Shown here in pieces: positions 1-64,000 of a stretch of DNA of 64,000 nt (its first letter is position 1; every line of letters starts with the position of its first letter). The notes under the pieces are model-generated. The model saw only the letters and a program-made list of their open reading frames with translations. It searched no databases and was not told where the DNA came from. A program made the position numbers and the translations under genes. Source of the DNA: Variovorax sp. J22G73 (GTDB taxonomy: Bacteria > Pseudomonadota > Gammaproteobacteria > Burkholderiales > Burkholderiaceae_C); NCBI RefSeq assembly GCF_030317035.1, contig NZ_JASZYK010000018.1:62001-126000 (forward strand). Reading direction: 5' to 3'.

Positions 1-1153
1 GCATGCAGGCCGCGCGCCCGCTCGAGGCCTTGCCGAGCGTCACCTGGTGCTCGGGCGCGCTGGCGTCGCGCAGCGCCGCCACGAGCTGCCCGTACACGGC
101 CAGCGCTTCCTCGGCCCGGCCCAGCAGTTCGAGCAGCACATGGCCCTTGTTGAGCAGCGCGCTGGTCACGGTGCGCTGCACCGCGACGTCGGTGTCGTCG
201 GCGAAGGCAGCGAGCATGCGGTCGCAGGCGGCCAGCGCCGCCTCGCCGTCGCCGCGGTCGCGCAGGCCCACGGCCCAGTCGTAGGCGCGCACCGCCGCCA
301 TGCGGCGCACCTGCGACGACGCATCGCGCCCGTAGCGCTCGAGCAGCCAGCCCACCAGCTCGGCGCGCCGCGCCTGCTCCTCGAAGCCCAGTCCGTCGAA
401 GAACAGCGCCAGCGCGCGCACGCCTTCCACGCGCAGCTCGGCGGCCGCATCCGACAGGCTCGCCTCGATCTGGTCGGCCACCTGCAGGCACAGCACCTGC
501 GCCTGCGTGTGCTGCGCCAGCTCGCGCAGGTTCAGCACCGAGGCCAGCCGCGCCCGCGCCACGCGCAGCACCACGTCGGGGTCGGTGCTGGCGTCGAAGC
601 GCTCCACGGCGGCCTCCAGCGTGGCCAGGGCCTGCTGCGGAAGGCCTCGGTGGTGCTCGACCTCGGCCTTGCGCAGCCGGGCCTCCACGCGCTGGGCATC
701 GAGCGCGGCGTCGGCCTTGGTGTCGAGCAGCTCGCTCATGGCATCGCAGGCCTCGCAGCGGGCCTCGGGGTCGTCGAGCAGCCAGGTGCGCTGGAACAGC
801 GCGTCAGCGATCTGCAAGCGGATCTCGGGTTCGCTGCGATGGCCGTGCGCGGCCAGCAGGCGGTCGAGCGTGGTCAGCGCGTCTGCCGAGCGGTGCATCT
901 GCCGCAGCATGTGCGCGATGAGGCGCAGCGCCTGGCAGCAAGGGGCCACCACGTCGGCCCCGGGCATGGCGCCGAACTCCTCCAGCAGCCGGCCGCAGGC
1001 GGCCAGCGCTTCGCCGCGGCGGCCCATCTCGTTGAGCAGCTCGGCGCGGCGAAAGCCCGCGACGACGCGCTCCGAGGGCGACGCCGCGTGTGCGTCGGGC
1101 AGGGCCTGCGCCTCGTGCGTTTGCCGGCGCGCGGAGGACTCGACTACATTCAC
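1..1153 (-). CDS. Helical-repeat (TPR-like) protein, 3' end outside window
   Basis: The minus-strand frame stays open from a GTG at 1153 to the left edge without a stop, so about 384 residues are visible and the C-terminus is missing. The GTG is preceded by AAGGAAG at good spacing, which decides the start. The product has no signal peptide. It is built of Ala/Leu/Arg/Glu-rich amphipathic helices with recurring patterns such as AEEALAVYGQL and GEAALAACDRMLAAF, typical of tetratricopeptide-like solenoids that hold other proteins. No catalytic motif is visible. It is divergent from ruvC across a 150-base gap. The fold class is inferred from the helix pattern; the specific function is unknown. 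Confidence 0.6.
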   Translation of the reverse strand, partial: MNVVESSARRQTHEAQALPDAHAASPSERVVAGFRRAELLNEMGRRGEALAACGRLLEEFGAMPGADVVAPCCQALRLIAHMLRQMHRSADALTTLDRLLAAHGHRSEPEIRLQIADALFQRTWLLDDPEARCEACDAMSELLDTKADAALDAQRVEARLRKAEVEHHRGLPQQALATLEAAVERFDASTDPDVVLRVARARLASVLNLRELAQHTQAQVLCLQVADQIEASLSDAAAELRVEGVRALALFFDGLGFEEQARRAELVGWLLERYGRDASSQVRRMAAVRAYDWAVGLRDRGDGEAALAACDRMLAAFADDTDVAVQRTVTSALLNKGHVLLELLGRAEEALAVYGQLVAALRDASAPEHQVTLGKASSGRAACM

Positions 1154-1303
1154 ATTCGCTTCCTTGTGTGGCGCGCGCCGCGCGCGGCGGGGTGGACTGT
1201 ACGAACCGGGCCGGATTCTGCCCGTGATCGAACCGGTTTCACACAAGCTTTCGCAGCTCTTTCTGCTCTCTTTACCCGGGCTTAGGCCTTTACGTTTCCT
1301 TTC

Positions 1304-1852
1304 ATGCGCATTCTTGGCATCGACCCCGGCTTGCAGACCACCGGCTTCGGCGTGGTCGACGCGGACGGCCATGCGCTGCGCTACGTGGCCAGCGGCACCA
1401 TCAGCACGCGGCACCTGGGCACCGGCAACCTGCCGGCACGCCTGAAGGTGCTGTTCGACGGCATCGCGGAGATCACCGCGCGCTACCAGCCCGATGCGTC
1501 GGCGGTGGAAATCATCTTCGTCAACGTCAACCCGCAGTCGACGCTGCTGCTGGGGCAGGCGCGCGGCGCCTGCGTCACGGCCCTGGTGACGAACAATCTG
1601 TCGGTGGCCGAGTACACGGCGCTGCAGATGAAGAAGGCCGTGGCCGGCCATGGCGGCGCGGCCAAGGCGCAGGTGCAGGAGATGGTGCGCCGCCTGCTCG
1701 ACCTGCCCGGCGTGCCCGGCGCCGATGCGGCGGACGCCTTGGGCATCGCCATCACGCATGCGCAGGTGGGGCGCTCGATGGCGCGGCTGGCGCAGGCCGC
1801 GGAGCTGTCGAAGACGCATGCCGGCACGTACCGGCAAGGCCGTTCGCGCTAG
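1304..1852 (+). CDS. ruvC: Crossover junction endodeoxyribonuclease RuvC
   Basis: RuvC is the Holliday-junction resolvase that works with the RuvAB branch-migration motor in recombinational repair. The 182-residue length matches the family. The N-terminus reads [10 protein letters not shown] with catalytic Asp7. The second acidic residue is Glu69 in SAVEIIF, and Asp141 and Asp144 in the DAADAL motif complete the metal site, with His152 nearby. All four expected acidic positions are present. The gene is alone on the plus strand, and ruvAB is not in the window. The downstream genes are on the opposite strand. Confidence 0.97.
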
Positions 1853-1871
1853 CGCGGGCCCGGACGCACGT

Positions 1872-2048
1872 TCAGGCCACGCGCTCCGCGATCAGCACCG
1901 CGAAGAAGCCGAAGGCCGCGAGCAGCGTCCACTTCAGCACGATCCAGCCGAAGCGCCGGTACTTGGCCTGGCCGGTGCCGGCATAGAACGCGAACGACAC
2001 GCCCGCCACCAGAAGCAGCAGCAGGATGGCCCAGCGGAAGAGAAGCAT
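1872..2048 (-). CDS. Small two-helix membrane protein (58 aa)
   Basis: This is a short minus-strand frame, ATG at 2048 to TGA at 1872, lying between lpxC and ruvC. The product is almost entirely two hydrophobic segments: residues 1-22 (starting MLLFRWAILLLLL) and residues 36-53 (IVLKWTLLAAFGFFAVL). A short polar Gly/Lys/Arg loop joins them, so an inner-membrane hairpin is likely. I see no clear ribosome binding site. It is co-directional with lpxC (42-base gap) and may be the last gene of the division cluster transcript. No family is recognised. The case rests on the clean two-helix pattern, not on homology. Confidence 0.55.
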   Translation of the reverse strand: MLLFRWAILLLLLVAGVSFAFYAGTGQAKYRRFGWIVLKWTLLAAFGFFAVLIAERVA

Positions 2049-2090
2049 CGGGGAGGTTGCCGGCGTTGCGAGCGTCGAGAGGCGTTGCGC

Positions 2091-3014
2091 CTACCAGGCG
2101 CGCGCCACTTCGTTGAAGCCGCGCGGTGCGCGCTTCTCGTCGTCGAAGCTCACGACCTCGTAGGCATCGCTGTGCGAGAGCAGCTCGCGCAGCAGCTTGT
2201 TGTTCAGCGCATGGCCCGAGCGGAACGCCGTGTAGGCCGCCAGCAGCGGCTTGCCGACCACGTACAGGTCGCCCATGGCGTCGAGGATCTTGTGCTTCAC
2301 GAACTCGTCGTCGTAGCGCAGGCCGCCGGCATTGAGAACCTTGGTGTCGTCCATGACGATGGCGTTGTCCAGCCCGCCGCCGAGCGCGAGGCCCTTGCTG
2401 CGCATGTACTCGACTTCTTTCGTGAAGCCGAAGGTGCGCGCGCGTGCGATGTCGCGGCTGTACGAGTCGGTGCCCAGGTCGAACTCCACGCGCTGGCCGG
2501 TGGAGTTCACCACGCGGTGGTCGAAGTCGATCTCGAAGGCCAGCTTGAAGCCGTGGTACGGCTCCAGGCTCGCCCACTTCTCGTTGCCGCCCTCGCCTTC
2601 GCGCACCTCGACCTTGCGGGTCACGCGAATGAAGCGGCGCGGCGCCTTCTGCAGCGCGATGCCCGCGCTTTGCAGCAGGAACACGAAGGACGAAGCCGAT
2701 CCGTCGAGGATCGGCACTTCGTCTGCCGTGATGTCGATGTAGAGGTTGTCGATGCCCAGGCCCGCGCAGGCGGACATCAGGTGCTCGACCGTCTGCACCT
2801 TGGCACCGCCTTCGGAGACGGTGGAGGCCAGGCGCGTGTCGGTGACCGCTTCGGCGGTCATGCGGATCTCGACCGGCTCGGGCAGGTCGACGCGGCGAAA
2901 CACGATGCCCGTGTCGGCCGGGGCCGGTCGCAGGGTCAGTTCCACGCGTTGCCCGCTGTGAAGCCCCACGCCCACGGCGCGGCTGATCGACTTGAGGGTT
3001 CGTTGTTGCAGCAC
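2091..3014 (-). CDS. lpxC: UDP-3-O-acyl-N-acetylglucosamine deacetylase LpxC
   Basis: LpxC is the committed, zinc-dependent step of lipid A synthesis. It removes the N-acetyl group from UDP-3-O-acyl-GlcNAc in the cytoplasm. The GTG at 3014 gives 307 residues starting with LQQRTLKS, the usual family start; a longer frame upstream adds 34 residues that do not resemble the family. Zinc ligands are visible as His78 in VEHLMSA and the His and Asp of HKILDAMGD. The catalytic-site motif GHALNNKLL is near the C-terminus. It follows ftsZ in the same direction, the classic end of the division cluster, but a gap of about 300 bases suggests its own promoter. Confidence 0.96.
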
Positions 3015-3322
3015 GCCGGGGATTTTAGGCGCGCCACGCGCGTGGCGGCCTATGCCCCTGGCTATGGCACCGATAGACATGGGTTCTATGAATGACCAGG
3101 CGAATGATGGACGCAACGGGCACGAAGCGAACGCAGCGCGTAGGGCCGGTGGAAGTCCCTTTCAGGTCTCCCCGTGCCCCTTGCGAACCTTCGTGCTCGC
3201 TGCGTCTGGTCAGCCACTTCGCACAACACAGCGGAACCGGCTGGGCCGGTCCGCGGGCGTCGCCCCCGGCAGGGGGTCGGCGAAGCGGCACGAAGTGCGC
3301 GCAGCCTGGCGGCGAGCCAGGT
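3015..3322. other. ftsZ-lpxC intergenic region with inverted repeats
   Basis: These 308 bases contain no convincing gene. Just after the ftsZ stop is a 6-bp inverted repeat (CCTGGC 3305-3310, GCCAGG 3316-3321). Around 3262-3280 is a second hairpin with CCCCC and GGGGG arms and a GGCA loop, a possible terminator for ftsZ transcripts but without a T-run. Close to lpxC is a perfect 16-bp palindrome at 3032-3047 (core GCCACGCGCGTGGC). An lpxC promoter should lie here, but I cannot place its -10 and -35 confidently. Confidence 0.4.
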
Positions 3323-4540
3323 TCAGTCGGCCTGGCGGCGCAGGAAGGCCGGGATCTCGAAGTCGTCCATGCCGCCCGAGGACAGCGCATCGACCTTGGC
3401 AGCGGCCATCGTGCGGTTGGTGCGCCACACGCTGGGCACGGCCATGCCGTCGTAGTTGGGCTGGCTGCCGTGGCCGCCGCTGCTGGCGTGGCCCATGCCA
3501 CCGAGCGTCGGCACGGTGAACGGGATGTTGTCGGTGCCGGTGCGGATCACTTCCAGCGTCGGTGCCTGGCGGCGCGCGTCGGCGCGCGACAGGCCCGTGG
3601 CCACCACGGTCACGCGCATTTCGTCGCCCAGTGTGTCGTCGTAGGCCGCGCCGTAGATCACGTGCGCGTCCGGCGAAGCGTAGGCGCGGATGGTGTTCAT
3701 CGCCAGCTTCGACTCGTTCAGCTTCAGCGAGCCCTTCGATGCCGTCACCAGCACCAGCACGCCCTTGGCGCCCGACAGGTCGATGCCTTCCAGCAGCGGG
3801 CAGGCCACGGCCTGCTCGGCGGCGATGCGCGCACGGTCGGGGCCCGCGGCCGCGGCCGTGCCCATCATGGCCTTGCCGGGTTCGCCCATCACGGTGCGCA
3901 CGTCTTCGAAGTCGACGTTCACGCCGCCGTACTCGTTGATGATTTCCGAGATGCCGCCCACGGCGTTCTTCAGCACGTCGTTGGCTTGCGCGAAGGCTTC
4001 GTCCTGCGTCACGTCTTCGCCCAGCACGTCGAGCAGCTTCTCGTTGAGCACGACGATCAGCGAGTCGACGTTGGCTTCGAGCTCGGTCAGGCCGGCGTCG
4101 GCGTTGGTCATGCGGCGGCCGCCTTCCCAGTCGAAGGGCTTGGTCACCACGCCCACGGTGAGGATGCCCATTTCCTTGGCCACGCGCGCGATCACGGGGG
4201 CCGCGCCGGTGCCGGTGCCGCCGCCCATGCCGGCGGTGATGAACAGCATGTGCGCGCCGTCGATGGCCGCGCGAATGTCGTCCACCGCGAGCTCGGCTGC
4301 TTCACGGCCCTTGTCGGGCTTGCTGCCGGCGCCCAGGCCGCTGGTGCCGAGCTGGATGATCTTGTGCGCGTTGCTGCGTTGCAGTGCCTGTGCGTCGGTG
4401 TTCGCGCAGACGAACTGAACGCCCTGCACGCCGCGCTCCATCATGTGGGCGACTGCATTGCCGCCGCCACCGCCGACACCGATCACCTTGATCTGCGTGC
4501 CCTGATTGAACTCTTCGACTTCGATCATTTCGATGGTCAT
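3323..4540 (-). CDS. ftsZ: Cell division protein FtsZ
   Basis: FtsZ is the tubulin-like GTPase that polymerises into the cytokinetic Z-ring. The product is 405 residues. It has the N-terminal nucleotide loop GVGGGGGNAV (residues 21-30), the tubulin signature GMGGGTGTG (about 104-112), and the T7 region with NVDFEDV. After a variable Gly/Ser-rich linker comes the conserved C-terminal peptide FEIPAFLRRQAD, which docks FtsA and ZipA. It lies 167 bases downstream of ftsA; that gap probably holds an extra ftsZ promoter. Everything expected is present. Confidence 0.98.
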   Translation of the reverse strand: MTIEMIEVEEFNQGTQIKVIGVGGGGGNAVAHMMERGVQGVQFVCANTDAQALQRSNAHKIIQLGTSGLGAGSKPDKGREAAELAVDDIRAAIDGAHMLFITAGMGGGTGTGAAPVIARVAKEMGILTVGVVTKPFDWEGGRRMTNADAGLTELEANVDSLIVVLNEKLLDVLGEDVTQDEAFAQANDVLKNAVGGISEIINEYGGVNVDFEDVRTVMGEPGKAMMGTAAAAGPDRARIAAEQAVACPLLEGIDLSGAKGVLVLVTASKGSLKLNESKLAMNTIRAYASPDAHVIYGAAYDDTLGDEMRVTVVATGLSRADARRQAPTLEVIRTGTDNIPFTVPTLGGMGHASSGGHGSQPNYDGMAVPSVWRTNRTMAAAKVDALSSGGMDDFEIPAFLRRQAD

Positions 4541-4707
4541 TTTTAACTCCTTGAATCTTGCAGTTGCCGTTATGTATCTGTGAATGTTCTTGTGCCTGAC
4601 GCGCTCAACGTTCGAGCGTCACGATGGTGGACCTGTGCGTCGCCATCGCTCGTTGAAATGCAAAGGGGGGCTGCCGCGTGCGAGCCAGAGTGGAGACTTG
4701 ATCATGG

Positions 4708-5937
4708 CTAGAAATTCCCCACAATGAAGTCCTTGAAACGTCCGAATGCAGTCTTTACCGACCCATTCTTCTGTGCCACCTTGAAGCCGCGCATGCGTGC
4801 GAAGCGAGCCTCCTCGAGAAGGCCCATGACTGTAGCGGCGCGAGGCTGCGCGACCATGTCGGACAACGCGCTGGAATACTTCGGAATGCCTCGGCGCACG
4901 GGCTTCAGGAAGATGTCTTCACCGAGCTCGACCATGCCCGGCATCACCGCGCTGCCGCCCGTGAGCACCACGCCCGAGGACAGCACTTCTTCATAGCCCG
5001 ACTCGCGCACCACCTGCTGCACGAGCGAGAAGATTTCCTCGATGCGCGGCTCGATCACGCCGGCCAGCGCCTGCTTGCTCAGCATGCGCGGGCCGCGGTC
5101 GCCGAGGCCCGGCACCTCGACCTGCGACTCGGGGTCGGCCAGCAGCTGCTTGGCATAGCCGTGCTCGACCTTGATGTCTTCCGCGTCCTTGGTCGGCGTG
5201 CGCAGCGCCATCGCGATGTCGCTCGTGATGAGGTCGCCCGCGATCGGGATCACGGCCGTGTGGCGGATCGCGCCGTTGGTGAAGATGGCCACGTCGGTGG
5301 TGCCCGCGCCGATGTCCACCAGCACCACGCCCAGCTCGCGCTCGTCCTCGGTCAGCACCGCCTGGCTGGAGGCCAGCGGGTTGAGCATCAGCTGGTCGAC
5401 TTCCAGGCCGCAGCGGCGCACGCACTTGATGATGTTCTCGGCCGCGCTCTGCGCGCCGGTCACGATGTGCACCTTGGCTTCCAGGCGCATGCCGCTCATG
5501 CCGATCGGCTCCTTCACGTCCTGGCCGTCGATCACGAACTCCTGCGGCTCCACCAGCAGCAGGCGCTGGTCGCTGGAGATGTTGATGGCGCGCGCCGTCT
5601 CCACCACGCGGGCCACGTCGGCGGGCGTGACTTCCTTGTCCTTCACCGCCACCATGCCGCTGGAGTTGATGCCGCGGATGTGGCTGCCGGTGATGCCCGT
5701 GTACACGCGGCTGATCTTGCAGTCGGCCATCAGCTCGGCCTCCTTCAAGGCCTGCTGGATGCTCTGCACCGTGGCGTCGATGTTCACCACCACGCCGCGC
5801 TTGAGCCCGTTGCTCGGCGCGATGCCGAGGCCGGCCAGCTTGAGCTCGCCGCCGGGCAGCACCTCGGCCACCACCACCATGACCTTGGCGGTGCCGATGT
5901 CGAGTCCTACGACCAGGTCTTTGTATTCTTTGGGCAT
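4708..5937 (-). CDS. ftsA: Cell division protein FtsA
   Basis: FtsA is an actin-like ATPase that anchors FtsZ filaments to the inner membrane. The 409-residue start at ATG 5937 (MPKEYKDLVVGLDIGTAK) is chosen because GAGGA precedes it at normal spacing; an upstream in-frame extension looks non-coding. The actin-type phosphate loops are visible as GLDIGTAKV near the N-terminus and VDIGAGTTDV in the middle, and the adenosine motif as VLTGGSAVMPG. The C-terminus ends in an amphipathic membrane-targeting segment (FGRFKDFIVGNF). The gene begins 28 bases after the ftsQ stop. Confidence 0.97.
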   Translation of the reverse strand: MPKEYKDLVVGLDIGTAKVMVVVAEVLPGGELKLAGLGIAPSNGLKRGVVVNIDATVQSIQQALKEAELMADCKISRVYTGITGSHIRGINSSGMVAVKDKEVTPADVARVVETARAINISSDQRLLLVEPQEFVIDGQDVKEPIGMSGMRLEAKVHIVTGAQSAAENIIKCVRRCGLEVDQLMLNPLASSQAVLTEDERELGVVLVDIGAGTTDVAIFTNGAIRHTAVIPIAGDLITSDIAMALRTPTKDAEDIKVEHGYAKQLLADPESQVEVPGLGDRGPRMLSKQALAGVIEPRIEEIFSLVQQVVRESGYEEVLSSGVVLTGGSAVMPGMVELGEDIFLKPVRRGIPKYSSALSDMVAQPRAATVMGLLEEARFARMRGFKVAQKNGSVKTAFGRFKDFIVGNF

Positions 5938-5965
5938 TGATATGTCCTCGATTCCTCGGTGTTCG

Positions 5966-6754
5966 CTACTTGATTTTTCTTGGGGTCTCGGGCGAGACCG
6001 TGGTGACGCCGCGCAGCCGCAGGGCATACGCGTCGTTGTGGCGCAGATCGGCGCCTTCGACATCGGCCATCGAGCGGCGGTACTGGGCCGAGACCTGGGT
6101 CACGGTCTTCAGGAACCGCTGCAACCGGGCCGTCACTTCCTCGCTCTGGCCGCGGCCGAGTTCGATTTCCGCGCCGCTGTCCAGCACCACCTTCCAGCTG
6201 CCCCGGCTCGACAGCGTGAGCTCGTCGATGGCCAGGTCGTAGGGCTGGAACTGCGGCTGCAGCACGCGGTACATGCCCAGCACCTGCCCGGCCTGCTCGA
6301 TCGGGCCGTCCAGGCGCGGCAGGTTGTCGTCCACCTCCGCCACGTTGGCCTCGAACACATCGCCGAAACCGTTGATGAGCTTGGAGCCCGCGTCGTCGCC
6401 CCAGGTGGCCACCGGTACCTGCTCGGTCAGCGTGACGTGCAGCTTGTTCGGAAACTCGCGCCGCACCACCGCGCTGCGCACCCACGGCACCGACTCGAAC
6501 GCCGCGCGGGCGCGCGACAGGTCGATGGTGAAGAAGTTGCCGTTCAGCTGCGGCGCCACGTTGGCGCGCAGGGTCACCGCGTTGTTGTGCGTGACCTCGC
6601 CGTCGACCTTGATGCCGGCCAGCGGGAAGAAAGGTTGGCGCAGCACCCACCAGGCACCCGCCGCCAGCAGCATGAGCGTGACCATCACGAAGGCGATGTT
6701 CGCGACGATGTTCATGAGCTTGACGTCGAAGGGTGCGGGAATGCTGTCGGCCAT
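5966..6754 (-). CDS. ftsQ: Cell division protein FtsQ
   Basis: FtsQ is a bitopic inner-membrane protein that links early and late divisome proteins through FtsB and FtsL. The 262-residue product has a short cytoplasmic N-terminus, one transmembrane helix (about residues 17-37, VANIAFVMVTLMLLAAGAWW), and a POTRA-type domain starting FFPLAGIKVDGEVTHNN. A periplasmic beta domain follows. The ATG at 6754 is two bases from the ddl stop, so the two are translated together. The end of the protein (TPRKIK) is basic. Identification rests on domain layout and gene order. Confidence 0.94.
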   Translation of the reverse strand: MADSIPAPFDVKLMNIVANIAFVMVTLMLLAAGAWWVLRQPFFPLAGIKVDGEVTHNNAVTLRANVAPQLNGNFFTIDLSRARAAFESVPWVRSAVVRREFPNKLHVTLTEQVPVATWGDDAGSKLINGFGDVFEANVAEVDDNLPRLDGPIEQAGQVLGMYRVLQPQFQPYDLAIDELTLSSRGSWKVVLDSGAEIELGRGQSEEVTARLQRFLKTVTQVSAQYRRSMADVEGADLRHNDAYALRLRGVTTVSPETPRKIK

Positions 6755-6756
6755 GG

Positions 6757-7728
6757 CTATTGCGAGCCTCCCGTGGCGTCGAGCGTGGCCGAGGCCAGCA
6801 CGCGCACGCACAGTTCTTCGTAGGCGATGCCCGCGGCGCGCGCGGACATCGGCACCAGCGAATGGCTGGTCATGCCGGGCGAGGTGTTCATCTCCAGCAG
6901 GAAGGGCTTGCGGTCGCTGGCGCGGATCATCACGTCGGCTCGGCCCCAGCCGCGGCATCCGAGCGTGCGGTACGCGGCCAGCGTGATGCGCTGGATCTCG
7001 TGCTCCTCGGCGTCCGACAGGCCGCTCGGGCACTGGTACTTCACGTCGTCGGTGAAGTACTTGTTCTGGTAGTCGTAGGCACCTTCGGGCGCGCTGATGC
7101 GCACCACCGGCAGCGCGCGGGCATCGAGCCCGTGGCCGAGCACGGCGCAGGTCACTTCCTCGCCCTCGATGAACTCCTCGCACAGCACGTCGGCGTCGTA
7201 CCTGGCCGACAGGGTGATCGCGTCCTGCATCTGCGAGTAACCCTCGACCTTGGTCACGCCGATGGACGAGCCCTCGCGCGGCGGCTTCACGATCAGCGGC
7301 AGGCCCAGCACGTCGGGCACGGCCATGACCTGCTCGCGGCTTTGCTGGTCGAAGGCCAGGCGCACGTACTTGGGCGTCGGCAGGCCGTCGGCCTGCCAGA
7401 TGCGCTTGGTCATGACCTTATCCATGGCCACGCTCGAGGCCATCACGCCCGAGCCGGTGTAGGGAATGCCGAGCAGCTCGAGCGCGCCCTGCACGGTGCC
7501 GTCTTCGCCGTGGCGGCCGTGCAGCGCGACGAAGCAGCGCGCGAAGCCTTCGCGCTTCAGGTCGGCCAGCTCGCGCTGCGAGGGGTCGAAGGCGTGCGCG
7601 TCGACGCCGCGCGAACGCAGGGCCTCGAGCACGCCGGTGCCGGACATCAAGGAGACTTCGCGTTCGGCGGAACTGCCGCCGAACAGCACGGCGACCTTGC
7701 CGAAAAGCTGGGGGTTCTGAAGGCTCAC
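6757..7728 (-). CDS. ddl: D-alanine--D-alanine ligase
   Basis: Ddl is an ATP-grasp enzyme that joins two D-Ala molecules to give the dipeptide later added by MurF. The GTG at 7728 is chosen because AGGGAGG sits directly upstream and because GTGA overlaps the murC stop. The resulting 323-residue protein matches the family. Visible motifs include [14 protein letters not shown] at the N-terminus, [12 protein letters not shown], the ATP-grasp stretch [12 protein letters not shown], and the metal/substrate motif [11 protein letters not shown]. This is the DdlB-type position inside the division cluster. It probably depends on murC translation. Confidence 0.96.
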
Positions 7729-9218
7729 GAGGCCCTCCCTTCGCGCGAATCGCGCTGCGATGTGGGGGACGCCGCGATGGCGGCGGTGGCAGTGGAGGTG
7801 GCCGAGGCGTTGGCGTTGCCGAGCTCGACGACCTTGCCCGGCACCGCGCCGATGGAGCCGGCGCCCATGGAAAGAATGACGTCGCCCGCGCGGGCGTTGT
7901 CGAGGATGGCGCGCGGCATGGCCGCGATGTCGTCGACGAACACCGGCTCGACCTTGCCGGCCACGCGCAGCGCGCGCGCCAGCGTGCGGCCGTCGGCGGC
8001 CACGATGGGCGCCTCGCCGGCGGCGTACACCTCGCCGAGCAGCACCGCGTCGGCCGTGCCGATGACCTTCACGAAGTCTTCGAAGCAGTCGCGCGTGCGG
8101 GTGTAGCGGTGCGGCTGAAAGGCCAGCACCAGCCGGCGCCCCGGGAACGCGCCGCGTGCGGCGGCGATGGTCGCGGCCATCTCCACCGGGTGGTGGCCGT
8201 AGTCGTCGATCACGGTGAAGGTGCCGTTGCCGGCCTCGCCCTGCACGTGGATGTCGCCGTAGCTCTGAAAGCGCCGGCCCACGCCCTTGAAGCCTTCGAG
8301 CCCGCGCTGCACCGCCTCGTCGGCGATGCCGAGCTCCACGGCCACGGCGATCACCGACAGCGCATTGCGCACGTTGTGCTCGCCCGGCAGGTTCAGCACG
8401 ATGGGCAGGTCGGGCAGCGTCACGCCGTTGCGGCGCTGCGCGGTGAAGTGCATCTGGCTGCCGACGGCGCGCACGTCGATGGCGCGCACCTGCGCGTCTT
8501 CGTTGAAGCCGTAGCTGGTCACGGGGCAGTTCACGTCGGCCGCAATCTCGCGCACCGCCGGATCGTCGGTGCAGAGAATGGCCACGCCGTAGAACGGCAT
8601 GCGGTGCAGGAACTCGACGAAGGCCTTCTTCAGCTTGCCGAAGTCGTGCCCGTAGGTTTCCATGTGGTCGGCGTCGATGTTCGTGACCACCGCCATCACG
8701 GGCAGCAGGTTCAGGAACGACGCGTCCGACTCGTCGGCCTCGACCACGATGTAGTCGCCGCTGCCGAGCTGCGCGTTGGCGCCGGCGCTGTTCAGCCGCC
8801 CGCCGATCACGAAGGTCGGGTCGAGCCCGGCGGCGGCGAGCACGCTCGCCACCAGGCTGGTGGTGGTGGTCTTGCCGTGCGTGCCGGCAATGGCGATGCC
8901 CTGCTTCAGGCGCATCAGCTCGGCCAGCATCACCGCGCGGGGCACCACCGGAATGCGCTTCTCGCGCGCGGCCAGCACCTCGGGGTTGTCCGACTGCACG
9001 GCGGTGGAGGTGACGACCGCGTCGGCACCCTCGATGTGCGCGGCCGCATGGCCCACGAAGGTGCCGATGCCCAGGCCCGCGAGCCGGCGCAGCGTGGCGC
9101 TGTCGGCCAGGTCGGAGCCGGTGATCCTGTAGCCCAGGTTCAGCAGCACTTCGGCGATGCCGCTCATGCCCGAGCCGCCGACGCCGACGAAATGGATGTG
9201 ACGAATCGCGTGCTTCAT
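7725..9218 (-). CDS. murC: UDP-N-acetylmuramate--L-alanine ligase MurC
   Basis: MurC adds the first amino acid, L-Ala, to UDP-MurNAc using ATP. The start ATG 9218 ([10 protein letters not shown]) overlaps the murG stop as ATGA. The Rossmann-type N-terminal domain begins [15 protein letters not shown], the P-loop is GTHGKTTTT, and the central domain carries [11 protein letters not shown]. At 497 residues it is somewhat longer than usual. The excess is a C-terminal tail rich in Ala, Ser and Thr ([19 protein letters not shown]) that looks disordered and probably is not part of the catalytic fold. Confidence 0.96.
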
Positions 9219-10279
9219 TTGGCAAGCTCCTCGCAAGCGCGGACGACCGCCTCGACGGCTTCGGTCTTCTGCAGGGTCTTGGCCTTGGCGGCCTTGTCGA
9301 TCAGCGCGGTGCGCCCGGTTTTCTGTAGCAAATCAGCCAGCAATTCAGGAGTGAGGTCGGCCTGCTGCACCAGCCATCCGCCGCCCGCGTCCACAAGGAA
9401 GCGCGCGTTGGTGGTCTGGTGGTCGTCGACCGCCGAAGGGAAAGGCACGAACAGCGCTGCTGCGCCGACGGCCGCGATTTCTGTGACGGTGCTGGCACCG
9501 GCGCGCGCGACGATGAAGTCGGCGTCCGCATAGGCCTGCGCCGTGTCTTCGATGAAGGGCGTGAGCTCGCCCTCGACGCCGGCGGCCGCGTAGTTGGCGC
9601 GCAGCTCGTCGATCTGCTTGGCGCCGCTCTGGTGCAGCACCTGCGGGCGGGCTTCGCTCGCGATGCGGGCCAGCGCCTGCGGCACCACGGTGTTGAGGCC
9701 GCGCGCCCCCAGGCTGCCGCCGACCACCAGCAACTTCAGCGGACCGGTGCGGCCCGCGAACCGCGCGGCCGGCTCGGGCTGCGAGGTGAAGGCCGCGCGC
9801 AGCGGGTTGCCCACCCATTGGGCCTTCTTCAGCACGTTGGGAAAGGCCGTGAACACGCGGTCGGCCACGCCGGCCAGCACCTTGTTGGCCAGGCCGGCGA
9901 CCGAGTTCTGCTCGTGCAGCACCAGCGGCTTGCCCATGAGCACGCCCATCATTCCGCCCGGAAAGGTGATGTAGCCGCCCAGGCCCACCAGCACGTCGGG
10001 CTTCACGCGGCGCACCACGCCCAGGCTCTGCCAGAACGCGCGCAGCAGCTTCAGCGGCAGCAGGAACAGCGTGAGCGGGCCCTTGCCGCGCACGCCGCCG
10101 AACTGCACCGGCTCGAAGGCGAAGCCGCGCGGGGGCACCAGTTTTTCTTCCATGCTGCCGGGCGCGCCCAGCCAGTGCACCCGCCAGCCGCGCTCGCGCA
10201 GGGCCTCGGCCACGGCCAGTCCGGGGAAGATGTGGCCGCCCGTGCCGCCCGCCATGACGAGTGCAGTCTTGCCGGTCAT
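9215..10279 (-). CDS. murG: UDP-GlcNAc:lipid I N-acetylglucosaminyltransferase MurG
   Basis: MurG is a peripheral GT-B glycosyltransferase that makes lipid II from lipid I on the inner face of the cytoplasmic membrane. The 354-residue protein begins [20 protein letters not shown], containing the glycine-rich acceptor loop. Further motifs are [12 protein letters not shown] and, in the C-terminal domain, [12 protein letters not shown] and the donor-site signature [12 protein letters not shown]. The start overlaps the ftsW stop (ATGA at 10276-10279) and its stop overlaps the murC start. Confidence 0.97.
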
Positions 10280-11574
10280 ACGCGGCCTCCCCGCATCAGC
10301 ACCCGGTTCTCGTAGTCGATGCGCAGCACGATGGCCAGCGCCACCAGGTTCATCAGGATGGCCGAGCCGCCGAAGCTCATCAGCGGCAGCGTCAGGCCCT
10401 TGGTCGGCAGCGCGCCCAGGTTCACGCCCATGTTGATGAAGGTCTGGAAGCCGAGCCACACGCCCACGCCCTGGGCCACGAGGCCGGAGAACACGCGGTC
10501 GAGCGCGATGGCCTGGCGGCCGATGTGCATGATGCGGCGTGTGAGCCAGAGGAACATGCCGATGATCAGCAGCACGCCGACCAGGCCGAACTCCTCGCCG
10601 ATCACCGCGAGCAGGAAGTCGGTGTGCGCCTCGGGCAGCCAGTGCAGCTTTTCCACGCTGCCGCCCAGGCCCACGCCGAACACCTCGCCACGCCCGATGG
10701 CGATCAGCGAGTGCGACAGCTGGTAGCCCTTGCCCAGCGCATGCTCCTCGCTCCACGGATCGAGGTACGCGAAGATGCGCTCGCGCCGCCACGGGCTGCT
10801 CGCGACGATGCTGCCGAAGGCCACCACCACCAGCGCGGCAATCACGAAGAACATGCGCGCGTTCACGCCGCCCAGGAACAGGATGCCCATGGCGATCACG
10901 GCAATCACCATGAACGCGCCCATGTCGGGCTCGGCCATCACCAGCATGCCGACCACCACCACCGCGATGCCCATCGGCAGCACGGCGCGGAAGAAGCGCT
11001 CCTTGATCTCCATCTTGCGCACCATGTAGCTGGCGGCGTACAGCACCATCGCCAGCTTGGCCAGCTCCGACGGCTGGAAGCGCATGAAGCCCATCGGCAG
11101 CCAGCGGCGCGCGCCGTTCACGTTGATGCCGATGTGCGGAATGAGCACGGCCACCAGCAGCAGCAGCGAGGCGACGAAGAGCCAGGGCGCGGCGCGCTCC
11201 CAGGTCTTCATGGGAATCTGGAAGGTCAGCAGCGCGGCGACGAAGGCGAACGCCACCGAGGCCGCATGCCGCGTAAGGAAGTACGACGCGCTGTAGCCGG
11301 CGCGCGCGAAGCGCGGGTTGTCGGGCAGCGCGATGGAGGCCGAATACACCATGATCAGGCCCCAGGTCAGCAGCGCGACCGTGACCCACACCAGCGCCTG
11401 GTCGAAGCCCAGCACGCGCATGGGCGTGGCCTTGGTCTGCGCGATGCCGGCGCCGCCCAGCCGCACGGGCAGGTGCACGGGCAGCGCGTCGATGCCGCTG
11501 CGGGCGCGCCTGAACCAGCCGCTGAAGCGGCCGGTGCGGGTGTTGGACGTGGCGCCTGCGGTTGCGGGGTTCAA
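10276..11574 (-). CDS. ftsW: SEDS peptidoglycan glycosyltransferase FtsW
   Basis: FtsW polymerises lipid II at the septum together with FtsI. The 432-residue product has about ten hydrophobic helices. SEDS signatures include [21 protein letters not shown], the catalytic-site region MAEPDMGAF, and the C-terminal stretch [13 protein letters not shown]. An N-terminal basic segment of about 50 residues precedes the first helix. The start at 11574 overlaps the murD stop by ATGA, and the end overlaps murG, so it sits in a translationally coupled block. Confidence 0.96.
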
Positions 11575-13790
11575 AGTGGTTCCTCCGTCGAAGCATCGGA
11601 CGCGGGGTCTTCCACCAGCCCGCGCGGGCTGTCTTCCCAGGCCTGCACGGCCTCGCGGAACACCTCGGCGCGGTGGGCGTAGTCCTTGAACATGTCGAAG
11701 CTCGCGCAGGCCGGCGACAGCAGCACGGCGTCACCCGGGTTGGCGCGCTTGCCGGCCAGCGTCACGGCCTCGTGCATCGACGCAGCGTGCAGCAGCGAGA
11801 CGCCGGTGGACGCCAGCGCGGCCTCGATGATCGGCGCGTCGCGGCCGATGAGCACCACGGCGCGCGCGTACTGGCGCACCGGCTCGGCCAGCGGCTCGAA
11901 ATCCTGTCCCTTGCCTTCGCCGCCGAGGATGACGACCACGCGGCGCTCTTCGCCCAGGCCCACGAGCGCGGCCACGGTGGCGCCCACGTTGGTGCCCTTG
12001 CTGTCGTCGAAGAACTCGACCTCGTCCACGATGGCGACGGGCTCCACGCGGTGCGGCTCGCCGCGGTACTCGCGCAGGCCATAGAGCATCGGGCCCAGCG
12101 CGCAGTCGGCGGCCGTGGCGAGCGCCAGCGCGGCCAGCGCGTTCAGCGCGTTGTGGCGGCCGCGGATGCGCAGCGCGTCGGCGGGCATCAGGCGCTGCAG
12201 GAAAATTTCTTCTTCCACCACCGCGCCGCGCTTGCGCTTCTGCGTTTCGTCGGCTTCCAGCGCGCGCACCAGCCAGGTCATGCCGTTGACGCGCTCGATG
12301 CCGTAGTCGCCCGGGCGCAGCGGCATCGCCGAGCCGAAGGTGACGTGCGTGCGGATCTGCGGGCGCTGCAGCTTCACGCGCACCGGCGCGGGCAGCATGG
12401 CCATCACGCCCTCGTCGTCGCGGTTCAGCACCATGAGGCCGCGCGCGCCGAAGATGCGCGCCTTGGCCGCGGCGTAGCCCTTCATGTCGCCGTGCCAGTC
12501 GAGGTGGTCCTGCGTGAGGTTGAGCACGGTGGCGGCGGTGGGCTCGAAGCCCTGCACGCCGTCCAGCTGGAAGCTGGAGAGCTCCAGCACCCACACGTCG
12601 GGCAGCGTGTCGGCGTCGATGTGCGCGCTGAGCGTGTCCAGCAGCGTCGGGCCGATGTTGCCGGCCACGGCCACGGTCTTGCCCGCGCGCTCGACCAGCT
12701 GGCCGGTGAGCGAGGTGACGGTGGTCTTGCCGTTGGTGCCGGTGATGGCGAGCACGGCCGGCTTGTAGCCCTTGGGCGCTTCGGGCTCGACGGGCGGTGC
12801 CAGCTCGAGCTGCGGCGTTTCCTCTTCCACGGCGGCCGAGGCTGGGTTGGAGGCGGCGAGTTCGGCGATCTTGGCGACGAACTCGGCGGCCTCCCTGGCG
12901 GCGGTGGGGACGTAGGGCTTGCCGGTGGTGGGCAGGCGGGAAACGGTGGCGGGTGCAGTTGAAGCAGCGGGGGCTTCGAGAGCGTCCGGTGCTTCCAGTG
13001 CTTCGGATTCGGGGCTGCTGGAATCGGCGGCTTCGGATGCTGCAGCGGTGGCCTCTGTTGCGGAGGCTTCCGTCGCAGTGACTTCCGATGCCGGCGTTTC
13101 GGCGGCTGCGTCTTGCGGCACGGCTTCAGGCTCTGCGGCCACGGGCGCGTCAGGTGCCTCGGTCGGCGCAGGCACGGCCACGCTGATCGATGGATCGCGC
13201 GGCATGGCCTCGGCCATCGCGGGCACGGTCGGTTCGGGTTGTGCTTCGGCGGTTTCGGTCGTCGGCTCTGGTTCTGCGGCCTGGGCAGCTTCGACCTCTG
13301 CAACCTCTTCGACAGCTTCGACGGCTGCCGCTTCGAGCGGCAGTTCGGCCTGTGCTTCAGCTTGCTCGGCTTCGCCGACGACTTCAGGCACGGCTTCCAA
13401 CGCAGGCTCGGCGTCGGCCTCGGCTTCGACCACCGGCACATCGACGGTCTGCAGATCGAGCAGCGCGCGCGCGAACAGGTCCAGCTCGCCGCCGACCGGC
13501 AGCCCCATGGCGCGTGCCGCATCGGCCACCGGCGCGATGGTCTCGGGCGACAGGCCCGGCGAGCGGTAAACCGCGCGAATCGGCGTGCCTTCGACCAGCG
13601 CGGCCGAGAACGGCCCGCCGACAAAAACCACATCGGGCAGCTCGGCCTTCAGCGTGGCCAGCTGCGCCGGCGCCTCGCGCGTATCCGCCACGGTCACGAC
13701 CGCGCCGTGGCGCGCGCACCAGCGCGCCATCGCCAGCCCGGACGCGCCGAGGCCGAGGATGAGAACGGGGAGGTCTTGAAGGTGCCGCAT
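11571..13790 (-). CDS. murD: UDP-MurNAc-L-alanine--D-glutamate ligase MurD with giant inter-domain insertion
   Basis: MurD adds D-Glu to UDP-MurNAc-L-Ala. The core is intact: the N-terminal domain starts [17 protein letters not shown], the P-loop is [11 protein letters not shown] (residues 349-359), and the central and C-terminal domains carry [22 protein letters not shown] and [15 protein letters not shown]. Family members are usually about 440-500 residues, but this one is 739. The excess lies between the N-terminal domain (ending about residue 113, [14 protein letters not shown]) and the P-loop domain (restarting about 344, KPAVLAITG). It is a low-complexity stretch rich in Ala, Glu, Pro and Thr. 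The insertion keeps the frame, so the enzyme is presumably functional. Confidence 0.95.
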
Positions 13791-13797
13791 GTTTTTA

Positions 13798-14976
13798 TTA
13801 CCGCAGCTTCAGCGTCGACAGGCCCACGAGGCACAGCAGCATCGTGATGATCCAGAAGCGCACCACGACCTGCGTCTCGCGCCAGCCGCTCTTCTCGAAG
13901 TGATGGTGCAGCGGCGCCATCTTGAGCACGCGGCGGCCTTCGCCGTAGCGCTTCTTGGTGTACTTGAAGTACATCACCTGCGCCATCACCGAGATCGCCT
14001 CGACCACGAAGATGCCGCCCATGATGAAGAACACGATTTCCTGGCGCACGATGACCGCGATGGTGCCCAGCGCGCCGCCCAGCGCCAGCGCGCCCACGTC
14101 GCCCATGAAGACCTGCGCCGGGTGCGTGTTGAACCACAGGAAGGCCAGGCCCGCGCCGGCCATGGCCGAGCAGAACACCAGCAGCTCACCCGAGCCCGGG
14201 ATGTTGGGGAACAGCAGGTACTTGGAGTACACCGCGCTGCCCGTCACATAGGCGAACACGCCCAGCGCCGAGCCCACCATCACCACCGGCATGATCGCCA
14301 GGCCGTCCAGCCCGTCGGTGAGGTTCACCGCGTTGCTCGCGCCCACGATCACCAGGTACGTGAGGATCACGAAGCCGATGCCGCCCAGCGGGTAGCTCAC
14401 TTCCTTGAAGAAGGGCACCAGCAGGTTGATCTTGGGCGGAAAGTCGAGGTCGAACCCCGACTGCACCCAGGCGAAGAACAGCTGCAGCACGCGCCAGTTG
14501 GAGCTTTCAGAAATGCTGAACAGCAGGTAGAAGCCCGCCAGCAGGCCCACCACCGACTGCCAGAAATACTTCTCGCGCGAGCGCATGCCTTCGGGGTCCT
14601 TGCGGACCACCTTGCGCCAGTCGTCGACCCAGCCGATGGCGCCGAAGCCCATGGTGACCCACAGCACGATCCACACGAACCGGTTCGAAATATCGAACCA
14701 CAGCAGCGTGGCGAAGGCGATGGCGAACAGCACCAGCACGCCGCCCATGGTGGGCGTGCCGCTCTTGGTCAGGTGCGTTTCCATGCCGTAGCCGCGCACC
14801 GGCTGGCCGATCTTGAGCGCGGCGAGCCGGCGGATGACGAAGGGGCCGGCCACCAGGCCGACCACGAGCGCGGTCACCGCGGCCATCAGCGCGCGGAAGG
14901 TGAGGTACTGGAAGACGCGCAGGAACCCGAATTCGGGCGACAGCGTCTGCAGCCATTGGGCGAGAGTCAGCAGCAT
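13798..14976 (-). CDS. mraY: Phospho-N-acetylmuramoyl-pentapeptide-transferase MraY
   Basis: MraY transfers phospho-MurNAc-pentapeptide to undecaprenyl phosphate, making lipid I. It is a polytopic inner-membrane enzyme. The 392-residue product has about ten transmembrane helices and the family motifs GTPTMGG, the acidic loop [20 protein letters not shown] and [12 protein letters not shown], followed by [12 protein letters not shown], the conserved His-rich loop. It lies 7 bases upstream of the murD start and 15 bases after murF. Confidence 0.97.
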
Positions 14977-14991
14977 GTGTTTTCGCGCGGC

Positions 14992-16437
14992 TCATGCGTC
15001 ATGACCGGCCTCCTTTTGTTGTTGTGCCTCGATGGCCTGCACGATGCGCTCCATCTTCATGAAGCGGGATCCCTTGACCAGCACGCTGCCGACCTGCGGC
15101 AGGCGCGCGAGCACGGCCGCGCCCAGCGCGTCGAACTCGTCGAAATGTCGTCCGTCCGCACCGCCCTGGAAGGCGGTGGCGGCATGCGCCGTGGCGGCGC
15201 CCAGCGTGTAGACCGACTCGATGCCGCGTTGCCGGGCCCAGGCGCCGACCTCGGCGTGGAACTCCGGCGAGCGGTTCCCCACCTCGCCCATTTCGCCGAG
15301 CACCAGCAGGCGCGGCGCCGGCAGGGCGGCGAGCACGTCGATGGCGGCGATCACGGAATCGGGGTTGGCGTTGTAGCTGTCGTCCACCAGCGTGAGCGCG
15401 TGGCCGCCGGCCAGCACCACCTCGCTGGCGCGCGAGCGGCCCTTGACCGGCACGAAAGCGTCCAGGCCCGCGGCAATGGTTTCCAGCGACACGCCGGCCG
15501 CCAGCGCGCAGGCGGTGGCCGCCAGCGCGTTCACCACGTTGTGGCGCCCGGCGATGTGCAGCCGGGTGGCGAAGGCGCCCAGCGGCGTGCGGATGCGCAC
15601 GGCCCACGCGCCCTGCGCCCATTCGGCGCTCTCGAGCGAGATGTCGGCGTCCTGCGCTTCGCCGAACGTCATGCAGCGGCGCGAACCGCCGGCGCGCGCC
15701 ATGTCGGTCCACAGCGCGGTGAAGGTGTCGCCGTACGGGAACACGGCCGTGCCGTCGTCGGGCAGCGCCGCGAACACGGCGGCGTTTTCCACGGCCACCG
15801 CCTCGACGCTGGCCATGAACTCCTGGTGCTCGCGCTGCGCGTTGTTCACCAGCGCGATGGTCGGGCGCGAGATGGCGGCCAGCCGCGCAATTTCGCCCGG
15901 ATGGTTCATGCCCAGCTCGAGCACCGCGCGGCGGTGCTCCGCGCGCAGGCGCAGCAGCGTGAGCGGCACGCCGATCTCGTTGTTGAAGTTGCCGGCCGTG
16001 GCCAGCGCACGTTCGGCCCGTTCAGCACGTTCGGCGGCGGACGCGAACAGCACCGCCGCGATCATCTGCGTGACCGTGGTCTTGCCATTGCTGCCGGTGA
16101 CGGCAATGAGCGGCAGCGTGAACTGCGCGCGCCAGCCGGCGCCGAGCGCGCCGAGCGCGGCCAGCGAATCGGGCACCTCGAGCCCGGCCAGGCCGGCGGC
16201 TTCGAGGCCATGGTGCGCAATGGCGGCCACGGCGCCCTGCGCCTTCGCGTCGGCGAGGAATTCGTTGGCGTCGAAGCGCTCGCCCTTGAGCGCGACGAAC
16301 AGGTCGCCGCTCGCGAGCGTGCGCGTGTCGGTGTGCACGCGGGCGATGACGGTCGCGCCGTCGCCGACCAGGCGCGACCCCGGAATCCATTGCTGCACCT
16401 GGGCCAGCGTGAGGTTGAGCGGCGTGGTGTCGGTCAT
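14992..16437 (-). CDS. murF: UDP-MurNAc-tripeptide--D-Ala-D-Ala ligase MurF
   Basis: MurF adds the D-Ala-D-Ala dipeptide, finishing the cytoplasmic pentapeptide precursor. The product has 481 residues. The N-terminal substrate domain contains DTRTLASGDLFVALKGERFD, the P-loop is VTGSNGKTTVTQM, and later motifs are LELGMNHPGEIARL and DDSYNANPDSV. The start ATG (16437) overlaps the murE stop. The downstream gap to mraY is 15 bases. All Mur-ligase hallmarks are present. Confidence 0.97.
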   Translation of the reverse strand: MTDTTPLNLTLAQVQQWIPGSRLVGDGATVIARVHTDTRTLASGDLFVALKGERFDANEFLADAKAQGAVAAIAHHGLEAAGLAGLEVPDSLAALGALGAGWRAQFTLPLIAVTGSNGKTTVTQMIAAVLFASAAERAERAERALATAGNFNNEIGVPLTLLRLRAEHRRAVLELGMNHPGEIARLAAISRPTIALVNNAQREHQEFMASVEAVAVENAAVFAALPDDGTAVFPYGDTFTALWTDMARAGGSRRCMTFGEAQDADISLESAEWAQGAWAVRIRTPLGAFATRLHIAGRHNVVNALAATACALAAGVSLETIAAGLDAFVPVKGRSRASEVVLAGGHALTLVDDSYNANPDSVIAAIDVLAALPAPRLLVLGEMGEVGNRSPEFHAEVGAWARQRGIESVYTLGAATAHAATAFQGGADGRHFDEFDALGAAVLARLPQVGSVLVKGSRFMKMERIVQAIEAQQQKEAGHDA

Positions 16438-18029
16438 GCCACGCTCCCGGTGTGTGCCGGGTTACCGGGGTTACCCGGGTTCACCCTGCGTGCCAGCGCC
16501 TGCAGCGCATGGGCCTTGTCGGAAAACTCGATGCGCTGGCCGGCAATTTCCTGCCACGCCTCGTGGCCCTTGCCGGCGATGAGCACCACGTCTTGCGGGG
16601 CCGCCTGCGCGAGCACGTCGGCAATGGCCATGGCGCGGTCGGGCTGCACCTGGGCGGCCTCGGGGCGCGAGAAGCCGCGCAGCACCTGCGCGATGATCGC
16701 GTCGGGTTTTTCGCTGCGTGGGTTGTCGCTGGTGACGACCACGTGGTCGGCCTGGCCCTCGGCCACGGCGGCCATCATCGGGCGCTTGATCGGGTCGCGG
16801 TCGCCGCCGCAGCCGAACAGGCACCACAGCGCGCCGCCACGCTGCTTCGCGAGCGGGCGCAGGCCGATGAGGGCCTTGTCGAGCGCGTCGGGCGTGTGGG
16901 CGTAGTCGACCACGGCCAGCGGCGCGCCCTCCCCGGTGCCGGCGCGGTCCATGCGGCCCGGCACGCTGGTGAGGTTGGCGCAGGCGGCCACGGCCCGCTC
17001 CAGCGACAGGCCCAGCGCGCGCAGCGTGCCCAGCACGCCCAGCAGGTTGGCCACGTTGTACTGGCCGATGAGGCCGGTCGACAGGCGCTGCACCTCGGCC
17101 GTGCCGTGCTCAGCCACGGAAAACTGCAGGCCCTGCGCGTCGTAGCCGATGTCGCGCGCCATCAGGCGGGCCGGCTTGCCCTCGGCGGACACGGTCCACA
17201 CGTCGAGCGCGCCGATGCCGGCGTCGATCAGGTTGGCGCACAGGCTCGCGCCGTGCGTGTCGTCGATGTTGATCACCGCGGCGCGCAGGCCGGGCCAGCG
17301 GAACAGCTCGGCCTTGGCCTGCCAGTAGGCGTCCATGCTGCCGTGGTAGTCGAGGTGGTCCTGCGTGAAGTTGGTGAACACGGCCACCGCGATCTGCGCG
17401 CCGTCGAGCCGGCGCTCAGCGATGCCGATGGACGAGGCCTCGATGGCGCAGGCGCCGAAGCCGCGCTCCACCAGCGCGCGCAGCTCGCGCTGCATCATCA
17501 CGGGGTCGGGCGTGGTCAGGCCGGTGTAGGTCAGCGCGGGCGGCATGCCGATGCCCAGCGTGCCCATCACGGCGCACGGCGAAGGCGCGTCGCGCTGCAC
17601 GGTGCCGTCGGGCTTCATGGCGCGAACACCGCCCGCCGCGCGCAGCGTGGAAAGCGACTCGGCCAGCCACCAGGCGGTGGAGGTCTTGCCGTTGGTGCCG
17701 GTCACGGCCAGCACGTCGAGCAGCGCCGAGGGGTTGTCGTAGAAGGCCGAGGCGATCGGGCCGGTGGCGGCCTTCAGGCCGGGGTAGCTCACGATGCGTT
17801 CATCGCCATCGAAGCCGAAGGCTTCCACGCCTTCGTGCTCCACCAGGCACGCGGCCGCGCCCTGCGCCAGCGCGGCGGCCACGTGCTTGCGGCCGTCGGT
17901 GGCGGCGCCGGGCCAGGCGATGAAGATGTCGCCCGCGCCCACGGCACGGCTGTCGGCGTGCATGGCGCCCTGCGGCGCGCGCTCCTTGAGCCAGGCCGCG
18001 GCCAATGGGGGGGAAGTGAAGGTCAGCAT
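16434..18029 (-). CDS. murE: UDP-MurNAc-L-Ala-D-Glu--2,6-diaminopimelate ligase MurE
   Basis: MurE adds the third residue of the stem peptide. The 531-residue form starting at 18029 (MLTFTSPPLAAAWL) is chosen because it begins two bases after the ftsI stop and matches the family start; the upstream in-frame extension overlaps ftsI and is not credible. Motifs include DSRAVGAGDIF, the P-loop VTGTNGKTSTAWW and NFTQDHLDYHGSMD. The substrate-selecting motif reads DNPRSEKPD, of the DNPR type that goes with meso-diaminopimelate. That matches Gram-negative murein and the dapF gene elsewhere in the window. Confidence 0.96.
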   Translation of the reverse strand: MLTFTSPPLAAAWLKERAPQGAMHADSRAVGAGDIFIAWPGAATDGRKHVAAALAQGAAACLVEHEGVEAFGFDGDERIVSYPGLKAATGPIASAFYDNPSALLDVLAVTGTNGKTSTAWWLAESLSTLRAAGGVRAMKPDGTVQRDAPSPCAVMGTLGIGMPPALTYTGLTTPDPVMMQRELRALVERGFGACAIEASSIGIAERRLDGAQIAVAVFTNFTQDHLDYHGSMDAYWQAKAELFRWPGLRAAVINIDDTHGASLCANLIDAGIGALDVWTVSAEGKPARLMARDIGYDAQGLQFSVAEHGTAEVQRLSTGLIGQYNVANLLGVLGTLRALGLSLERAVAACANLTSVPGRMDRAGTGEGAPLAVVDYAHTPDALDKALIGLRPLAKQRGGALWCLFGCGGDRDPIKRPMMAAVAEGQADHVVVTSDNPRSEKPDAIIAQVLRGFSRPEAAQVQPDRAMAIADVLAQAAPQDVVLIAGKGHEAWQEIAGQRIEFSDKAHALQALARRVNPGNPGNPAHTGSVA

Positions 18030-18031
18030 GT

Positions 18032-19780
18032 TCAGAAACTCTCGTCGACGCCCTGCGTCATCACAAGCGGTTTGACCGCCAGGTCGGGCGGTACGTTCAT
18101 CATGCGCAGCGTCTGCTGAACAACTTCGCTGAACACGGGGGCCGCGGCCACGCCGCCGAAATACTGGCCGTCGCTGGGCTCGTCGATCATCACGGCCACG
18201 ATGATGCGCGGCTTCTCGATGGGCGCCATGCCGGTGAACCACGCGCGGTATTTGTTACTCGCGTAACCCTTGCCAACCTGCTTGTGCGCCGTGCCCGACT
18301 TGCCGCCGACCGAGTAGCCGACCGTCTGTGCGCGCGTGCCGGTGCCACCGGGGCCGGCGGCCATCTGCAGCATCTTGCGCACCGCCAGCGCGTTCGACGG
18401 CGAGAACACCCGCACGCCTACCGGCGGCTCGGTGTTCTTCAGGATGGTGACCGGAATGAGCGAGCCGTCGTGCGCGAACGAGGTGTACGAATGCGCCATC
18501 TGGAACAGCGACGCCGACAGGCCGTAGCCGTAGGCCATGGTGGCTTGCTCGACCGGCTTCCAGGTCTTCCACGGGCGCAGCCGGCCGGTGACCGCGCCGG
18601 GGAACTGGATCTGCGGCTTCTGGCCGTAGCCGAGCGCGGTGTAGGTGTCCCACATCTCGTGCGGGGTCATCTTCTGGGCGATCTTGAGCGCGCCGACGTT
18701 GCTCGACTTCTGGATCACGCCCTCGACCGTCAGCGTGCCGTAGTTGTGCGTGTCGCTGATGGTGAAGCCGCCGATCTGGAAACGGCCGGGGCCCGTCTCG
18801 ATGAGCGTCGCGGGCTTCACGCGGCCGGCCTCCAGCGCCATGGCCACGGTGATGGGCTTCATGGTCGAGCCGGGCTCGAAGGTGTCGGTGAGCGCGCGGT
18901 TGCGCAGCTGCTCGCCGGTGAGGTCCTGGCGCTTGTCGGGCACGTAGCTCGGGTAGTTGGCCAGCGCCAGCACTTCGCCGGTGGTGCTGTCGAGCACCAC
19001 CACGCTGCCGGCCTTGGCCTTGCGCGCCGTGACGGCGTCGCGCAGCTTCTGGTAGGCGAAGAACTGCACCTTGCTGTCCACGCTCAGCTGGATGTCCTTG
19101 CCGTCCAGCGGCGGCACGGTGTCGCCCACGCCCTCGACCACGCGGCCCAGTCGATCCTTGATGACGCGGCGCGAGCCGGCCTTGCCGGCCAGGTCCTTGT
19201 TGAACGCGAGCTCGATGCCCTCCTGCCCGTTGTCTTCCACGCTGGTGAAGCCCACCACGTGCGCGGCGGCCTCGCCCTCGGGGTACTGGCGCTTGTATTC
19301 ACGGCGCTGGTAGATGCCCTTGATGTTCAGGGCGGCGATCTGCTTGGCGATGGGCTCGTCGACCTGGCGCTTGACCCAGACGAAGGTCTTGTCCTCGTCC
19401 TCGAGCTTCTTGTCGAAGTCCTTCTGCGGCATCTCGAGCAGCTTGGCGACCTGCTTGAGCTTGGCGCGCACTTCGGGGTCGTCGCGCTCGATGTCTTCCG
19501 GAATGGCCCAGATGCTGGGCGCCACCACGCTGGACGCGAGGATGAGGCCGTTGCGGTCCAGGATGCGGCCGCGGTTGGCCGGCAGCTCCAGCGTGCGGGC
19601 GAAGCGCACTTCGCCCTGGCGCTGGAAGAAGCTGTTGTTCAGCACCTGCACGTAAGCGGCCCGGCCCGCCAGCATGACGAAGCCGAGCGCGATGCCCGCG
19701 ACGATGAACTTGCTGCGCCAGACCGGCGTCTTGCTCGCCAGCAGGGGGCTGGTGGTGTAGCGCACGCTGCGGCGGGTCAT
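18032..19780 (-). CDS. ftsI: Septal peptidoglycan transpeptidase FtsI (PBP3)
   Basis: FtsI is the class B penicillin-binding protein that cross-links septal murein with FtsW. The 582-residue product has a short cytoplasmic N-terminus, one membrane helix (about residues 25-45), a pedestal domain starting near RGRILDRNG, and a transpeptidase domain. The three active-site motifs are visible: STMK with nucleophile Ser305, SSN at 359-361, and KSGT at 494-497. Its start overlaps the ftsL stop (ATGA at 19777-19780). The C-terminal tail after the catalytic domain is short. Confidence 0.97.
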   Translation of the reverse strand: MTRRSVRYTTSPLLASKTPVWRSKFIVAGIALGFVMLAGRAAYVQVLNNSFFQRQGEVRFARTLELPANRGRILDRNGLILASSVVAPSIWAIPEDIERDDPEVRAKLKQVAKLLEMPQKDFDKKLEDEDKTFVWVKRQVDEPIAKQIAALNIKGIYQRREYKRQYPEGEAAAHVVGFTSVEDNGQEGIELAFNKDLAGKAGSRRVIKDRLGRVVEGVGDTVPPLDGKDIQLSVDSKVQFFAYQKLRDAVTARKAKAGSVVVLDSTTGEVLALANYPSYVPDKRQDLTGEQLRNRALTDTFEPGSTMKPITVAMALEAGRVKPATLIETGPGRFQIGGFTISDTHNYGTLTVEGVIQKSSNVGALKIAQKMTPHEMWDTYTALGYGQKPQIQFPGAVTGRLRPWKTWKPVEQATMAYGYGLSASLFQMAHSYTSFAHDGSLIPVTILKNTEPPVGVRVFSPSNALAVRKMLQMAAGPGGTGTRAQTVGYSVGGKSGTAHKQVGKGYASNKYRAWFTGMAPIEKPRIIVAVMIDEPSDGQYFGGVAAAPVFSEVVQQTLRMMNVPPDLAVKPLVMTQGVDESF

Positions 19781-20166
19781 GGCGCGGCCCTCGTGGCGGT
19801 CACGGGCCTGGCGGCCGGCTTGGCTGGCGGCTTGGCGGCGGGCTTGGCACCGGTGGTCGCGGGCATGGCCGGCGCCACGGGCGCGACGGCCGGAATCACC
19901 GAGCCGTCGGGGCGCACGTACTGCGTGATGGCCGGCGAGGTGGTGCGCATCTGCAGTTGCTCCTTGGCGAGCTTTTCCACGCGCAACGGCGTGGCCTGGG
20001 CGCGCTTCTCGACCTGCAGGCGGTCGCGGTCCAGCTCGAGGCGACGGGCTTCCTGCTGCACGCGGTCCAGCTCGGTGTAGAGCTGGCGTGACTGGTACTG
20101 CGTGTGCACGAGGTACAGCGCCGTCGCGACGACGGCCAGCAGCAGGAGCAGGTTGATGCGGGCCAT
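19777..20166 (-). CDS. ftsL: Cell division protein FtsL
   Basis: FtsL is a small bitopic protein that forms the FtsQLB complex. The 129-residue product has a hydrophobic N-terminal helix (residues 4-21), then a heptad-patterned periplasmic coiled coil (about 25-75, for example LYTELDRVQQEARRLELDRD). The unusual part is a C-terminal tail of about 40 residues rich in Pro, Ala and Lys (PAAKPPAKPAARP), which is probably disordered. Gene order (between rsmH and ftsI) and topology support the call. The gap to rsmH is two bases. Confidence 0.92.
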   Translation of the reverse strand: MARINLLLLLAVVATALYLVHTQYQSRQLYTELDRVQQEARRLELDRDRLQVEKRAQATPLRVEKLAKEQLQMRTTSPAITQYVRPDGSVIPAVAPVAPAMPATTGAKPAAKPPAKPAARPVTATRAAP

Positions 20167-20168
20167 GC

Positions 20169-21092
20169 TCAGCTCGCCTCGGTGCGTTCGGCGACGCGAA
20201 GGATGGCGCTGCGCGAGCGCGGGTTGCCGCGCACTTCGTCGTCGGACGGCTTGATGCGCTCCAGCGCGTTCAGCTTCATCACCTTGGGCGCGGCAAAGGG
20301 CGCGCGGCGGTCGTAGACCTCCTTGGAGTGCTTCGCGATGAACTGCTTCACGATGCGGTCTTCCAGCGAATGGAAGCTGATCACCGCGAGACGGCCGCCG
20401 GGCTTGAGCACGGAAAGGCTCGCTTCTAGCGCCTGTTGCAGCTCTTCAAGCTCGGCGTTGATGAAAATCCGAAAAGCCTGAAATGTGCGCGTTGCAGGGT
20501 TCTGGCCCTGCTCGCGGGTTTTGACCGTGCCAGCCACGAGCTCGGCCAGTTCGGTGGTGGTTGAAATTGGGCCCCGTTCTTGTCGGCGAGCAACAATCGC
20601 CTTTGCAACCTGAACAGCAAACCGTTCTTCGCCATAGTCACGGATCACCTCTGCAATCTGCTGGAGTTCGGCCGTTGCCAGCCATTCGGCCACGCTCTCG
20701 CCGCGCGTGGTGTCCATGCGCATGTCGAGCGGGCCGTCGAAACGAAAACTGAAACCGCGCACCGGGTTGTCGATCTGCGGCGAACTCACGCCCAGGTCCA
20801 TCAACAAGCCGTCGACGCTCGCATCGGGCAGTTCGCCCAGCGAGCGGAATCCCTGGTGCCGGATGGAAAAACGCGCATCGGAGATGCGCGCTGCTTCGGC
20901 CACTGCTTCCGCATCCTTGTCGAATGCGATCAGCTTGCCCTGCGGCCCCAGCCTCGCGAGGATGGCGCGCGCGTGCCCTCCCCGCCCGAAGGTGGCGTCC
21001 ACGTAGGTGCCGGCGGCATCCGTGCTGCCTGAAAGAAGAGCTTCCACCGCTTCGTTCAGCAAGACGGTCGTATGGGTCCATGGGGTGTTCAC
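20169..21092 (-). CDS. rsmH: 16S rRNA (cytosine1402-N4)-methyltransferase RsmH
   Basis: RsmH (formerly MraW) methylates the N4 of C1402 in 16S rRNA using S-adenosylmethionine. The 307-residue product starts [19 protein letters not shown], where HxxVLLxE is the family signature. The SAM loop is [14 protein letters not shown]. Other conserved blocks are [28 protein letters not shown] and [15 protein letters not shown]. It lies eight bases downstream of mraZ, the usual second position in the division cluster. Confidence 0.97.
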
Positions 21093-21100
21093 GTGAGTCC

Positions 21101-21529
21101 TCAGAACGCGAAGTCCTGAAACACATCCGGCATCTCGCCCTGGGTGGCCTCGGCCTCCTTGGCCTCGTAGGTGGCCTTGTCCCAGAGTTCGAAGTGGTTG
21201 CCCATGCCCAGCAGCAGCGTGTCACGCACGATGCCGGTGGCGGCGCGCAGTTCGGGAGAAACCAGGATGCGGCCGGTGCCGTCCATCTCGACGTCCATGG
21301 CGTTGCCCAGGAAGACGCGCTTCCACCACTGCGCCGACATCGGCAGCGCGGCAATGCGTTCGCGGAATTTTTCCCATTCGGGACGGGGGAACACCATGAG
21401 GCATCCGTGCGGATGCTTGGTGATCGTGAGCTGGCCGCCTGCCGTGGCGCTCAGGACGTCGCGATGCCGGGTCGGCACTGAGAGCCGCCCCTTGGCATCC
21501 AGACTGAGCGATGAAGCGCCTTGAAACAC
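21101..21529 (-). CDS. mraZ: Transcriptional regulator MraZ
   Basis: MraZ is an AbrB-fold DNA-binding protein that forms rings and represses the division cluster promoter. The product, 142 residues from GTG 21529, begins [23 protein letters not shown], the family N-terminus with the first DxxGR box. The second box is in [14 protein letters not shown]. Another GTG six bases upstream (21535) has better spacing to an AGGGG and could be the true start, adding two residues. The upstream DNA carries a ladder of repeats that fits autoregulation. Confidence 0.95.
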
Positions 21530-21576
21530 GACCACGAAACCCCTGTGTTGGGAGCTGCCGCAGCACCCGAAGGGGG

Positions 21577-21618
21577 CACTACCCGCACTTTCTCCCACTT
21601 AACTGCACTTTTTTGCAC
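21577..21618 (-). promoter_or_regulatory. Predicted MraZ operator: five GTG boxes at about 10-bp steps
   Basis: Read on the minus strand, GTG trinucleotides occur at 21618, 21608, 21598, 21588 and 21579, spaced 10, 10, 10 and 9 bases. Most are preceded by A and followed by C or G (AAGTGCAGTT, AAGTGGGAGA, AAGTGCGGGT). MraZ proteins are known to bind TGGG-type direct repeats one helical turn apart upstream of their own gene, so this ladder just upstream of mraZ is the expected operator. One copy is a perfect GTGGGA; the others are degenerate. Binding is inferred, not shown. Confidence 0.7.
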
Positions 21619-21644
21619 TGTAGCAGGAAACACTTAGGAAGCAA
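21617..21644 (-). promoter_or_regulatory. Candidate division-cluster promoter (Pmra)
   Basis: On the minus strand, TTGCTT at 21639-21644 and TACAGT at 21617-21622 are separated by 16 bases. They make a sigma70-like pair, weak in the -35 box. Transcription would start near 21610, inside the GTG ladder and about 80 bases before mraZ, where MraZ binding could block polymerase. This is the best match I see upstream of the cluster, but it is only a sequence match. Confidence 0.4.
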
Positions 21645-21675
21645 CTGGCCGTTGGTGGTATTTTTTGTAATGGAA

Positions 21676-21726
21676 TCAACGACTTAGCGCCGATTCCAAA
21701 TGCATGGAATCGGCGAATTTCGTTGA
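21676..21726. repeat. Large nested inverted repeat between hslU and mraZ
   Basis: An inner perfect 11-bp inverted repeat, CGCCGATTCCA (21688-21698) and TGGAATCGGCG (21705-21715), has a 6-base loop. It is nested in outer arms TCAACGA (21676-21682) and TCGTTGA (21720-21726). A further TGGAATC lies at 21671-21677. The structure sits between the hslU stop and the division-cluster promoter, so it may end hslVU transcription. There is no T-run on the expected side, and a protein-binding site is an alternative. Confidence 0.5.
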
Positions 21727-21802
21727 GAATGAACTACTTAGCTCACGCAGTGAAAGTGATGCGTGAAGCATTGCCGCCGTTACAGGGGCAAGAGAAGCGG
21801 CT

Positions 21803-23131
21803 TCAGAGGATGAAGCGCGAGAGGTCTTCGTCGTGACTTAGTGCCGCAAGGCGCTGGTCGACGTAGGCGGCATCGATGCGGATCGATTGGCCTTCCAGGC
21901 GGGTCGCGTCGAAGCTTACCTCATCCAGCAAACGCTCCATCACGGTCGACAAACGGCGCGCGCCGATGTTCTCGGTGCGCTCGTTCACCTCGTACGCAAT
22001 GGTGGCCAGGCGGTTCACGCCGTCGGGCGTGAATTCGAGCGTGACGCCCTCGGTGGCCAGCAGCGCCTGGTACTGCTTCACGAGCGACGCGCGCGTCTGC
22101 GTGAGGATGCTTTCGAAGTCGGCCACCGACAGCGACTGCAGCTCGACGCGAATCGGCATGCGGCCCTGCAGCTCGGGAATCAGGTCGCTGGGCTTGCTCA
22201 GGTGGAACGCACCGCTCGCAATGAACAGCATGTGGTCGGTGCGCACTACGCCGTACTTGGTGCTCACGGCCGTGCCCTCCACCAGCGGCAGCAGGTCGCG
22301 CTGCACGCCCTGGCGCGACACGTCGGAGCCCTGCGCGTCGCTGCGCGTGGCGACCTTGTCGATCTCGTCGATGAAGACGATGCCGTTCTGCTCGGCGTTG
22401 GTGATGGCCTGCGCGCGGATCTCTTCCTCGTTGATCAGCTTGCCCGCCTCTTCGTCGATCAGCAGGCGCATGGCCTCGCCGATCTTCAGCTTGCGCGTCT
22501 TGCGCTTGCCACCGCCCATCTGGCCGAACATGCCGCGCAGTTGCTCGGTCATTTCCTCCATGCCGGCCGGGCCCATGATTTCGAGCGGGGCGCGCGTCTC
22601 TGCCAGGTCGAGCTCGATCTCCTTGTCGTCGAGCTGGTGCTCGCGCAGCTTCTTGCGGAAGGCCTGGCGCGTGGGGTTGGGGCCGTCCAGCGCGGGCGTG
22701 GCGCCGTCGGCACCGCGCGCGGGCGGCAGCAGCACGTCGAGGATGCGTTCCTCGGCCGCGTCTTCGGCGCGCGCGCGCACCTTGACGCTTTCCGATTCAC
22801 GCGTTTGCTTGACCGCGATTTCGGCAAGGTCGCGAATGATCGAATCGACGTCCTTGCCCACGTAGCCCACCTCGGTGAACTTGGTGGCCTCGACCTTGAT
22901 GAAGGGCGCGTCCGCCAGGCGGGCCAGGCGGCGCGCGATCTCGGTCTTGCCCACGCCCGTGGGGCCGATCATGAGGATGTTCTTGGGCGTGATCTCGTGG
23001 CGCAGCTTTTCGTCGACCTGCTGGCGGCGCCAGCGGTTGCGCAGGGCGATGGCCACGGCGCGCTTGGCGGCCGGCTGCCCGACGATGTGGTTGTCGAGCT
23101 CGGAGACGATTTCCTGGGGGGTCATGGACAT
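21803..23131 (-). CDS. hslU: ATP-dependent protease ATPase subunit HslU
   Basis: HslU is the AAA+ unfoldase that feeds substrates to the HslV peptidase. The 442-residue product begins [19 protein letters not shown]. The Walker A motif is GPTGVGKTE, Walker B is IVFIDEIDK, the pore loop reads GYVGKD, and the sensor region is [13 protein letters not shown]. The middle region (about 130-230) is the substrate-binding I domain. The C-terminal LSRFIL matches the HslV-activating tail. An ATG six bases inside (23125) is an alternative start. hslV lies two bases upstream. Confidence 0.97.
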
Positions 23132-23133
23132 GG

Positions 23134-23679
23134 TCAGAGCGCTTCCACGGTGTGGTTCATGTTCGTGTAAATGCAGATTTCTCCGGCGATCGCCAGCGAT
23201 TTGCGCACGATCTGCTCGGCCGAAAGATCGGTGTTGTCGATCAGCGCCTTGGCCGCCGACTGGGCGTAGGCACCGCCCGAGCCGATGGCGATCACGCCGT
23301 CTTCGGGCTCCAGCACATCGCCGTTGCCGGTGATGATGAGCGAGGTGGTGGCGTCGGCCACGGCCAGCATGGCCTCGAGCTTGCGCAGCACGCGGTCGGT
23401 GCGCCAGTCCTTGGTGAGCTCGACCGCCGCGCGGGTGAGGTGGCCCTGGTGCTTTTCGAGCTTGGCCTCGAAGCGCTCGAAGAGCGTGAACGCGTCGGCC
23501 GTGGCGCCGGCAAAGCCGGCGAGCACCTTGCCGTGATACAGCCGGCGCACTTTGCGCGCCGTGCCCTTGATGACGATATTGCCGAGAGTGACCTGCCCGT
23601 CCCCACCGATGGCGACCTGATCGCCTTGGGGGGTCTTGCGGCGCACGCTCACGATGGTGGTGCCGTGAAACTGTTCCAT
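23134..23679 (-). CDS. hslV: ATP-dependent protease peptidase subunit HslV
   Basis: HslV is the threonine peptidase, a proteasome beta-type double hexamer, that degrades proteins unfolded by HslU. Translation from ATG 23679 gives 181 residues starting [14 protein letters not shown]. The six-residue propeptide is presumably removed to expose Thr7 as nucleophile. Conserved blocks include [24 protein letters not shown] and [14 protein letters not shown] longer upstream frame is not needed. It forms a two-gene operon with hslU. Confidence 0.97.
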
Positions 23680-23737
23680 CGAAGCCACTTGGGGATGGCC
23701 ACAGGCAATGCAACCCGCGCAAGGGCGGGCCGGGCCC

Positions 23738-25447
23738 TTAGTTTTTCCTAACCGCCACCGTGGCGTGATCGGCAATGCCTACCAGGTTGAACAGCGCGGC
23801 AATCAGGCGATGCGCATCCACGAACTGCACGCGCTCGCCGTTGGCGTCGCGCGCCCGCACCCAGCTCAGCAGCGTGCCGGCGGCAGCCAGGTCCATGCGC
23901 AGCAGCGCCGCGCACGAGATGACCGGCGCGGTGGTGTGGCGCAGGTCGTGGTCCAGCCGCTGCCAGTTCGACAGCGACTCGCCCCGCAGGTCGCCCGCCA
24001 GCGCGGCAAAGCCGCTGTCGGTGGACGGAAAGCTCTCCGAATCGCCGCCGACCGACAGCAGCGACCACACCGAGCTGTGCCGGTTCACCGCTGGCGCGGC
24101 CAGCGCGGTGCATTCGCCGCGCGGGTCCTGCCACGAAGGTGGCGACACCTCGTAGGTGATGCAGTAATTCAGCGCCACCAGCTCGAAGTCGTCGGGCAGG
24201 TGCATGAGCCGCAGCGCGGCCATGTGCAGCTGCCACCACACATCCTCGGTACTGCGATCGTTGTTGGGAGAGGCCTCGGCCAGCACGGCCAGCAGCTGGG
24301 CCGAGCCCATGAAGCGCAGTTGCACCGGCGAGTCGGACCAGTGGTTGAACAGCACGCGCAACGGCGCGGCGGCCTCGAGCTCGATGCCGCCCAGGCTGCG
24401 CCAGTCGAGCGTCCACACCGAGCCCGCCTTCGACAGCGCGCGCGTGAGCGCCACCAGCCCCTCGCGCGCCAGGCGCGGCGGGCTGGCCCAGTCGGCGTGG
24501 GCGTCGCCCTCGGCGGCGGCACCTGCCGCCTCTTCGCTGGCGGTCACGGCCTTGACGCTGCGGGCCAGCTCCTCGAGCGAGACCCAGTCGGGGCCCATGC
24601 GCCGCATGCGCTGGGCGTAGCGCATGCGGGCGGCCGCGAACTTGGCGGCGGCACCCGTGGCGCGGTAGAGATCGAACAAGGCACGCCAGCGGTCGTCGTC
24701 GCGCTCGGCCATCGAGGCGTGCTGGCCGTTCTCGGACTCGGGCGGCGCGCTCTCGGAGGCCAGCGCCTGCAGCAGGATAGCTTCCGCGCCGGTGTCGTCG
24801 CCGTGCGCGAAGCGGATCACCGCTTCTTCCAGGGCGCCGTCGTGCGAGAGGTGCGAAGAGGTCAGCGGCGTGCTGGCGGCGGCCGGTGTCGTGTCAGGCG
24901 ATGAAACGGGTGCCGACACAGGCGCATCGGCTGGTCCGTGGGCCGCATGCGCAACGGTTTGAACCGAAGGCTGGGCCGCCGGCTGCCCTTCGGCCGCCTC
25001 GTCGTCGAGCACGGGCGGCAGCGTTTCGGCACCGGCGTCCGGCGGCGGGGTGGACAGCGCTTCGCCGTTCGGCCCGCGGCCCTTCCACCACTGCTGGGAC
25101 ATCTGCTCTTCGATCTCGTCGATCTTCTTGAGCGTGAGCGCGCGGCCTTCCTGCTTGCCGGAAGAACTGTTGACGTTGAACGACGACGGCGTCACCGTGC
25201 CGTCGAAGGCGTGCGCGGCGGCTTCGCGCTGGCGCAGCTTGCGCAGCATGTCGAACTCGCGCCGGCGCACGAAGTCGTTGCGCTGGCGCCGCTCGATCAT
25301 TTCCTTCAGCATCTCGCGGCTGTAGGTCTGGTCGGGCAGCGAGGAATCGGACGCGGCCGGCGCGTCGAGCTCCGACCAATCCTTCAGGGGATTGCGAACA
25401 AACTTGGCCACCTTCGAAAAAAGGCGGCCCGATTCTTCCTTGGCCAT
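23738..25447 (-). CDS. STAS-like domain protein with long disordered middle region
   Basis: The 569-residue product has a charged N-terminus ([21 protein letters not shown]), an Arg/Glu-rich helical part (about 45-85) and a low-complexity Pro/Ala/Ser linker (about 130-210). A helical region and a C-terminal domain (about 330-569) follow. The C-terminal end ([23 protein letters not shown]) resembles a STAS/anti-anti-sigma fold, and [17 protein letters not shown] could be a second such copy. No signal peptide or catalytic motif is seen. It is co-directional with hslVU but starts some 2 kb before it, with a 58-base gap to hslV. The STAS assignment is from pattern recognition; the function is unknown. 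Confidence 0.6.
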
Positions 25448-25492
25448 GCGGTGAAGACTATCGAACGGAAAGTGTCCCGGGGGTGCTCTCGG

Positions 25493-26497
25493 TCAATCCC
25501 CGAACATCTTCTGCTTGAGCTCGCGGCGCTGCTGCGCTTCGAGCGACAGCGTGGCCGTCGGGCGGGCCAGCAGGCGGCCCACGCCGATGGGTTCGCCGGT
25601 TTCGTCGCAGTAGCCGTAGTCGCCGGCGTCGATGCGCTGGATCGACTGCTCGATCTTCTTCAGCAGCTTGCGTTCGCGGTCGCGCGTGCGCAGCTCGAGG
25701 GCGTGTTCTTCCTCGATGGTGGCGCGGTCGGCCGGGTCGGGCACGACCACGGTGTCTTCACGCAGGTGCTCGGTGGTCTCGCCGGCGTTTTCCAGGATGC
25801 CGCGCTTGAGTTCGGCGAGCTTCAGGCGAAAGAACGCCATCTGCTTGTCGTTCATGTACTCGTCGTCGGGCATCGCGATGACTTCGGCGTCGCTCAGCTC
25901 GGCGGGCGTCTTGGTCTTCCAGTTGTTGGCCAGCTTCGGGTCTTTCTTGACGGCCAGGGGCGGCGGCGGCACCAGCGCGGTGGACGGCGCCTGCGAGAAG
26001 CTGGATTTGGCGGCCGTCGACGCCACGGATTGCGGCATCGAGGGGACGGTCAATTGCGACAGCCGGGACACGCGGCCACCACGCGCGGGAGCGGGCGTGG
26101 CGGTTTGAGCGGGCATCGAGGGTGTCGCCGGGGCGGAAGTGGAGGCGGCAGCCGTTTTTTTCATGGGACTCGAGGGGACGGAAGTAACGGCAGCAGGGCG
26201 GCCGACGGGTTTGGATGACGAGGCGCCCGCGCCTGCGGTCTTGGTCGCAGCAGTGGCAGGCTTGGCGGACTTCTTTGCAGCGGTCTCGGCCTTGGCCGGG
26301 GCTGCTGCGGGCTTTTTGGATGCGCTTTTCTCCTTCGCGGGGGAGTCATGTGCAGCGGCGGAAACCTTTTTTGCCGCAGGTACAGCCTGCTTCGCAGCCG
26401 GCGCCTTCGTTGCGGCGGGCTTGGTTGCTGGCGTGGCCTTGGCGGCGGGTTTCTTCACGGTGACTGGCTCCTTTGACGAACTGGAACGCGCTTTCAC
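25493..26497 (-). CDS. dksA: RNA polymerase-binding regulator DksA with histone-H1-like N-terminal extension
   Basis: DksA binds the RNA polymerase secondary channel and, with ppGpp, controls rRNA and amino-acid gene promoters. Residues about 203-334 are a full DksA: DAEVIAMPDDEYMNDKQ, the coiled-coil tip DPADRAT carrying Asp254 and Asp257, and the C-terminal ARPTATLSLEAQ. The zinc-finger region has only one cysteine (YCDETGEP), a zinc-poor version of the motif. The first 190 residues are Lys/Ala/Pro-rich (KKPAAK, APAAKQ, KSAKPATAA), like histone H1 or AlgP tails. The GTG at 26497 is supported by GGAGGAG nine bases upstream, so the tail is probably translated. Confidence 0.9.
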   Translation of the reverse strand: MKARSSSSKEPVTVKKPAAKATPATKPAATKAPAAKQAVPAAKKVSAAAHDSPAKEKSASKKPAAAPAKAETAAKKSAKPATAATKTAGAGASSSKPVGRPAAVTSVPSSPMKKTAAASTSAPATPSMPAQTATPAPARGGRVSRLSQLTVPSMPQSVASTAAKSSFSQAPSTALVPPPPLAVKKDPKLANNWKTKTPAELSDAEVIAMPDDEYMNDKQMAFFRLKLAELKRGILENAGETTEHLREDTVVVPDPADRATIEEEHALELRTRDRERKLLKKIEQSIQRIDAGDYGYCDETGEPIGVGRLLARPTATLSLEAQQRRELKQKMFGD

Positions 26498-26862
26498 TGG
26501 GTGTCTCCTCCCATGGAGACCCTGCGGCTTTCAGGCCGCGCGATGTCTCCGTTGTCGGGGTGCCCGCCAGTGACGAACCCCGGGGTTATACCCCCGAAAG
26601 CCCGCCAGAAACGTGCGGCGCCCCGTGCCGGAAGTCACATCTTGTCCATGGGGACGAGGAGTGGCTGCCGGAACAGGCGCGCGATTGTATAGAGAACTCG
26701 GCAGCGCGGGCGATGTGCGTGCGCCGCGGCCGGCGCCGCCGGCAACTCCGTTAGCATCGCCCGGCGTTGTCGAGGGGGCAACGCGGGTCCGCGCCCTGTC
26801 CTGCTTTGTCCGTACGGCGGCGGGGGCCTATCCGATCATTCGACACAAGAGAGAGAAAAACC
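26498..26862. promoter_or_regulatory. Divergent intergenic region between dksA and the DUF945 gene
   Basis: These 365 bases hold no credible gene. On the minus strand TACAAT at 26684-26689 is a good -10 match for a dksA promoter, which would give a leader of about 180 bases. Near 26578-26600 a GC-rich stretch (CCCCGGGGTTATACCCC) can fold and lies inside that leader. For the plus strand, AGAGAGAGAAAAACC precedes the TTG start of the next gene. No known riboswitch is recognised. Confidence 0.35.
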
Positions 26863-28383
26863 TTGAGCAATAAAGCAGTTCTGGGAGTGGGTGCATTGGC
26901 CGCGGCCATCGCGGTGGCCTACGGCGGCAGCACCTGGTACGCCGGGTCGCAGATCAAGTCGCGCTACGACACCGCGCTGGACGAGTTGCCGAAGCAGACC
27001 GCGCTGGTGCGCGTGACCGACCGCCAATACGAGCGCGGCTTCTTCGGCGCCGTGAGCACCGTGACCCTGGAGATCGGCTGCGCGCCGGACGCCACGGCCG
27101 CGGCCACGCCTGCCGCGCCGACCCCGCCCGCCGAGGGTGAAGAAGCCGAAGCCGACGAGGAAGCCGAAGCGCAGGCAGACGCCACGCCGCCCAAGCCGCT
27201 GCGCTTCACCATCCGCGACACCATCCACCACGGCCCGATCGCCGGCGGCTCGCTGGCCGCGGCCACCATCGACAGCGAACTGGTGCTCGACGCCAAGACC
27301 CAGGCCGACGCGAAGAAGCTCTTCGGCGATGCCAAGCCCCTGAGCGCGCGCACCCAGGTCGGCTTCGGCGGCGCCTTCACCACCGACATGACCGTGGCGC
27401 CGGCCAAGCTCACCGAAGCCGGCAAGGGCCAGTTCGCCTGGCAGGGCGCGCAGATGCGCATGGACGTGAACGCCGCGCGCACCCAGGTGCGCTACGACCT
27501 GGCCATGCCCGGCCTGGACTTCAGCGACGCCCGCACCGGCACCACCCTGAAGATGGGCAAGCTCACCGCCAAAGCCGACATGGACAGCAGCGCCGGCTGG
27601 TTCCTGGCCACCGGCAAGACCGAGGGCAAGCTCGACACGCTGGAGCTCGTCGTGAAGAAGACCGGCGGCCCGCTGGGCGCCGCCGCCGTGCCGGCCGACA
27701 CCCCGCCCAAGTTGGTGACCACCGTGCTGCTGCAGGGCCTGGACATGCTCGGCGAAGCCACCATCAAGGACGGTCTCTATGCCTCCAGCGGCACCGTCAA
27801 GGGCAACGGCACCATCGGCGCGACCAAGATCGACAAGTTCGAGCTGACCAGCAGCGCGCGGCGCATCCAGGCCGCCGGCTACAAGAAGCTGGCCGACGCG
27901 TGGATGCAGTCCAGCGCCGTCAACGGCTGCGGCAAGGGCGGCAGCAAGGCATCGCAGGCCGCGATGCAGGCGCTGGCCGACCAGCTCGCGCCCGACCTGA
28001 AGGCCATGGCCAAGTTCAGCCCCGAGGCCGGCGTCGACAAGATGGTCGTCGAGATCGACGGCAAGCGCGGTGAAATCAGCTACATGGCCGGCATGGCCGG
28101 CGTGACCGACGAAGACCTGCAACTGCCCGGCACCGCCCTGCTCATGAAGCGCGGCGCGCTCAAGGCCAACGCCCGCCTGCCCATGAAGTGGCTCGAGAAG
28201 CTCGCCGAAACCGGCGCCGAGAGCGGCCAGACGCCCCCGCCCGAAATGGTGGCGGGCCTGGTCGAGCAAGGCGAGGAAAAGGGCTTCGTGAAGCGCGAAG
28301 GCGACGACGTGACCGCCCAGGTCGAGTACAGCGACGGCAGCCTGAAGATCAACGGCAAGCCGATGGGCGCGCCGGGCCGGTAA
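26863..28383 (+). CDS. DUF945 (YdgA-like) membrane-anchored protein
   Basis: The product has 506 residues from TTG 26863, chosen because AGAGAGAG lies just upstream and the sequence then reads SNKAVLGVGALAAAIAVAYGG, a classic signal anchor. After it, STWYAGSQIKSRYD and DRQYERGFFGAVSTVTLEI are typical of the DUF945 family, whose members are periplasmic and of unclear role. An Ala/Glu/Pro-rich insert (about residues 68-100) interrupts the N-terminal half. The C-terminal half contains repeated beta-rich segments. A strong terminator follows directly. Confidence 0.8.
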   Translation: MSNKAVLGVGALAAAIAVAYGGSTWYAGSQIKSRYDTALDELPKQTALVRVTDRQYERGFFGAVSTVTLEIGCAPDATAAATPAAPTPPAEGEEAEADEEAEAQADATPPKPLRFTIRDTIHHGPIAGGSLAAATIDSELVLDAKTQADAKKLFGDAKPLSARTQVGFGGAFTTDMTVAPAKLTEAGKGQFAWQGAQMRMDVNAARTQVRYDLAMPGLDFSDARTGTTLKMGKLTAKADMDSSAGWFLATGKTEGKLDTLELVVKKTGGPLGAAAVPADTPPKLVTTVLLQGLDMLGEATIKDGLYASSGTVKGNGTIGATKIDKFELTSSARRIQAAGYKKLADAWMQSSAVNGCGKGGSKASQAAMQALADQLAPDLKAMAKFSPEAGVDKMVVEIDGKRGEISYMAGMAGVTDEDLQLPGTALLMKRGALKANARLPMKWLEKLAETGAESGQTPPPEMVAGLVEQGEEKGFVKREGDDVTAQVEYSDGSLKINGKPMGAPGR

Positions 28384-28415
28384 TTTCTTCAAGCAACGCA
28401 CGACGCCTTGAATGC

Positions 28416-28453
28416 AAAAAGGGCGCCGACCTCGCGGTCGGCGCCCTTTTTTT
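28416..28453. terminator. Bidirectional rho-independent terminator
   Basis: A perfect 11-bp stem (GGGCGCCGACC and GGTCGGCGCCC) with a TCGC loop is flanked by AAAAA on the left and seven T on the right. It lies between the convergent DUF945 gene (ending 28383) and the CobW-type GTPase gene (ending 28475), so it can stop transcription from both sides. Confidence 0.92.
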
Positions 28454-28474
28454 GATTTCAACGAGGCCGCCGGC

Positions 28475-29533
28475 TCACACCAGGCACTGCTCCAGCCCCT
28501 GCTCCAGGATTTCGCGCGGCAGCTCGATGCCGATGAACACCATGCGGCTCTGGCGCGCCTCGTCCTGGCCCCATTCCGGGCCCAGGTCGCTGCCCATCAG
28601 CTGGTGCACGCCCTGGAAGATCACCTTGCGCTCGGTGCCCTTCATGTTCAGCACGCCCTTGTAGCGCAGCATGCGCGGGCCGTAGATGTTCACGATCGCG
28701 CCCAGGAAGTCTTCCAGCTTGGCCGGGTCGAAGGGGCGGTCGGCCTTGTAGACGAAGCTCTTCACGTCGTCGTCGGTGTGGTGGTGGTGGCCGTGGCCCT
28801 CGTGCTTGTGGGAGGGGTGGTCGCAGGCCTCGCCATGCGCATGGTCATGGTCGTGATGCTCGTGGCCGTGGTCGTCTTCCTTCAGGAAGTCGGGGTCGAT
28901 GTCCAGCTTGGCGTTCAGGTTGAAGCCGCGCAGGTCGAAGATGTCCTTCAGCGGCACGTCGCCGAAGTGCGCCTTCTGCTGCGGCGCGCGCGGGTTCATG
29001 TGCTTCAGGCGGTGGATGAGCGCCTCGGTTTCCTCGGCCGACACCAGCTCGCTCTTGCTGATGAAGATCTGGTCGGCAAAGCCCACCTGGCGGCGCGCTT
29101 CCTGGCGGTCGTTGAGCTGCTGCGGCGCGTGCTTGGCGTCCACCAGCGTGAGGATCGAGTCGAGCAGGTAGCTCTCGGCGATCTCGTCGTCCATGAAGAA
29201 GGTCTGCGCCACCGGGCCGGGGTCGGCCAGGCCGGTGGTCTCGATCACCACGCGGTCGAAGTCCAGCAGGCCCTGGCGCTTCTTGGCGGCCAGCAGCTGC
29301 AGCGCTTCGCGCAGGTCTTCGCGGATGGTGCAGCACACGCAGCCGTTGCTCATCTGCACGATCTGCTCCTTCGACTCCGTCACCAGGATGTCGCTGTCGA
29401 TGTTCTCCTCGCCGAACTCGTTCTCGATGACCGCGATCTTCTGGCCGTGGGCTTCGGTCAGGATGCGTTTGAGCAGGGTGGTCTTGCCCGAGCCGAGAAA
29501 GCCGGTGAGGATGGTCGCGGGAATGAGGGCCAT
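28475..29533 (-). CDS. CobW/COG0523-family GTP-binding metallochaperone
   Basis: COG0523 proteins are SIMIBI GTPases that deliver zinc, cobalt or other metals to client enzymes. The 352-residue product has the P-loop GFLGSGKTTLL near the N-terminus, the metal-binding CxCC motif in NGCVCCTI, Walker B-like DRVVIETTGLADP and the guanine-specificity motif SKSEL. Between the GTPase and C-terminal CobW domains is a His/Asp-rich loop (HGHEHHDHDHAHG and later GHGHHHH), a likely metal store. The C-terminal domain starts KSFVYKADRPFDP. No vitamin B12 genes are nearby, so a zinc role is more likely than CobW itself. I see no obvious Zur box. Confidence 0.9.
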   Translation of the reverse strand: MALIPATILTGFLGSGKTTLLKRILTEAHGQKIAVIENEFGEENIDSDILVTESKEQIVQMSNGCVCCTIREDLREALQLLAAKKRQGLLDFDRVVIETTGLADPGPVAQTFFMDDEIAESYLLDSILTLVDAKHAPQQLNDRQEARRQVGFADQIFISKSELVSAEETEALIHRLKHMNPRAPQQKAHFGDVPLKDIFDLRGFNLNAKLDIDPDFLKEDDHGHEHHDHDHAHGEACDHPSHKHEGHGHHHHTDDDVKSFVYKADRPFDPAKLEDFLGAIVNIYGPRMLRYKGVLNMKGTERKVIFQGVHQLMGSDLGPEWGQDEARQSRMVFIGIELPREILEQGLEQCLV

Positions 29534-29657
29534 GGGGAAAGTGCTCCGGAAGCGGAAAACAGGAAAAAGGGGCGAAAAGCAGACGTGGCGGGCAGTTTAG
29601 CCAATGCCACTGAGTTGCGTTGCCGAAGGGGTCAACGCGATGTTGGCGCCAGCGGTT

Positions 29658-30920
29658 TCAGGCCGGCTTCCTGACCACCACCAGCCCCTTGAGGTACTCG
29701 CCCTCCGGGAATTCGATGGTCATCGGGTGGTCCGGCGCCGCGCCCAGGCGCTCGCTGATGTAGCCGTCCACGCCCGCGTCCAGCCCCGCCGAGGCCACGA
29801 TCTTGTGGAACAGGTCGGCGCCGATGCCGCCCGAGCAAGAGAAAGTGAGCAGCACGCCGCCCGGCTCCAGCAGCTTGAGCGCCAGCCGGTTGATGTCCTT
29901 GTAGGCCCGTGCGGCGCGCTCGGCGTGCGCCACCGTGGGCGCGAACTTGGGCGGGTCGAGCACGATGGCGTCGAAGGTGCGGCCCTGGTCGATGAACTCG
30001 CGCAGCAGCGTGTTGACGTTGGCGTCCAGAAACTCCGTCTTCGCGCCCGAACCCGCATCGCCTTGACCTTCACCTTCACCTTCACCTTCACCTTGACCGC
30101 CGCCGAAGCCGTTCAGCGCCACGTTCGCGCGCGCCAGGTTCAGCGCCGGCAGCGACGAATCGACCGACACCAGCTCGGCGCCCTCCAGCGCGCCCGCGGC
30201 CTTCAGCCCCGCCAGCGCCGCCACCGTGAAGCCGCCCGTGTAGCAGAAGCAGTTCAGCACGCGCCTGAAGCGCCGGTGCTGCGCCAGCTCCGCGAAGCGC
30301 TGGCGGCTGTCGCGCTGGTCGAGGTAGAAGCCGGTCTTGTGGCCGGTCGCGATGTTCAGCGACAGCTGCCAGTCGTGCTCGCGGATGGTGATGTCGGTCG
30401 CGCCCTCGCCGCGCAGCCAGCCCGTGATCGGTTTCAGCCCTTCGCGCTCGCGCCCGCTGGCGTCGGAGCGCTCGTAGAGCTTGCCGAGGCCGGTGGCCGC
30501 GAGCAGCGCGTCGGCCAGCGCGTCTTTCCAGCGCTCCACGCCGGCGGACAGGAACTGCGCCACCAATGTGTCGCCATAACGGTCGACGATGAGCCCCGGC
30601 AGCCCGTCGGCCTCCCCGTGAATCACGCGCACGCCGTCGCTCTGCAGGTCGAACAGGCCGCGGGCCTTCACGGCGCGCACGCACACCGAGGCCAGGAAGG
30701 CCGCGTCGATGCGCTGCGTTTCCACGAAGCTCCAGGCCCGCGCGCGGATCTTGGAAGCCGGGCTGAAAGAAGCCCAGGCCAGGAAGGCGCCGTCGTGCGA
30801 CTCCACGCGCACCGTCTCGCCCGGATCGGCGGCGCCGCGTGCGATGGCGGACTCGAAGATCCAGGGGTGGCGGCGCTGCAGCGAGCGCTCCTTGCCGGGT
30901 TTGAGGCGAAGGGTTTTCAT
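29658..30920 (-). CDS. rlmI: 23S rRNA (cytosine1962-C5)-methyltransferase RlmI
   Basis: RlmI is a SAM-dependent methyltransferase modifying C1962 of 23S rRNA. The 420-residue start at 30920 (MKTLRLKPGKERSLQRRHPWIFE) gives the N-terminal PUA domain. The central part contains GLPGLIVDRYGD, KTGFYLDQRDSR and the SAM-binding NCFCYTGGFTVAAL. The catalytic region has DPPKFAP and TFSCSGGI. A Gly/Glu repeat (GEGEGEGEGQGD) is inserted just before KTEFLDANV and comes from a 6-bp microsatellite. xerC ends four bases upstream, so the two may be co-translated. Confidence 0.92.
   Translation of the reverse strand: MKTLRLKPGKERSLQRRHPWIFESAIARGAADPGETVRVESHDGAFLAWASFSPASKIRARAWSFVETQRIDAAFLASVCVRAVKARGLFDLQSDGVRVIHGEADGLPGLIVDRYGDTLVAQFLSAGVERWKDALADALLAATGLGKLYERSDASGREREGLKPITGWLRGEGATDITIREHDWQLSLNIATGHKTGFYLDQRDSRQRFAELAQHRRFRRVLNCFCYTGGFTVAALAGLKAAGALEGAELVSVDSSLPALNLARANVALNGFGGGQGEGEGEGEGQGDAGSGAKTEFLDANVNTLLREFIDQGRTFDAIVLDPPKFAPTVAHAERAARAYKDINRLALKLLEPGGVLLTFSCSGGIGADLFHKIVASAGLDAGVDGYISERLGAAPDHPMTIEFPEGEYLKGLVVVRKPA
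30061..30098 (-). repeat. GGTGAA hexanucleotide microsatellite inside rlmI
   Basis: On the minus strand, GGTCAAGGTGAAGGTGAAGG and its continuation form four clean copies of GGTGAA flanked by degenerate GGTCAA units. They encode alternating Gly-Glu. The unit length is a multiple of three, so copy changes would alter the loop length without breaking the frame. Confidence 0.85.
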
Positions 30921-30924
30921 GTGT

Positions 30925-31923
30925 TTATTTGTCTTTGTCTTCGCGAGATTTCGCTCTCGGGTGGGCCTGGTCATAGACCTTGGCCAGGTGCTGGAAATCC
31001 AGCCGCGTATAGACCTGCGTGGTCGTGATGCTCGCGTGCCCCAGCAGCTCCTGCACCGCGCGCAGGTCGCTGCTCGACTGCAGCACGTGGCTGGCGAACG
31101 AATGGCGCAGCATGTGCGGGTGCACCGGCGCGGCCAGCCCCGCCTTCAGGCTGCGCTCGCGCAGCAGCTTCCACACCGCCTGCGACGTCATGCGCACGCC
31201 CTTGGCGCTGATGAAAAGCGCGGCCGCCGCCTGCGGGTCGCGCACCTGGGCCACGGTGATGGCGGCGCACTCGCCGCGCACCGCGAGCCAGTCGCGCACG
31301 GCTTCGGCCGCCTTGCTGCCCAGCGGCACGATGCGGCGCTTGCTGCCCTTGCCGAGCACATTGGCCTCGGCTGCGTCCAGGTCGATCCAGCCGCGCGCGG
31401 TGCCGCTGGGCTGGGCGTCGAGCCCCGTGAGCTCGCTCACGCGCAGGCCGCAGCCGTACAGCACCTCGACGATGGCGCCATCGCGCGCCTCGGTCCAGGG
31501 GTCGGCCTCGGGGTCGTACAGCTCGGCCAGGCGCACCGCGTCGTCCACGCCCAGCGCCTTGGGCAGCGGCCTGCCGGCCTTGGGGGCGTGCACGTCCTGC
31601 ACCGGGTTGAAGCCGATCAGGCCCTCGTGGCCCAGCCAGCGGTAGAAGCTGCGCCAGCACGACAGCACCAGCGCAATGCCGCGCGGCTCGCGCCCGGCGC
31701 TGTGCAGCTGCGCCATCCAGCGGCGAACGTGCGCGGCCTGCACGCGGTCCAGCGACAGCTTCGCCTCAGCGGCGTTGTCGGTCAGCGCCTTCAGGTGAAA
31801 GGAATACAGCTCCAGCGTGCGTGCCGCAAGGCGGCGCTCCACGCGCACATGCGCGAGGTACTTGTCGATCCAGCCCGAATCGGCTGGCGGCGCGGCTTCA
31901 GAAGAGGAATCCACGGAAGGCAT
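30925..31923 (-). CDS. xerC: Site-specific tyrosine recombinase XerC
   Basis: XerC acts with XerD at dif to resolve chromosome dimers. The 332-residue protein has an N-terminal SAM-like core-binding domain (WIDKYLAHVRVERRLAARTLELY) and a catalytic domain with the tyrosine-recombinase residues: Arg in GCGLRVSEL, Lys in GKGSKRRIVPLG, HxxR in HPHMLRHSF, His in LGHASITTT and the nucleophile Tyr in QVYTRLD. It overlaps the DUF218 gene by 26 bases and follows dapF, the common gamma/betaproteobacterial order dapF-DUF484-xerC with one gene inserted. Confidence 0.95.
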   Translation of the reverse strand: MPSVDSSSEAAPPADSGWIDKYLAHVRVERRLAARTLELYSFHLKALTDNAAEAKLSLDRVQAAHVRRWMAQLHSAGREPRGIALVLSCWRSFYRWLGHEGLIGFNPVQDVHAPKAGRPLPKALGVDDAVRLAELYDPEADPWTEARDGAIVEVLYGCGLRVSELTGLDAQPSGTARGWIDLDAAEANVLGKGSKRRIVPLGSKAAEAVRDWLAVRGECAAITVAQVRDPQAAAALFISAKGVRMTSQAVWKLLRERSLKAGLAAPVHPHMLRHSFASHVLQSSSDLRAVQELLGHASITTTQVYTRLDFQHLAKVYDQAHPRAKSREDKDK

Positions 31924-32533
31924 TGTTCACGATGGCCGCCGGCTCGCGCAATGCGCCCTTCGACAACGGCCCCAGCGCGTTCCAGCACGAAGTGGGGGCG
32001 GCCGCGTACTGCACGTCGAAGCTGCGGTCGAAGCCGCTCATCTTCACCAGCCGCTGCACGCGCCACAAATGAAAGGGCTCCGACACGATCACCACGCTGC
32101 GCACGCCGGCCACCTGCAACAGCGGGAGCGACAGCGACAGGTTCTGCCGCGTCGAGGTGGAGGCCGGCTCCTGCAGCATCGGGCCGGCGAAGCCCTCGGC
32201 CACGGCGCGCTCCTGCATCACCTTGGCCTCGATGCGGCCGTCTTCCGAATCCACGCCGCCGGTGAAGGCCAGCAGCTTGACGGTGCCGGCATGGGCCAGC
32301 GCCACCGCCGTATCGACCCGGCCCGACAGGCACGGGTGCGGCTTGCCGTCCAGGTAGGCGCGGCTGCCCAGCACCAGCGCCGCATCGGCCGGGCGCTGCG
32401 GCGGGTTCGCCAGCAGCGCTTCGGCCTGCCACCACACGAAGGCCCCGAGGGCGGCATACGCCAGCACCCCGCCCGTCAGCACGACCGCCAGCAGCACCTG
32501 CCAGCGCCGGCGCAACCCGCGCGGACGCGTCAA
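31898..32533 (-). CDS. DUF218 (YdcF/SanA/ElyC-type) membrane protein
   Basis: The start is probably the TTG at 32533, whose TTGA overlaps the stop of the DUF484 gene; no strong ribosome site is visible, so coupling is likely. The 211-residue product has a basic N-terminus ([11 protein letters not shown]), one transmembrane helix (about 14-33) and a DUF218 domain with AALVLGSRAYLDGKPHPCL, STSTRQNLSLS and VIVSEPFHLWRVQRL. Family members (SanA, ElyC) affect envelope integrity, but the reaction is unknown. It lies between DUF484 and xerC and overlaps both. Confidence 0.8.
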   Translation of the reverse strand: MTRPRGLRRRWQVLLAVVLTGGVLAYAALGAFVWWQAEALLANPPQRPADAALVLGSRAYLDGKPHPCLSGRVDTAVALAHAGTVKLLAFTGGVDSEDGRIEAKVMQERAVAEGFAGPMLQEPASTSTRQNLSLSLPLLQVAGVRSVVIVSEPFHLWRVQRLVKMSGFDRSFDVQYAAAPTSCWNALGPLSKGALREPAAIVNNAFRGFLF

Positions 32534-33231
32534 GGACGCAGCCGCGACAGTCCGCCCGAGGCCAGCTCGGCGATGCGCTCCAGAAAGTCGGTGCCCATCT
32601 CGGCGTTGAAGCGCTGCGCGTCGGGCGACGCCAGCACCAGCATGCCGAAGGCCGGCGACTCGGGGTCGGCGCGCAGCGGAATCAGCGCGATCGACATGGC
32701 CGACTGCGGCTCGGGCAGCCAGTTGGCCGCCTCGAAGCCCGCGTTGAGGCCGCAGTACGGAGAGGTCAGCGAGGTGGCCAGCGCCTTCACGTCGTCGCTC
32801 ACCCACTGGGCGTAGGCCTCGTTCAGGTATTCGCTGCTGCAGTCCCACACCTTGATGGCCGTTTGCGGCACCAGGAACAGCGACTGCAGGTCGACCGCGA
32901 TGCGGTACGGCAGGCTGCGCGGGTCGCGCGTGGTCAACAGGCCCTTGGTCCAGCGCTGCAGGCGGTCGGCGATGACCACGTTCTCGGTGCCGTGGCGCAC
33001 CATGTCCATCAGGCGGTGCTCCAGCGCCTTGATCTTCTCGCGCAGCATCTCGGCCTGGCGCTCCTGCAGGCTCACGGCGCGGTTGCCATGCGGGCTGGTG
33101 AGCTGCACCTGCGCCAGCAACTGGGCATGGCGCTCGAAGAAGTCGGGGGTGTTCGCCAGGTAGTTGGCGATGTCGTCCTCGGTGATCGGATTCATGGCGT
33201 TGGCGTCGTTGTTGTTGTGGGAGGAAGTCAT
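32530..33231 (-). CDS. DUF484 GAF-like protein
   Basis: The 233-residue product starts [25 protein letters not shown]; the ATG at 33231 overlaps the dapF stop as ATGA, and an internal Met (NPITED) could also serve. It contains [15 protein letters not shown], an N-terminal helix with coiled-coil character ([20 protein letters not shown]), and a GAF-like C-terminal domain (about 95-233). DUF484 is a standard neighbour of dapF and xerC in proteobacteria. Its role is not established. Confidence 0.88.
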
Positions 33232-34103
33232 GTCAGATCGGGAACCTCGATGTCGCCTTCGAAAACCGTCGTGGCCGGCCCGGTCATCAGCACCGGCTGA
33301 CCCTCGCCCTGCCATTCGATCGTGAGAATGCCGCCGTGCGTCTGCACGTCGACCCTGCGCTCCAGCAGCCCCAGCCGTATGCCCGCCACCACCGCCGCGC
33401 AGGCGCCCGTGCCGCAGGCCAGCGTTTCGCCGGCGCCGCGCTCGAACACCCGCAACTTGATGTGCGTGCGGTCGACCACCTGCATGAAGCCCGCGTTCAC
33501 CCGCTGCGGAAAGCGCGGGTGGTGCTCGATCTGCGGGCCCTGCTCGGCCACCGGCGCGGTGTCGACGTTGTCCACCACCTGCACCGCGTGCGGGTTGCCC
33601 ATCGACAGCACCGCCACCGAGACGATGGCGCTGCCGGCATGCGTGCCCAGCGCCAGGTGCCACTTTTCCCACGCGCCGTCGGGCTGCGGGCTGAGCCCGG
33701 CGGGGTCGAAGGGCACGCGCGCGGGCTCGAACACCGGGGCGCCCATGTCGACCGTCACGCGGCCGTCGGCGCCCAGGCGCGGCTCGATCACGCCGGCCAG
33801 CGTCTGCACGCGCACCGTGTCCTTGGCCGTGAGCTTGTGTTCGCTGACGAAGCGCATGAAGCAGCGCGCGCCGTTGCCGCACTGCTCCACCTCGCCGCCG
33901 TCGGCGTTGTGGATCACGTATTGAAAGTCGATGCCTTCCGAAGGCGATGGCCGCACGGTCAGGATCTGGTCGGCGCCGACGCCGAAATGGCGGTCGGCCA
34001 GAAAGCGGTATTGCGCGGCGCTGAGGCCCAGCGTGCCGCGTGTTTCGTCCAGCACGACGAAGTCGTTGCCGGCCCCCTGCATCTTGGTAAAGCGGATTCG
34101 CAT
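33228..34103 (-). CDS. dapF: Diaminopimelate epimerase DapF
   Basis: DapF converts LL- to meso-diaminopimelate, the residue used by MurE and the lysine precursor. It is cofactor-independent and uses two cysteines. The 291-residue start at 34103 ([20 protein letters not shown]) is the family N-terminus; the longer frame adds 31 unrelated residues. The catalytic cysteines are visible in EQCGNGARC and [12 protein letters not shown]. It leads a coupled series (dapF, DUF484, DUF218, xerC, rlmI) on the minus strand. Confidence 0.97.
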
Positions 34104-34177
34104 CCCGGGATTATCGCCACCGGCACCGCCCCTTACGATCGCAGGCCCAAATGAAACCACGGGGGAGAGGCCTGCGA

Positions 34178-35593
34178 ATGAACCACTGGAAAGCACTGGA
34201 ACCGCTGATCGTCGAGGACGCCCTGCGCGCCTTGCGCGCCCTGATGCAGGAAAACCCCGACGAGCGCTTCTACGTGGCCGCCTTCCACGGCGTGTACCGC
34301 GAGTGCGACGGCATCATCGCCCTGCCCTCGCTGGGCGCCAACACCGTGTCCGCGCGCGAGGACGAAGCGCGCGCTTCCATCGACTTCTGGGACGCCGACT
34401 GGAACCCGGCCGACTGGGCGCACGAGCTGGTCGAGTTCGAGAGCGACGCGCTCAAGGAAGCCGCCGACGCGGCCGACCAGGCCGCCCGCCAGGGCTCGCG
34501 CGCCGACTGGCTGCAGGCCGAGAAGGACTGCTTCGACATGCTGGTGTCGGCGGCGCACAAGGTGCGCCAGGCGCTCGGCGATTCAGTCAGCGATTCGCTC
34601 CAGCTCACGCCCGACTTCGTCATGTTCGTGAACGACGAGGAATACGCCACCGCCCTGGCCCGCCGCTGCCTCGGCGACGCCACCTTCGAGCGCCTGTTCG
34701 AAAAAGACGCCCGCGACGACCGCGAACGCACCCGCGTGGCCGCGCTGCCCGTGGCCGAGCGCGTCGAGTTCCTGGTCACCTGCCTGGACCGCCCGAACGG
34801 CTCCATCGGCGCCGAGGAGGCCTGCGACCAGCTCTGCGCCATTGGCGCGCCGGCCGTGCCCGCGCTGCTCGCGCGCCTGGAAAACGGCAAGCGCAAGAGC
34901 CCCCGCGGCTGGCACGCCGCCCTGATGCTCGGGCGCATCGGCGTGGCCACGCCCGAGGTGCTGGACGCGCTGAAGACGCAAATGGCGGCCTCCCGCGACG
35001 AACCCGGACGCGCCTGGGCCGCGCGGGCGCTGGCCTACCTGGGCCAGAGCGACTGGTTGCTGGCGCAGCTGAAAAAGGTGATGCAAGAGCCTCAAGACGG
35101 CGACAACCTGCCCGACGCCGCCAGGATGGCCATCGAAGGCCTGTGCGCGCCCTGCTCGTCGTTTCGCGACCCGACGCCGCTGCCGCTGGACTACCGCCCG
35201 TTGGAGGCGTTGCTCGCGGCGCCGCCGGCCACCGTCGCCCTTGTGCGCGAGATCCTGCGGCCCGGCAGCAGCTACTGCGAACTGCGCCCGGGCGAGGTCG
35301 ACGAGGCGCTGCGCGGCCTGGCTTCGCCGCACGCCTTCATTCGCCTGCACGCGGCCAGCCTGTGCGGGGAGCGCGGGCTGGGCAGCGCCATCGGCCAGCG
35401 CGTGCTGCCCGTGCTGGCCGAACGCGCCGCGCAAGACGACGACGCCGACGTGCGATGGACGGCCGTCACGGGCATCGGCGACTGGAAAGTCGAAGGGAAA
35501 CCCTGGCACGCCGCGCTCGAAGAGGCCGCGCGGAACGACGCCAGCGAGCGCGTGCGCACCGCCGCGCAGTCGGTGCTCGACGGCGACGATTGA
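34178..35593 (+). CDS. DUF4303-like protein with C-terminal HEAT repeats
   Basis: Starting at ATG 34178, after GGGGGAGAGG, the product is 471 residues. The first 180 or so ([36 protein letters not shown]) resemble the DUF4303 family of uncharacterised proteins. From about residue 215 helical repeats follow ([51 protein letters not shown]), typical of HEAT or PBS-lyase-like repeats that bind proteins. No catalytic residues or export signal are seen. It is divergent from dapF. The stop codon forms the first unit of a tandem repeat. Confidence 0.65.
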
Positions 35594-35642
35594 AGTTCAG
35601 GTTTGAAATTCAGGCTTGAGATTCAGGCCTGAGGTTCAGCCC
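35591..35642. repeat. 13-bp tandem repeat joining two convergent stop codons
   Basis: Four copies of a 13-bp unit (TGAAGTTCAGGTT, TGAAATTCAGGCT, TGAGATTCAGGCC, then TGAGGTTCAG with a diverged end) run head to tail. The first TGA is the stop of the plus-strand HEAT-repeat gene. The TCA of the last unit is the stop of the minus-strand DsbA-like gene. Because 13 is not a multiple of three, TGA stops fall in all three frames on both strands. Confidence 0.85.
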
Positions 35643-36262
35643 GCGCGCAGCTTGTCCAGCGCCCGGTCCAGGAAGCCCAGCCGGTCTTGCCCCCAGAAGC
35701 GCTCGCCGTTCAGCAGGAACGTGGGCGAGCCGAACACGCCCGCCTCCACCGCCTCGGCGCTGTTCACGCGGTACGCCGCCAGCACCTCGGCCGACTGCTC
35801 CATCGCCTGCAGCGAGGCGCCGTCGTAGCCGTTCTCGATGGCCACGGCAATGCGCACGTCGGCCTGCGCGGTGTCGCGCTCTTCCGCCCACAGCGCGCGC
35901 AGCAGTGCATGCGACAGCGGCTGCGCGTCGAGCCCGCGCAGCTGCGCGGCGATCACCATCCAGCCCGGGTACTTGTTCCAGTTCGGGTCGGCGGGCGCGC
36001 CCTTGGGGTAGTGCGCGGGCGCCAGGTTCATCGGCATGCCGAGGTACTCGCTCCAGCGCGCCAGCTCCAGCGCGTGGTACGTGCGGCGCGGCTCGGGGCG
36101 CGTCTTCAGCGGAATGCCGCCGGTCTGCGGCACCACCGACTGGAAGTCGTAGGGCTTGAGCACGAGCCGCACATGGTGGCGGCGCACGATGTCCTGCAGC
36201 CGCGGGCCGCCGAGGTAGGCCCAGGGGGAGGAGAGGCTGTAGTAGCAGTCGAGGGCGATCAT
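35636..36262 (-). CDS. DsbA-family 2-hydroxychromene-2-carboxylate isomerase-like protein
   Basis: The 208-residue product from ATG 36262 (MIALDCYYSLSSPWAYLG) has the thioredoxin-fold, kappa-class GST layout of HCCA isomerases. The N-terminal YYSLSSPWAYLG corresponds to the glutathione/active-site loop (usually with FxxxSPYAY). The helical insert contains NKYPGWMVIAAQLRG, and the C-terminus has the cis-Pro motif VFGSPTFLLNGERFWGQDRL. Such enzymes take part in naphthalene-type aromatic breakdown, but many relatives are of unknown function and no aromatic pathway genes are adjacent. An upstream GTG (36286) could add eight residues. Confidence 0.82.
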   Translation of the reverse strand: MIALDCYYSLSSPWAYLGGPRLQDIVRRHHVRLVLKPYDFQSVVPQTGGIPLKTRPEPRRTYHALELARWSEYLGMPMNLAPAHYPKGAPADPNWNKYPGWMVIAAQLRGLDAQPLSHALLRALWAEERDTAQADVRIAVAIENGYDGASLQAMEQSAEVLAAYRVNSAEAVEAGVFGSPTFLLNGERFWGQDRLGFLDRALDKLRAG

Positions 36263-36319
36263 GGGCGGATTATTTGCGGCGCTCACGCGCCTGCCATGTC
36301 AGCCGCGAGCCCAAGTTTT

Positions 36320-36422
36320 GCTCCCTCCCCTCCCGGGGGAGGGCGGGGGTGGGGGCACGCGGCGCATCCACGGGGCGCCGTGCCTGCCCCCATCCCGGCC
36401 TTCCCCCAGAGGGGGAAGGAGC
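36320..36422. repeat. About 100-bp imperfect palindromic intergenic element
   Basis: The left arm (from 36320: GCTCCCTCCCCTCCCGGGGG, continuing AGGGCGGGGGTGGGGGCA) is nearly the reverse complement of the right arm (ending at 36422: CCCCCAGAGGGGGAAGGAGC). Each arm can also fold on itself around its C-run and G-run. The centre (GGCGC ... GGCGCC) is palindromic too. It lies between the stop of the anti-sigma gene and the start of the DsbA-like gene, both minus strand. It resembles a REP/MITE-like repeat, but no second copy is seen in this window. Confidence 0.6.
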
Positions 36423-36450
36423 GATGCAATGCAACGCAAACGCGCGTCTG

Positions 36451-37179
36451 CTACAGCACCTTCACCGCACGCCCGATGAACTGGATCGGCCCGGTCGGCC
36501 GGTCGATCGGCGAGCCGTTCTCGGGCTCCAGCGTCAGTTCGAACAGCTGGTTGGGTTCCAGCGGCGGCAGCTTGTCGATGGGAATGCGCAGCGACTGGCC
36601 CTGCTTGACCAGGCCCAGCGACACCGGGCCGCGCCACTGGTCGGCCTTGGTCCAGAACTGCAGCGTCTTCTGCGGCGGCACCTCGAAGGTGCCCAGCGGC
36701 ACCAGGCTCAGCTGGCGCGACGCGCTGGTCTGTATCACCCAGCCAGGCGCCTTGTCCTGCGGCGCGACCAGCACCACCATGTACTGCGGCGTGGGCAGCG
36801 GCCGCGTGACCATCACCGCCACCATCAGCGCGGCGGCGGCGAAACCGCCGGCGGCCAGGCCGCGCCACAGGTTCAGGTTGTTCCACCAATTGGAGAACGC
36901 CGACGTGCCCGCAGGCCGCGTCCTGGCACCGAGCACCGGCCCCAGGCTTCGCTCGATGCGCGACCACAGCGCGGGCGACGGCTCGGCCGGCGGCGCGAGC
37001 GTGGTCAGCGGCAGCAGGCGCGCTTCCCAGGCCTGCACGGCGTCGCGCAGCGCGGGTTCGTCGCGCATGCGCGCGTCCACCGACGCACGGGCCGCGGCCG
37101 ACAACGTGCCCAGCACGTACTCGCCCGCCAGCGCGTCGATGTCTTCGAAATTGTTGCTGTTGCCCGGGGTCGTGCTCAT
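36451..37179 (-). CDS. Membrane anti-sigma factor, RskA family
   Basis: RskA-type proteins hold an ECF sigma factor at the inner membrane until signalled. The 242-residue form from ATG 37179 is chosen because GGGAG lies eight bases upstream and the ATGA overlaps the sigma gene stop; an ATG nine bases earlier has spacing too short. The N-terminal part (EDIDALAGEYVLGTL, ARMRDEPALRDAVQAWEARL) is the sigma-binding region. One membrane helix follows (about 106-126, LAAGGFAAAALMVAVMV), then a periplasmic domain ending FELTLEPENGSP. No zinc-binding HxxxCxxC motif is present, as in RskA. Confidence 0.9.
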   Translation of the reverse strand: MSTTPGNSNNFEDIDALAGEYVLGTLSAAARASVDARMRDEPALRDAVQAWEARLLPLTTLAPPAEPSPALWSRIERSLGPVLGARTRPAGTSAFSNWWNNLNLWRGLAAGGFAAAALMVAVMVTRPLPTPQYMVVLVAPQDKAPGWVIQTSASRQLSLVPLGTFEVPPQKTLQFWTKADQWRGPVSLGLVKQGQSLRIPIDKLPPLEPNQLFELTLEPENGSPIDRPTGPIQFIGRAVKVL

Positions 37180-37775
37180 GCCATGCACTCCCTCAGCGCG
37201 CGCATGCCGCGCTGTATCCAGGACTTGACCGTGCCCAGCGGCGTCTGCAGCCGCTCGGCAATCTCGCCGTGCGAGCAGCCTTCCACGTACGCATACAGGA
37301 TGCAGTCGCGCCGCGCCGGCTCCAGGCCGCCCAGGCAGCCTTCGAGCTTGCCCAGGTCGGCGCGCAGCTCGAACGGGTCGGCCGACGAGGCATAGGCCGC
37401 CATCGCGGCCTGGTCGTCGATGGCTTCCACCGCTTCTTCGCTCACATGCACCTGACGCGCGCCGCTGCGCACCATGTTCAGCGCGGCGTTGCGCACCACG
37501 CTGTAGATCCAGCCGCGGCCTTCGCCGCGCGCGGGGTTGAAGGTTTCCGCGCGCTGCCAGATGCTGATGAAGGCGTCGTGCAGCACGTCTTCAGCCTGCT
37601 GGCGCTGGCGCACGATGCGCAGGGCCACCCCCATCAGGTAGCGGCTCTCGCGCTGGTAGAGCTGCTGGAGGGCCTGGCGGTCGCCGCGGGCGCAGGCCAT
37701 GAGTGCGGCGTCGTAGTCGAAGGGGTCTGCGGCGGGCAAGGTGGTGAGCGTCGGCGGGTTGCGGGGATCGGGCAA
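37176..37775 (-). CDS. ECF sigma factor (SigK-like)
   Basis: The 199-residue protein has the two ECF regions. Region 2 starts ALMACARGDRQALQQLYQRES with the core-binding AEDVLHDAFISIWQRA and the -10 recognition part GWIYSVVRNAALNMVR. Region 4 has ARRDCILYAYVEGCSHGEIAERLQTPLGTVKSWIQRGM, a helix-turn-helix. It overlaps the rskA-type gene and sits 51 bases downstream of the DUF3455 lipoprotein gene. Targets are not evident from this window. Confidence 0.93.
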   Translation of the reverse strand: MPDPRNPPTLTTLPAADPFDYDAALMACARGDRQALQQLYQRESRYLMGVALRIVRQRQQAEDVLHDAFISIWQRAETFNPARGEGRGWIYSVVRNAALNMVRSGARQVHVSEEAVEAIDDQAAMAAYASSADPFELRADLGKLEGCLGGLEPARRDCILYAYVEGCSHGEIAERLQTPLGTVKSWIQRGMRALRECMA

Positions 37776-37826
37776 GGGCCCGATGGTAGTCGCAGCCCCC
37801 GCCCTCGCCCCGCATTCACCCCCCGA

Positions 37827-38393
37827 TCAGGACGCCTTCCAGAAGATGTAGTCGGCCTGGTACTGCACCACTTGCTTCTGGCCCTTGGTGGCCGGCGTGC
37901 AGGGCATGGCCGCCGGTGCCACGCCGCCTTGCAGGGCCACGCGCTGGATGTAGGTCACGCCGGTCATCGCGCCCGAGCCGGTGGCGGGGTTGGCCTTGAC
38001 GAGCTGGAACGGCAGGCTCGTGGGGCCCGACGGTGCGACGGCCAGTTGCGTGGCGGTCAGCTTGGAGCCGTCGTTCGATTCCCAGGTGGCCGGCGGGCCG
38101 TAGTACTTGCCGACCTGCTTGCCGCTGCGGTCCCACAGCTTGGCGTCGGGGCCGACGAACACCCACTCGGTCTGGCCGGGGGCGTTGGCCTTGTCGCGGC
38201 ATTCGTAGGTGATGTCGCCCTTGCCCACGGTTTCCATGGCGACCTTGTTGCCGGCCGGCACCTGGATGGTCGGCGGCAGGCTCGACTGGTTGAACGCGGG
38301 TGCCATCGACATCGAGCCGCAGGCGGTGAGGAAGGCGGCGGCGGAAACGGCGCCGAGCACGGCGACGGAACGGGTGGTACGGGAGGTGTGCAT
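37827..38393 (-). CDS. DUF3455 lipoprotein
   Basis: The 188-residue product begins at ATG 38393, seven bases after AGGAG. Its signal peptide ends in a lipobox (FLTAC), so it is an exported lipoprotein with Cys as the first mature residue. The mature part (PPTIQVPAGNKVAMETVGKG, ITYECR, WVFVGPDAKLWD, GKYYGPPATWES) matches DUF3455, a family of unknown function. It is upstream of and co-directional with the sigma/anti-sigma pair. A functional link to them is possible but unproven. Confidence 0.82.
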   Translation of the reverse strand: MHTSRTTRSVAVLGAVSAAAFLTACGSMSMAPAFNQSSLPPTIQVPAGNKVAMETVGKGDITYECRDKANAPGQTEWVFVGPDAKLWDRSGKQVGKYYGPPATWESNDGSKLTATQLAVAPSGPTSLPFQLVKANPATGSGAMTGVTYIQRVALQGGVAPAAMPCTPATKGQKQVVQYQADYIFWKAS

Positions 38394-38607
38394 GGAAGTT
38401 CTCCTGGGGTGGTAGAGGGTCAGCAGCTCCTCGCTGCTGTAGGGTCTACACGCCGGGGGGCGGGTTTGGATGCAGGCAGTTTTGAAAAATTTCTGCTGCT
38501 GGTGGTTGCGGGGCTTTTTCCAGGCGGCTGGTGTGCGGCTGATGCGTGGCACGGCCCCAGAATCCGGGCCTGCGCCGCAACAACACGCCCACGAAAGCCC
38601 CCCGCCC

Positions 38608-39018
38608 ATGAAGCCACGATACGGCTCGATGCTCATCGCGCTCAGCACTCTCTTCCTTGCGACAGCGCCCGCCTGGGCCGATGGCACCGTCAGCTTCGAG
38701 TCGGACATTCGGCCGCTGCTCAAGGCCAGGCCGGCGTTCGAGAAGTTCGTGCTCGGCACGCTGAAGATCGACGACGCCGGCTCAGGCGTGCGCATCTCCG
38801 ATGCGGCGATGCCGCACCTGGGCGGCGCGCGCATGGGGCCCTACGAGTTCCGGGCGGTGTGGCACGGCGACAGCGGCGATGTGCCGGTGACCCTCATCGT
38901 CGACACCGACACCAAGTTCCTCGACAAGGCCGGGCGGGAGATCACCACCGGCTCGCTGAAACAGGCGGTGAAGCTGACGGAGACGTTCAGCGCGATCGAG
39001 ATTGCGCCGGCGCGTTGA
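38608..39018 (+). CDS. Small exported protein of unknown function (136 aa)
   Basis: The ATG at 38608 gives a signal peptide (MKPRYGSMLIALSTLFLATAPAWADG) with an AWA cleavage site. The mature domain is about 112 residues (TVSFESDIRPLLKARPAFEKFVLGTL; GGARMGPYEFRAVWHGDSGD; LIVDTDTKFLDKAGREI) and looks like an alpha/beta periplasmic domain. No family is recognised. There is no good ribosome site, so the start rests on the signal peptide. It is divergent from the DUF3455 gene and convergent with the broken transporter gene that follows. Confidence 0.65.
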   Translation: MKPRYGSMLIALSTLFLATAPAWADGTVSFESDIRPLLKARPAFEKFVLGTLKIDDAGSGVRISDAAMPHLGGARMGPYEFRAVWHGDSGDVPVTLIVDTDTKFLDKAGREITTGSLKQAVKLTETFSAIEIAPAR

Positions 39019-39028
39019 ACCGCGGCAA

Positions 39029-39454
39029 TTACCCCTTCCCCCGAATCACCTGCGCCAACAACGTCAGCACCGCAAACCCCAGCATCACCCCCACGCCCGG
39101 ATACAGCATCGCCAGCGCCGTGCCCGGCCCGATCGCCGCCGTCAGCACCGCCAGCCCGCAGGCGCCGCCCACCTGCAGCGAGCTGTTCAGCAGCCCGGCG
39201 GCCAGCCCTTGCTCTTCATCGGCGACGCCCGTGGTGCCGGCCACCATCAGCGCGGAGATGCTCAGCGCAAAGCCCGCGCCCCACAGCACCGAGGCCGGCA
39301 GCAGCACGCCCCACAAATCGGGCTCGGGGCCGATGCCGAACATCAGCAGGTAGCACGGCACGAAGGCCGACAGCCCCGCCAGCAGCACCAGCGCCATTTG
39401 CCACGGCGCCCAGCCCTGGATGTTCTGCAGGTACAGCGCCACCAGAAACTGGAA
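39029..39454 (-). pseudogene. C-terminal fragment of an MFS (DHA2-type) transporter
   Basis: On the minus strand, about 142 residues ending at 39029 form the last third of a 14-helix MFS drug exporter: FQFLVALYLQNIQGWAPWQMA, LLMFGIGPEPDLWGVLLPAS, EEQGLAAGLLNSSLQVGGA, then closing helices (PGVGVMLGFAVLTLLAQVI). No N-terminal part is joined to it: upstream of 39454 the sequence changes abruptly into an antisense transposase tail. It is therefore a truncated, presumably dead gene. Confidence 0.75.
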
Positions 39455-39467
39455 GGTTGCTGGAGTG

Positions 39468-39677
39468 CCCGATGAGGGCCAGCGGCTACGCAACCGCAAC
39501 AAGTCCAAGGTGCGCGCGCAGGTCGAGCACGTGTTCGGTGTCGTCAAGAGACTGTGGGGCTTCAGCAAGGTCCGATACCGTGGACTTCACAAGAACGCGA
39601 CCAGGGCATTCACGGCCCTTGCGCTGGCCAACATCTACAAGAGCCGAGGGCTGCTGTTGGTGCGAGTGCGCCCGTAA
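39468..39677 (+). mobile_element. IS5-family transposase C-terminal remnant
   Basis: In the plus frame ending at TAA 39677, the last 70 residues (NRNKSKVRAQVEHVFGVVKR, YRGLHKNATRAFTALALANI, YKSRGLLL) are a typical IS5-type transposase C-terminus. It carries the VEHVF segment and the last catalytic-region Glu. The N-terminus, the first two catalytic Asp residues and both terminal inverted repeats are missing or unrecognisable. It lies inside the remains of the MFS transporter gene, so it is a decayed insertion. Confidence 0.8.
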
Positions 39678-39684
39678 AACGCAG

Positions 39685-39765
39685 AAGGCCGCCGAAAGCA
39701 GCGCGCCGATGCACAGACACGGCAAAAACCGCCATCCCTGAGTGCCGATCAGCGCAATCCAAAGC
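39685..39765 (-). pseudogene. Possible upstream piece of the interrupted MFS gene
   Basis: On the minus strand, right of the transposase tail, a short frame reads LWIALIGTQGWRFLPCLCIG followed by ALLSAAFCVLRA. Its hydrophobic pattern and the GTQGW motif are what one expects of the helix just before the FRNxxF...LYLQ region of DHA2-type carriers, that is, the segment preceding the fragment at 39029-39454. If so, the IS5 remnant sits within one former gene. The evidence is a single helix, so confidence is low. Confidence 0.35.
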
Positions 39766-39772
39766 GTGCAGC

Positions 39773-40075
39773 ATGCTCGATGCAGAAAAAGGGGGGCTAC
39801 TTCAGCGTAGCCCTAAAGCGCAGGCAAGCTGGCTAAAGCAGTTGTTATCGCAGAGCACTGGAAAAAAATTTGAGACACGCCCAGTCATCGTTTTTCCGGG
39901 TTGGTTTGTGGCTAACTCGGGCGGCTTTCGCGATCTATGGGTCTTAGAGCCCAAAGCCTTGCCGTCATTCCTTCAGAACGAGCCCGCCCGCCTCTCTGCC
40001 GAAGAGATCAATCTCGCGAGCTTTCATCTTTCCAGATTGATTCGAGCCACTGAACGAGAACGCAATCCAAGCTGA
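39773..40075 (+). pseudogene. C-terminal fragment of a NERD-domain protein
   Basis: About 100 residues ending at 40075 (QRSPKAQASWLKQLLSQSTG, RPVIVFPGWFVANSGGF, VLEPKALPSFLQNEPARLSA, FHLSRLIRATER) match the second half of NERD, nuclease-related domain, proteins. The catalytic N-terminal half is absent. A small hairpin (GGGCTAC 39794-39800, GTAGCCC 39807-39813) lies at its left edge. Base composition is visibly more A/T-rich than the surroundings, suggesting transfer. Probably a non-functional remnant, though an ATG at 39773 could still open a short frame. Confidence 0.6.
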
Positions 40076-40170
40076 TTGTTGATCTATCCGCAACTATCTT
40101 CTGCCCCATCCCCCCTTAATCCGCAAAGGTATCCGCAAGACACTCCTCCCATCCCAAGAAGGAGTGCCCC

Positions 40171-41373
40171 ATGCCAATCGCCCTACTCGCGCTGACCCTC
40201 AGCGCCTTCGCCATCGGGACGACCGAGTTCGTCATCGTTGGCCTCATTCCCACCGTCGCTGCCGACCTCGGCATCGGCCTTCCCTCGGCCGGCCTGCTGG
40301 TCAGCCTCTACGCGCTGGGCGTCGCCATTGGCGCGCCGGTGCTCACCGCCCTCACGGGCAAGCTGCCGCGCAAGGCGCTGCTGCTCGGGCTCATGGCGCT
40401 GTTCACGGTCGGCAACCTGCTGGCGTGGAAGGCGCCCAGCTATGAATCGCTGATTGCCGCCCGCGTGCTCACGGGCCTGGCGCACGGCGTGTTCTTCTCC
40501 ATCGGCTCCACCATCGCCACGGGCCTGGTGCCCAAGGAAAAGGCGGCGAGCGCCATCGCGGTGATGTTCACGGGCCTCACGGTCGCGCTGGTCACGGGCG
40601 TGCCGCTGGGCACGTTCATCGGGCAGCACTTCGGCTGGCGCGAAACCTTCCTGGCCGTGTCGGCGCTGGGTGTTGTCGCGTTCATCGGCAGCTGGATCTT
40701 CGTGCCCTCCAACATCCGCCACACGCCGCCCGCCTCGCTGGCGCAGCAAGCCAAGGTGCTGGCGGAGCCGCGCTTGCTGCTGGTGTATGCCAAGACGGCC
40801 ATCGGCTACGGCGGCTCGTTCATTCCGTTCACGTTCCTGGCGCCCATCCTCACCGACGTGTCGGGCTTCAGCGCGGGCGCGGTGGGCTGGGTGATGCTGG
40901 TGTACGGCGTGTCGGTGGCGGTGGGCAACATCTGGGGCGGCAAGCTGGCCGACCGGCTGGGCCCCATTCCGGCGCTGAAGATCATCTTCGCGCTGCTGGC
41001 CGCGGTGCTTCTGGTCTTCAACTTCGCGGCGCCGCACAAGTGGCTGGCGCTGCTGGCGGTGATGATGTGGGGCGCGGTGGCCTTCGGCAACGTGCCGGGC
41101 CTGCAGGTGTACGTGGTGAAGCAGGCCGAGCGCTTCACGCCGCAGGCGGTGGACGTGGCCTCGGGCCTGAACATCGCGGCCTTCAACCTGGGCATTGCCG
41201 GCGCGGCCTGGGCCGGCGGCCTCATCGTGACGCACCTGGGCCTGATGCACACGCCCTGGATCGGCGCGCTGGTGGTGCTGGTGTCTCTGGCGCTCACGCA
41301 ATGGAGCGGCTCGCTCGACCGCCGTGCCGGCATTCCGGTGCGGGCGGCGGGTGCGGTGCCGGTCGGGCACTGA
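40171..41373 (+). CDS. MFS transporter, DHA1 (AraJ/YdhP-like) family
   Basis: The 400-residue product has twelve hydrophobic helices and starts MPIALLALTLSAFAIGTTEF, the family entry of sugar-efflux and multidrug exporters (AraJ, YdhP, NepI). The loop-2/3 motif appears as TGKLPRKALL and motif C as GLTVALVTGVPLGTFIG. AAGGAG lies upstream of the ATG. It is 54 bases before an aldo-keto reductase gene in the same direction, probably one unit. The substrate cannot be told from sequence. It starts a four-gene run that follows the scar region. Confidence 0.88.
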   Translation: MPIALLALTLSAFAIGTTEFVIVGLIPTVAADLGIGLPSAGLLVSLYALGVAIGAPVLTALTGKLPRKALLLGLMALFTVGNLLAWKAPSYESLIAARVLTGLAHGVFFSIGSTIATGLVPKEKAASAIAVMFTGLTVALVTGVPLGTFIGQHFGWRETFLAVSALGVVAFIGSWIFVPSNIRHTPPASLAQQAKVLAEPRLLLVYAKTAIGYGGSFIPFTFLAPILTDVSGFSAGAVGWVMLVYGVSVAVGNIWGGKLADRLGPIPALKIIFALLAAVLLVFNFAAPHKWLALLAVMMWGAVAFGNVPGLQVYVVKQAERFTPQAVDVASGLNIAAFNLGIAGAAWAGGLIVTHLGLMHTPWIGALVVLVSLALTQWSGSLDRRAGIPVRAAGAVPVGH

Positions 41374-41427
41374 GCCGCTTCGTTTCTCTCGACCTCATTC
41401 TTTTCTTTCAACGCACAAGGACAACAC

Positions 41428-42243
41428 ATGAACACGAACAACCCCATTCCCGCCTTCGGCCTCGGCACCTTCCGCCTGAAGGGCCAGGTGGTCATCGACT
41501 CGGTGAAGAACGGCCTCGACGTGGGCTACCGCGTGATCGACACGGCGCAGATCTACGGCAACGAAGCCGACGTGGGCCAGGCCATTGCCGAGAGCGGCGT
41601 GGCCCGCAAAGACCTGTTCATCACCACCAAGATCTGGACCGACAACTACGCCGCCGCCAAGCTGGTGCCCAGCCTGAAAGACAGCCTGGCCAAGCTGCGC
41701 ACAACCCAAGTGGACCTGACGCTGATCCACTGGCCCTCGCCCGGCAACGCGGTGCCGGTGGCGGAGTTCATGGGCGCGCTGGCCGAGGCCAAGGCGCAGG
41801 GGCTCACGAAGCACATCGGCGTGTCCAACTTCAACATCGCGCTCATGAAGGAAGCCATCGCGGCAGTGGGCGCGCAGAACATCGCCACAAACCAGGTCGA
41901 GCTGCACCCCTACCTGCAGAACCGCAAGGTGGCGGAGTTCGCAAAGAGCCAGGGCATCCACATCACCTCGTATATGACGCTGGCCTACGGCAAGGTGCTG
42001 AACGACCCGGTGGTCGAGGCCATTGCCAAGGCGCACGGCGCCACGGCGGCGCAGGTGGTGCTGGCGTGGGCGATGCAACTGGGCTACGCGGTGATTCCGT
42101 CGTCCACGAAGCGCGCGAACCTCGAAGGCAACCTGAAGGCGCAGCAGCTGAAGCTGACCGACGCCGACATGGCGCAGATGGCCGCGCTGGACCGCAACGA
42201 GCGCCTGACCGACCCGGCCGGCCTGTCGCCGGCGTGGGACTGA
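41428..42243 (+). CDS. Aldo-keto reductase (DkgB/2,5-diketo-D-gluconate reductase type)
   Basis: This is an NADPH-dependent carbonyl reductase with a TIM-barrel fold. The 271-residue protein carries the tetrad: Asp in DTAQIYGNE, Tyr in the same segment, Lys in ITTKIW and His in LIHWPSP. The cofactor region is [15 protein letters not shown]. DkgB-type enzymes reduce methylglyoxal and diketogluconate. No catabolic partner reveals the natural substrate. It lies between the DHA1 exporter and the MoaF-like gene (11-base gap). Confidence 0.9.
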
Positions 42244-42254
42244 GCGGCAACGCC

Positions 42255-42623
42255 ATGAGCAACGACATGGGAACCGCTTTGCCCTCCCTGCCCACCTTGC
42301 CCACCTTGCCGTTCGCTGGTCGCACCTTCGAAGTGCGCTACGGCGACACGATGACGGCGCTGAACATCTACGCCGCCGACGGCCACACGATGCGCTACGA
42401 GGTCACGGCCGGCCCCTTCACCGGCGCGACCGCCGAGGTGCGGTACCAAAGCGAGCAGCTCGCGCCGGGGCTCTACGCGCTGTCGTGGCAAGAGGCCGAC
42501 AAGGGCACGGTGGTGCACGTGGACGACTTCGAGGCCGGGCAATCGCGCTCGTACTACACCACGGCCGCGCATGAGTTCGTGCGCATGGCGGGCACGCTGC
42601 GCGAAGTGAAGGCAACGGCGTGA
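42255..42623 (+). CDS. MoaF-like lipocalin-type protein (122 aa)
   Basis: After a Leu/Pro/Thr-rich N-terminus (LPSLPTLPTLPF), the product reads FAGRTFEVRYGDTMTALNIY, HTMRYEVTAGPF, LYALSWQEADKGTVVHVDDF. This matches the beta-barrel MoaF/calycin-like domain. MoaF proteins were named from molybdenum regulation, but most relatives have no proven role. The gene is in an apparent operon between the aldo-keto reductase and an LLM-class flavin oxidoreductase, and its stop overlaps the next start. Confidence 0.65.
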   Translation: MSNDMGTALPSLPTLPTLPFAGRTFEVRYGDTMTALNIYAADGHTMRYEVTAGPFTGATAEVRYQSEQLAPGLYALSWQEADKGTVVHVDDFEAGQSRSYYTTAAHEFVRMAGTLREVKATA

Positions 42624-43618
42624 TGAGCAGCCCGATGCATGGCGCGCTGCAATCGCTGGTGTCGTCGAACGGCGCGGGCCCGAGCATCGGGCTGGAGCTG
42701 CCGCTGGACAACGACTGGTCGCCCGCACGCGAAGCCGCTCGCCGCGCCGAGGGCGATGCGGGCAGGCCCTTCGGCGTGCCCGACCTCGCGCAGCACGCGC
42801 GGCTCGCGAAGCTGGCCGACCGGCTGGGCTTTCGTGCGCTGTGGGCGCGCGACGTGCCGCTGTACGACCCGTCGTTCGGCGACGCAGCGCAGGTGTTCGA
42901 GGTGTTCAGCTACCTGGGCTACCTGGCGGGCGTTACGCAGCGCATCTTGCTGGGCACCGCCGCGGTGGTGCTGCCGCTGCGCGAGCCGGTGCTCACGCTG
43001 AAGTCGGCCGCCACGGTCGACCAGCTGAGCAACGGTCGCCTGCTGCTGGGCGTGGCCAGCGGCGACCGGCCGGTGGAGTACCCGATTTTCGAGCGCGACT
43101 TTGCCTCGCGCGGCGAGCGCTTCAGGGAACAGGTGGCGATGGTGCGTAGCTGGGCTTCGGGTAGCCTGCCCGCAGGCATCGAGCTCCTGCCGCGCCCTGC
43201 GCAGCCGCTGCCTTTGCTGGTGGCGGGCCTCGCGCAGCAAACGCCCGAGTGGATCGGCGCGCACATGGACGGCTGCCTCGCCTACCCCGGCACGCCGGAA
43301 GACCACGCGCGGCGTTCGGCGCAGTGGCGCGCCGTGACAGCGCCCACGGGCGAAGGCACACCCAAGCTCAAGCCGTACATCAGCTTCATTCACCTCGACC
43401 TGGCCGACGACGCCAACGCGCCGCTGGAGCGCTACCGCTTCGGCGGGCGCATGGGCCGGCACGCGCTGGTGCACGAGCTGGCTGCGCTGCATGCGGCGGG
43501 CGTGCAGCACGTGGCGCTGCACATGCGGCGCAACCAGCGGCCGGTGGACGAGACGATGCAGGAAATCGGGGAGTTCGTGCTGCCGGTGTTCCACACGGCG
43601 CAGGCTGTGGCTGCCTGA
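42623..43618 (+). CDS. LLM-class flavin-dependent oxidoreductase
   Basis: Luciferase-like monooxygenases use reduced FMN or F420 and oxygen. The product has 331 residues from ATG 42623, which overlaps the previous stop (TGATG); a GTG three bases earlier is possible. Recognisable segments are ADRLGFRALWARDVPLYDP, GTAAVVLPLREPVLTLKSAATVD, SNGRLLLGVASGDRPVEYPIF and RPAQPLPLLVAG. They fit the short bacterial TIGR03571-like subfamily. Context suggests oxidative modification of a small molecule also handled by the reductase and exporter upstream, but this is inference. Confidence 0.82.
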   Translation: MSSPMHGALQSLVSSNGAGPSIGLELPLDNDWSPAREAARRAEGDAGRPFGVPDLAQHARLAKLADRLGFRALWARDVPLYDPSFGDAAQVFEVFSYLGYLAGVTQRILLGTAAVVLPLREPVLTLKSAATVDQLSNGRLLLGVASGDRPVEYPIFERDFASRGERFREQVAMVRSWASGSLPAGIELLPRPAQPLPLLVAGLAQQTPEWIGAHMDGCLAYPGTPEDHARRSAQWRAVTAPTGEGTPKLKPYISFIHLDLADDANAPLERYRFGGRMGRHALVHELAALHAAGVQHVALHMRRNQRPVDETMQEIGEFVLPVFHTAQAVAA

Positions 43619-43646
43619 GCGGCTGACTGCGGCTGAAGAACCAACG

Positions 43647-43916
43647 TCAGCAAGCCGATTCCGGCATCTCCACCCCCTGCACGACGAAGAAGCGCTGCAT
43701 ACCGTCCAGCGTGTCGAAGAAGCCCTTCTTCGACCTTCGCAACGGCGTGCCGTCGCTCAGCCTGTAGCTGATCGCGCCCCTCACGGCCGGGTAGCGCTTG
43801 GAAATGCTCACGCGGTACAGGCACTCCGTGTACTCGAGCACGGTGGCAGTCTTGTCGAGCGCATCGACGACCTCGAAGCGCCCGGTTTCCTGCAGCACGG
43901 ATTCATAGGTGGACAT
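43647..43916 (-). CDS. Hypothetical protein (89 aa)
   Basis: The ATG at 43916 gives MSTYESVLQETGRFEVVDAL; eight residues upstream in frame are less likely. The protein is a mixed alpha/beta sequence with a basic middle (SISKRYPAVRGAISYRL) and a short Lys/Arg cluster (RRSKKGF). It ends in EMPESAC. No export signal, membrane segment or family is recognised. It is convergent with the flavin oxidoreductase gene (28-base gap). Confidence 0.6.
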   Translation of the reverse strand: MSTYESVLQETGRFEVVDALDKTATVLEYTECLYRVSISKRYPAVRGAISYRLSDGTPLRRSKKGFFDTLDGMQRFFVVQGVEMPESAC

Positions 43917-44234
43917 GGGTGTTTTGTCGCTCCGTCGCAAAACACGTGAACCGCCGAAAGCGCCCTGCTGGAGTAGGACGGCGCCCCGCGCGCACTCGCA
44001 GCCAGCAGCGCGCCGCGCAGGGCTGACACGAGTGTTTCAGTTCAGAAACTCCCCAGTTATCACCGTTGTGAAACAGGTGCCGTGCCATCCTCGCGCCGAG
44101 TTGCATCGGGGGTCGCCATGCGCGCCATCTCGCGTCAGTTGCGCGTCGATTGCGCGTCATCAAGCGATGCCCTCACGGGTGTTCTTTCAGTCTTCTTCCG
44201 TCTTTCTTCCAACCATGACAGCCGAGGAGTTGCT

Positions 44235-45152
44235 ATGCAGCTGGGACGAGTGATGCGCCGGATGGTGTCTGCCTTCGGGTGGGCGTTTGCGTTGGCCGTG
44301 GTCAGTTGCGGCGGCGGGGGCGGGGGTGGCGGCGGAGCCGCGTTGCCGGTGCTGCCTGTTGCGCCCGCCACCCCCGCGGCCCAGCCCGCGGCGCCACCGG
44401 CGGAGCCTGTCGCGGAGCCCGCGCAGCCTTCGACGGCCCCGGGGCGCGTGGTGTCCGACACCATCACCTCGGCCAAGACGGGGGCGACGTATCCGCTGCA
44501 GATCTACCTGCCGGCCTCCTACGACACCGGCAGCACCGCGTACCCGGTGATCTACGCGATGGACGGCGACGCCATCTTCAACCCGCCCGGCACGCGCTTC
44601 GACAACTTCAGGCAAACGCTGGACACGCGCCACACGCAGGCGGTAATGGTCGGCATCGGCGGCACCTCGCGCCGCGAGACGGACTACCTGCTGCCCGGCG
44701 CGCGGTCGTACCACGACTTTCTGACGCAGGAGCTGGTGCCCTTCATCGAGGCCAAATACCGCGCCGACACCAAGAAGCGCATGCTCACCGGCCTCTCGCT
44801 GAGCGGCAGCATGGCGGGCGTCGCGCTGCTGCTGGAGGGCGCGAGCGGCACGCTGACCTTCTCCTACTTTCTGTCGTTCGAAGGCTCCTTCGATTCGCAG
44901 ACCGACCAGAACAACGACCTGGAGCAGAAGATGTTCGACGCGCTGGCCGGCAAGCCGCTGCCCGCCACGCTGATGCTCACGCGCTGCGACAACCCGCGCG
45001 AGTGCAACTTCGGCAACGTCGACGACATGTACAAGCGGCTGCTGGCGCGGGCGTACCCGCAGTTCGTGGTCACGGAAACGACGTACAGCACCATTCACGT
45101 GGCGACCGACATTCCCTCGTTCAACGACGCGGTCACCAAGCTGCTGCCGTAG
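44235..45152 (+). CDS. Putative lipoprotein esterase (alpha/beta hydrolase, IroE/esterase-D type)
   Basis: The 305-residue product starts at ATG 44235, after GAGGAG. The signal sequence ends in a lipobox AVVSC (Cys25), followed directly by nine glycines and a Pro/Ala-rich linker (about 35-70), so the enzyme would be tethered to a membrane by a flexible stalk. The hydrolase domain begins YPLQIYLPASYDTGS, has the nucleophile motif GLSLSGS, and a C-terminal His in YSTIHVATDIPS. It resembles the esterase-D/siderophore-esterase family. The 294 bases upstream contain no other gene and no clear promoter. Confidence 0.8.
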   Translation: MQLGRVMRRMVSAFGWAFALAVVSCGGGGGGGGGAALPVLPVAPATPAAQPAAPPAEPVAEPAQPSTAPGRVVSDTITSAKTGATYPLQIYLPASYDTGSTAYPVIYAMDGDAIFNPPGTRFDNFRQTLDTRHTQAVMVGIGGTSRRETDYLLPGARSYHDFLTQELVPFIEAKYRADTKKRMLTGLSLSGSMAGVALLLEGASGTLTFSYFLSFEGSFDSQTDQNNDLEQKMFDALAGKPLPATLMLTRCDNPRECNFGNVDDMYKRLLARAYPQFVVTETTYSTIHVATDIPSFNDAVTKLLP

Positions 45153-45199
45153 CGCTTGGCCTACCCTGGCATGCATGGCGGTGTGCGAGCATCGCGCGC

Positions 45200-45982
45200 A
45201 TGCACATGCAATTTCAAGGGAACACGTCGAACGCCAACCCCTCGCAGGGGCTGTGCGACGAATACCGGTTGAGCGACATCGCCAGCCTTGCGGAGCTGGC
45301 CGAGGCCCACCGGCAGATTGCCGCGGACCACCCGGGCTGCACGCCGCTGTTCTCGCTCGATGATTTCGGCCAGGCGCGCTACACCTCGGGGCACGCGCGC
45401 ATGAACCTGGTACTGGACGACGCGAGCGGGCTCGACATCAGCGGCCTGCCCGCCGAATGCTTCGAAGACGGCAAGTACCTGGGCTACCTGAACACCAAGG
45501 CCGAGTTCGCCATTTGCCTGCACAACTTTCGCAAGCACACGGCGGCGGTGTCGTTCGAAGACGCGTGCGCGCACGGGCTCACGCTGGACGACGAGGCGCT
45601 GGAGGAATGGACGGGCTACCAGAACGACCCGCTGTCGCTGCTCGACCAGCCGGTGTCCGCGCTGGTGGTGCCGGTGCAGCCCGCGCATGAAGCGCTCGCG
45701 GCGTTTCCCAACGGCTACTTCACCTGCGACCTGGGGCCGTCGCTGAACTTCGCGGTGGCGCGCCACCTGCACGGTGCGCACGGCTATGCGCTGGTGGGCG
45801 TGGGAGCGTCTTACCTTGGTTACCTGCGTGCAACGCCGCCAGACGAGGCGCAGGCAAAGGCGATTGCGGCGGACCTTTGCGCGCTCTACAACGCGGGGGA
45901 CGAAGACCGCGACGCGCTGGCCGAGACGTTTGCGCAGGGCATCGCGGGGCGCACGCACCTGTGGGTGCGCTATGTCGAGTAA
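45200..45982 (+). CDS. Hypothetical protein (260 aa)
   Basis: Translation from ATG 45200 (MHMQFQGNTSNANPSQGLCD) gives a soluble, acidic protein with no signal peptide. Notable segments are YRLSDIASLAELAEAHRQIA, FEDGKYLGYLNTKAEFAICL, GYFTCDLGPSLNFAVARHL and a C-terminal HLWVRYVE. The symmetrical recurrence of Gly-Tyr-Leu and Phe-Ala/Asn segments suggests two related halves. No family is recognised. It lies 47 bases downstream of the esterase gene. Confidence 0.6.
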   Translation: MHMQFQGNTSNANPSQGLCDEYRLSDIASLAELAEAHRQIAADHPGCTPLFSLDDFGQARYTSGHARMNLVLDDASGLDISGLPAECFEDGKYLGYLNTKAEFAICLHNFRKHTAAVSFEDACAHGLTLDDEALEEWTGYQNDPLSLLDQPVSALVVPVQPAHEALAAFPNGYFTCDLGPSLNFAVARHLHGAHGYALVGVGASYLGYLRATPPDEAQAKAIAADLCALYNAGDEDRDALAETFAQGIAGRTHLWVRYVE

Positions 45983-46021
45983 GGCGGTGAGGCCGAAAGC
46001 CTGTAAAGCGCGTTGAAAGCT

Positions 46022-46438
46022 TCAGCTGACGGCCGTGGGGTCTTCGGCTTCCTGGGCAACGACAGCAGCAGCAACCGGAACCGCAACGACAGCAACGGCG
46101 GCCTCCACGGCGCGCGGCGCCGGCACATCGAACGCCGGGCATGCCCTGCGCAACGCGGCGGCCACCAGCTCGGGCGACTGGTGCAGCTCGGCGATGTCGC
46201 GCTCGCCCACGCAGTGGCCGTCGAGCCGAACGTAGATGCGCTTGAAGTCGCCGCCCAGGGCCTTGGCCACGTCGCTGAGGCACTCGGCCAGGCTGGCGAA
46301 GCCGCAGTCCTGGTAGGAGCTGGGCGGTATCACGCCCTTGGAGCGGGGGGCGCGCACGGAGTACGCAAAAGACGCCCCCTCTTCCCGGAGCTCCACGACG
46401 GGCTGCAGGCGGCGTTGAGCTTCCCCGGTGCTTTGCAT
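46022..46438 (-). CDS. Hypothetical protein with Ala/Val-rich C-terminus (138 aa)
   Basis: The product reads MQSTGEAQRRLQPVVELREE and then SFAYSVRAPRSKGVIPPSSY. The body (SLAECLSDVAKALGGDFKRI, VGERDIAELHQSPELVAAAL) is amphipathic. The last 35 residues are a low-complexity Ala/Val stretch (EAAVAVVAVPVAAAVVAQEA) that looks like a linker or weak membrane segment. No family is recognised. It is convergent with the preceding gene and ends the minus-strand run begun by the MFS gene to its right, 28 bases away. Confidence 0.55.
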   Translation of the reverse strand: MQSTGEAQRRLQPVVELREEGASFAYSVRAPRSKGVIPPSSYQDCGFASLAECLSDVAKALGGDFKRIYVRLDGHCVGERDIAELHQSPELVAAALRRACPAFDVPAPRAVEAAVAVVAVPVAAAVVAQEAEDPTAVS

Positions 46439-46466
46439 GGCCGCAGTTTAAGTGCGGCGCGCCGAA

Positions 46467-47738
46467 TCACTTCACGGTGTGCAGCCTGCCAGCAACAAGG
46501 TCTGTAAGCAGCGCCAGCACCACCGCGCCGCCGCCCAGCGAGAAGAGCAACGCATAGTTACCACCCGAGTGCCCGAGCAGCCACGACATGCCGTACGCCG
46601 CGCTGGCCTGCAGCACCGCGAAACCGGTGGTCGCCTGGCTCCATGCGGCCTTCTGCAGCGAGGGGTGGTGCGCCAGCAGCTCCTGCACCCGGCCCAGCAC
46701 CAGCGGCACGATGCCCGGCGTGAACGCGCCGATGACCACGCTGGACACGATGAGCCCGCCATGCCCGATGACCCCGAAGGCCGGCAGCGCCAAGGCCAGC
46801 GCCTGCACAGCGAAGGCGATGCGCAGCGCGGCGCCGAAGCCCACGCGGTCGGCCAGGTAGCCGCTGAGCACCGGCCCCACGATGGCGCCCAGGCCGAACA
46901 CCACCCAGTACTGCGCCCCCACCGCCAGCCCCTGTCCCAGCCCGCGCGCGACGAAGTCGACCAGAAAGATCATGTGCGGCACCAGGCACACGGCGTTCAG
47001 CGCGTAAGACAGGGTCAACGCGCGCAACCTGCCCGTGGCGATGGGCGGGCGCGCGCTGGCCGCATGCGCAGCGTGCGCGGCCTGCGAACCGGGGGCCACA
47101 GGCGCCGCGGCGGGCCAGCCGTGCCACGCGACGGCGGTGAGCACCAGCGCCAGCAGCGCCAGCCCGATCCACGTGGCCGCCAGCCCCTGGCGCAGCAGCA
47201 GCGGCACCAGCGTGCCCGAGGCCGCGATGCCCAGGCCGATGCCCGCGAACACCATGCCGCTGGCCAGCCCGCGTTGCTGCGGCGTGACGTGCGCGAGCAC
47301 CGTGGGCGCAGCCAGCACCATCAGCGCGCCGCCGGCAATGCCCGAGACCACGCGCCAGCCGAAGAACCACGCGAAGTCGACAGGCCAGGCGCAGGCCAGC
47401 AGCGACGCGGCGGTCGCAAGCATCATGGCGCGCAGCACGCTGCGCACCGGCCAGCGCGCCGACATGGGCCCGCCCAGCAATGCGCCCAGCAGGTAGCCCA
47501 CGAGGTTGGCCGCGCCCAGGTAGGTGGCGGCCGAGGCGCTGAACCAGTGCGCATCGATGATGGCCGGCAGCAAGGGCGTGTAGCCGAAGCGCGCCAGCCC
47601 CAGGCCGACCAGCGTGGCGCAGAAGCCCGCGAGGATGGCGCGCCACGGCGGCGCGGCGGGGTGCGCGCGACCTGTCGGGTTTGCGGGGATGTCGGTGATG
47701 GCGGGGTTCGCCTGGTTGGCGCGGTGGGCTGCGGCCAT
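46467..47738 (-). CDS. YbfB/YjiJ-family MFS transporter
   Basis: The 423-residue start at 47738 (MAAAHRANQANPAITDIPAN) is backed by AGGAGAAATTCCC upstream. The first helix, ILAGFCATLVGLGLARFGYTPLLP, is the signature entry of YbfB/YjiJ carriers, followed by twelve helices with GGPMSARWPVRSVLRA at loop 2-3 and a long Ala-rich central loop. The substrate is unknown. It is divergent from a LysR gene across 125 bases holding a candidate LysR box, so it is probably that regulator's target. Confidence 0.85.
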   Translation of the reverse strand: MAAAHRANQANPAITDIPANPTGRAHPAAPPWRAILAGFCATLVGLGLARFGYTPLLPAIIDAHWFSASAATYLGAANLVGYLLGALLGGPMSARWPVRSVLRAMMLATAASLLACAWPVDFAWFFGWRVVSGIAGGALMVLAAPTVLAHVTPQQRGLASGMVFAGIGLGIAASGTLVPLLLRQGLAATWIGLALLALVLTAVAWHGWPAAAPVAPGSQAAHAAHAASARPPIATGRLRALTLSYALNAVCLVPHMIFLVDFVARGLGQGLAVGAQYWVVFGLGAIVGPVLSGYLADRVGFGAALRIAFAVQALALALPAFGVIGHGGLIVSSVVIGAFTPGIVPLVLGRVQELLAHHPSLQKAAWSQATTGFAVLQASAAYGMSWLLGHSGGNYALLFSLGGGAVVLALLTDLVAGRLHTVK

Positions 47739-47816
47739 GGGAATTTCTCCTGCTGTTCGTCGGCCACACGTGTGTGCCGACCGACGCCTCGATGCTAGTA
47801 ATTGCCGCCGCCCGAG

Positions 47817-47840
47817 TGAATCCCTATGCTTGGGCATTCA
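47817..47840. promoter_or_regulatory. Candidate LysR-type operator between MFS and LysR genes
   Basis: An inverted repeat TGAAT (47817-47821) and ATTCA (47836-47840), 14 bases apart, lies in the 125-base divergent gap. It is 24 bases upstream of the LysR GTG start. Dyads with this kind of spacing and an A/T-rich edge are usual for LysR binding sites. No binding data are implied. Confidence 0.4.
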
Positions 47841-47863
47841 GTATTTCGCAGCAAGGAAGAATC

Positions 47864-48844
47864 GTGGACCGCATCGATGCCATGAAGGTGTTCGTCGCAG
47901 CGCTGGCCGAAGGCAGCCTGGCCGGCGCGGGGCGCAAGCTGGGCAAGTCGCCCGCCGCGGTGAGCCGCGCCATCGCCTTCCTGGAAACGCACGTGGGCGC
48001 CGAGCTGCTGCACCGAACCACGCGCTCCATTCGCCTGAGTGACGCGGGCGAGCGCTACGCGGTGGCGTGCCGCCGCATCCTCACCGACCTGGAAGAAGCC
48101 GACATCGCCGCCGCCGGCGAGCGCTCGGCCCCGCGCGGCCGGCTCACGGTGACGGCGGCGGTGGCCGTCGGCGAGGCGCTGCTGAGGCCCATCCTCGACG
48201 AGTTCATGAACGCGCACCCCACGGTGTCGGTACGGCTGCATCTGCTCGACCGGCCCGCCAACCTGATCGACGAGGGCATCGACGTGGCGCTGCGCATCGC
48301 GCACCTGGCCGATTCGACGCTGGTGGCGCTGCCCATTGGCGAGGTCAGGCGCGTGCTCACGGCGTCGCCGCGCTACCTGGCGCGGCACCCGCGCATTGCG
48401 CAGCTGTCGGACCTGGCGGAGCACCAGGTGGTGGCCATGACGCACTTCGGCATCGACTCGTGGAGCTTTCCGCCGCAGGCCGGCTCCACGATGCCGCGCA
48501 CGGTGCAGTTCGCGCCGCGCTTCGTGGTCAACAGCCTGCGCGCGGCGGTGGCGTCGGCGGCGGAGGGGCGCGGCGTGCTGCGCTCGTTCTCGTACCACGT
48601 GGCGGACGAGGTGGCGCAGGGGCGGCTGCGCATCATCCTGCCCGACGACGAGGCGCCGCCGCTGCCGGCGCACCTGGTGTCGCCGCACGGGCGGCTGTCG
48701 GTGCCGAAGGTGCGGGCCTTTGTCGACTTCGCGTTGCCCCGGCTGCGTGCGGGGTTCGCGGCGTGGTCGGAGGCTTGCGCGCCGAAGGAGAAGGCTGCGG
48801 CCAGGCCAAGGGCCAAAGTCGCTCCGAAGCCGCGGAGCACCTGA
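47864..48844 (+). CDS. LysR-family transcriptional regulator
   Basis: The GTG at 47864, six bases after AAGGAAG, gives 326 residues starting DRIDAMKVFVAALAEGSLAG. The N-terminal winged helix-turn-helix is residues 5-65 (KLGKSPAAVSRAIAFLETHVG, LLHRTTRSIRLSDAG). The effector domain begins RGRLTVTAAVAVGEALLRPI. The C-terminal tail is basic (KEKAAARPRAKVAPKPRST). It is of the GcvA/CrgA-like class. Divergent placement suggests control of the MFS gene, and perhaps of the SDR-tautomerase pair that follows. Confidence 0.9.
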   Translation: MDRIDAMKVFVAALAEGSLAGAGRKLGKSPAAVSRAIAFLETHVGAELLHRTTRSIRLSDAGERYAVACRRILTDLEEADIAAAGERSAPRGRLTVTAAVAVGEALLRPILDEFMNAHPTVSVRLHLLDRPANLIDEGIDVALRIAHLADSTLVALPIGEVRRVLTASPRYLARHPRIAQLSDLAEHQVVAMTHFGIDSWSFPPQAGSTMPRTVQFAPRFVVNSLRAAVASAAEGRGVLRSFSYHVADEVAQGRLRIILPDDEAPPLPAHLVSPHGRLSVPKVRAFVDFALPRLRAGFAAWSEACAPKEKAAARPRAKVAPKPRST

Positions 48845-48969
48845 TTCGCTCGCATTGAGGAAGAGTGATTGCCGAACGCCGGCTATTCACTCTTATCCCG
48901 GTCGAATCCACACTTCCTTCCATGACGGCGCCGCATCTCGCGGCCCGCTGAAACCGGAAGGAAATCATC

Positions 48970-49719
48970 ATGACCGTGCAGATCCCCCAAGGCGGCAAGA
49001 CCGCCGTCGTCACCGGCGCCAGCAGCGGCATCGGCTTCGGCATTGCCCGCCGCCTGCTGGCCGAAGGCTGGAACGTCGTCGGCAATGCGCGCAGCGACGC
49101 GCGGCTGCAGGAGGCCGCGGGCCAGTTGAACGCGGGCGACCGCTTTGCCGGCGTGGCCGGCGACATTGCCGACCCGCGCGTGGCGCAGGCGATGGTCGGG
49201 CATGCGGTGTCGCGCTTCGGCGGCGTCGATGCGCTGGTGAACAACGCCGGCATCTTCCTGCCCAAGCCCTTCGTCGAGTTCACGCCCGAAGAAATCGAGC
49301 AGCAGATCGCCACCAACGTGAAGGGCACCATCTTCGCGTCACAGGCCGCGGCCAGGCACATGATCGGCCGCGGCGCGGGCGCCATCGTGAACATCACCGC
49401 ATCGATCGCGCTGCAGCCGCGCAGCAATGTGCCGGCCTTCATGGCGGTGCTGCTCAAGGGCGGGCTCAACGCGGCCACGCGCGCGCTGGCGCTCGAACTG
49501 GCGCCGCATGGCGTGCGCGTGAACGCGGTGGCGCCCGGCATCATCGACAGCCCGATGCACCCGGCCGAGTCGCATGCCTTCCTGAAGACCCTGCAGCCGA
49601 CCGGCCGCCTGGGCACGGTCGACGAAATTGCCGACGCCGTGCTCTACCTGGTGAACGCGGGCTTCACCAGCGGCGCCGTGCTGGCGGTGGACGGCGCCGC
49701 GGCGGCGGGCAACTTCTGA
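48970..49719 (+). CDS. SDR-family oxidoreductase lacking the catalytic tyrosine
   Basis: The 249-residue protein has the classical short-chain dehydrogenase layout: cofactor loop TGASSGIGFGIA (15-26), NNAGIF (91-96), active-site Ser145 in NITAS and Lys163 in LLKGG, then VNAVAPGIIDSPM. The tyrosine expected four residues before Lys is replaced: residue 159 is Ala (PAFMAVLLK). GTLGTVDEIA-type C-terminal motifs are otherwise normal. It is followed 29 bases later by a tautomerase gene. Either this subfamily uses another residue or the protein binds rather than reduces. Confidence 0.88.
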   Translation: MTVQIPQGGKTAVVTGASSGIGFGIARRLLAEGWNVVGNARSDARLQEAAGQLNAGDRFAGVAGDIADPRVAQAMVGHAVSRFGGVDALVNNAGIFLPKPFVEFTPEEIEQQIATNVKGTIFASQAAARHMIGRGAGAIVNITASIALQPRSNVPAFMAVLLKGGLNAATRALALELAPHGVRVNAVAPGIIDSPMHPAESHAFLKTLQPTGRLGTVDEIADAVLYLVNAGFTSGAVLAVDGAAAAGNF

Positions 49720-49748
49720 AAACGGGCGCGTAGCGCAAGGAGCACACC

Positions 49749-49970
49749 ATGCCATTCGTCAACGTACGCATCACGCGCGACGGCGTCACGCGCGAACAGA
49801 AGGCCACCGTCATCGCGGAGATCACCGACACGCTGCAGCGCGTGCTGGGCAAGAAGCCCGAGCTGACGCACGTGGTGATCGACGAGATCGACACCGACAA
49901 CTGGGGCTATGCGGGGGAAACGACGACGGTGGTTCGGGCGCGGGAGCGTGCGAACAGGAGTGCCGACTGA
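49749..49970 (+). CDS. 4-oxalocrotonate tautomerase-family protein
   Basis: The 73-residue product starts MPFVNVRITRDGVTREQKAT. Removal of Met leaves the catalytic N-terminal Pro. The rest (EITDTLQRVLGKKPELTHVV, IDEIDTDNWGY) is the standard small-tautomerase fold, which assembles into hexamers or dimers. These enzymes convert enol and keto forms or dehalogenate in aromatic breakdown. AAGGAG lies upstream. It is co-transcribed with the SDR gene, suggesting a shared small substrate. Confidence 0.9.
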   Translation: MPFVNVRITRDGVTREQKATVIAEITDTLQRVLGKKPELTHVVIDEIDTDNWGYAGETTTVVRARERANRSAD

Positions 49971-50036
49971 AGCGCTGATCGGCGCTCCGACAGCCAACGC
50001 CACGCCGCGCGCCCAAGGACGCGCCGGCGTGCGCTC

Positions 50037-50972
50037 TCAACGGCTGCCTGGCTTTTTTCCCGCGGCGCGGCGCGGCTTCGGCTTTTCGTCGCGGGTTTGC
50101 AGCAGCATGTCGTGGAACAGCCGCGCGGCCGGCATCAGCTCCCGGCCGCGCCGCCGTATCAGGCCGATCACGCGCGTGACCGCCGGGTCTTCGAGCGGAA
50201 TGCTGACCAACCCCGAGTGCCCCTTCGGAGGCATCGCCAGGCGTGGCACCACGCCCAGGCCCAGCCCTGCCTCGACCAGGCTCACCAGCGCAGGCACGTG
50301 CCGCACTTCGCAGATCCACTGCGGCTTGTTCTCGACGTGGCTGAGCGCCTGGTCGATCAGGAAGCGGTTGCCGCTTCCCTGCGCGATGGTGACGTACTCG
50401 TGCTGCGACAGCTCGGCCCACGTCACGCGCTTGTGCCTTGCAAGCGGATGCCCCGCGGGGCAAGCCACCACGAACCGCTCTTCGAGCAGCGGCTCGAAGT
50501 CGATGTCGGCCTCCTGCGTGCCGATGTAGGTCAGGCCGAAATCGGCGTCCCCTCGTGCGACGGCCACGAGGATCTCCGCAGACGATTCGTCGATGAGGCG
50601 GATGCGCACCTTGGGATACGCGGTGTGGAACCGCTTGATGGCAACCGGCAGAAAGTAGCCCACGGCCGACGGCACGCAGGCGATGGTGACCTGGCCGGAA
50701 ACGCGCTCGGTGGTGTCCTTGATGCCGACGAGCGCGTCCTCGAGTTCGCGCATGACGTTGCGTGCCTTGGGCACGAAAGCGCGGCCCACGGTCGTGAGCT
50801 CGACCTTGCGCGTGGTGCGGCTGAACAGCTTGACGCCCAGCGCTTCTTCCAGCTTGTCGATTCGCCGGGACAACGCCGATTGCGACAGGTGCAGGTTGTC
50901 CGATGCCACGCGAAAGCTGGCGAAGTCGGCAACCGCCAGAAAGGCGCGCAGGTCCGCAAGATCGAAATTCAT
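50037..50972 (-). CDS. LysR-family transcriptional regulator
   Basis: The ATG at 50972 (MNFDLADLRAFLAVADFASF) gives 311 residues; an upstream extension does not fit the family. The DNA-binding helix-turn-helix is residues 4-62 (LHLSQSALSRRIDKLEEALG, LFSRTTRKVELTTVG). The effector domain starts VSGQVTIACVPSAVGYFLP, and the C-terminus is basic (KPKPRRAAGKKPGSR). It is divergent from the Bug receptor gene with a dyad between them, so it probably controls the receptor-dehydrogenase set. Confidence 0.92.
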   Translation of the reverse strand: MNFDLADLRAFLAVADFASFRVASDNLHLSQSALSRRIDKLEEALGVKLFSRTTRKVELTTVGRAFVPKARNVMRELEDALVGIKDTTERVSGQVTIACVPSAVGYFLPVAIKRFHTAYPKVRIRLIDESSAEILVAVARGDADFGLTYIGTQEADIDFEPLLEERFVVACPAGHPLARHKRVTWAELSQHEYVTIAQGSGNRFLIDQALSHVENKPQWICEVRHVPALVSLVEAGLGLGVVPRLAMPPKGHSGLVSIPLEDPAVTRVIGLIRRRGRELMPAARLFHDMLLQTRDEKPKPRRAAGKKPGSR

Positions 50973-50980
50973 GCGTTTGG

Positions 50981-51005
50981 TGCAAGAGTAGAGCGAATAT
51001 TTGCA
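50981..51005. promoter_or_regulatory. Candidate LysR operator upstream of the Bug receptor gene
   Basis: TGCAA (50981-50985) and TTGCA (51001-51005) form an inverted repeat with a 15-base A/T-rich spacer (GAGTAGAGCGAATAT). It lies directly upstream of the LysR start and about 85 bases before the Bug gene, in a 115-base divergent gap, where an autoregulated LysR site is expected. Confidence 0.45.
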
Positions 51006-51087
51006 ATTTACACCGGGTTCGCTCCTGCCGATCATTCAGCCTTGATTCGCGACCACCCACACGGTCGCAAGAACAAGGAGACATCGA

Positions 51088-52104
51088 ATGACACTTTCAC
51101 CCCGCGCGGGCCGTTGGCAACAACGCCCGTTTTTTGCGACCCTGCGTCGCGCCTTGGGCCTCGCGTCGGTTGCGGTGATGGCCGCGAGCCTGCCGCTGGC
51201 ACACGCCGCCTGGCCGGAGAAGCCGGTGCGCCTGGTGGTGCCGTATGGCCCGGGCGGCAGCTCCGACGTCATCGCCCGCCTGCTTGCCAGCGAAATGGGC
51301 AAGATTCTTGGACAGGCCGTGGTGGTGGACAACAAGGCGGGAGCGTCCGGAATCATCGCCATGCAGGAGGTGGCCCGCGCGGCGCCCGACGGTTACAACG
51401 TGGTGCTCGGGCATGTCGGCACGCTGGCCGTCAACCCCGCCATGTTCGCGAAGCTCCCCTACCGCGAGGAAGACTTTGCGCCTGTCGCCTTGCTGGCGAA
51501 AGTGCCCATGGTCTTCGCGGTCGGCGCCAAGGTGCCGGCGCAGAACCTGGCGGAGTTCGTGGCGCTGGCCAAGGCCCGGCCCGGCAAGCTGAACTACGGC
51601 TCCGCAGGCAACGGCAGCGCTGGACACCTCGCGTTCGAGATGCTGAAGGTCACCGCCGGCATCGACGTCACGCACGTTCCCTACAAGGGAACCGGCGCGC
51701 AGCTCAACGACCTGCTGGCCGGCAACACCGACGCGGCCGCCGCGGGCCCGCCGGGCTTCGTCGCCCAGGCAAAGGCCGGAAAGATCCGGATCATCGCGAG
51801 CGGCTCGCCACAGCGGCTGGCCGCGCTGCCGAACACGCCCACGGTGGCCGAACTCGGCTATCCGGGGTTCGACAGTTCGCAGTGGTTCGGAATCCTCGCT
51901 CCCGCCAGGACACCGCCCGACGTTGTCGCGCGCCTGCACGACGCCGCGGTCAAGGCGCTGAACGTGCCCGCCGTTCGCGCGCGGCTCGAAGACGAAGGCA
52001 GCACCGCGTCGCCCATGGGCCCCACGGAGTTCGCCGGCTTCATCAAGGCCGAACGCGAGCGATGGGGAACGGTGGTTCGCAAGGCGGGCCTGCGGGCCGA
52101 GTGA
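51088..52104 (+). CDS. Bug-type (tripartite tricarboxylate) periplasmic solute receptor
   Basis: Bug proteins are extracytoplasmic receptors, abundant in Burkholderiales, that bind carboxylates or related small molecules. The 338-residue protein has a long signal peptide (positive start, hydrophobic core LGLASVAVMAASLPLAHA). The family motifs are WPEKPVRLVVPYGPGGSSDV, GKLNYGSAGNGSAGHLA, HVPYKGTGAQLNDLLAGNTD and PNTPTVAELGYPGFD. No TctA/TctB membrane partners are adjacent, which is common for Bug genes. It starts a run with an Ldh-type dehydrogenase (73-base gap). Confidence 0.95.
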   Translation: MTLSPRAGRWQQRPFFATLRRALGLASVAVMAASLPLAHAAWPEKPVRLVVPYGPGGSSDVIARLLASEMGKILGQAVVVDNKAGASGIIAMQEVARAAPDGYNVVLGHVGTLAVNPAMFAKLPYREEDFAPVALLAKVPMVFAVGAKVPAQNLAEFVALAKARPGKLNYGSAGNGSAGHLAFEMLKVTAGIDVTHVPYKGTGAQLNDLLAGNTDAAAAGPPGFVAQAKAGKIRIIASGSPQRLAALPNTPTVAELGYPGFDSSQWFGILAPARTPPDVVARLHDAAVKALNVPAVRARLEDEGSTASPMGPTEFAGFIKAERERWGTVVRKAGLRAE

Positions 52105-52177
52105 GCGTCAAGGCAAGGCACCACGGCAAGGCGTCAAGGCAAATCGCCCAGATCATTTTTTTCAACGCAACGACACC

Positions 52178-53224
52178 ATGAACACCACCATTGCAGAACA
52201 GCGGGCGCTCAGCGAATCCGAACTGATGACGCTCGGCACCCGAGCCTTCACCGGCCTGGGCCTTGAACCCAAGGACGCGCACGACGTGGCGCGTGTGCTC
52301 GTCATGGCGGACCTCTTCGGCCTGTCCACGCACGGGCTCAGCCGCATCGAGTCGTACGGCGACCGGCTGCGCGTGAACGGCATCAAGGCGCGGCCGAGCA
52401 TCCAGGTCGAACAGGTCGCGCCTGCCATCGTGCGGGTCGACGGTGACAACGGCGTGGGGCCGCTGGTGGGCATGCGCGCCCTCGAAGCGGCGATGGCCAC
52501 GGCGAAGCAGGCGGGCGTGGGCATTGCCTTTGCGCGCGGCAGCAACCACTTCGGTCCCGTCTCGCCGTATTCGCTGATAGCCGCGGAGGCCGGCTTTGCC
52601 AGCATCATCGGCAGCAACGCCACCACGACCATCGCGCCATGGGGCGGCAGCGACGCGCGGCTTGGAAACAGCCCGGTCGGCTTCGGCGTGCCGAACCCGC
52701 AGGGCAGGCCCTTTCTGCTGGACATGGCCATCAGCGTGGCGGCCCGCGCCAAGATTCGCAACGCACTCAAGCGCGGCGAATCGATTCCGCAGACTTGGGC
52801 CACCGACAAGGCCGGCCGCGCCACCACCGACCCGGCCGCGGCGCTGGACGGGTTCCTGCTTCCTATCGGCGGCCACAAGGGATACGGCCTGGCGCTGCTC
52901 GTCGACCTGTTCGCTGGCCTGCTCTCTGGCGCGGCCTACCTCACGCACGTGAAGTCGTGGGTCGACGCGCCCGACGAGCCGCAGAACCTCGGGCATTTCT
53001 TCATCCTCATCGACGCATCGCGGCTGGGTTCCGGCGAATGGCTGGCGCATCGCATGAACGACTTCGCGGCGATCCTTCACGGCAGCCCACCGGCCGAGAC
53101 GGACCGCCCGGTGCTGGTGCCCGGCGAGATCGAGCTGAACAACCTCGAGCGCCACCGCCGGGACGGGCTGGCACTGGACCCGGCCGTGCGCGAGTTGCTC
53201 GAGCAACACGCGGCGAACGCATGA
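52178..53224 (+). CDS. Ldh-family (malate/L-lactate/sulfolactate dehydrogenase-type) oxidoreductase
   Basis: The 348-residue protein belongs to the Ldh_2/YlbC/ComC family of NAD(P)-dependent 2-hydroxyacid dehydrogenases. Recognisable motifs are FGLSTHGLSRIESYGDRL (catalytic His), ARGSNHFGPVSPYS, NSPVGFGVPNPQGRPFLLDM and GGHKGYGLALLVDLFAGLLSG. It lies between the Bug receptor gene and a solute-binding protein gene whose start overlaps its stop. The substrate is presumably a 2-oxo or 2-hydroxy acid brought in by this set. Confidence 0.92.
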   Translation: MNTTIAEQRALSESELMTLGTRAFTGLGLEPKDAHDVARVLVMADLFGLSTHGLSRIESYGDRLRVNGIKARPSIQVEQVAPAIVRVDGDNGVGPLVGMRALEAAMATAKQAGVGIAFARGSNHFGPVSPYSLIAAEAGFASIIGSNATTTIAPWGGSDARLGNSPVGFGVPNPQGRPFLLDMAISVAARAKIRNALKRGESIPQTWATDKAGRATTDPAAALDGFLLPIGGHKGYGLALLVDLFAGLLSGAAYLTHVKSWVDAPDEPQNLGHFFILIDASRLGSGEWLAHRMNDFAAILHGSPPAETDRPVLVPGEIELNNLERHRRDGLALDPAVRELLEQHAANA

Positions 53225-54012
53225 CCCGAACGATGACCACAACCACGACCACGAAGATGAACACGGCCATCGACGACCCGATCCGCCGTGCGCTCGCCCC
53301 CACCGGCGTGCTGCGCGCATCCATCAACCTCGGCAACCCCATACTGGCCCACTGGAACGCCGCCACCGCCCAGGCCGCGGGCGTGTCGGTCGACCTGGCG
53401 AACGCGCTTGCAAGACGCCTGGGCGTCGCGCTGCAGCCGGTGGTGTTCGACGCGGCAGGCAAGTCGGTCGCGGCCGTCACCGGCGAGCAGGCGGACGTCG
53501 GCTTCTTCGCGATCGACCCGCTGCGCGGCGAAGGCCTGCTGTTCACGGCCCCGTACATCCTGATCGAGGGGAGCTACCTCGTCCGGGAAGGCTCCGCCAT
53601 CCAGGCCAACGAACAGGTCGATGCCGAGGGCGTGAAGGTCATGGTGGGCAAGGGCAGCGCCTACGACCTGTTCCTGAGCCGCGAACTCGCCCATGCCGGC
53701 ATCGTGCGGGCGAACACGTCGCCGGCAGTGGTCGACGAGTTCATCGCGCAGGAGGCCGACGTGGCCGCGGGCGTTCGCCAGCAACTGGCTGCGGACGCAG
53801 CGCGGCTGCCGGGGCTGCGGCTGCTGCCGGGGCGGTTCATGGTGATCCAGCAGGCGATGGGGGTTCCGCGCAGCCGGGGCCTGGAGGCCGCGAACTGCGT
53901 GCGTGCCTTTGTCGAGGAGATGAAGTCGACCGGCTTCGTCGCGGCGTCGATGTCCAGCCACCGCATCGAGGGCGCACAGGTGGCGCCTGCGCAGGAAGCC
54001 GAGGCGGGCTGA
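53221..54012 (+). CDS. Solute-binding protein-like (PBP2/SBP_bac_3) protein without signal peptide
   Basis: The ATG at 53221 overlaps the Ldh stop (ATGA). The N-terminus is a Thr-rich run (TMTTTTTTKMNT) and then VLRASINLGNPILAHWNAAT and VSVDLANALARRLGVALQPV, the type-2 periplasmic-binding fold of amino-acid transporters. Unlike normal family members, no signal peptide is visible, so the protein appears cytoplasmic. An internal Met at 53257 (NTAIDDP) could be the true start and would not change that. No permease or ATPase genes are nearby. A sensor or ligand-scavenging role is possible. Confidence 0.8.
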   Translation: MTRTMTTTTTTKMNTAIDDPIRRALAPTGVLRASINLGNPILAHWNAATAQAAGVSVDLANALARRLGVALQPVVFDAAGKSVAAVTGEQADVGFFAIDPLRGEGLLFTAPYILIEGSYLVREGSAIQANEQVDAEGVKVMVGKGSAYDLFLSRELAHAGIVRANTSPAVVDEFIAQEADVAAGVRQQLAADAARLPGLRLLPGRFMVIQQAMGVPRSRGLEAANCVRAFVEEMKSTGFVAASMSSHRIEGAQVAPAQEAEAG

Positions 54013-54021
54013 GCCGAAGTT

Positions 54022-54951
54022 CTACCGCAGGTCGAACAACGCAGCCGCATTGCCCCACGCAATGCGCTGCGCCACATCGGGCGGCAGGTCGCCCAGCCAC
54101 ACGCGGTAGCCGCGCATGATGTCGTCGTAGGCGCTCCAGCGCTGGTTGACCCAGGTGTCGGAGCCGACCAGGAAGCGCTCGGGGTACTTGAGGATGAGCG
54201 CGCGCCACTCGGGGCACAGCGTGCCGCCCTCGCAGGTGAGCCCGGGCCGGTAAGACAGCTCGCCCATCAGCAGCGGGTAGCGCTCCAGCAGCGCGTGCAC
54301 GCGCGCGATGGGCGTGCCGCCGATGCCGGTGTGCGCCCAGATGAGGCGCAGGTCCCGCCCCTTCGACGGGGCATTGGCCATCAGCAGGTCGATGGCCTCG
54401 TCGTCCACGTGCGCGAGCACCGCGAGCTTCTGGCGCTCGGCCAGGGCAATGAGCTTCTTGGCCACGGGGCCGTTGGCATTGGCGCTGTCAAACAGGTGGA
54501 ACTCGCCCAGGCCGCGGTAGGGGCCGCTGGGCGTGCCGCGTGCGAGTTCGGCCTGCACCATGTCGTGGATGGTGTCGTCGCGGAACCAGTTGCCGTAGTC
54601 GTCGCGGTTGCGGTACAGGCGCACGAAAGGCACCACGCGCACGCCGGCCTCGCGCGTTTCCTTTGCCGCGGCCAGCGTCTGCGTGCCGGCGTTGGGGCGC
54701 GAGTTGGCGACGATGGCCTTCACGTTGTTGCGCTGCATGCGCGCCAGCGCTTCGGCGGGCGGGTACGGGCCGGTGTTGCCGTCCCATGCTTCCTGGTTGT
54801 AGTGCAGGTGGGTGTCGAACAGCGGGCCGTCGTACGGCGCCTTTGCGGGAGCCTGTGTAGGCGCCTGTGTTGCGGCCTGCGCGAAGGCTTGCGACACCAG
54901 GATCGAAGAGGCGGCCAGCAGCAGGCTGGCGAGGGTCGCGGGAGCGCGCAT
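54022..54951 (-). CDS. Exported amidohydrolase-family protein
   Basis: The 309-residue product starts with a signal peptide ([20 protein letters not shown], then QAFA) and a short Gln/Ala/Pro-rich linker ([12 protein letters not shown]). The catalytic domain opens [16 protein letters not shown], the metal-binding HxH motif, with later [16 protein letters not shown] and a C-terminal [10 protein letters not shown] Asp motif. This is the TIM-barrel amidohydrolase-2 (decarboxylase/hydrolase) group. It is convergent with the solute-binding protein gene, nine bases apart. The substrate is unknown. Confidence 0.87.
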
Positions 54952-55011
54952 GGGGTCCTCTCGGGGTCGCGGATGGTAGAACCTGAATTATTCGAGACTC
55001 CGCACGCACCC

Positions 55012-55449
55012 ATGAGCAATACCCCGACAACCCAGACGCGCATTGCCGACAGCTTCGGCTCGCAAGGCCTCATGAAGACGCTGGGCGCCAGCCTCGTTTT
55101 CGTGGGCGAAGGCGAGGTCCACATCGCCATGCCGTTCTCGCTGGCGCTCTCGCAGCAGCAGGGCTTCGTGCACGCGGGCGCGGTCACCAGCATCGTCGAC
55201 AGCGCGTGCGGCTATGCCGCGTTGACGACGGCACCGGCGGAGTTCGACGTGGTGACGGCCGAGTTCAAGATCAACTTCATGCGCCCCGCGCTGGGCACGC
55301 GCTTCGTGGCCGTGGGCAAGGTGCAGAGCGCGGGCAAGCTGCTGTCGGTGTGCACGGGCGAAGTGCGTGCGTTCACCGACGGCGCCACCGCGTACAAGGT
55401 GGTCGCGATGATGCAGGCGACGGTGGTCAACGTTCGCCGCGCAGGCTGA
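55012..55449 (+). CDS. PaaI-family hotdog thioesterase
   Basis: The product, 145 residues from ATG 55012, has the hotdog-fold thioesterase core: FSLALSQQQGFVHAGAVTSI contains the HGG-like motif (here HAG), followed by DSACGYAALTTAPAEFDVVT and EFKINFMRPALGTRFVAVGK. Such enzymes hydrolyse acyl-CoA thioesters, often in aromatic or fatty acid pathways. An upstream in-frame ATG would add about 14 residues. It is divergent from the amidohydrolase gene and is followed by a hairpin. Confidence 0.88.
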   Translation: MSNTPTTQTRIADSFGSQGLMKTLGASLVFVGEGEVHIAMPFSLALSQQQGFVHAGAVTSIVDSACGYAALTTAPAEFDVVTAEFKINFMRPALGTRFVAVGKVQSAGKLLSVCTGEVRAFTDGATAYKVVAMMQATVVNVRRAG

Positions 55450-55485
55450 ACGACGCCTCACCCATCATCACGCGTCGCTCATGAA

Positions 55486-55526
55486 CGACGAAGGGCACGC
55501 CGCGCAAGGCGGCATGCCCTTCATCG
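55486..55526. terminator. Strong hairpin between convergent genes
   Basis: Arms CGACGAAGGGCACGCCG (55486-55502) and CGGCATGCCCTTCATCG (55510-55526) pair over 17 bases with two mismatched or G-U positions and a short loop. It lies between the thioesterase gene and the small exported protein gene, which face each other. No T-run follows, so termination is a guess from position and stem strength. Confidence 0.55.
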
Positions 55527-55538
55527 GCGAAGCGTGGA

Positions 55539-55796
55539 TCAGCCCGCGTTCTTCAGCGACTGCTTGGCCTTGTTGGCCGACGCCTTCGAGCGGTTCTTGT
55601 GATAACCCGACTTGACGTTGTTCACGGCCTTGCCCACGGGGCCGCTCTTCTTGGCCTTGCTGTCGGCCTGCTTCTCGTCGATCTTGTGCTGCGCGGCGTC
55701 GGTCGCCTCGGAGGCGGCCTTGCCGATCTGCGCGCTGGCGGTGCCGGCGGCGAGCAGGGTGAGCGACGTGGCGATGGCGATCAGGGCTTTGTTCAT
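55539..55796 (-). CDS. Small exported basic protein (85 aa)
   Basis: The ATG at 55796 gives a signal peptide (NKALIAIATSLTLLAAGTAS, cleavage near ASA) and a mature part of about 63 residues rich in Lys, Ala and Ser (KIDEKQADSKAKKSG, SGYHKNRSKASANKAKQSLK). It is predicted helical and highly charged. No family is recognised. A ribosome site (GGAGGACCGCTC) lies upstream. It is one of many small, exported, lysine-rich proteins of unknown role in this group of bacteria. Confidence 0.65.
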   Translation of the reverse strand: MNKALIAIATSLTLLAAGTASAQIGKAASEATDAAQHKIDEKQADSKAKKSGPVGKAVNNVKSGYHKNRSKASANKAKQSLKNAG

Positions 55797-55926
55797 TGAG
55801 CGGTCCTCCGGGTTGTTGAAATCAGGTCTCATGGTTGCATCGACTTCAGCGCCGTCGTGTCAGCCGTGACCGCGCATCGCGTGGCGTACAAGCCCGACAG
55901 CGCAACCCGAGCCCTGGGCTGAACCC

Positions 55927-57204
55927 TCAGTGAATCTTCCCGAGGTACGCATCCACGGACGCGCCCCAAAGCCGTTGCACGGTGTAGGTGCCGTGGCCGT
56001 CGAGCCCTTTGGGCGGCATGAGCACTTCGAACGTGCCGGTTCCACCTGCCGACCGGAACGCGTTGAAGTTGGCGCGACTGTGGGCAATGGGGTAATACGG
56101 GTCGGCCTCTCCGTAGAGCCAGAGCGTCGGGCCGGGGAAGGAGGCACCACGCGTGAAGAGTTCGCCGTTCACCTTGGCAGCGTCCGGGCAGAGCGCGCCG
56201 ATCCAGCCGCCCACGAAATTGATCGCGCCCACCACTTCCCGGGGATGCAGTCCTGCATAGGCCGTCGCAAGAATGCCGCCGCGCGACACGCCGCCGATCA
56301 CCACGCGCCGTGCGTCCACATCGCTGCGTTGCCGAATGTGCGTCATCGCTACCTGGATGTCCGCCAGCGCGCGGTCTGCACCGGGCAACGAGAGCGCCGC
56401 CCGGCAGCTGTAGCGCGAGCGGTCCGTTTCGAAGCCCTCGTCGTACAGGCCGTCCGAATGACCGCGGCCACGGCGCTGCGGATAGATGACCTGCCAGCCG
56501 CGCGCGACGAAGAACGCGCTCACCTCCGGGCTGACCCAGGTCAACCCGAACCATTCCGGGCGATTGCCGATGCCCGTCGATCCATGGTTCATGACAAGGG
56601 TCGGAAAGGGCCCATCACCTTCGGGCCGGTGCACGACCATCTCCAGGCGCACCGGCTTGCCGTTCTCGGTGAACGGGGTCTCCAGCCATTCGACGCGTCG
56701 CACATAGGCGGGCGGGCGCCGCGACAGCACGCCCGCGGACAGCAGCTGCGACTCGGGCCGCCAGATTCCCATTTCCATGTCGCCGTCGTCGCGCAGGCGC
56801 AGCACGAGTTCGGCGCCGGTCTTCAGGCGCACGTGGAGTTCGTCTTTTTCGAAGCGGCCCGGCGCTTCGTCGACCACGGTCTGCTGCGGGCTGGCGCCTG
56901 CGTAGGTGACAGTCGCGCCCGTGGCGGAAAGCTCGCGAATGGCAATCTTGATGTCGCAGCCCGCGCCGCGGCAAGCCCAGCCGCTCCAGACGCCGCGCCA
57001 CCGTGCGAGCTCGGCGGGCACAGCGGGTGCAGCCGACGCAGCGGTGTCTTCGGCCAGGGCAGTCACCTGCGGCGGCAACTCTGCCGCCACAGCACTCTCC
57101 GACACCGCCCGCGGCAGATCGCCGATGTAGCTGGGCCATGCAGTCTGAGCCGACGCGGCCATGCAAACGGCGAGCAGGAGCGCGCCAACAAACATTCGCT
57201 TCAC
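55927..57204 (-). CDS. Exported alpha/beta hydrolase (dienelactone hydrolase/peptidase type)
   Basis: The GTG at 57204 is preferred because GAGGG lies six bases upstream and it yields a compact signal peptide (KRMFVGALLLAVCMAASAQ). The mature protein has an N-terminal beta domain (about 60-170; WACRGAGCDIKIAIREL) and a hydrolase domain with LVMNHGSTG (oxyanion region), the nucleophile Ser in GGVSRGG, Asp in YGEADPYYP and His in GLDGHGTY. Length is 425 residues. It is not in an obvious operon; the neighbouring deaminase gene to its right reads the same way after 49 bases. Confidence 0.83.
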   Translation of the reverse strand: MKRMFVGALLLAVCMAASAQTAWPSYIGDLPRAVSESAVAAELPPQVTALAEDTAASAAPAVPAELARWRGVWSGWACRGAGCDIKIAIRELSATGATVTYAGASPQQTVVDEAPGRFEKDELHVRLKTGAELVLRLRDDGDMEMGIWRPESQLLSAGVLSRRPPAYVRRVEWLETPFTENGKPVRLEMVVHRPEGDGPFPTLVMNHGSTGIGNRPEWFGLTWVSPEVSAFFVARGWQVIYPQRRGRGHSDGLYDEGFETDRSRYSCRAALSLPGADRALADIQVAMTHIRQRSDVDARRVVIGGVSRGGILATAYAGLHPREVVGAINFVGGWIGALCPDAAKVNGELFTRGASFPGPTLWLYGEADPYYPIAHSRANFNAFRSAGGTGTFEVLMPPKGLDGHGTYTVQRLWGASVDAYLGKIH

Positions 57205-57253
57205 AAGCATCCCTCGAAGTTTTTCGGGGGATTGAATCACAAGCGCGGCCCGT

Positions 57254-57748
57254 TCAGCCCACCCGGCGCGAGGCAGCCCAGTCCGAAAGAATCCGCACGG
57301 CGTCGTCGGCCAGCTCCTGTTCCGCGGGCAGCTTGCGCTGCTCCAGCGTGGCACCTGCCTCGGCGCGCAGCGCCTCGACGTCGATGGGGTGCCTCGCCGC
57401 CACGCTCACGCCCTCGAAGGCGTCGCCCGACTGCGCGAGCGAGGCTGCGTAGTACAGCTGGCCGATGCCCGCGATGTGCATGGCCGCCACGCACATGGCG
57501 CAGGGCTCGCACGAGGTGTACATCTCGCAGCCCGCGAGGTCGACCGTGCCCAGCTTGCGGCAGGCGTCGCGAATGGCCTCGATCTCGCCGTGCGAGGTCG
57601 GGTCGGAATGCGCGACGGAGTGGTTGAAGCCTTCGCCGACGATGGCGCCGTCTTTCACGACCACGGCACCGAAGGGCTCGGTGCCGGGCACGCTCAGCGC
57701 CTGTGCGGACAGAGCGAGCGCGCGTTGCATGAAGGGCTGGTGGTACAT
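57254..57748 (-). CDS. Nucleobase/nucleoside deaminase (GuaD/CDA type)
   Basis: The product carries the zinc deaminase motifs HGE (DPTSHGEIEAIRDA; Glu is the proton shuttle) and PCxxC (TSCEPCAMC), with GTEPFGAVVVKDGAIVGEGF before them. This fits guanine deaminase or related nucleoside deaminases. The start is ambiguous: ATG codons occur at 57775, 57766, 57757 and 57748 in a 9-bp tandem repeat, and none has a ribosome site. The 164-residue form from 57748 (MYHQPFMQRALALSAQAL) matches the family best. The gene is the last of the catabolic operon. Confidence 0.88.
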   Translation of the reverse strand: MYHQPFMQRALALSAQALSVPGTEPFGAVVVKDGAIVGEGFNHSVAHSDPTSHGEIEAIRDACRKLGTVDLAGCEMYTSCEPCAMCVAAMHIAGIGQLYYAASLAQSGDAFEGVSVAARHPIDVEALRAEAGATLEQRKLPAEQELADDAVRILSDWAASRRVG

Positions 57749-57784
57749 GCGGGTCATGGGGGTCATGGGGGTCATAGGGGTCAG
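57749..57784 (-). repeat. 9-bp tandem repeat carrying alternative start codons
   Basis: Read on the minus strand, CTGACCCCT, ATGACCCCC, ATGACCCCC and ATGACCCGC follow each other and lead into the ATG at 57748. The TGA of the first unit is the stop codon of the upstream MFS gene. Each of the next units offers an in-frame ATG (Met-Thr-Pro) for the deaminase. A change in copy number would shift the distance between stop and start without changing the frame. Confidence 0.8.
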
Positions 57785-59067
57785 GCCTTTCTGGCGCTGT
57801 CGAGCGCGTGGACGGGTGAGTGGGTGTGCGGCGAGGATGGCTGCGGTGCGAACAGGCCCGCCATCGACCTGGCATAGCGGCCCGGGTCGAAGCACAGCAT
57901 CAGCGGCAGCAGCACCACGACCACCGCGCCCAGGTAGGCCCACGCGAGCGTGAAGCCGCCGGTGTGCTCGCGCACCCAGCCGGTGACGAAGGGCGCGAGC
58001 GCCGCGATCATGAAGCCCACGCCCTGCATGAAGCCCGCCAGCGCGCCGGCCTGCGCCGGGTCGCCCAGGTGGTCGAGCGCCAGCACCATGCACAGCGCGA
58101 ACGCGCCCCCCAGGCCGAAGCCCAGCACCACGGCGACGGCCGGCGCCGGCACGGGCGCCTCGAAGGTGAGCGCGGCAAAGCCCGCGAGCTGCGCGAGCAG
58201 CGTGAGCACCAGCCAGGGCCGCATGTCGCGCCCCCGGCTGCGCGCGATGGCGGGCATGGCCAGCGCGGCGACCACCTGCGCCAGCGTCATCAGCGCGAGC
58301 ACCGAGCCGCCCTGCTGCGCGCTCCAGCCCTGCTGCGCATAGAAGTGCGGCAGCCACGCGACCAGGCTGGTGTAGCCGCCGTTGATGAGGCCGAAGCACA
58401 CGGCCAGCAGCCATGCGCGGCGGTTGCCGAAGCAGCGCAGCCACGAGAGGTTCTGGCGCGGCGTGTCGGTGGTGAACTGCACGCGCCGCATGTTCAGCCA
58501 GTACAGCAGCGCGAAGGTCGCGAGCAGCGCCCAGATGGCCAGGCCCGCATGCCAGTCGGGCTGCGCGCCGCCGAACGCGTGCGCCACCCACGGGCTGGCC
58601 ATGGCACCGAGGCCGCCGCCGCCCATGATGGCGGCGGAGTACAGCCCCGTCATCACGCCGATGCGCGTGGGGTAGGCCTGCTTGACCACGCCGGGCATCA
58701 GCGCCTGCACCAGCCCCACGCCCGCGCCCGCGAGCGCCGCGCTCCACAGCAAGGCCGCCGCGCCGCCCGCCACGTAGCGGCTCGCGCAGGCAACCGCGAT
58801 GGCCGCCAGCCCGCAGGCAATGCCGGCACGCGCGCCCACGCGCTGCCCCACCGCCGCGCCGACGAGCGACATGGCGCCCATGGCGAACATCGGCAGCACC
58901 GTGAGCAACGCGACCGCATGAAAGCTGATGCCCGTGGCCTGCCGGATGGCCGCCAGCAGCGGGCTGCTCGAGGTGAGAAAGGCGCGCAGGTTGAGCGCCA
59001 CCAGCACGATGACGACGGCGAAGGCCATGCCGCCATCGCCGTCCTTGCTGCCGCGCCGCACCGTCAC
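57781..59067 (-). CDS. CynX/NimT-family MFS transporter
   Basis: The 428-residue product (GTG 59067, whose GTGA overlaps the amidohydrolase stop) has twelve helices. It begins with FAVVIVLVALNLRAFLTSSSPLL, the CynX/NimT-type first helix with the conserved LNLR motif. Loop segments such as YPTRIGVMTGLYSAAIMGGG are family features. Members carry cyanate, nitroimidazole or other small anions. Placed between the cytosine-deaminase-like and nucleoside-deaminase-like genes, it may move the substrate or a product such as cyanate or urea-like compounds. Confidence 0.88.
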   Translation of the reverse strand: MTVRRGSKDGDGGMAFAVVIVLVALNLRAFLTSSSPLLAAIRQATGISFHAVALLTVLPMFAMGAMSLVGAAVGQRVGARAGIACGLAAIAVACASRYVAGGAAALLWSAALAGAGVGLVQALMPGVVKQAYPTRIGVMTGLYSAAIMGGGGLGAMASPWVAHAFGGAQPDWHAGLAIWALLATFALLYWLNMRRVQFTTDTPRQNLSWLRCFGNRRAWLLAVCFGLINGGYTSLVAWLPHFYAQQGWSAQQGGSVLALMTLAQVVAALAMPAIARSRGRDMRPWLVLTLLAQLAGFAALTFEAPVPAPAVAVVLGFGLGGAFALCMVLALDHLGDPAQAGALAGFMQGVGFMIAALAPFVTGWVREHTGGFTLAWAYLGAVVVVLLPLMLCFDPGRYARSMAGLFAPQPSSPHTHSPVHALDSARKA

Positions 59068-60275
59068 AAGGCCGCGACCTCGGGCTGCAGCACGCCCTGG
59101 CGCGCCACCACGCGCCCGCCCGACACCACCAGCCGGCGCACGGGGCGAGCGACCACGGCCTGCGCCACGGTCTGCGCGTCGACCAGCACCAGGTCGGCGC
59201 GGTTGCCCGGCACCAGCCCGTACTGCTCGAAGCCGCAGCCGCGCGCGCCGGAATGGGTGACGGTGTCGAGCGCCACTTCGAGCTCGTCGTCGCGGCGCAG
59301 GTTGTAGCGCAGGCCGATGATCATGGCGCGCTCGAGCATGTCGGGGTTGCCGTACGGCGACCAGGTGTCGCGGATGCCGTCGTTGCCGCCGAGCACCGTC
59401 ACGCCGGCCTGGCGGCAGGCCAGCAGCGGCGGCACGCTGCGCGAAGGCGGCGCGCTGGTGACGAGAACCACGCCCAGTTTGGCCATGCGTGCGAGCAGGG
59501 CTTCGCGCTCGCGTTCGCCTACGTCACCCAGGCAGAAGCCGTGGCTGATCGCCACCTTGCCCTGCATGCCCAGCGCCTTGGTGCGCTGCAGGATCAGGTC
59601 GAGCGAAAACGCGCCCATGGCGCCGGGCTCGTGCAGGTGGATGTCGAGCGGGCGCTGGTGCTTGTGCGCGATGCCGAAGAGCACGTCGAGCGACTTCACC
59701 GGGTCGCCGTCGATGGCGCAGGGGTCGAGGCCGCCGAGCACGTCGGCGCCCATGGCGAGCGACTCGTCGAGCAGCTCAGCGGTGCCGGAGCGGCCCAGCA
59801 GGCCCGACTGCGGGAACGCGACCAGCTGGATCTGCTGCACCTCGCGCAGCGCCTCGCGCGTGCGCAAGGTGCCTTCGAGGTGGCGCAGGCCGGCCTGGGT
59901 GTCCACGTCCACATGCGTGCGCAGCCGCGTGGTGCCCAGCGCGAGGAAGGCCTTGGCCAGCACCTTCGATTGCGCGGCGGCGTCGTGGCCGCTGGCATGG
60001 CGAAAGGCGCGCTCGTTGTCGATCTTGTCGGTGAGGTTGGTGCCGACCTCGTTGCGGTACCAGTCCATGCCCCACATCGTCTTGTCGAGGTGGGTGTGGC
60101 CTTCGACCAGGCCGGGCAGCAGCAAGGCGCCACCGCCCTCTTCCACCGGCGTGGCGGCCGGCGCGGCGAGCGCGGGGCCGACCTCGGCGATGCGGCCGTC
60201 CTGCACGCGCACGTCGACGGCCGGACCACCAGGGGAGCCCATGGGGCGAACATTGCGGATGAGGAGCGAGGACAT
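59064..60275 (-). CDS. Cytosine deaminase-like amidohydrolase
   Basis: The 403-residue protein (ATG 60275, SSLLIRNVRPMGSPGGP) is a metal-dependent amidohydrolase close to CodA-type deaminases. Metal and catalytic residues are in GHTHLDKTMWG (HxH), DIHLHEPG, VAISHGF and GGNDGIRDTWSPYGN. The N- and C-terminal beta segments (GRIAEVGP, ADLVLVDAQTVA) form the small beta domain. An ATG 24 bases upstream (60299) is an alternative. The expected substrate is a nucleobase or cyclic amide, deaminated or ring-opened to release ammonia. Confidence 0.87.
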   Translation of the reverse strand: MSSLLIRNVRPMGSPGGPAVDVRVQDGRIAEVGPALAAPAATPVEEGGGALLLPGLVEGHTHLDKTMWGMDWYRNEVGTNLTDKIDNERAFRHASGHDAAAQSKVLAKAFLALGTTRLRTHVDVDTQAGLRHLEGTLRTREALREVQQIQLVAFPQSGLLGRSGTAELLDESLAMGADVLGGLDPCAIDGDPVKSLDVLFGIAHKHQRPLDIHLHEPGAMGAFSLDLILQRTKALGMQGKVAISHGFCLGDVGEREREALLARMAKLGVVLVTSAPPSRSVPPLLACRQAGVTVLGGNDGIRDTWSPYGNPDMLERAMIIGLRYNLRRDDELEVALDTVTHSGARGCGFEQYGLVPGNRADLVLVDAQTVAQAVVARPVRRLVVSGGRVVARQGVLQPEVAAL

Positions 60276-60300
60276 GGGGTCGGGTTCTTTCAAGGACATC

Positions 60301-60339
60301 GGGCGGCAGGTCAGGGCGGCAGCTCAGGGCGACAGGTCA
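60301..60339. repeat. 13-bp tandem repeat at the symporter stop codon
   Basis: Three copies of a 13-bp unit (GGGCGGCAGGTCA, GGGCGGCAGCTCA, GGGCGACAGGTCA) lie end to end between the symporter gene and the amidohydrolase gene. Each ends in TCA, which is TGA on the minus strand. The third is the actual stop of the symporter (60337-60339). The others, 13 and 26 bases further on, fall in the other two frames. Confidence 0.85.
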
Positions 60340-61812
60340 GGCCGGTTGCGCGGACACGCCGCGCGGCACGGCGCGTGCCGTGAACAGCGCGACGATCACG
60401 AACACCAGCGCGTTGGTCGCCAGCGCCACCAGGCCGGTGTTGAGCGACTTGAACACCACCGGCGCCGCGGGAAACAGCGTACCCAGGTTGGAGCCCGTCG
60501 TCATCATGAAACCGAGCACCGCGCCGCCCGCCAGGATGCCCGCGAAAGCCGCGTGCTTGTTGCCGAAAGGCTTCTTCATGAGGCTGAACAGCAGCGAAGG
60601 CAGCAGCTGCGTGAGCAGGCTGGACGCGAAGATGGCCACCGCCACGATGGTGGTGCCGCCGCGCAGCACGAAGTACACCGCCACCAGCGCGAACACCGGC
60701 AGCACGCCGCGCGCCACGCGCGACACCTGCTTGTCGGTGGCGTTGTGGGCGAAGCCTTCCTTGTAGACGTTCTTGCCGATCACGGTGGAGGCGGTCAGCA
60801 GGATCATCGAGCCCGGCACCAGCGCCGTGAGCACGCCCGTGCCGCCGATGACGCCCACGAACCACGGGTCGAAGGTGTGCTTGACCAGCCCGAACAGGGC
60901 CAGGTCGACCTCCGCGCCCTTCAGCCCCGGCACCTGCAGGATGGCCGCGAAACCCACCAGGAACAGGAAGGCGATGACCACCTGGTACAGCGGCATCAGG
61001 ATGGTGTTGCGGCGCACCGCGCTCGCGCTCTTGGCCGCGTACACCGAGGTGAGGTTGAACGGGTACAGGTAGTAGCCCAGCGCGGTGAGCAGGATGGTCG
61101 AGTTGTACCAGGTGAGGTTCAGGCCTTCCTTCGGGAACTCGAAGAACGTGGGGTTCGCGGCGTGGATGGCCGTGAACATGGGCGTGACGCCGCCGTAGTA
61201 GTGCCACGGCAGGTAAAGCCCCAGGAACACGGCGAGCGCGAGGATGAGCACGTCTTTCACGATGGCGATGCTGGCCGAGCCGTGGATGCCCGAGAACAGG
61301 ATGTAGCTGACCATGACCACCGTGCCGATCCAGATGGCCACCTGCGGCGCAATGGTGCCGTACGAGGCCTCCGACACGATGATGCCCAGCCCGCGCAGCT
61401 GGATGGTGAGCAGCGCCACCATGCCCATGAGCGCCACCACGGACACCAGCACGCCGAGCGGGCGGCTGTTGTACTTGTGCGCGAAGAAGTCCGAGAACGA
61501 CACCAGCTTGTGCGTGGTGGCGTAGCGCCACACGGCCGGCAGCATCCAGAAGGCCATGAGGTAGGCCAGCCCGCCGTAGGCCAGGATGTAGAAGGCCGGC
61601 GTGCCCTTGCTGTAAGACCAGCCGCTGGCGCCCAGGAAGGTGAAGGTGGAAAACGACTCGCCCGCCATCAGCAGGAACACCATGATGGCGCCCAGCCCGC
61701 GCCCGCCGAGCGCCCACTGCTCCAGGCTCATGGTGCGCCCGCGGCGCGCAAGCACCGCCAGGCCCAGCGCGCCGATGACGAACAGCGCGATCACGCCGAG
61801 AGCAGCGTTCAT
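60337..61812 (-). CDS. Sodium:solute symporter (SSS family)
   Basis: The 491-residue protein has about thirteen helices. SSS features include the start MNAALGVIALFVIGALGLAV, GRGLGAIMVFLLMAGESFS (sodium/substrate region), TFLGASGWSY, and GTGVLTALVPGSMILLTAST near helix 8. The substrate is not determined, but the neighbouring deaminases suggest a purine, pyrimidine or related heterocycle. The stop overlaps a 13-bp repeat. Its start overlaps the DUF3311 gene (61809-61812, ATGA), so they are translated together. Confidence 0.92.
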   Translation of the reverse strand: MNAALGVIALFVIGALGLAVLARRGRTMSLEQWALGGRGLGAIMVFLLMAGESFSTFTFLGASGWSYSKGTPAFYILAYGGLAYLMAFWMLPAVWRYATTHKLVSFSDFFAHKYNSRPLGVLVSVVALMGMVALLTIQLRGLGIIVSEASYGTIAPQVAIWIGTVVMVSYILFSGIHGSASIAIVKDVLILALAVFLGLYLPWHYYGGVTPMFTAIHAANPTFFEFPKEGLNLTWYNSTILLTALGYYLYPFNLTSVYAAKSASAVRRNTILMPLYQVVIAFLFLVGFAAILQVPGLKGAEVDLALFGLVKHTFDPWFVGVIGGTGVLTALVPGSMILLTASTVIGKNVYKEGFAHNATDKQVSRVARGVLPVFALVAVYFVLRGGTTIVAVAIFASSLLTQLLPSLLFSLMKKPFGNKHAAFAGILAGGAVLGFMMTTGSNLGTLFPAAPVVFKSLNTGLVALATNALVFVIVALFTARAVPRGVSAQPA

Positions 61813-62066
61813 CGGGCGTCTCCCTGCGCGCGCAGCGCGACCGCTGCATCAGCCGCGTGAGCCGCGTGAGCCGCGTCGATGGCATCCAGGTCGCCTTCGG
61901 CGCGGTCGATGAGCACCATGATGAGCGAGGTCAGCACCAGCCAGCTGACGTTCCACACCATCAGGAAGGGCATGCCGAGCACGAAGGTGGGCGCGACCGA
62001 CGAGAGCCAGCCGCCGCTGAAGAAGGCGACGACGGGCAGCGCGGCCAGCCATTTGACGGATTTCAT
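61809..62066 (-). CDS. DUF3311 small membrane protein
   Basis: The 85-residue product (MKSVKWLAALPVVAFFSGGW, then PTFVLGMPFLMVWNVSWLVL) has two hydrophobic segments with the PF-LMVWN motif of DUF3311, a small protein regularly encoded just before SSS symporters and probably their accessory subunit. The C-terminus is an Ala/His repeat (AAHAAHAADAAV) from a 9-bp tandem repeat (61851-61876). It is the first gene of the operon. The promoter should lie among the palindromes upstream. Confidence 0.82.
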   Translation of the reverse strand: MKSVKWLAALPVVAFFSGGWLSSVAPTFVLGMPFLMVWNVSWLVLTSLIMVLIDRAEGDLDAIDAAHAAHAADAAVALRAQGDAR

Positions 62067-62109
62067 CGGGGAGCCTCGATTCGGGTTTGGTTGAGAGTTG
62101 AATCCATTT

Positions 62110-62141
62110 TGGTTGACCATAAATATTATTTTGGTTAACCA
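62110..62141. promoter_or_regulatory. Paired palindromic operators in the GntR divergent region
   Basis: TGGTTGACCA (62110-62119) and TGGTTAACCA (62132-62141) are two near-identical 10-bp palindromes; the second extends to TTTGGTTAACCAAA. Their centres are 22 bp apart, about two helical turns, and the spacer is A/T-rich (TAAATATTATT). They lie between the divergent DUF3311-symporter operon and the GntR/FCD regulator, the expected place for its binding sites, so autorepression plus operon control is likely. Confidence 0.75.
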
Positions 62142-62258
62142 AACGAGGCGAATGGTACGGAGCGGGGCGGGCCGCGTCAATCCGGGGGATTTCCCGGGGG
62201 CCGTGGGGTGAAGCCGTATGCAACGGGGGTGCGGGCAATAATTGCCCCGCTCTTTTCC

Positions 62259-63053
62259 ATGCCCATGCCTTCCACCGCACGCAAACCACCCGCCCCCACC
62301 GAACCGCCGGAGCTCACCGAGGCCATGGAGTCAGACGACGCCAACGTGGACGAGCGCGTGTACGCCGCCGTGTCCAAGGCCCTGCTGAGCGGCAAGCTGC
62401 GCCCCGGCACCCCGCTGCGCGAGCGCGCGCTGGCCGAGGCGCTGGGCTGCACGCGCGGCGCGGTGCGCAAGGTGCTCGCGCGGCTGGGCTCGGAAAAGCG
62501 GCTGGTGCTGGAGCACAACCGCGGCGCCTTCGTGCCCAACCCGTCGATCGCCGACATGCGCGGCATCTACCGCGCGCGGCGCATCGTGGAGGCCGGGCTC
62601 ATCACCACGCTGTTCGGCCAGCTCGCGCGCGAGCAGGTGGCCGCGCTGCGCAAGCATGTGCAGGCGGAGCAGAAGGCGTTCAAGGAAGGTCGGCGCGAAG
62701 ACTCCATTCGCCTGGCCGGCGACTTCCACCTGCTGCTCGCGCAGATGGCGGGCAGCGACGAGCTGCTGTCGTACATCCAGCGGCTGATTTCGAACACCGA
62801 GCTCTACAAGGCCCTGTACGACTCGGCCGAGGCCGCGAGCTGCGCGCCGCGCGAGCATGAACAGATCATCGAGGCGCTCACCGGCAAGTCGCTGGACAAG
62901 GCCATCGCCATTGCGATGGAACACCTGGACGAGCTGGAGCAGCGCGTGATCGCGGGCGCGGCGGCGGAGCAGGAGGTGGACCTGGCGACGCTGCTGAATG
63001 GTGGTGGCAGCGGTGGCAACGCGCCGCACCGCGGGCACGACCACAGCCACTGA
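62259..63053 (+). CDS. GntR-family regulator (FCD/VanR type)
   Basis: The 264-residue protein from ATG 62259 has a Pro-rich N-terminus, a winged helix-turn-helix (about 30-95: RVYAAVSKALLSGKLRPGTP, LAEALGCTRGAVRKVLARLG) and an FCD ligand-binding domain (YRARRIVEAGLITTLFGQLA; SDELLSYIQRLISNTELYKA; REHEQIIEALTGKSLDKAIA). The C-terminus ends in a His-rich tail (GGNAPHRGHDHSH). FCD domains bind a metal plus a carboxylate-type effector. Divergent from the uptake-deamination operon, it is the obvious repressor of it. Confidence 0.92.
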   Translation: MPMPSTARKPPAPTEPPELTEAMESDDANVDERVYAAVSKALLSGKLRPGTPLRERALAEALGCTRGAVRKVLARLGSEKRLVLEHNRGAFVPNPSIADMRGIYRARRIVEAGLITTLFGQLAREQVAALRKHVQAEQKAFKEGRREDSIRLAGDFHLLLAQMAGSDELLSYIQRLISNTELYKALYDSAEAASCAPREHEQIIEALTGKSLDKAIAIAMEHLDELEQRVIAGAAAEQEVDLATLLNGGGSGGNAPHRGHDHSH

Positions 63054-63072
63054 GGCATTTACGCTCCGCTAG

Positions 63073-63134
63073 CAGCGGGGCGTCCACATTTCGCTCTCCA
63101 GCGGGGCGTGCACATTTCGCTCGCCAGCGAAGTG
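63073..63134. repeat. 26-bp tandem repeat between GntR and EamA genes
   Basis: Two 26-bp units (CAGCGGGGCGTCCACATTTC + GCTCTC, and CAGCGGGGCGTGCACATTTC + GCTCGC) and a partial third (CAGCGAAGTG) run from 63073 to 63134. A degenerate half unit (GCATTTACGCTCCGCTAG) precedes them. They lie right after the GntR stop. Each unit can form a small hairpin (GCTCTCCAGCG). Confidence 0.75.
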
Positions 63135-63167
63135 TCGGTGGGCCGGTCTCGCGAAGATCGGCGAACC

Positions 63168-64000
63168 ATGCAAAGCCCCGCCCTCGCCGCTTCAAGCCGA
63201 CCCCACGCCCCTGCCCTCGAATGGGCACTGCTCGCGGTGCTCGCGACCTGCTGGGGCGCGTCGTACACCTTCATCAAGATCGGTGTCGCGACCATCCCGC
63301 CCGTCACGCTGATCGCCGCGCGCACCCTGGTCGCCGGCCTGCTGCTGCTCGCGGTGCTGCGCATGCGCGGCGTGCGCTTGCCGACCGATGCCGCCACGTG
63401 GCGCCGCTTCGCGCTGCAGGCCTGCCTGAACAGCGTGCTGCCGTTCACGCTCATCGCGTGGGCCGAGCGCAGCGTCGACGCGGGCCTGGCGACCATCCTC
63501 AACTCGACCTCGCCCATCTTCATCTTCCTGCTCGGGCTGGTGCTGGGCGGTGCCGACAGGCCGACCCTGCGCCGCCTGTTCGGCGTGGGCGCGGGGCTGG
63601 CCGGCATCTGCCTGATCGTCGGGTTCGAGGCATTGAACGGGCTCGGGCATTCGCTTCTTGCGCAGCTGGGGCTGGTGGTGGCCGCCGTTTGCTACGGCTG
63701 CGCCGCGATGTTCGGGCGCGTGTTCAAGGGCCTGGACCCGATGGTGCCGGCCGCCGGCTCGCTGCTGAGCGGCGCGGCCATGCTGCTGCCCGCGAGCCTG
63801 CTGATCGACAGGCCCTGGACGCTGTCGCCGTCGCCCGGATCGATGGGGGCCGTGCTGGCACTGGCGGTGCTGTCGACCGCGCTGGCCTTCACCCTCTACT
63901 TCAGGCTCATCAAGACGCTGGGGCCGATGTCGACCGCGGCGCAGGCGTATCTGCGCGTGCCGATCGGGGTGGGAATCGGCGTGGTGTTTCTGGGCGAGAC
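63168..64000 (+). CDS. EamA/DMT-family transporter, 3' end outside window
   Basis: From ATG 63168 the frame stays open to the window edge (277 complete codons). The product shows eight or nine membrane helices and two EamA repeats: LEWALLAVLATCWGASYTFI with the GASYTF signature, NSTSPIFIFLLGLVLGG, then LGLVVAAVCYGCAAMFGRV and AYLRVPIGVGIGVVFLGE. Drug/metabolite transporters of this group export amino acids or small metabolites. The C-terminal end is cut off. No functional link to the GntR operon is evident. Confidence 0.88.
   Translation, partial: MQSPALAASSRPHAPALEWALLAVLATCWGASYTFIKIGVATIPPVTLIAARTLVAGLLLLAVLRMRGVRLPTDAATWRRFALQACLNSVLPFTLIAWAERSVDAGLATILNSTSPIFIFLLGLVLGGADRPTLRRLFGVGAGLAGICLIVGFEALNGLGHSLLAQLGLVVAAVCYGCAAMFGRVFKGLDPMVPAAGSLLSGAAMLLPASLLIDRPWTLSPSPGSMGAVLALAVLSTALAFTLYFRLIKTLGPMSTAAQAYLRVPIGVGIGVVFLGE

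Follow-up and report, generated by a model that had tools for sequence, protein, structure and literature searches.

The murD gene in a 64,000-nucleotide stretch of the Variovorax sp. J22G73 genome (hereafter the window) raises the question of why an essential enzyme should carry a long extra sequence between two of its domains. An initial annotation had described an in-frame, stop-free insertion of about 230 residues (12762-13451, residues 114-343) between intact Mur-ligase motifs, and had proposed either a flexible linker that scaffolds other Mur or divisome proteins or a neutrally expanding low-complexity stretch. The three domains, the P-loop and the active-site motifs that characterize MurD (TIGR01087; structures from Pseudomonas aeruginosa and Escherichia coli) were common to the Variovorax enzyme. 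The 739-residue protein passed the NCBIfam murD model with 350 bits against a cut-off of 211.95, and three Pfam domains were located at residues 9-99, 349-558 and 580-695. The P-loop, lysine and DDSKGTN motifs, which we take to have their usual catalytic roles, were present, and their conservation was checked over 54 rows. A carbamoylated Lys198 is described for E. coli MurD (PMC3060825). A single murD was detected in the 8.39 Mb genome, the one further match being weak (31% over 117 residues), so D-glutamate ligase activity is presumed for this copy and the insert-bearing protein is presumably a working ligase. The gene was flanked by frames recognized from their translations as ftsW (10276-11574), mraY (13798-14976) and murF (14992-16437). 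The closest MurD core in the tree set belonged to Variovorax sp. OK212 (94% over 407 columns). The features of the gene are listed in Table 1.

Table 1 Features of the insert-bearing murD gene, with positions in the window.
Feature	Residues	Position	Strand	Basis
murD, insert-bearing UDP-N-acetylmuramoyl-L-alanine:D-glutamate ligase		11571-13790	minus	ATG at 13790, stop at 11571, 739 aa
N-terminal UDP-substrate-binding domain	1-107	13470-13790	minus	Pfam MurD-like_N, residues 9-99
Site A insert, acidic, A/E/P-rich, probably disordered	114-341	12768-13451	minus	template alignment, relatives, composition; disorder inferred
Short semi-conserved motif (13 letters)	192-204	13179-13217	minus	alignment, dN/dS
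Conserved amphipathic helix-like segment (21 residues)	293-313	12852-12914	minus	alignment, dN/dS, hydrophobic moment
Exit segment, acidic then hydrophobic/proline-rich, into the P-loop strand	314-341	12768-12851	minus	alignment, dN/dS
P-loop TGTNGKTT, intact	350-357	12720-12743	minus	conservation alignment, position check
Central and C-terminal ligase domains	345-716	11643-12758	minus	Pfam domains, conservation, dN/dS
Site B loop (14 letters), empty in this MurD	388-401	12588-12629	minus	alignment to insert-bearing genera

Alignment to P. aeruginosa MurD (8dp2) placed residue 109 at template position 106 and residue 343 at position 108, so that a single template residue corresponds to 233 residues here; in two alignments the P. 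aeruginosa enzyme had no insert at this junction (site A), in contrast to the long insert of the Variovorax enzyme. Compared with insert-less relatives, the excess amounted to 223 residues. The size, the open frame and the intact flanking motifs reported in the initial annotation were thus borne out, the last by both position and conservation, and its residue counts for positions 121-280 (50 Ala, 33 Glu, no Lys) were exact; the same region also contained 21 Pro. The insert had a net charge of -43 with 3 Arg and 0 stops, whereas base-shuffled insert DNA gave a net charge of +25 (sd 7), approximately 35 Arg and 3.9 stops, a composition far from chance. Order-promoting residues made up 0.158 of the insert versus 0.317 of the MurD core; judged by composition, the insert is probably disordered. 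Acidic A/E/P-rich composition is common in bacterial linkers, and acidity alone is therefore no proof of function. Only weak short repeats were found in the insert, which discounts a tandem-repeat origin as a visible cause, although old slippage may have been involved. Synonymous divergence was also raised in the insert, perhaps partly through misalignment.

To follow the distribution of the insert, 80 named murD loci (the best 80 of 396) were collected, insert lengths being read by script patterns in 77 of them; two further loci were added separately, of which L072 had an insert and L080 had none. A family sample of one genome from each of 59 other genera yielded 58 MurD proteins (G043 gave a weak match only, and locus L124 ends at a contig end). 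The measured set comprised 138 MurD proteins including that of the window, and 81 of them exceeded the insert-less length at site A by more than 10 residues. The possibility that this region is ordinary sequence in all relatives was dispelled by the alignment, as 53 of the 58 other genera had no excess above 10 residues; of the remaining five, three exceeded 30 residues (L083, L097 and L137). The excess ranged from 0 to 259 residues among the 77 relatives: Rhodoferax sp. OV413 had 35 residues, two Polaromonas had 93 and 112, six Xenophilus spanned 48-168 and the Variovorax loci 52-259. In a tree of the core columns, all 79 inserts of at least 33 residues (33-259, graded in length) fell into one group of 80 rows, whose 80th member was an insert-less Ramlibacter (SH-aLRT 93, not starred), and two small inserts of 14-15 residues occurred elsewhere. 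Outside the family, reading of the match spans revealed no site A excess above 73 residues among the model-spanning matches; five distant MurDs (G061, G094, G102, G126 and G259) had short insertions only, estimated by eye at some 30-40 residues, and a sixth (G111) was cut by a contig end. The insert is therefore lineage-specific. Among the titles and abstract openings listed by a literature search, with subscription papers mostly outside its reach, none described a MurD insert. No growth of this kind was seen in the neighbouring proteins of the operon, whose lengths differed by 0 residues for MraY (77/77), by -7 to +4 for FtsW (75 loci) and by -16 to +16 for MurF (77 loci).

That the insert is missing from the mature protein, through a frameshift error, a second start or removal, is highly improbable. 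One locus, the murD of Variovorax sp. E3 (L021, about 3980-6200), did have a frameshift within the insert, which is either a sequencing error or a broken copy. Against this, 77 of the 80 loci held one open frame by script, L072 and L080 were open too, and the N-terminal domain was conserved upstream in the same frame (dN/dS 0.17-0.21), which disfavours an internal start. The insert is thus likely to be translated in cells.

Acidity was a constant property of the inserts: at site A, each of the 77 distinct inserts of at least 30 residues was net negative (median -0.198 per residue), and length correlated with net charge (r -0.94), a value that is descriptive since the rows share ancestry. A second constant was found in the longest inserts. 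When the 36 longest were picked by length alone from 78 rows, all 36 contained a form of the segment at residues 293-313. Its dN/dS came to 0.160 when all 630 pairs were used and to 0.146 for the 123 close pairs, compared with 0.215 and 0.153 for the MurD core, 0.392 and 0.476 (all pairs) or 0.322 and 0.395 (close pairs) for the two flanking linkers, and 0.754 and 0.833 for the MurD C-terminal tail, with the reservation that the pairs share ancestry and that the segment offers only about 46 nonsynonymous sites per pair. Choosing the rows by length avoided circularity, and rows chosen by the motif gave much the same values. Over all pairs, the least-changed 21-residue windows of the insert lay on this segment; over close pairs, the lowest began at residues 300-305 and overlapped it. 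The match to the core is partly due to a higher synonymous change in the segment (pS 0.452 versus 0.304), and its pN of 0.103 compares with 0.078 for the median core window, 76% of core windows having changed as little or less. Weaker constraint was observed over residues 191-203 (dN/dS 0.21 for close pairs to 0.37 for all pairs) and in the exit segment (0.16 to 0.36). Modelled as a helix, the segment reached a hydrophobic moment of 0.577, the highest in the insert of the window, a value attained by a fraction of 0.0024 of shuffles there and by about 0.012 in four relatives. Residues 293-313, if helical, would be amphipathic, with a conserved face of A, F, V, I and L. Low-complexity flanks that drift while the segment between them is conserved are the pattern of a linker with an embedded docking motif.

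With a slightly relaxed pattern, the segment was recovered in 39 of the 138 proteins. The smallest insert bearing it had 98 residues; it occurred in no shorter insert of this set and was lacking from five site A inserts of at least 98 residues, indicating that docking by this segment is not needed group-wide. An origin of the segment in one clade was not rejected (AU p 0.386 for 39 rows; 0.267 for the 37 rows of a narrower pattern), and the free tree required three changes. A genome search for a second copy returned none, the one other match (E 0.59) being taken as chance; homology therefore gives no pointer to a partner.

Furthermore, a second acidic insert was present in sister genera. In 16 of the 58 other-genus MurDs, an insert of 18-122 residues stood immediately ahead of the VWVLELSS strand of the P-loop domain (site B). 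Another 50 site B proteins (49 loci from a similarity search plus one other, five coming from genomes of the sample above) were picked by similarity to a site B protein, so that they carry no information on frequency; their inserts were all of about 50 residues or more and, together with the 16, gave 61 distinct inserts. All 61 were net negative (median -0.207 per residue; length versus charge r -0.79). The 293-313 segment was found in 0 of the 50, but 16 of them shared LLD[EA]xPLPI, in which PLPI and a proline-rich exit come after a helix-like segment ending in LLD[EA]. The helix-like part had a dN/dS of 0.22-0.30 and PLPIKPPPP..EHLP of 0.24-0.30, compared with 0.50-0.53 for the remaining insert and 0.29-0.35 for the ligase core behind it in the same 16 genes; because these rows were picked by motif, the value is somewhat lowered, and only 7 pairs made up the closest bin. 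No MurD with inserts at both sites was seen among the 138 and the further 50, four of the latter, which the script had measured wrongly or overlooked, being checked by eye, an exclusion that rests on few independent events because the kinds of insert follow the tree. Site B inserts required at least two changes on the tree. The data are best read as an acidic arm that evolved at least twice in MurD.

Both junctions also tolerate added sequence elsewhere. MurDs of other families in the order contained short, in-frame, repeat-like pieces, which occupied site A in L141 and L142 and site B in L143, and similar pieces lay inside the site B inserts of L192 and L222; L224, from another order of the class, had a unit of about 17 residues tandemly duplicated at site A. 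These pieces presumably resemble REP-type or other dispersed intergenic repeats. Such unrelated small insertions at both sites, the wide variation in insert length and the lower GC3 of the insert (12768-13451; 0.694, against 0.935 for the remainder of murD) would all be expected if the insert were a neutral expansion at a tolerant surface junction, bounded by solubility and the open frame, with a segment that is young or trivially conserved. This account is nevertheless unlikely: the adjacent linker has diverged in the same genes in which the segment stays core-like, so the conservation of the segment is not explained by youth alone; every distinct insert at either site is acidic (77/77 and 61/61); and 16 of the 50 additional site B proteins have a helix-like part under core-like constraint. 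The insert is probably not purely neutral. Each alternative of the initial annotation was therefore partly right: the free drift of length (0-259 residues) and of sequence (linker dN/dS 0.32-0.48) fits expansion, while the kept acidic density and the core-like dN/dS of the segment are not predicted by plain neutrality and make a scaffolding role plausible.

A constrained helix could also act within MurD itself. The helix and the exit segment might pack on the enzyme, for example near the inter-domain cleft, and tune its opening and closing or the release of substrate. The position of the insert is compatible with such a role, since in E. coli MurD the N-terminal domain (residues 1-93) and the central domain (from residue 94) enclose a cleft that holds the substrate (PMC12480691), which makes an effect on domain motion a real rival. 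The strands that follow sites A and B belong to one and the same central domain. From the MurD fold, we assume the two sites to be close in space. A common ending, acidic and then hydrophobic-proline, is suggested for the two kinds of insert: of the 77 site A inserts, 57 had the best place for a profile built from 49 of the 61 site B inserts no more than 25 residues from the insert end, against an expectation of 23.2. However, only 16 of the 77 reached p<0.05 (about 4 expected), the insert of the window gave p 0.84, and the MurD of insert-less genera does without the element. On balance, an intramolecular part is quite unlikely.

The reading that we favour, at a probability of about one half, is that a working MurD bears an acidic, probably disordered docking arm, which evolved at least twice. 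At site A, the arm would be anchored to the substrate-binding domain at one end and to the P-loop domain at the other. It probably started as a short acidic stretch at an insertion-tolerant junction and lengthened by small in-frame additions, and in the longest forms an amphipathic segment is kept by purifying selection. The acidic linker would keep the arm soluble and mobile, and the helix would bind a putative partner, the most plausible candidates being the MurG/MraY/MreB platform and other cell-wall enzymes of the cytoplasm. MurG and MreB are candidates because Mur ligases are reported to bind them in other bacteria (PMC6420597). A bolder version of this proposal, namely that sister groups independently built an acidic, helix-bearing arm into MurD at two junctions that were never both filled among the proteins covered here, as a selected docking or condensing element, is less likely than not. 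If it holds, MurD would be a scaffold member of the cell-wall assembly line in these bacteria. MurD also offers a pair of independent insertions, similar in charge and make-up, within one essential enzyme.

The linker of FtsZ drifts fast, is disordered and adjoins a conserved peptide. The MurD arm resembles it (FtsZ C-terminal linker, PMC12607630) as a probably disordered, fast-drifting stretch that adjoins a conserved, putatively binding segment, both proteins belonging to the machinery of cell-wall synthesis and division. The FtsZ linker joins core to tail, whereas the MurD arm lies within an enzyme and is closed at either end, and the likeness drawn here is one of arrangement. Mur enzymes are also physically joined or held together by the Bordetella MurE-MurF fusion and the MurG scaffold; in that fusion two enzymes are linked through about 20 residues, whereas Variovorax MurD is one enzyme with a long arm and no second enzyme (PMC6420597). 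How far the cytoplasmic Mur enzymes act as an organised complex is a question raised in the same source, and a MurD with a removable conserved segment, together with relatives that lack it, offers a direct test. The Variovorax protein is a variant form of a known enzyme with a striking parallel in sister genera, and a docking function may be proposed for its arm.

A scan of 444 kb including the window (about 1/20 of the genome), with genes called by a simple script, detected five acidic A/E/P-rich stretches among 349 gene calls; that of MurD was the longest with 261 residues, and the next had 91. A genome-wide habit of such inserts was not seen in the 444 kb scanned. Within the window, residues 82-172 of a DUF945 protein (26767-28383, plus strand) formed an acidic, A/E/P-rich stretch of 91 residues, and a STAS_2 protein (23738-25447, minus strand) had a 63-residue A/P-rich stretch.
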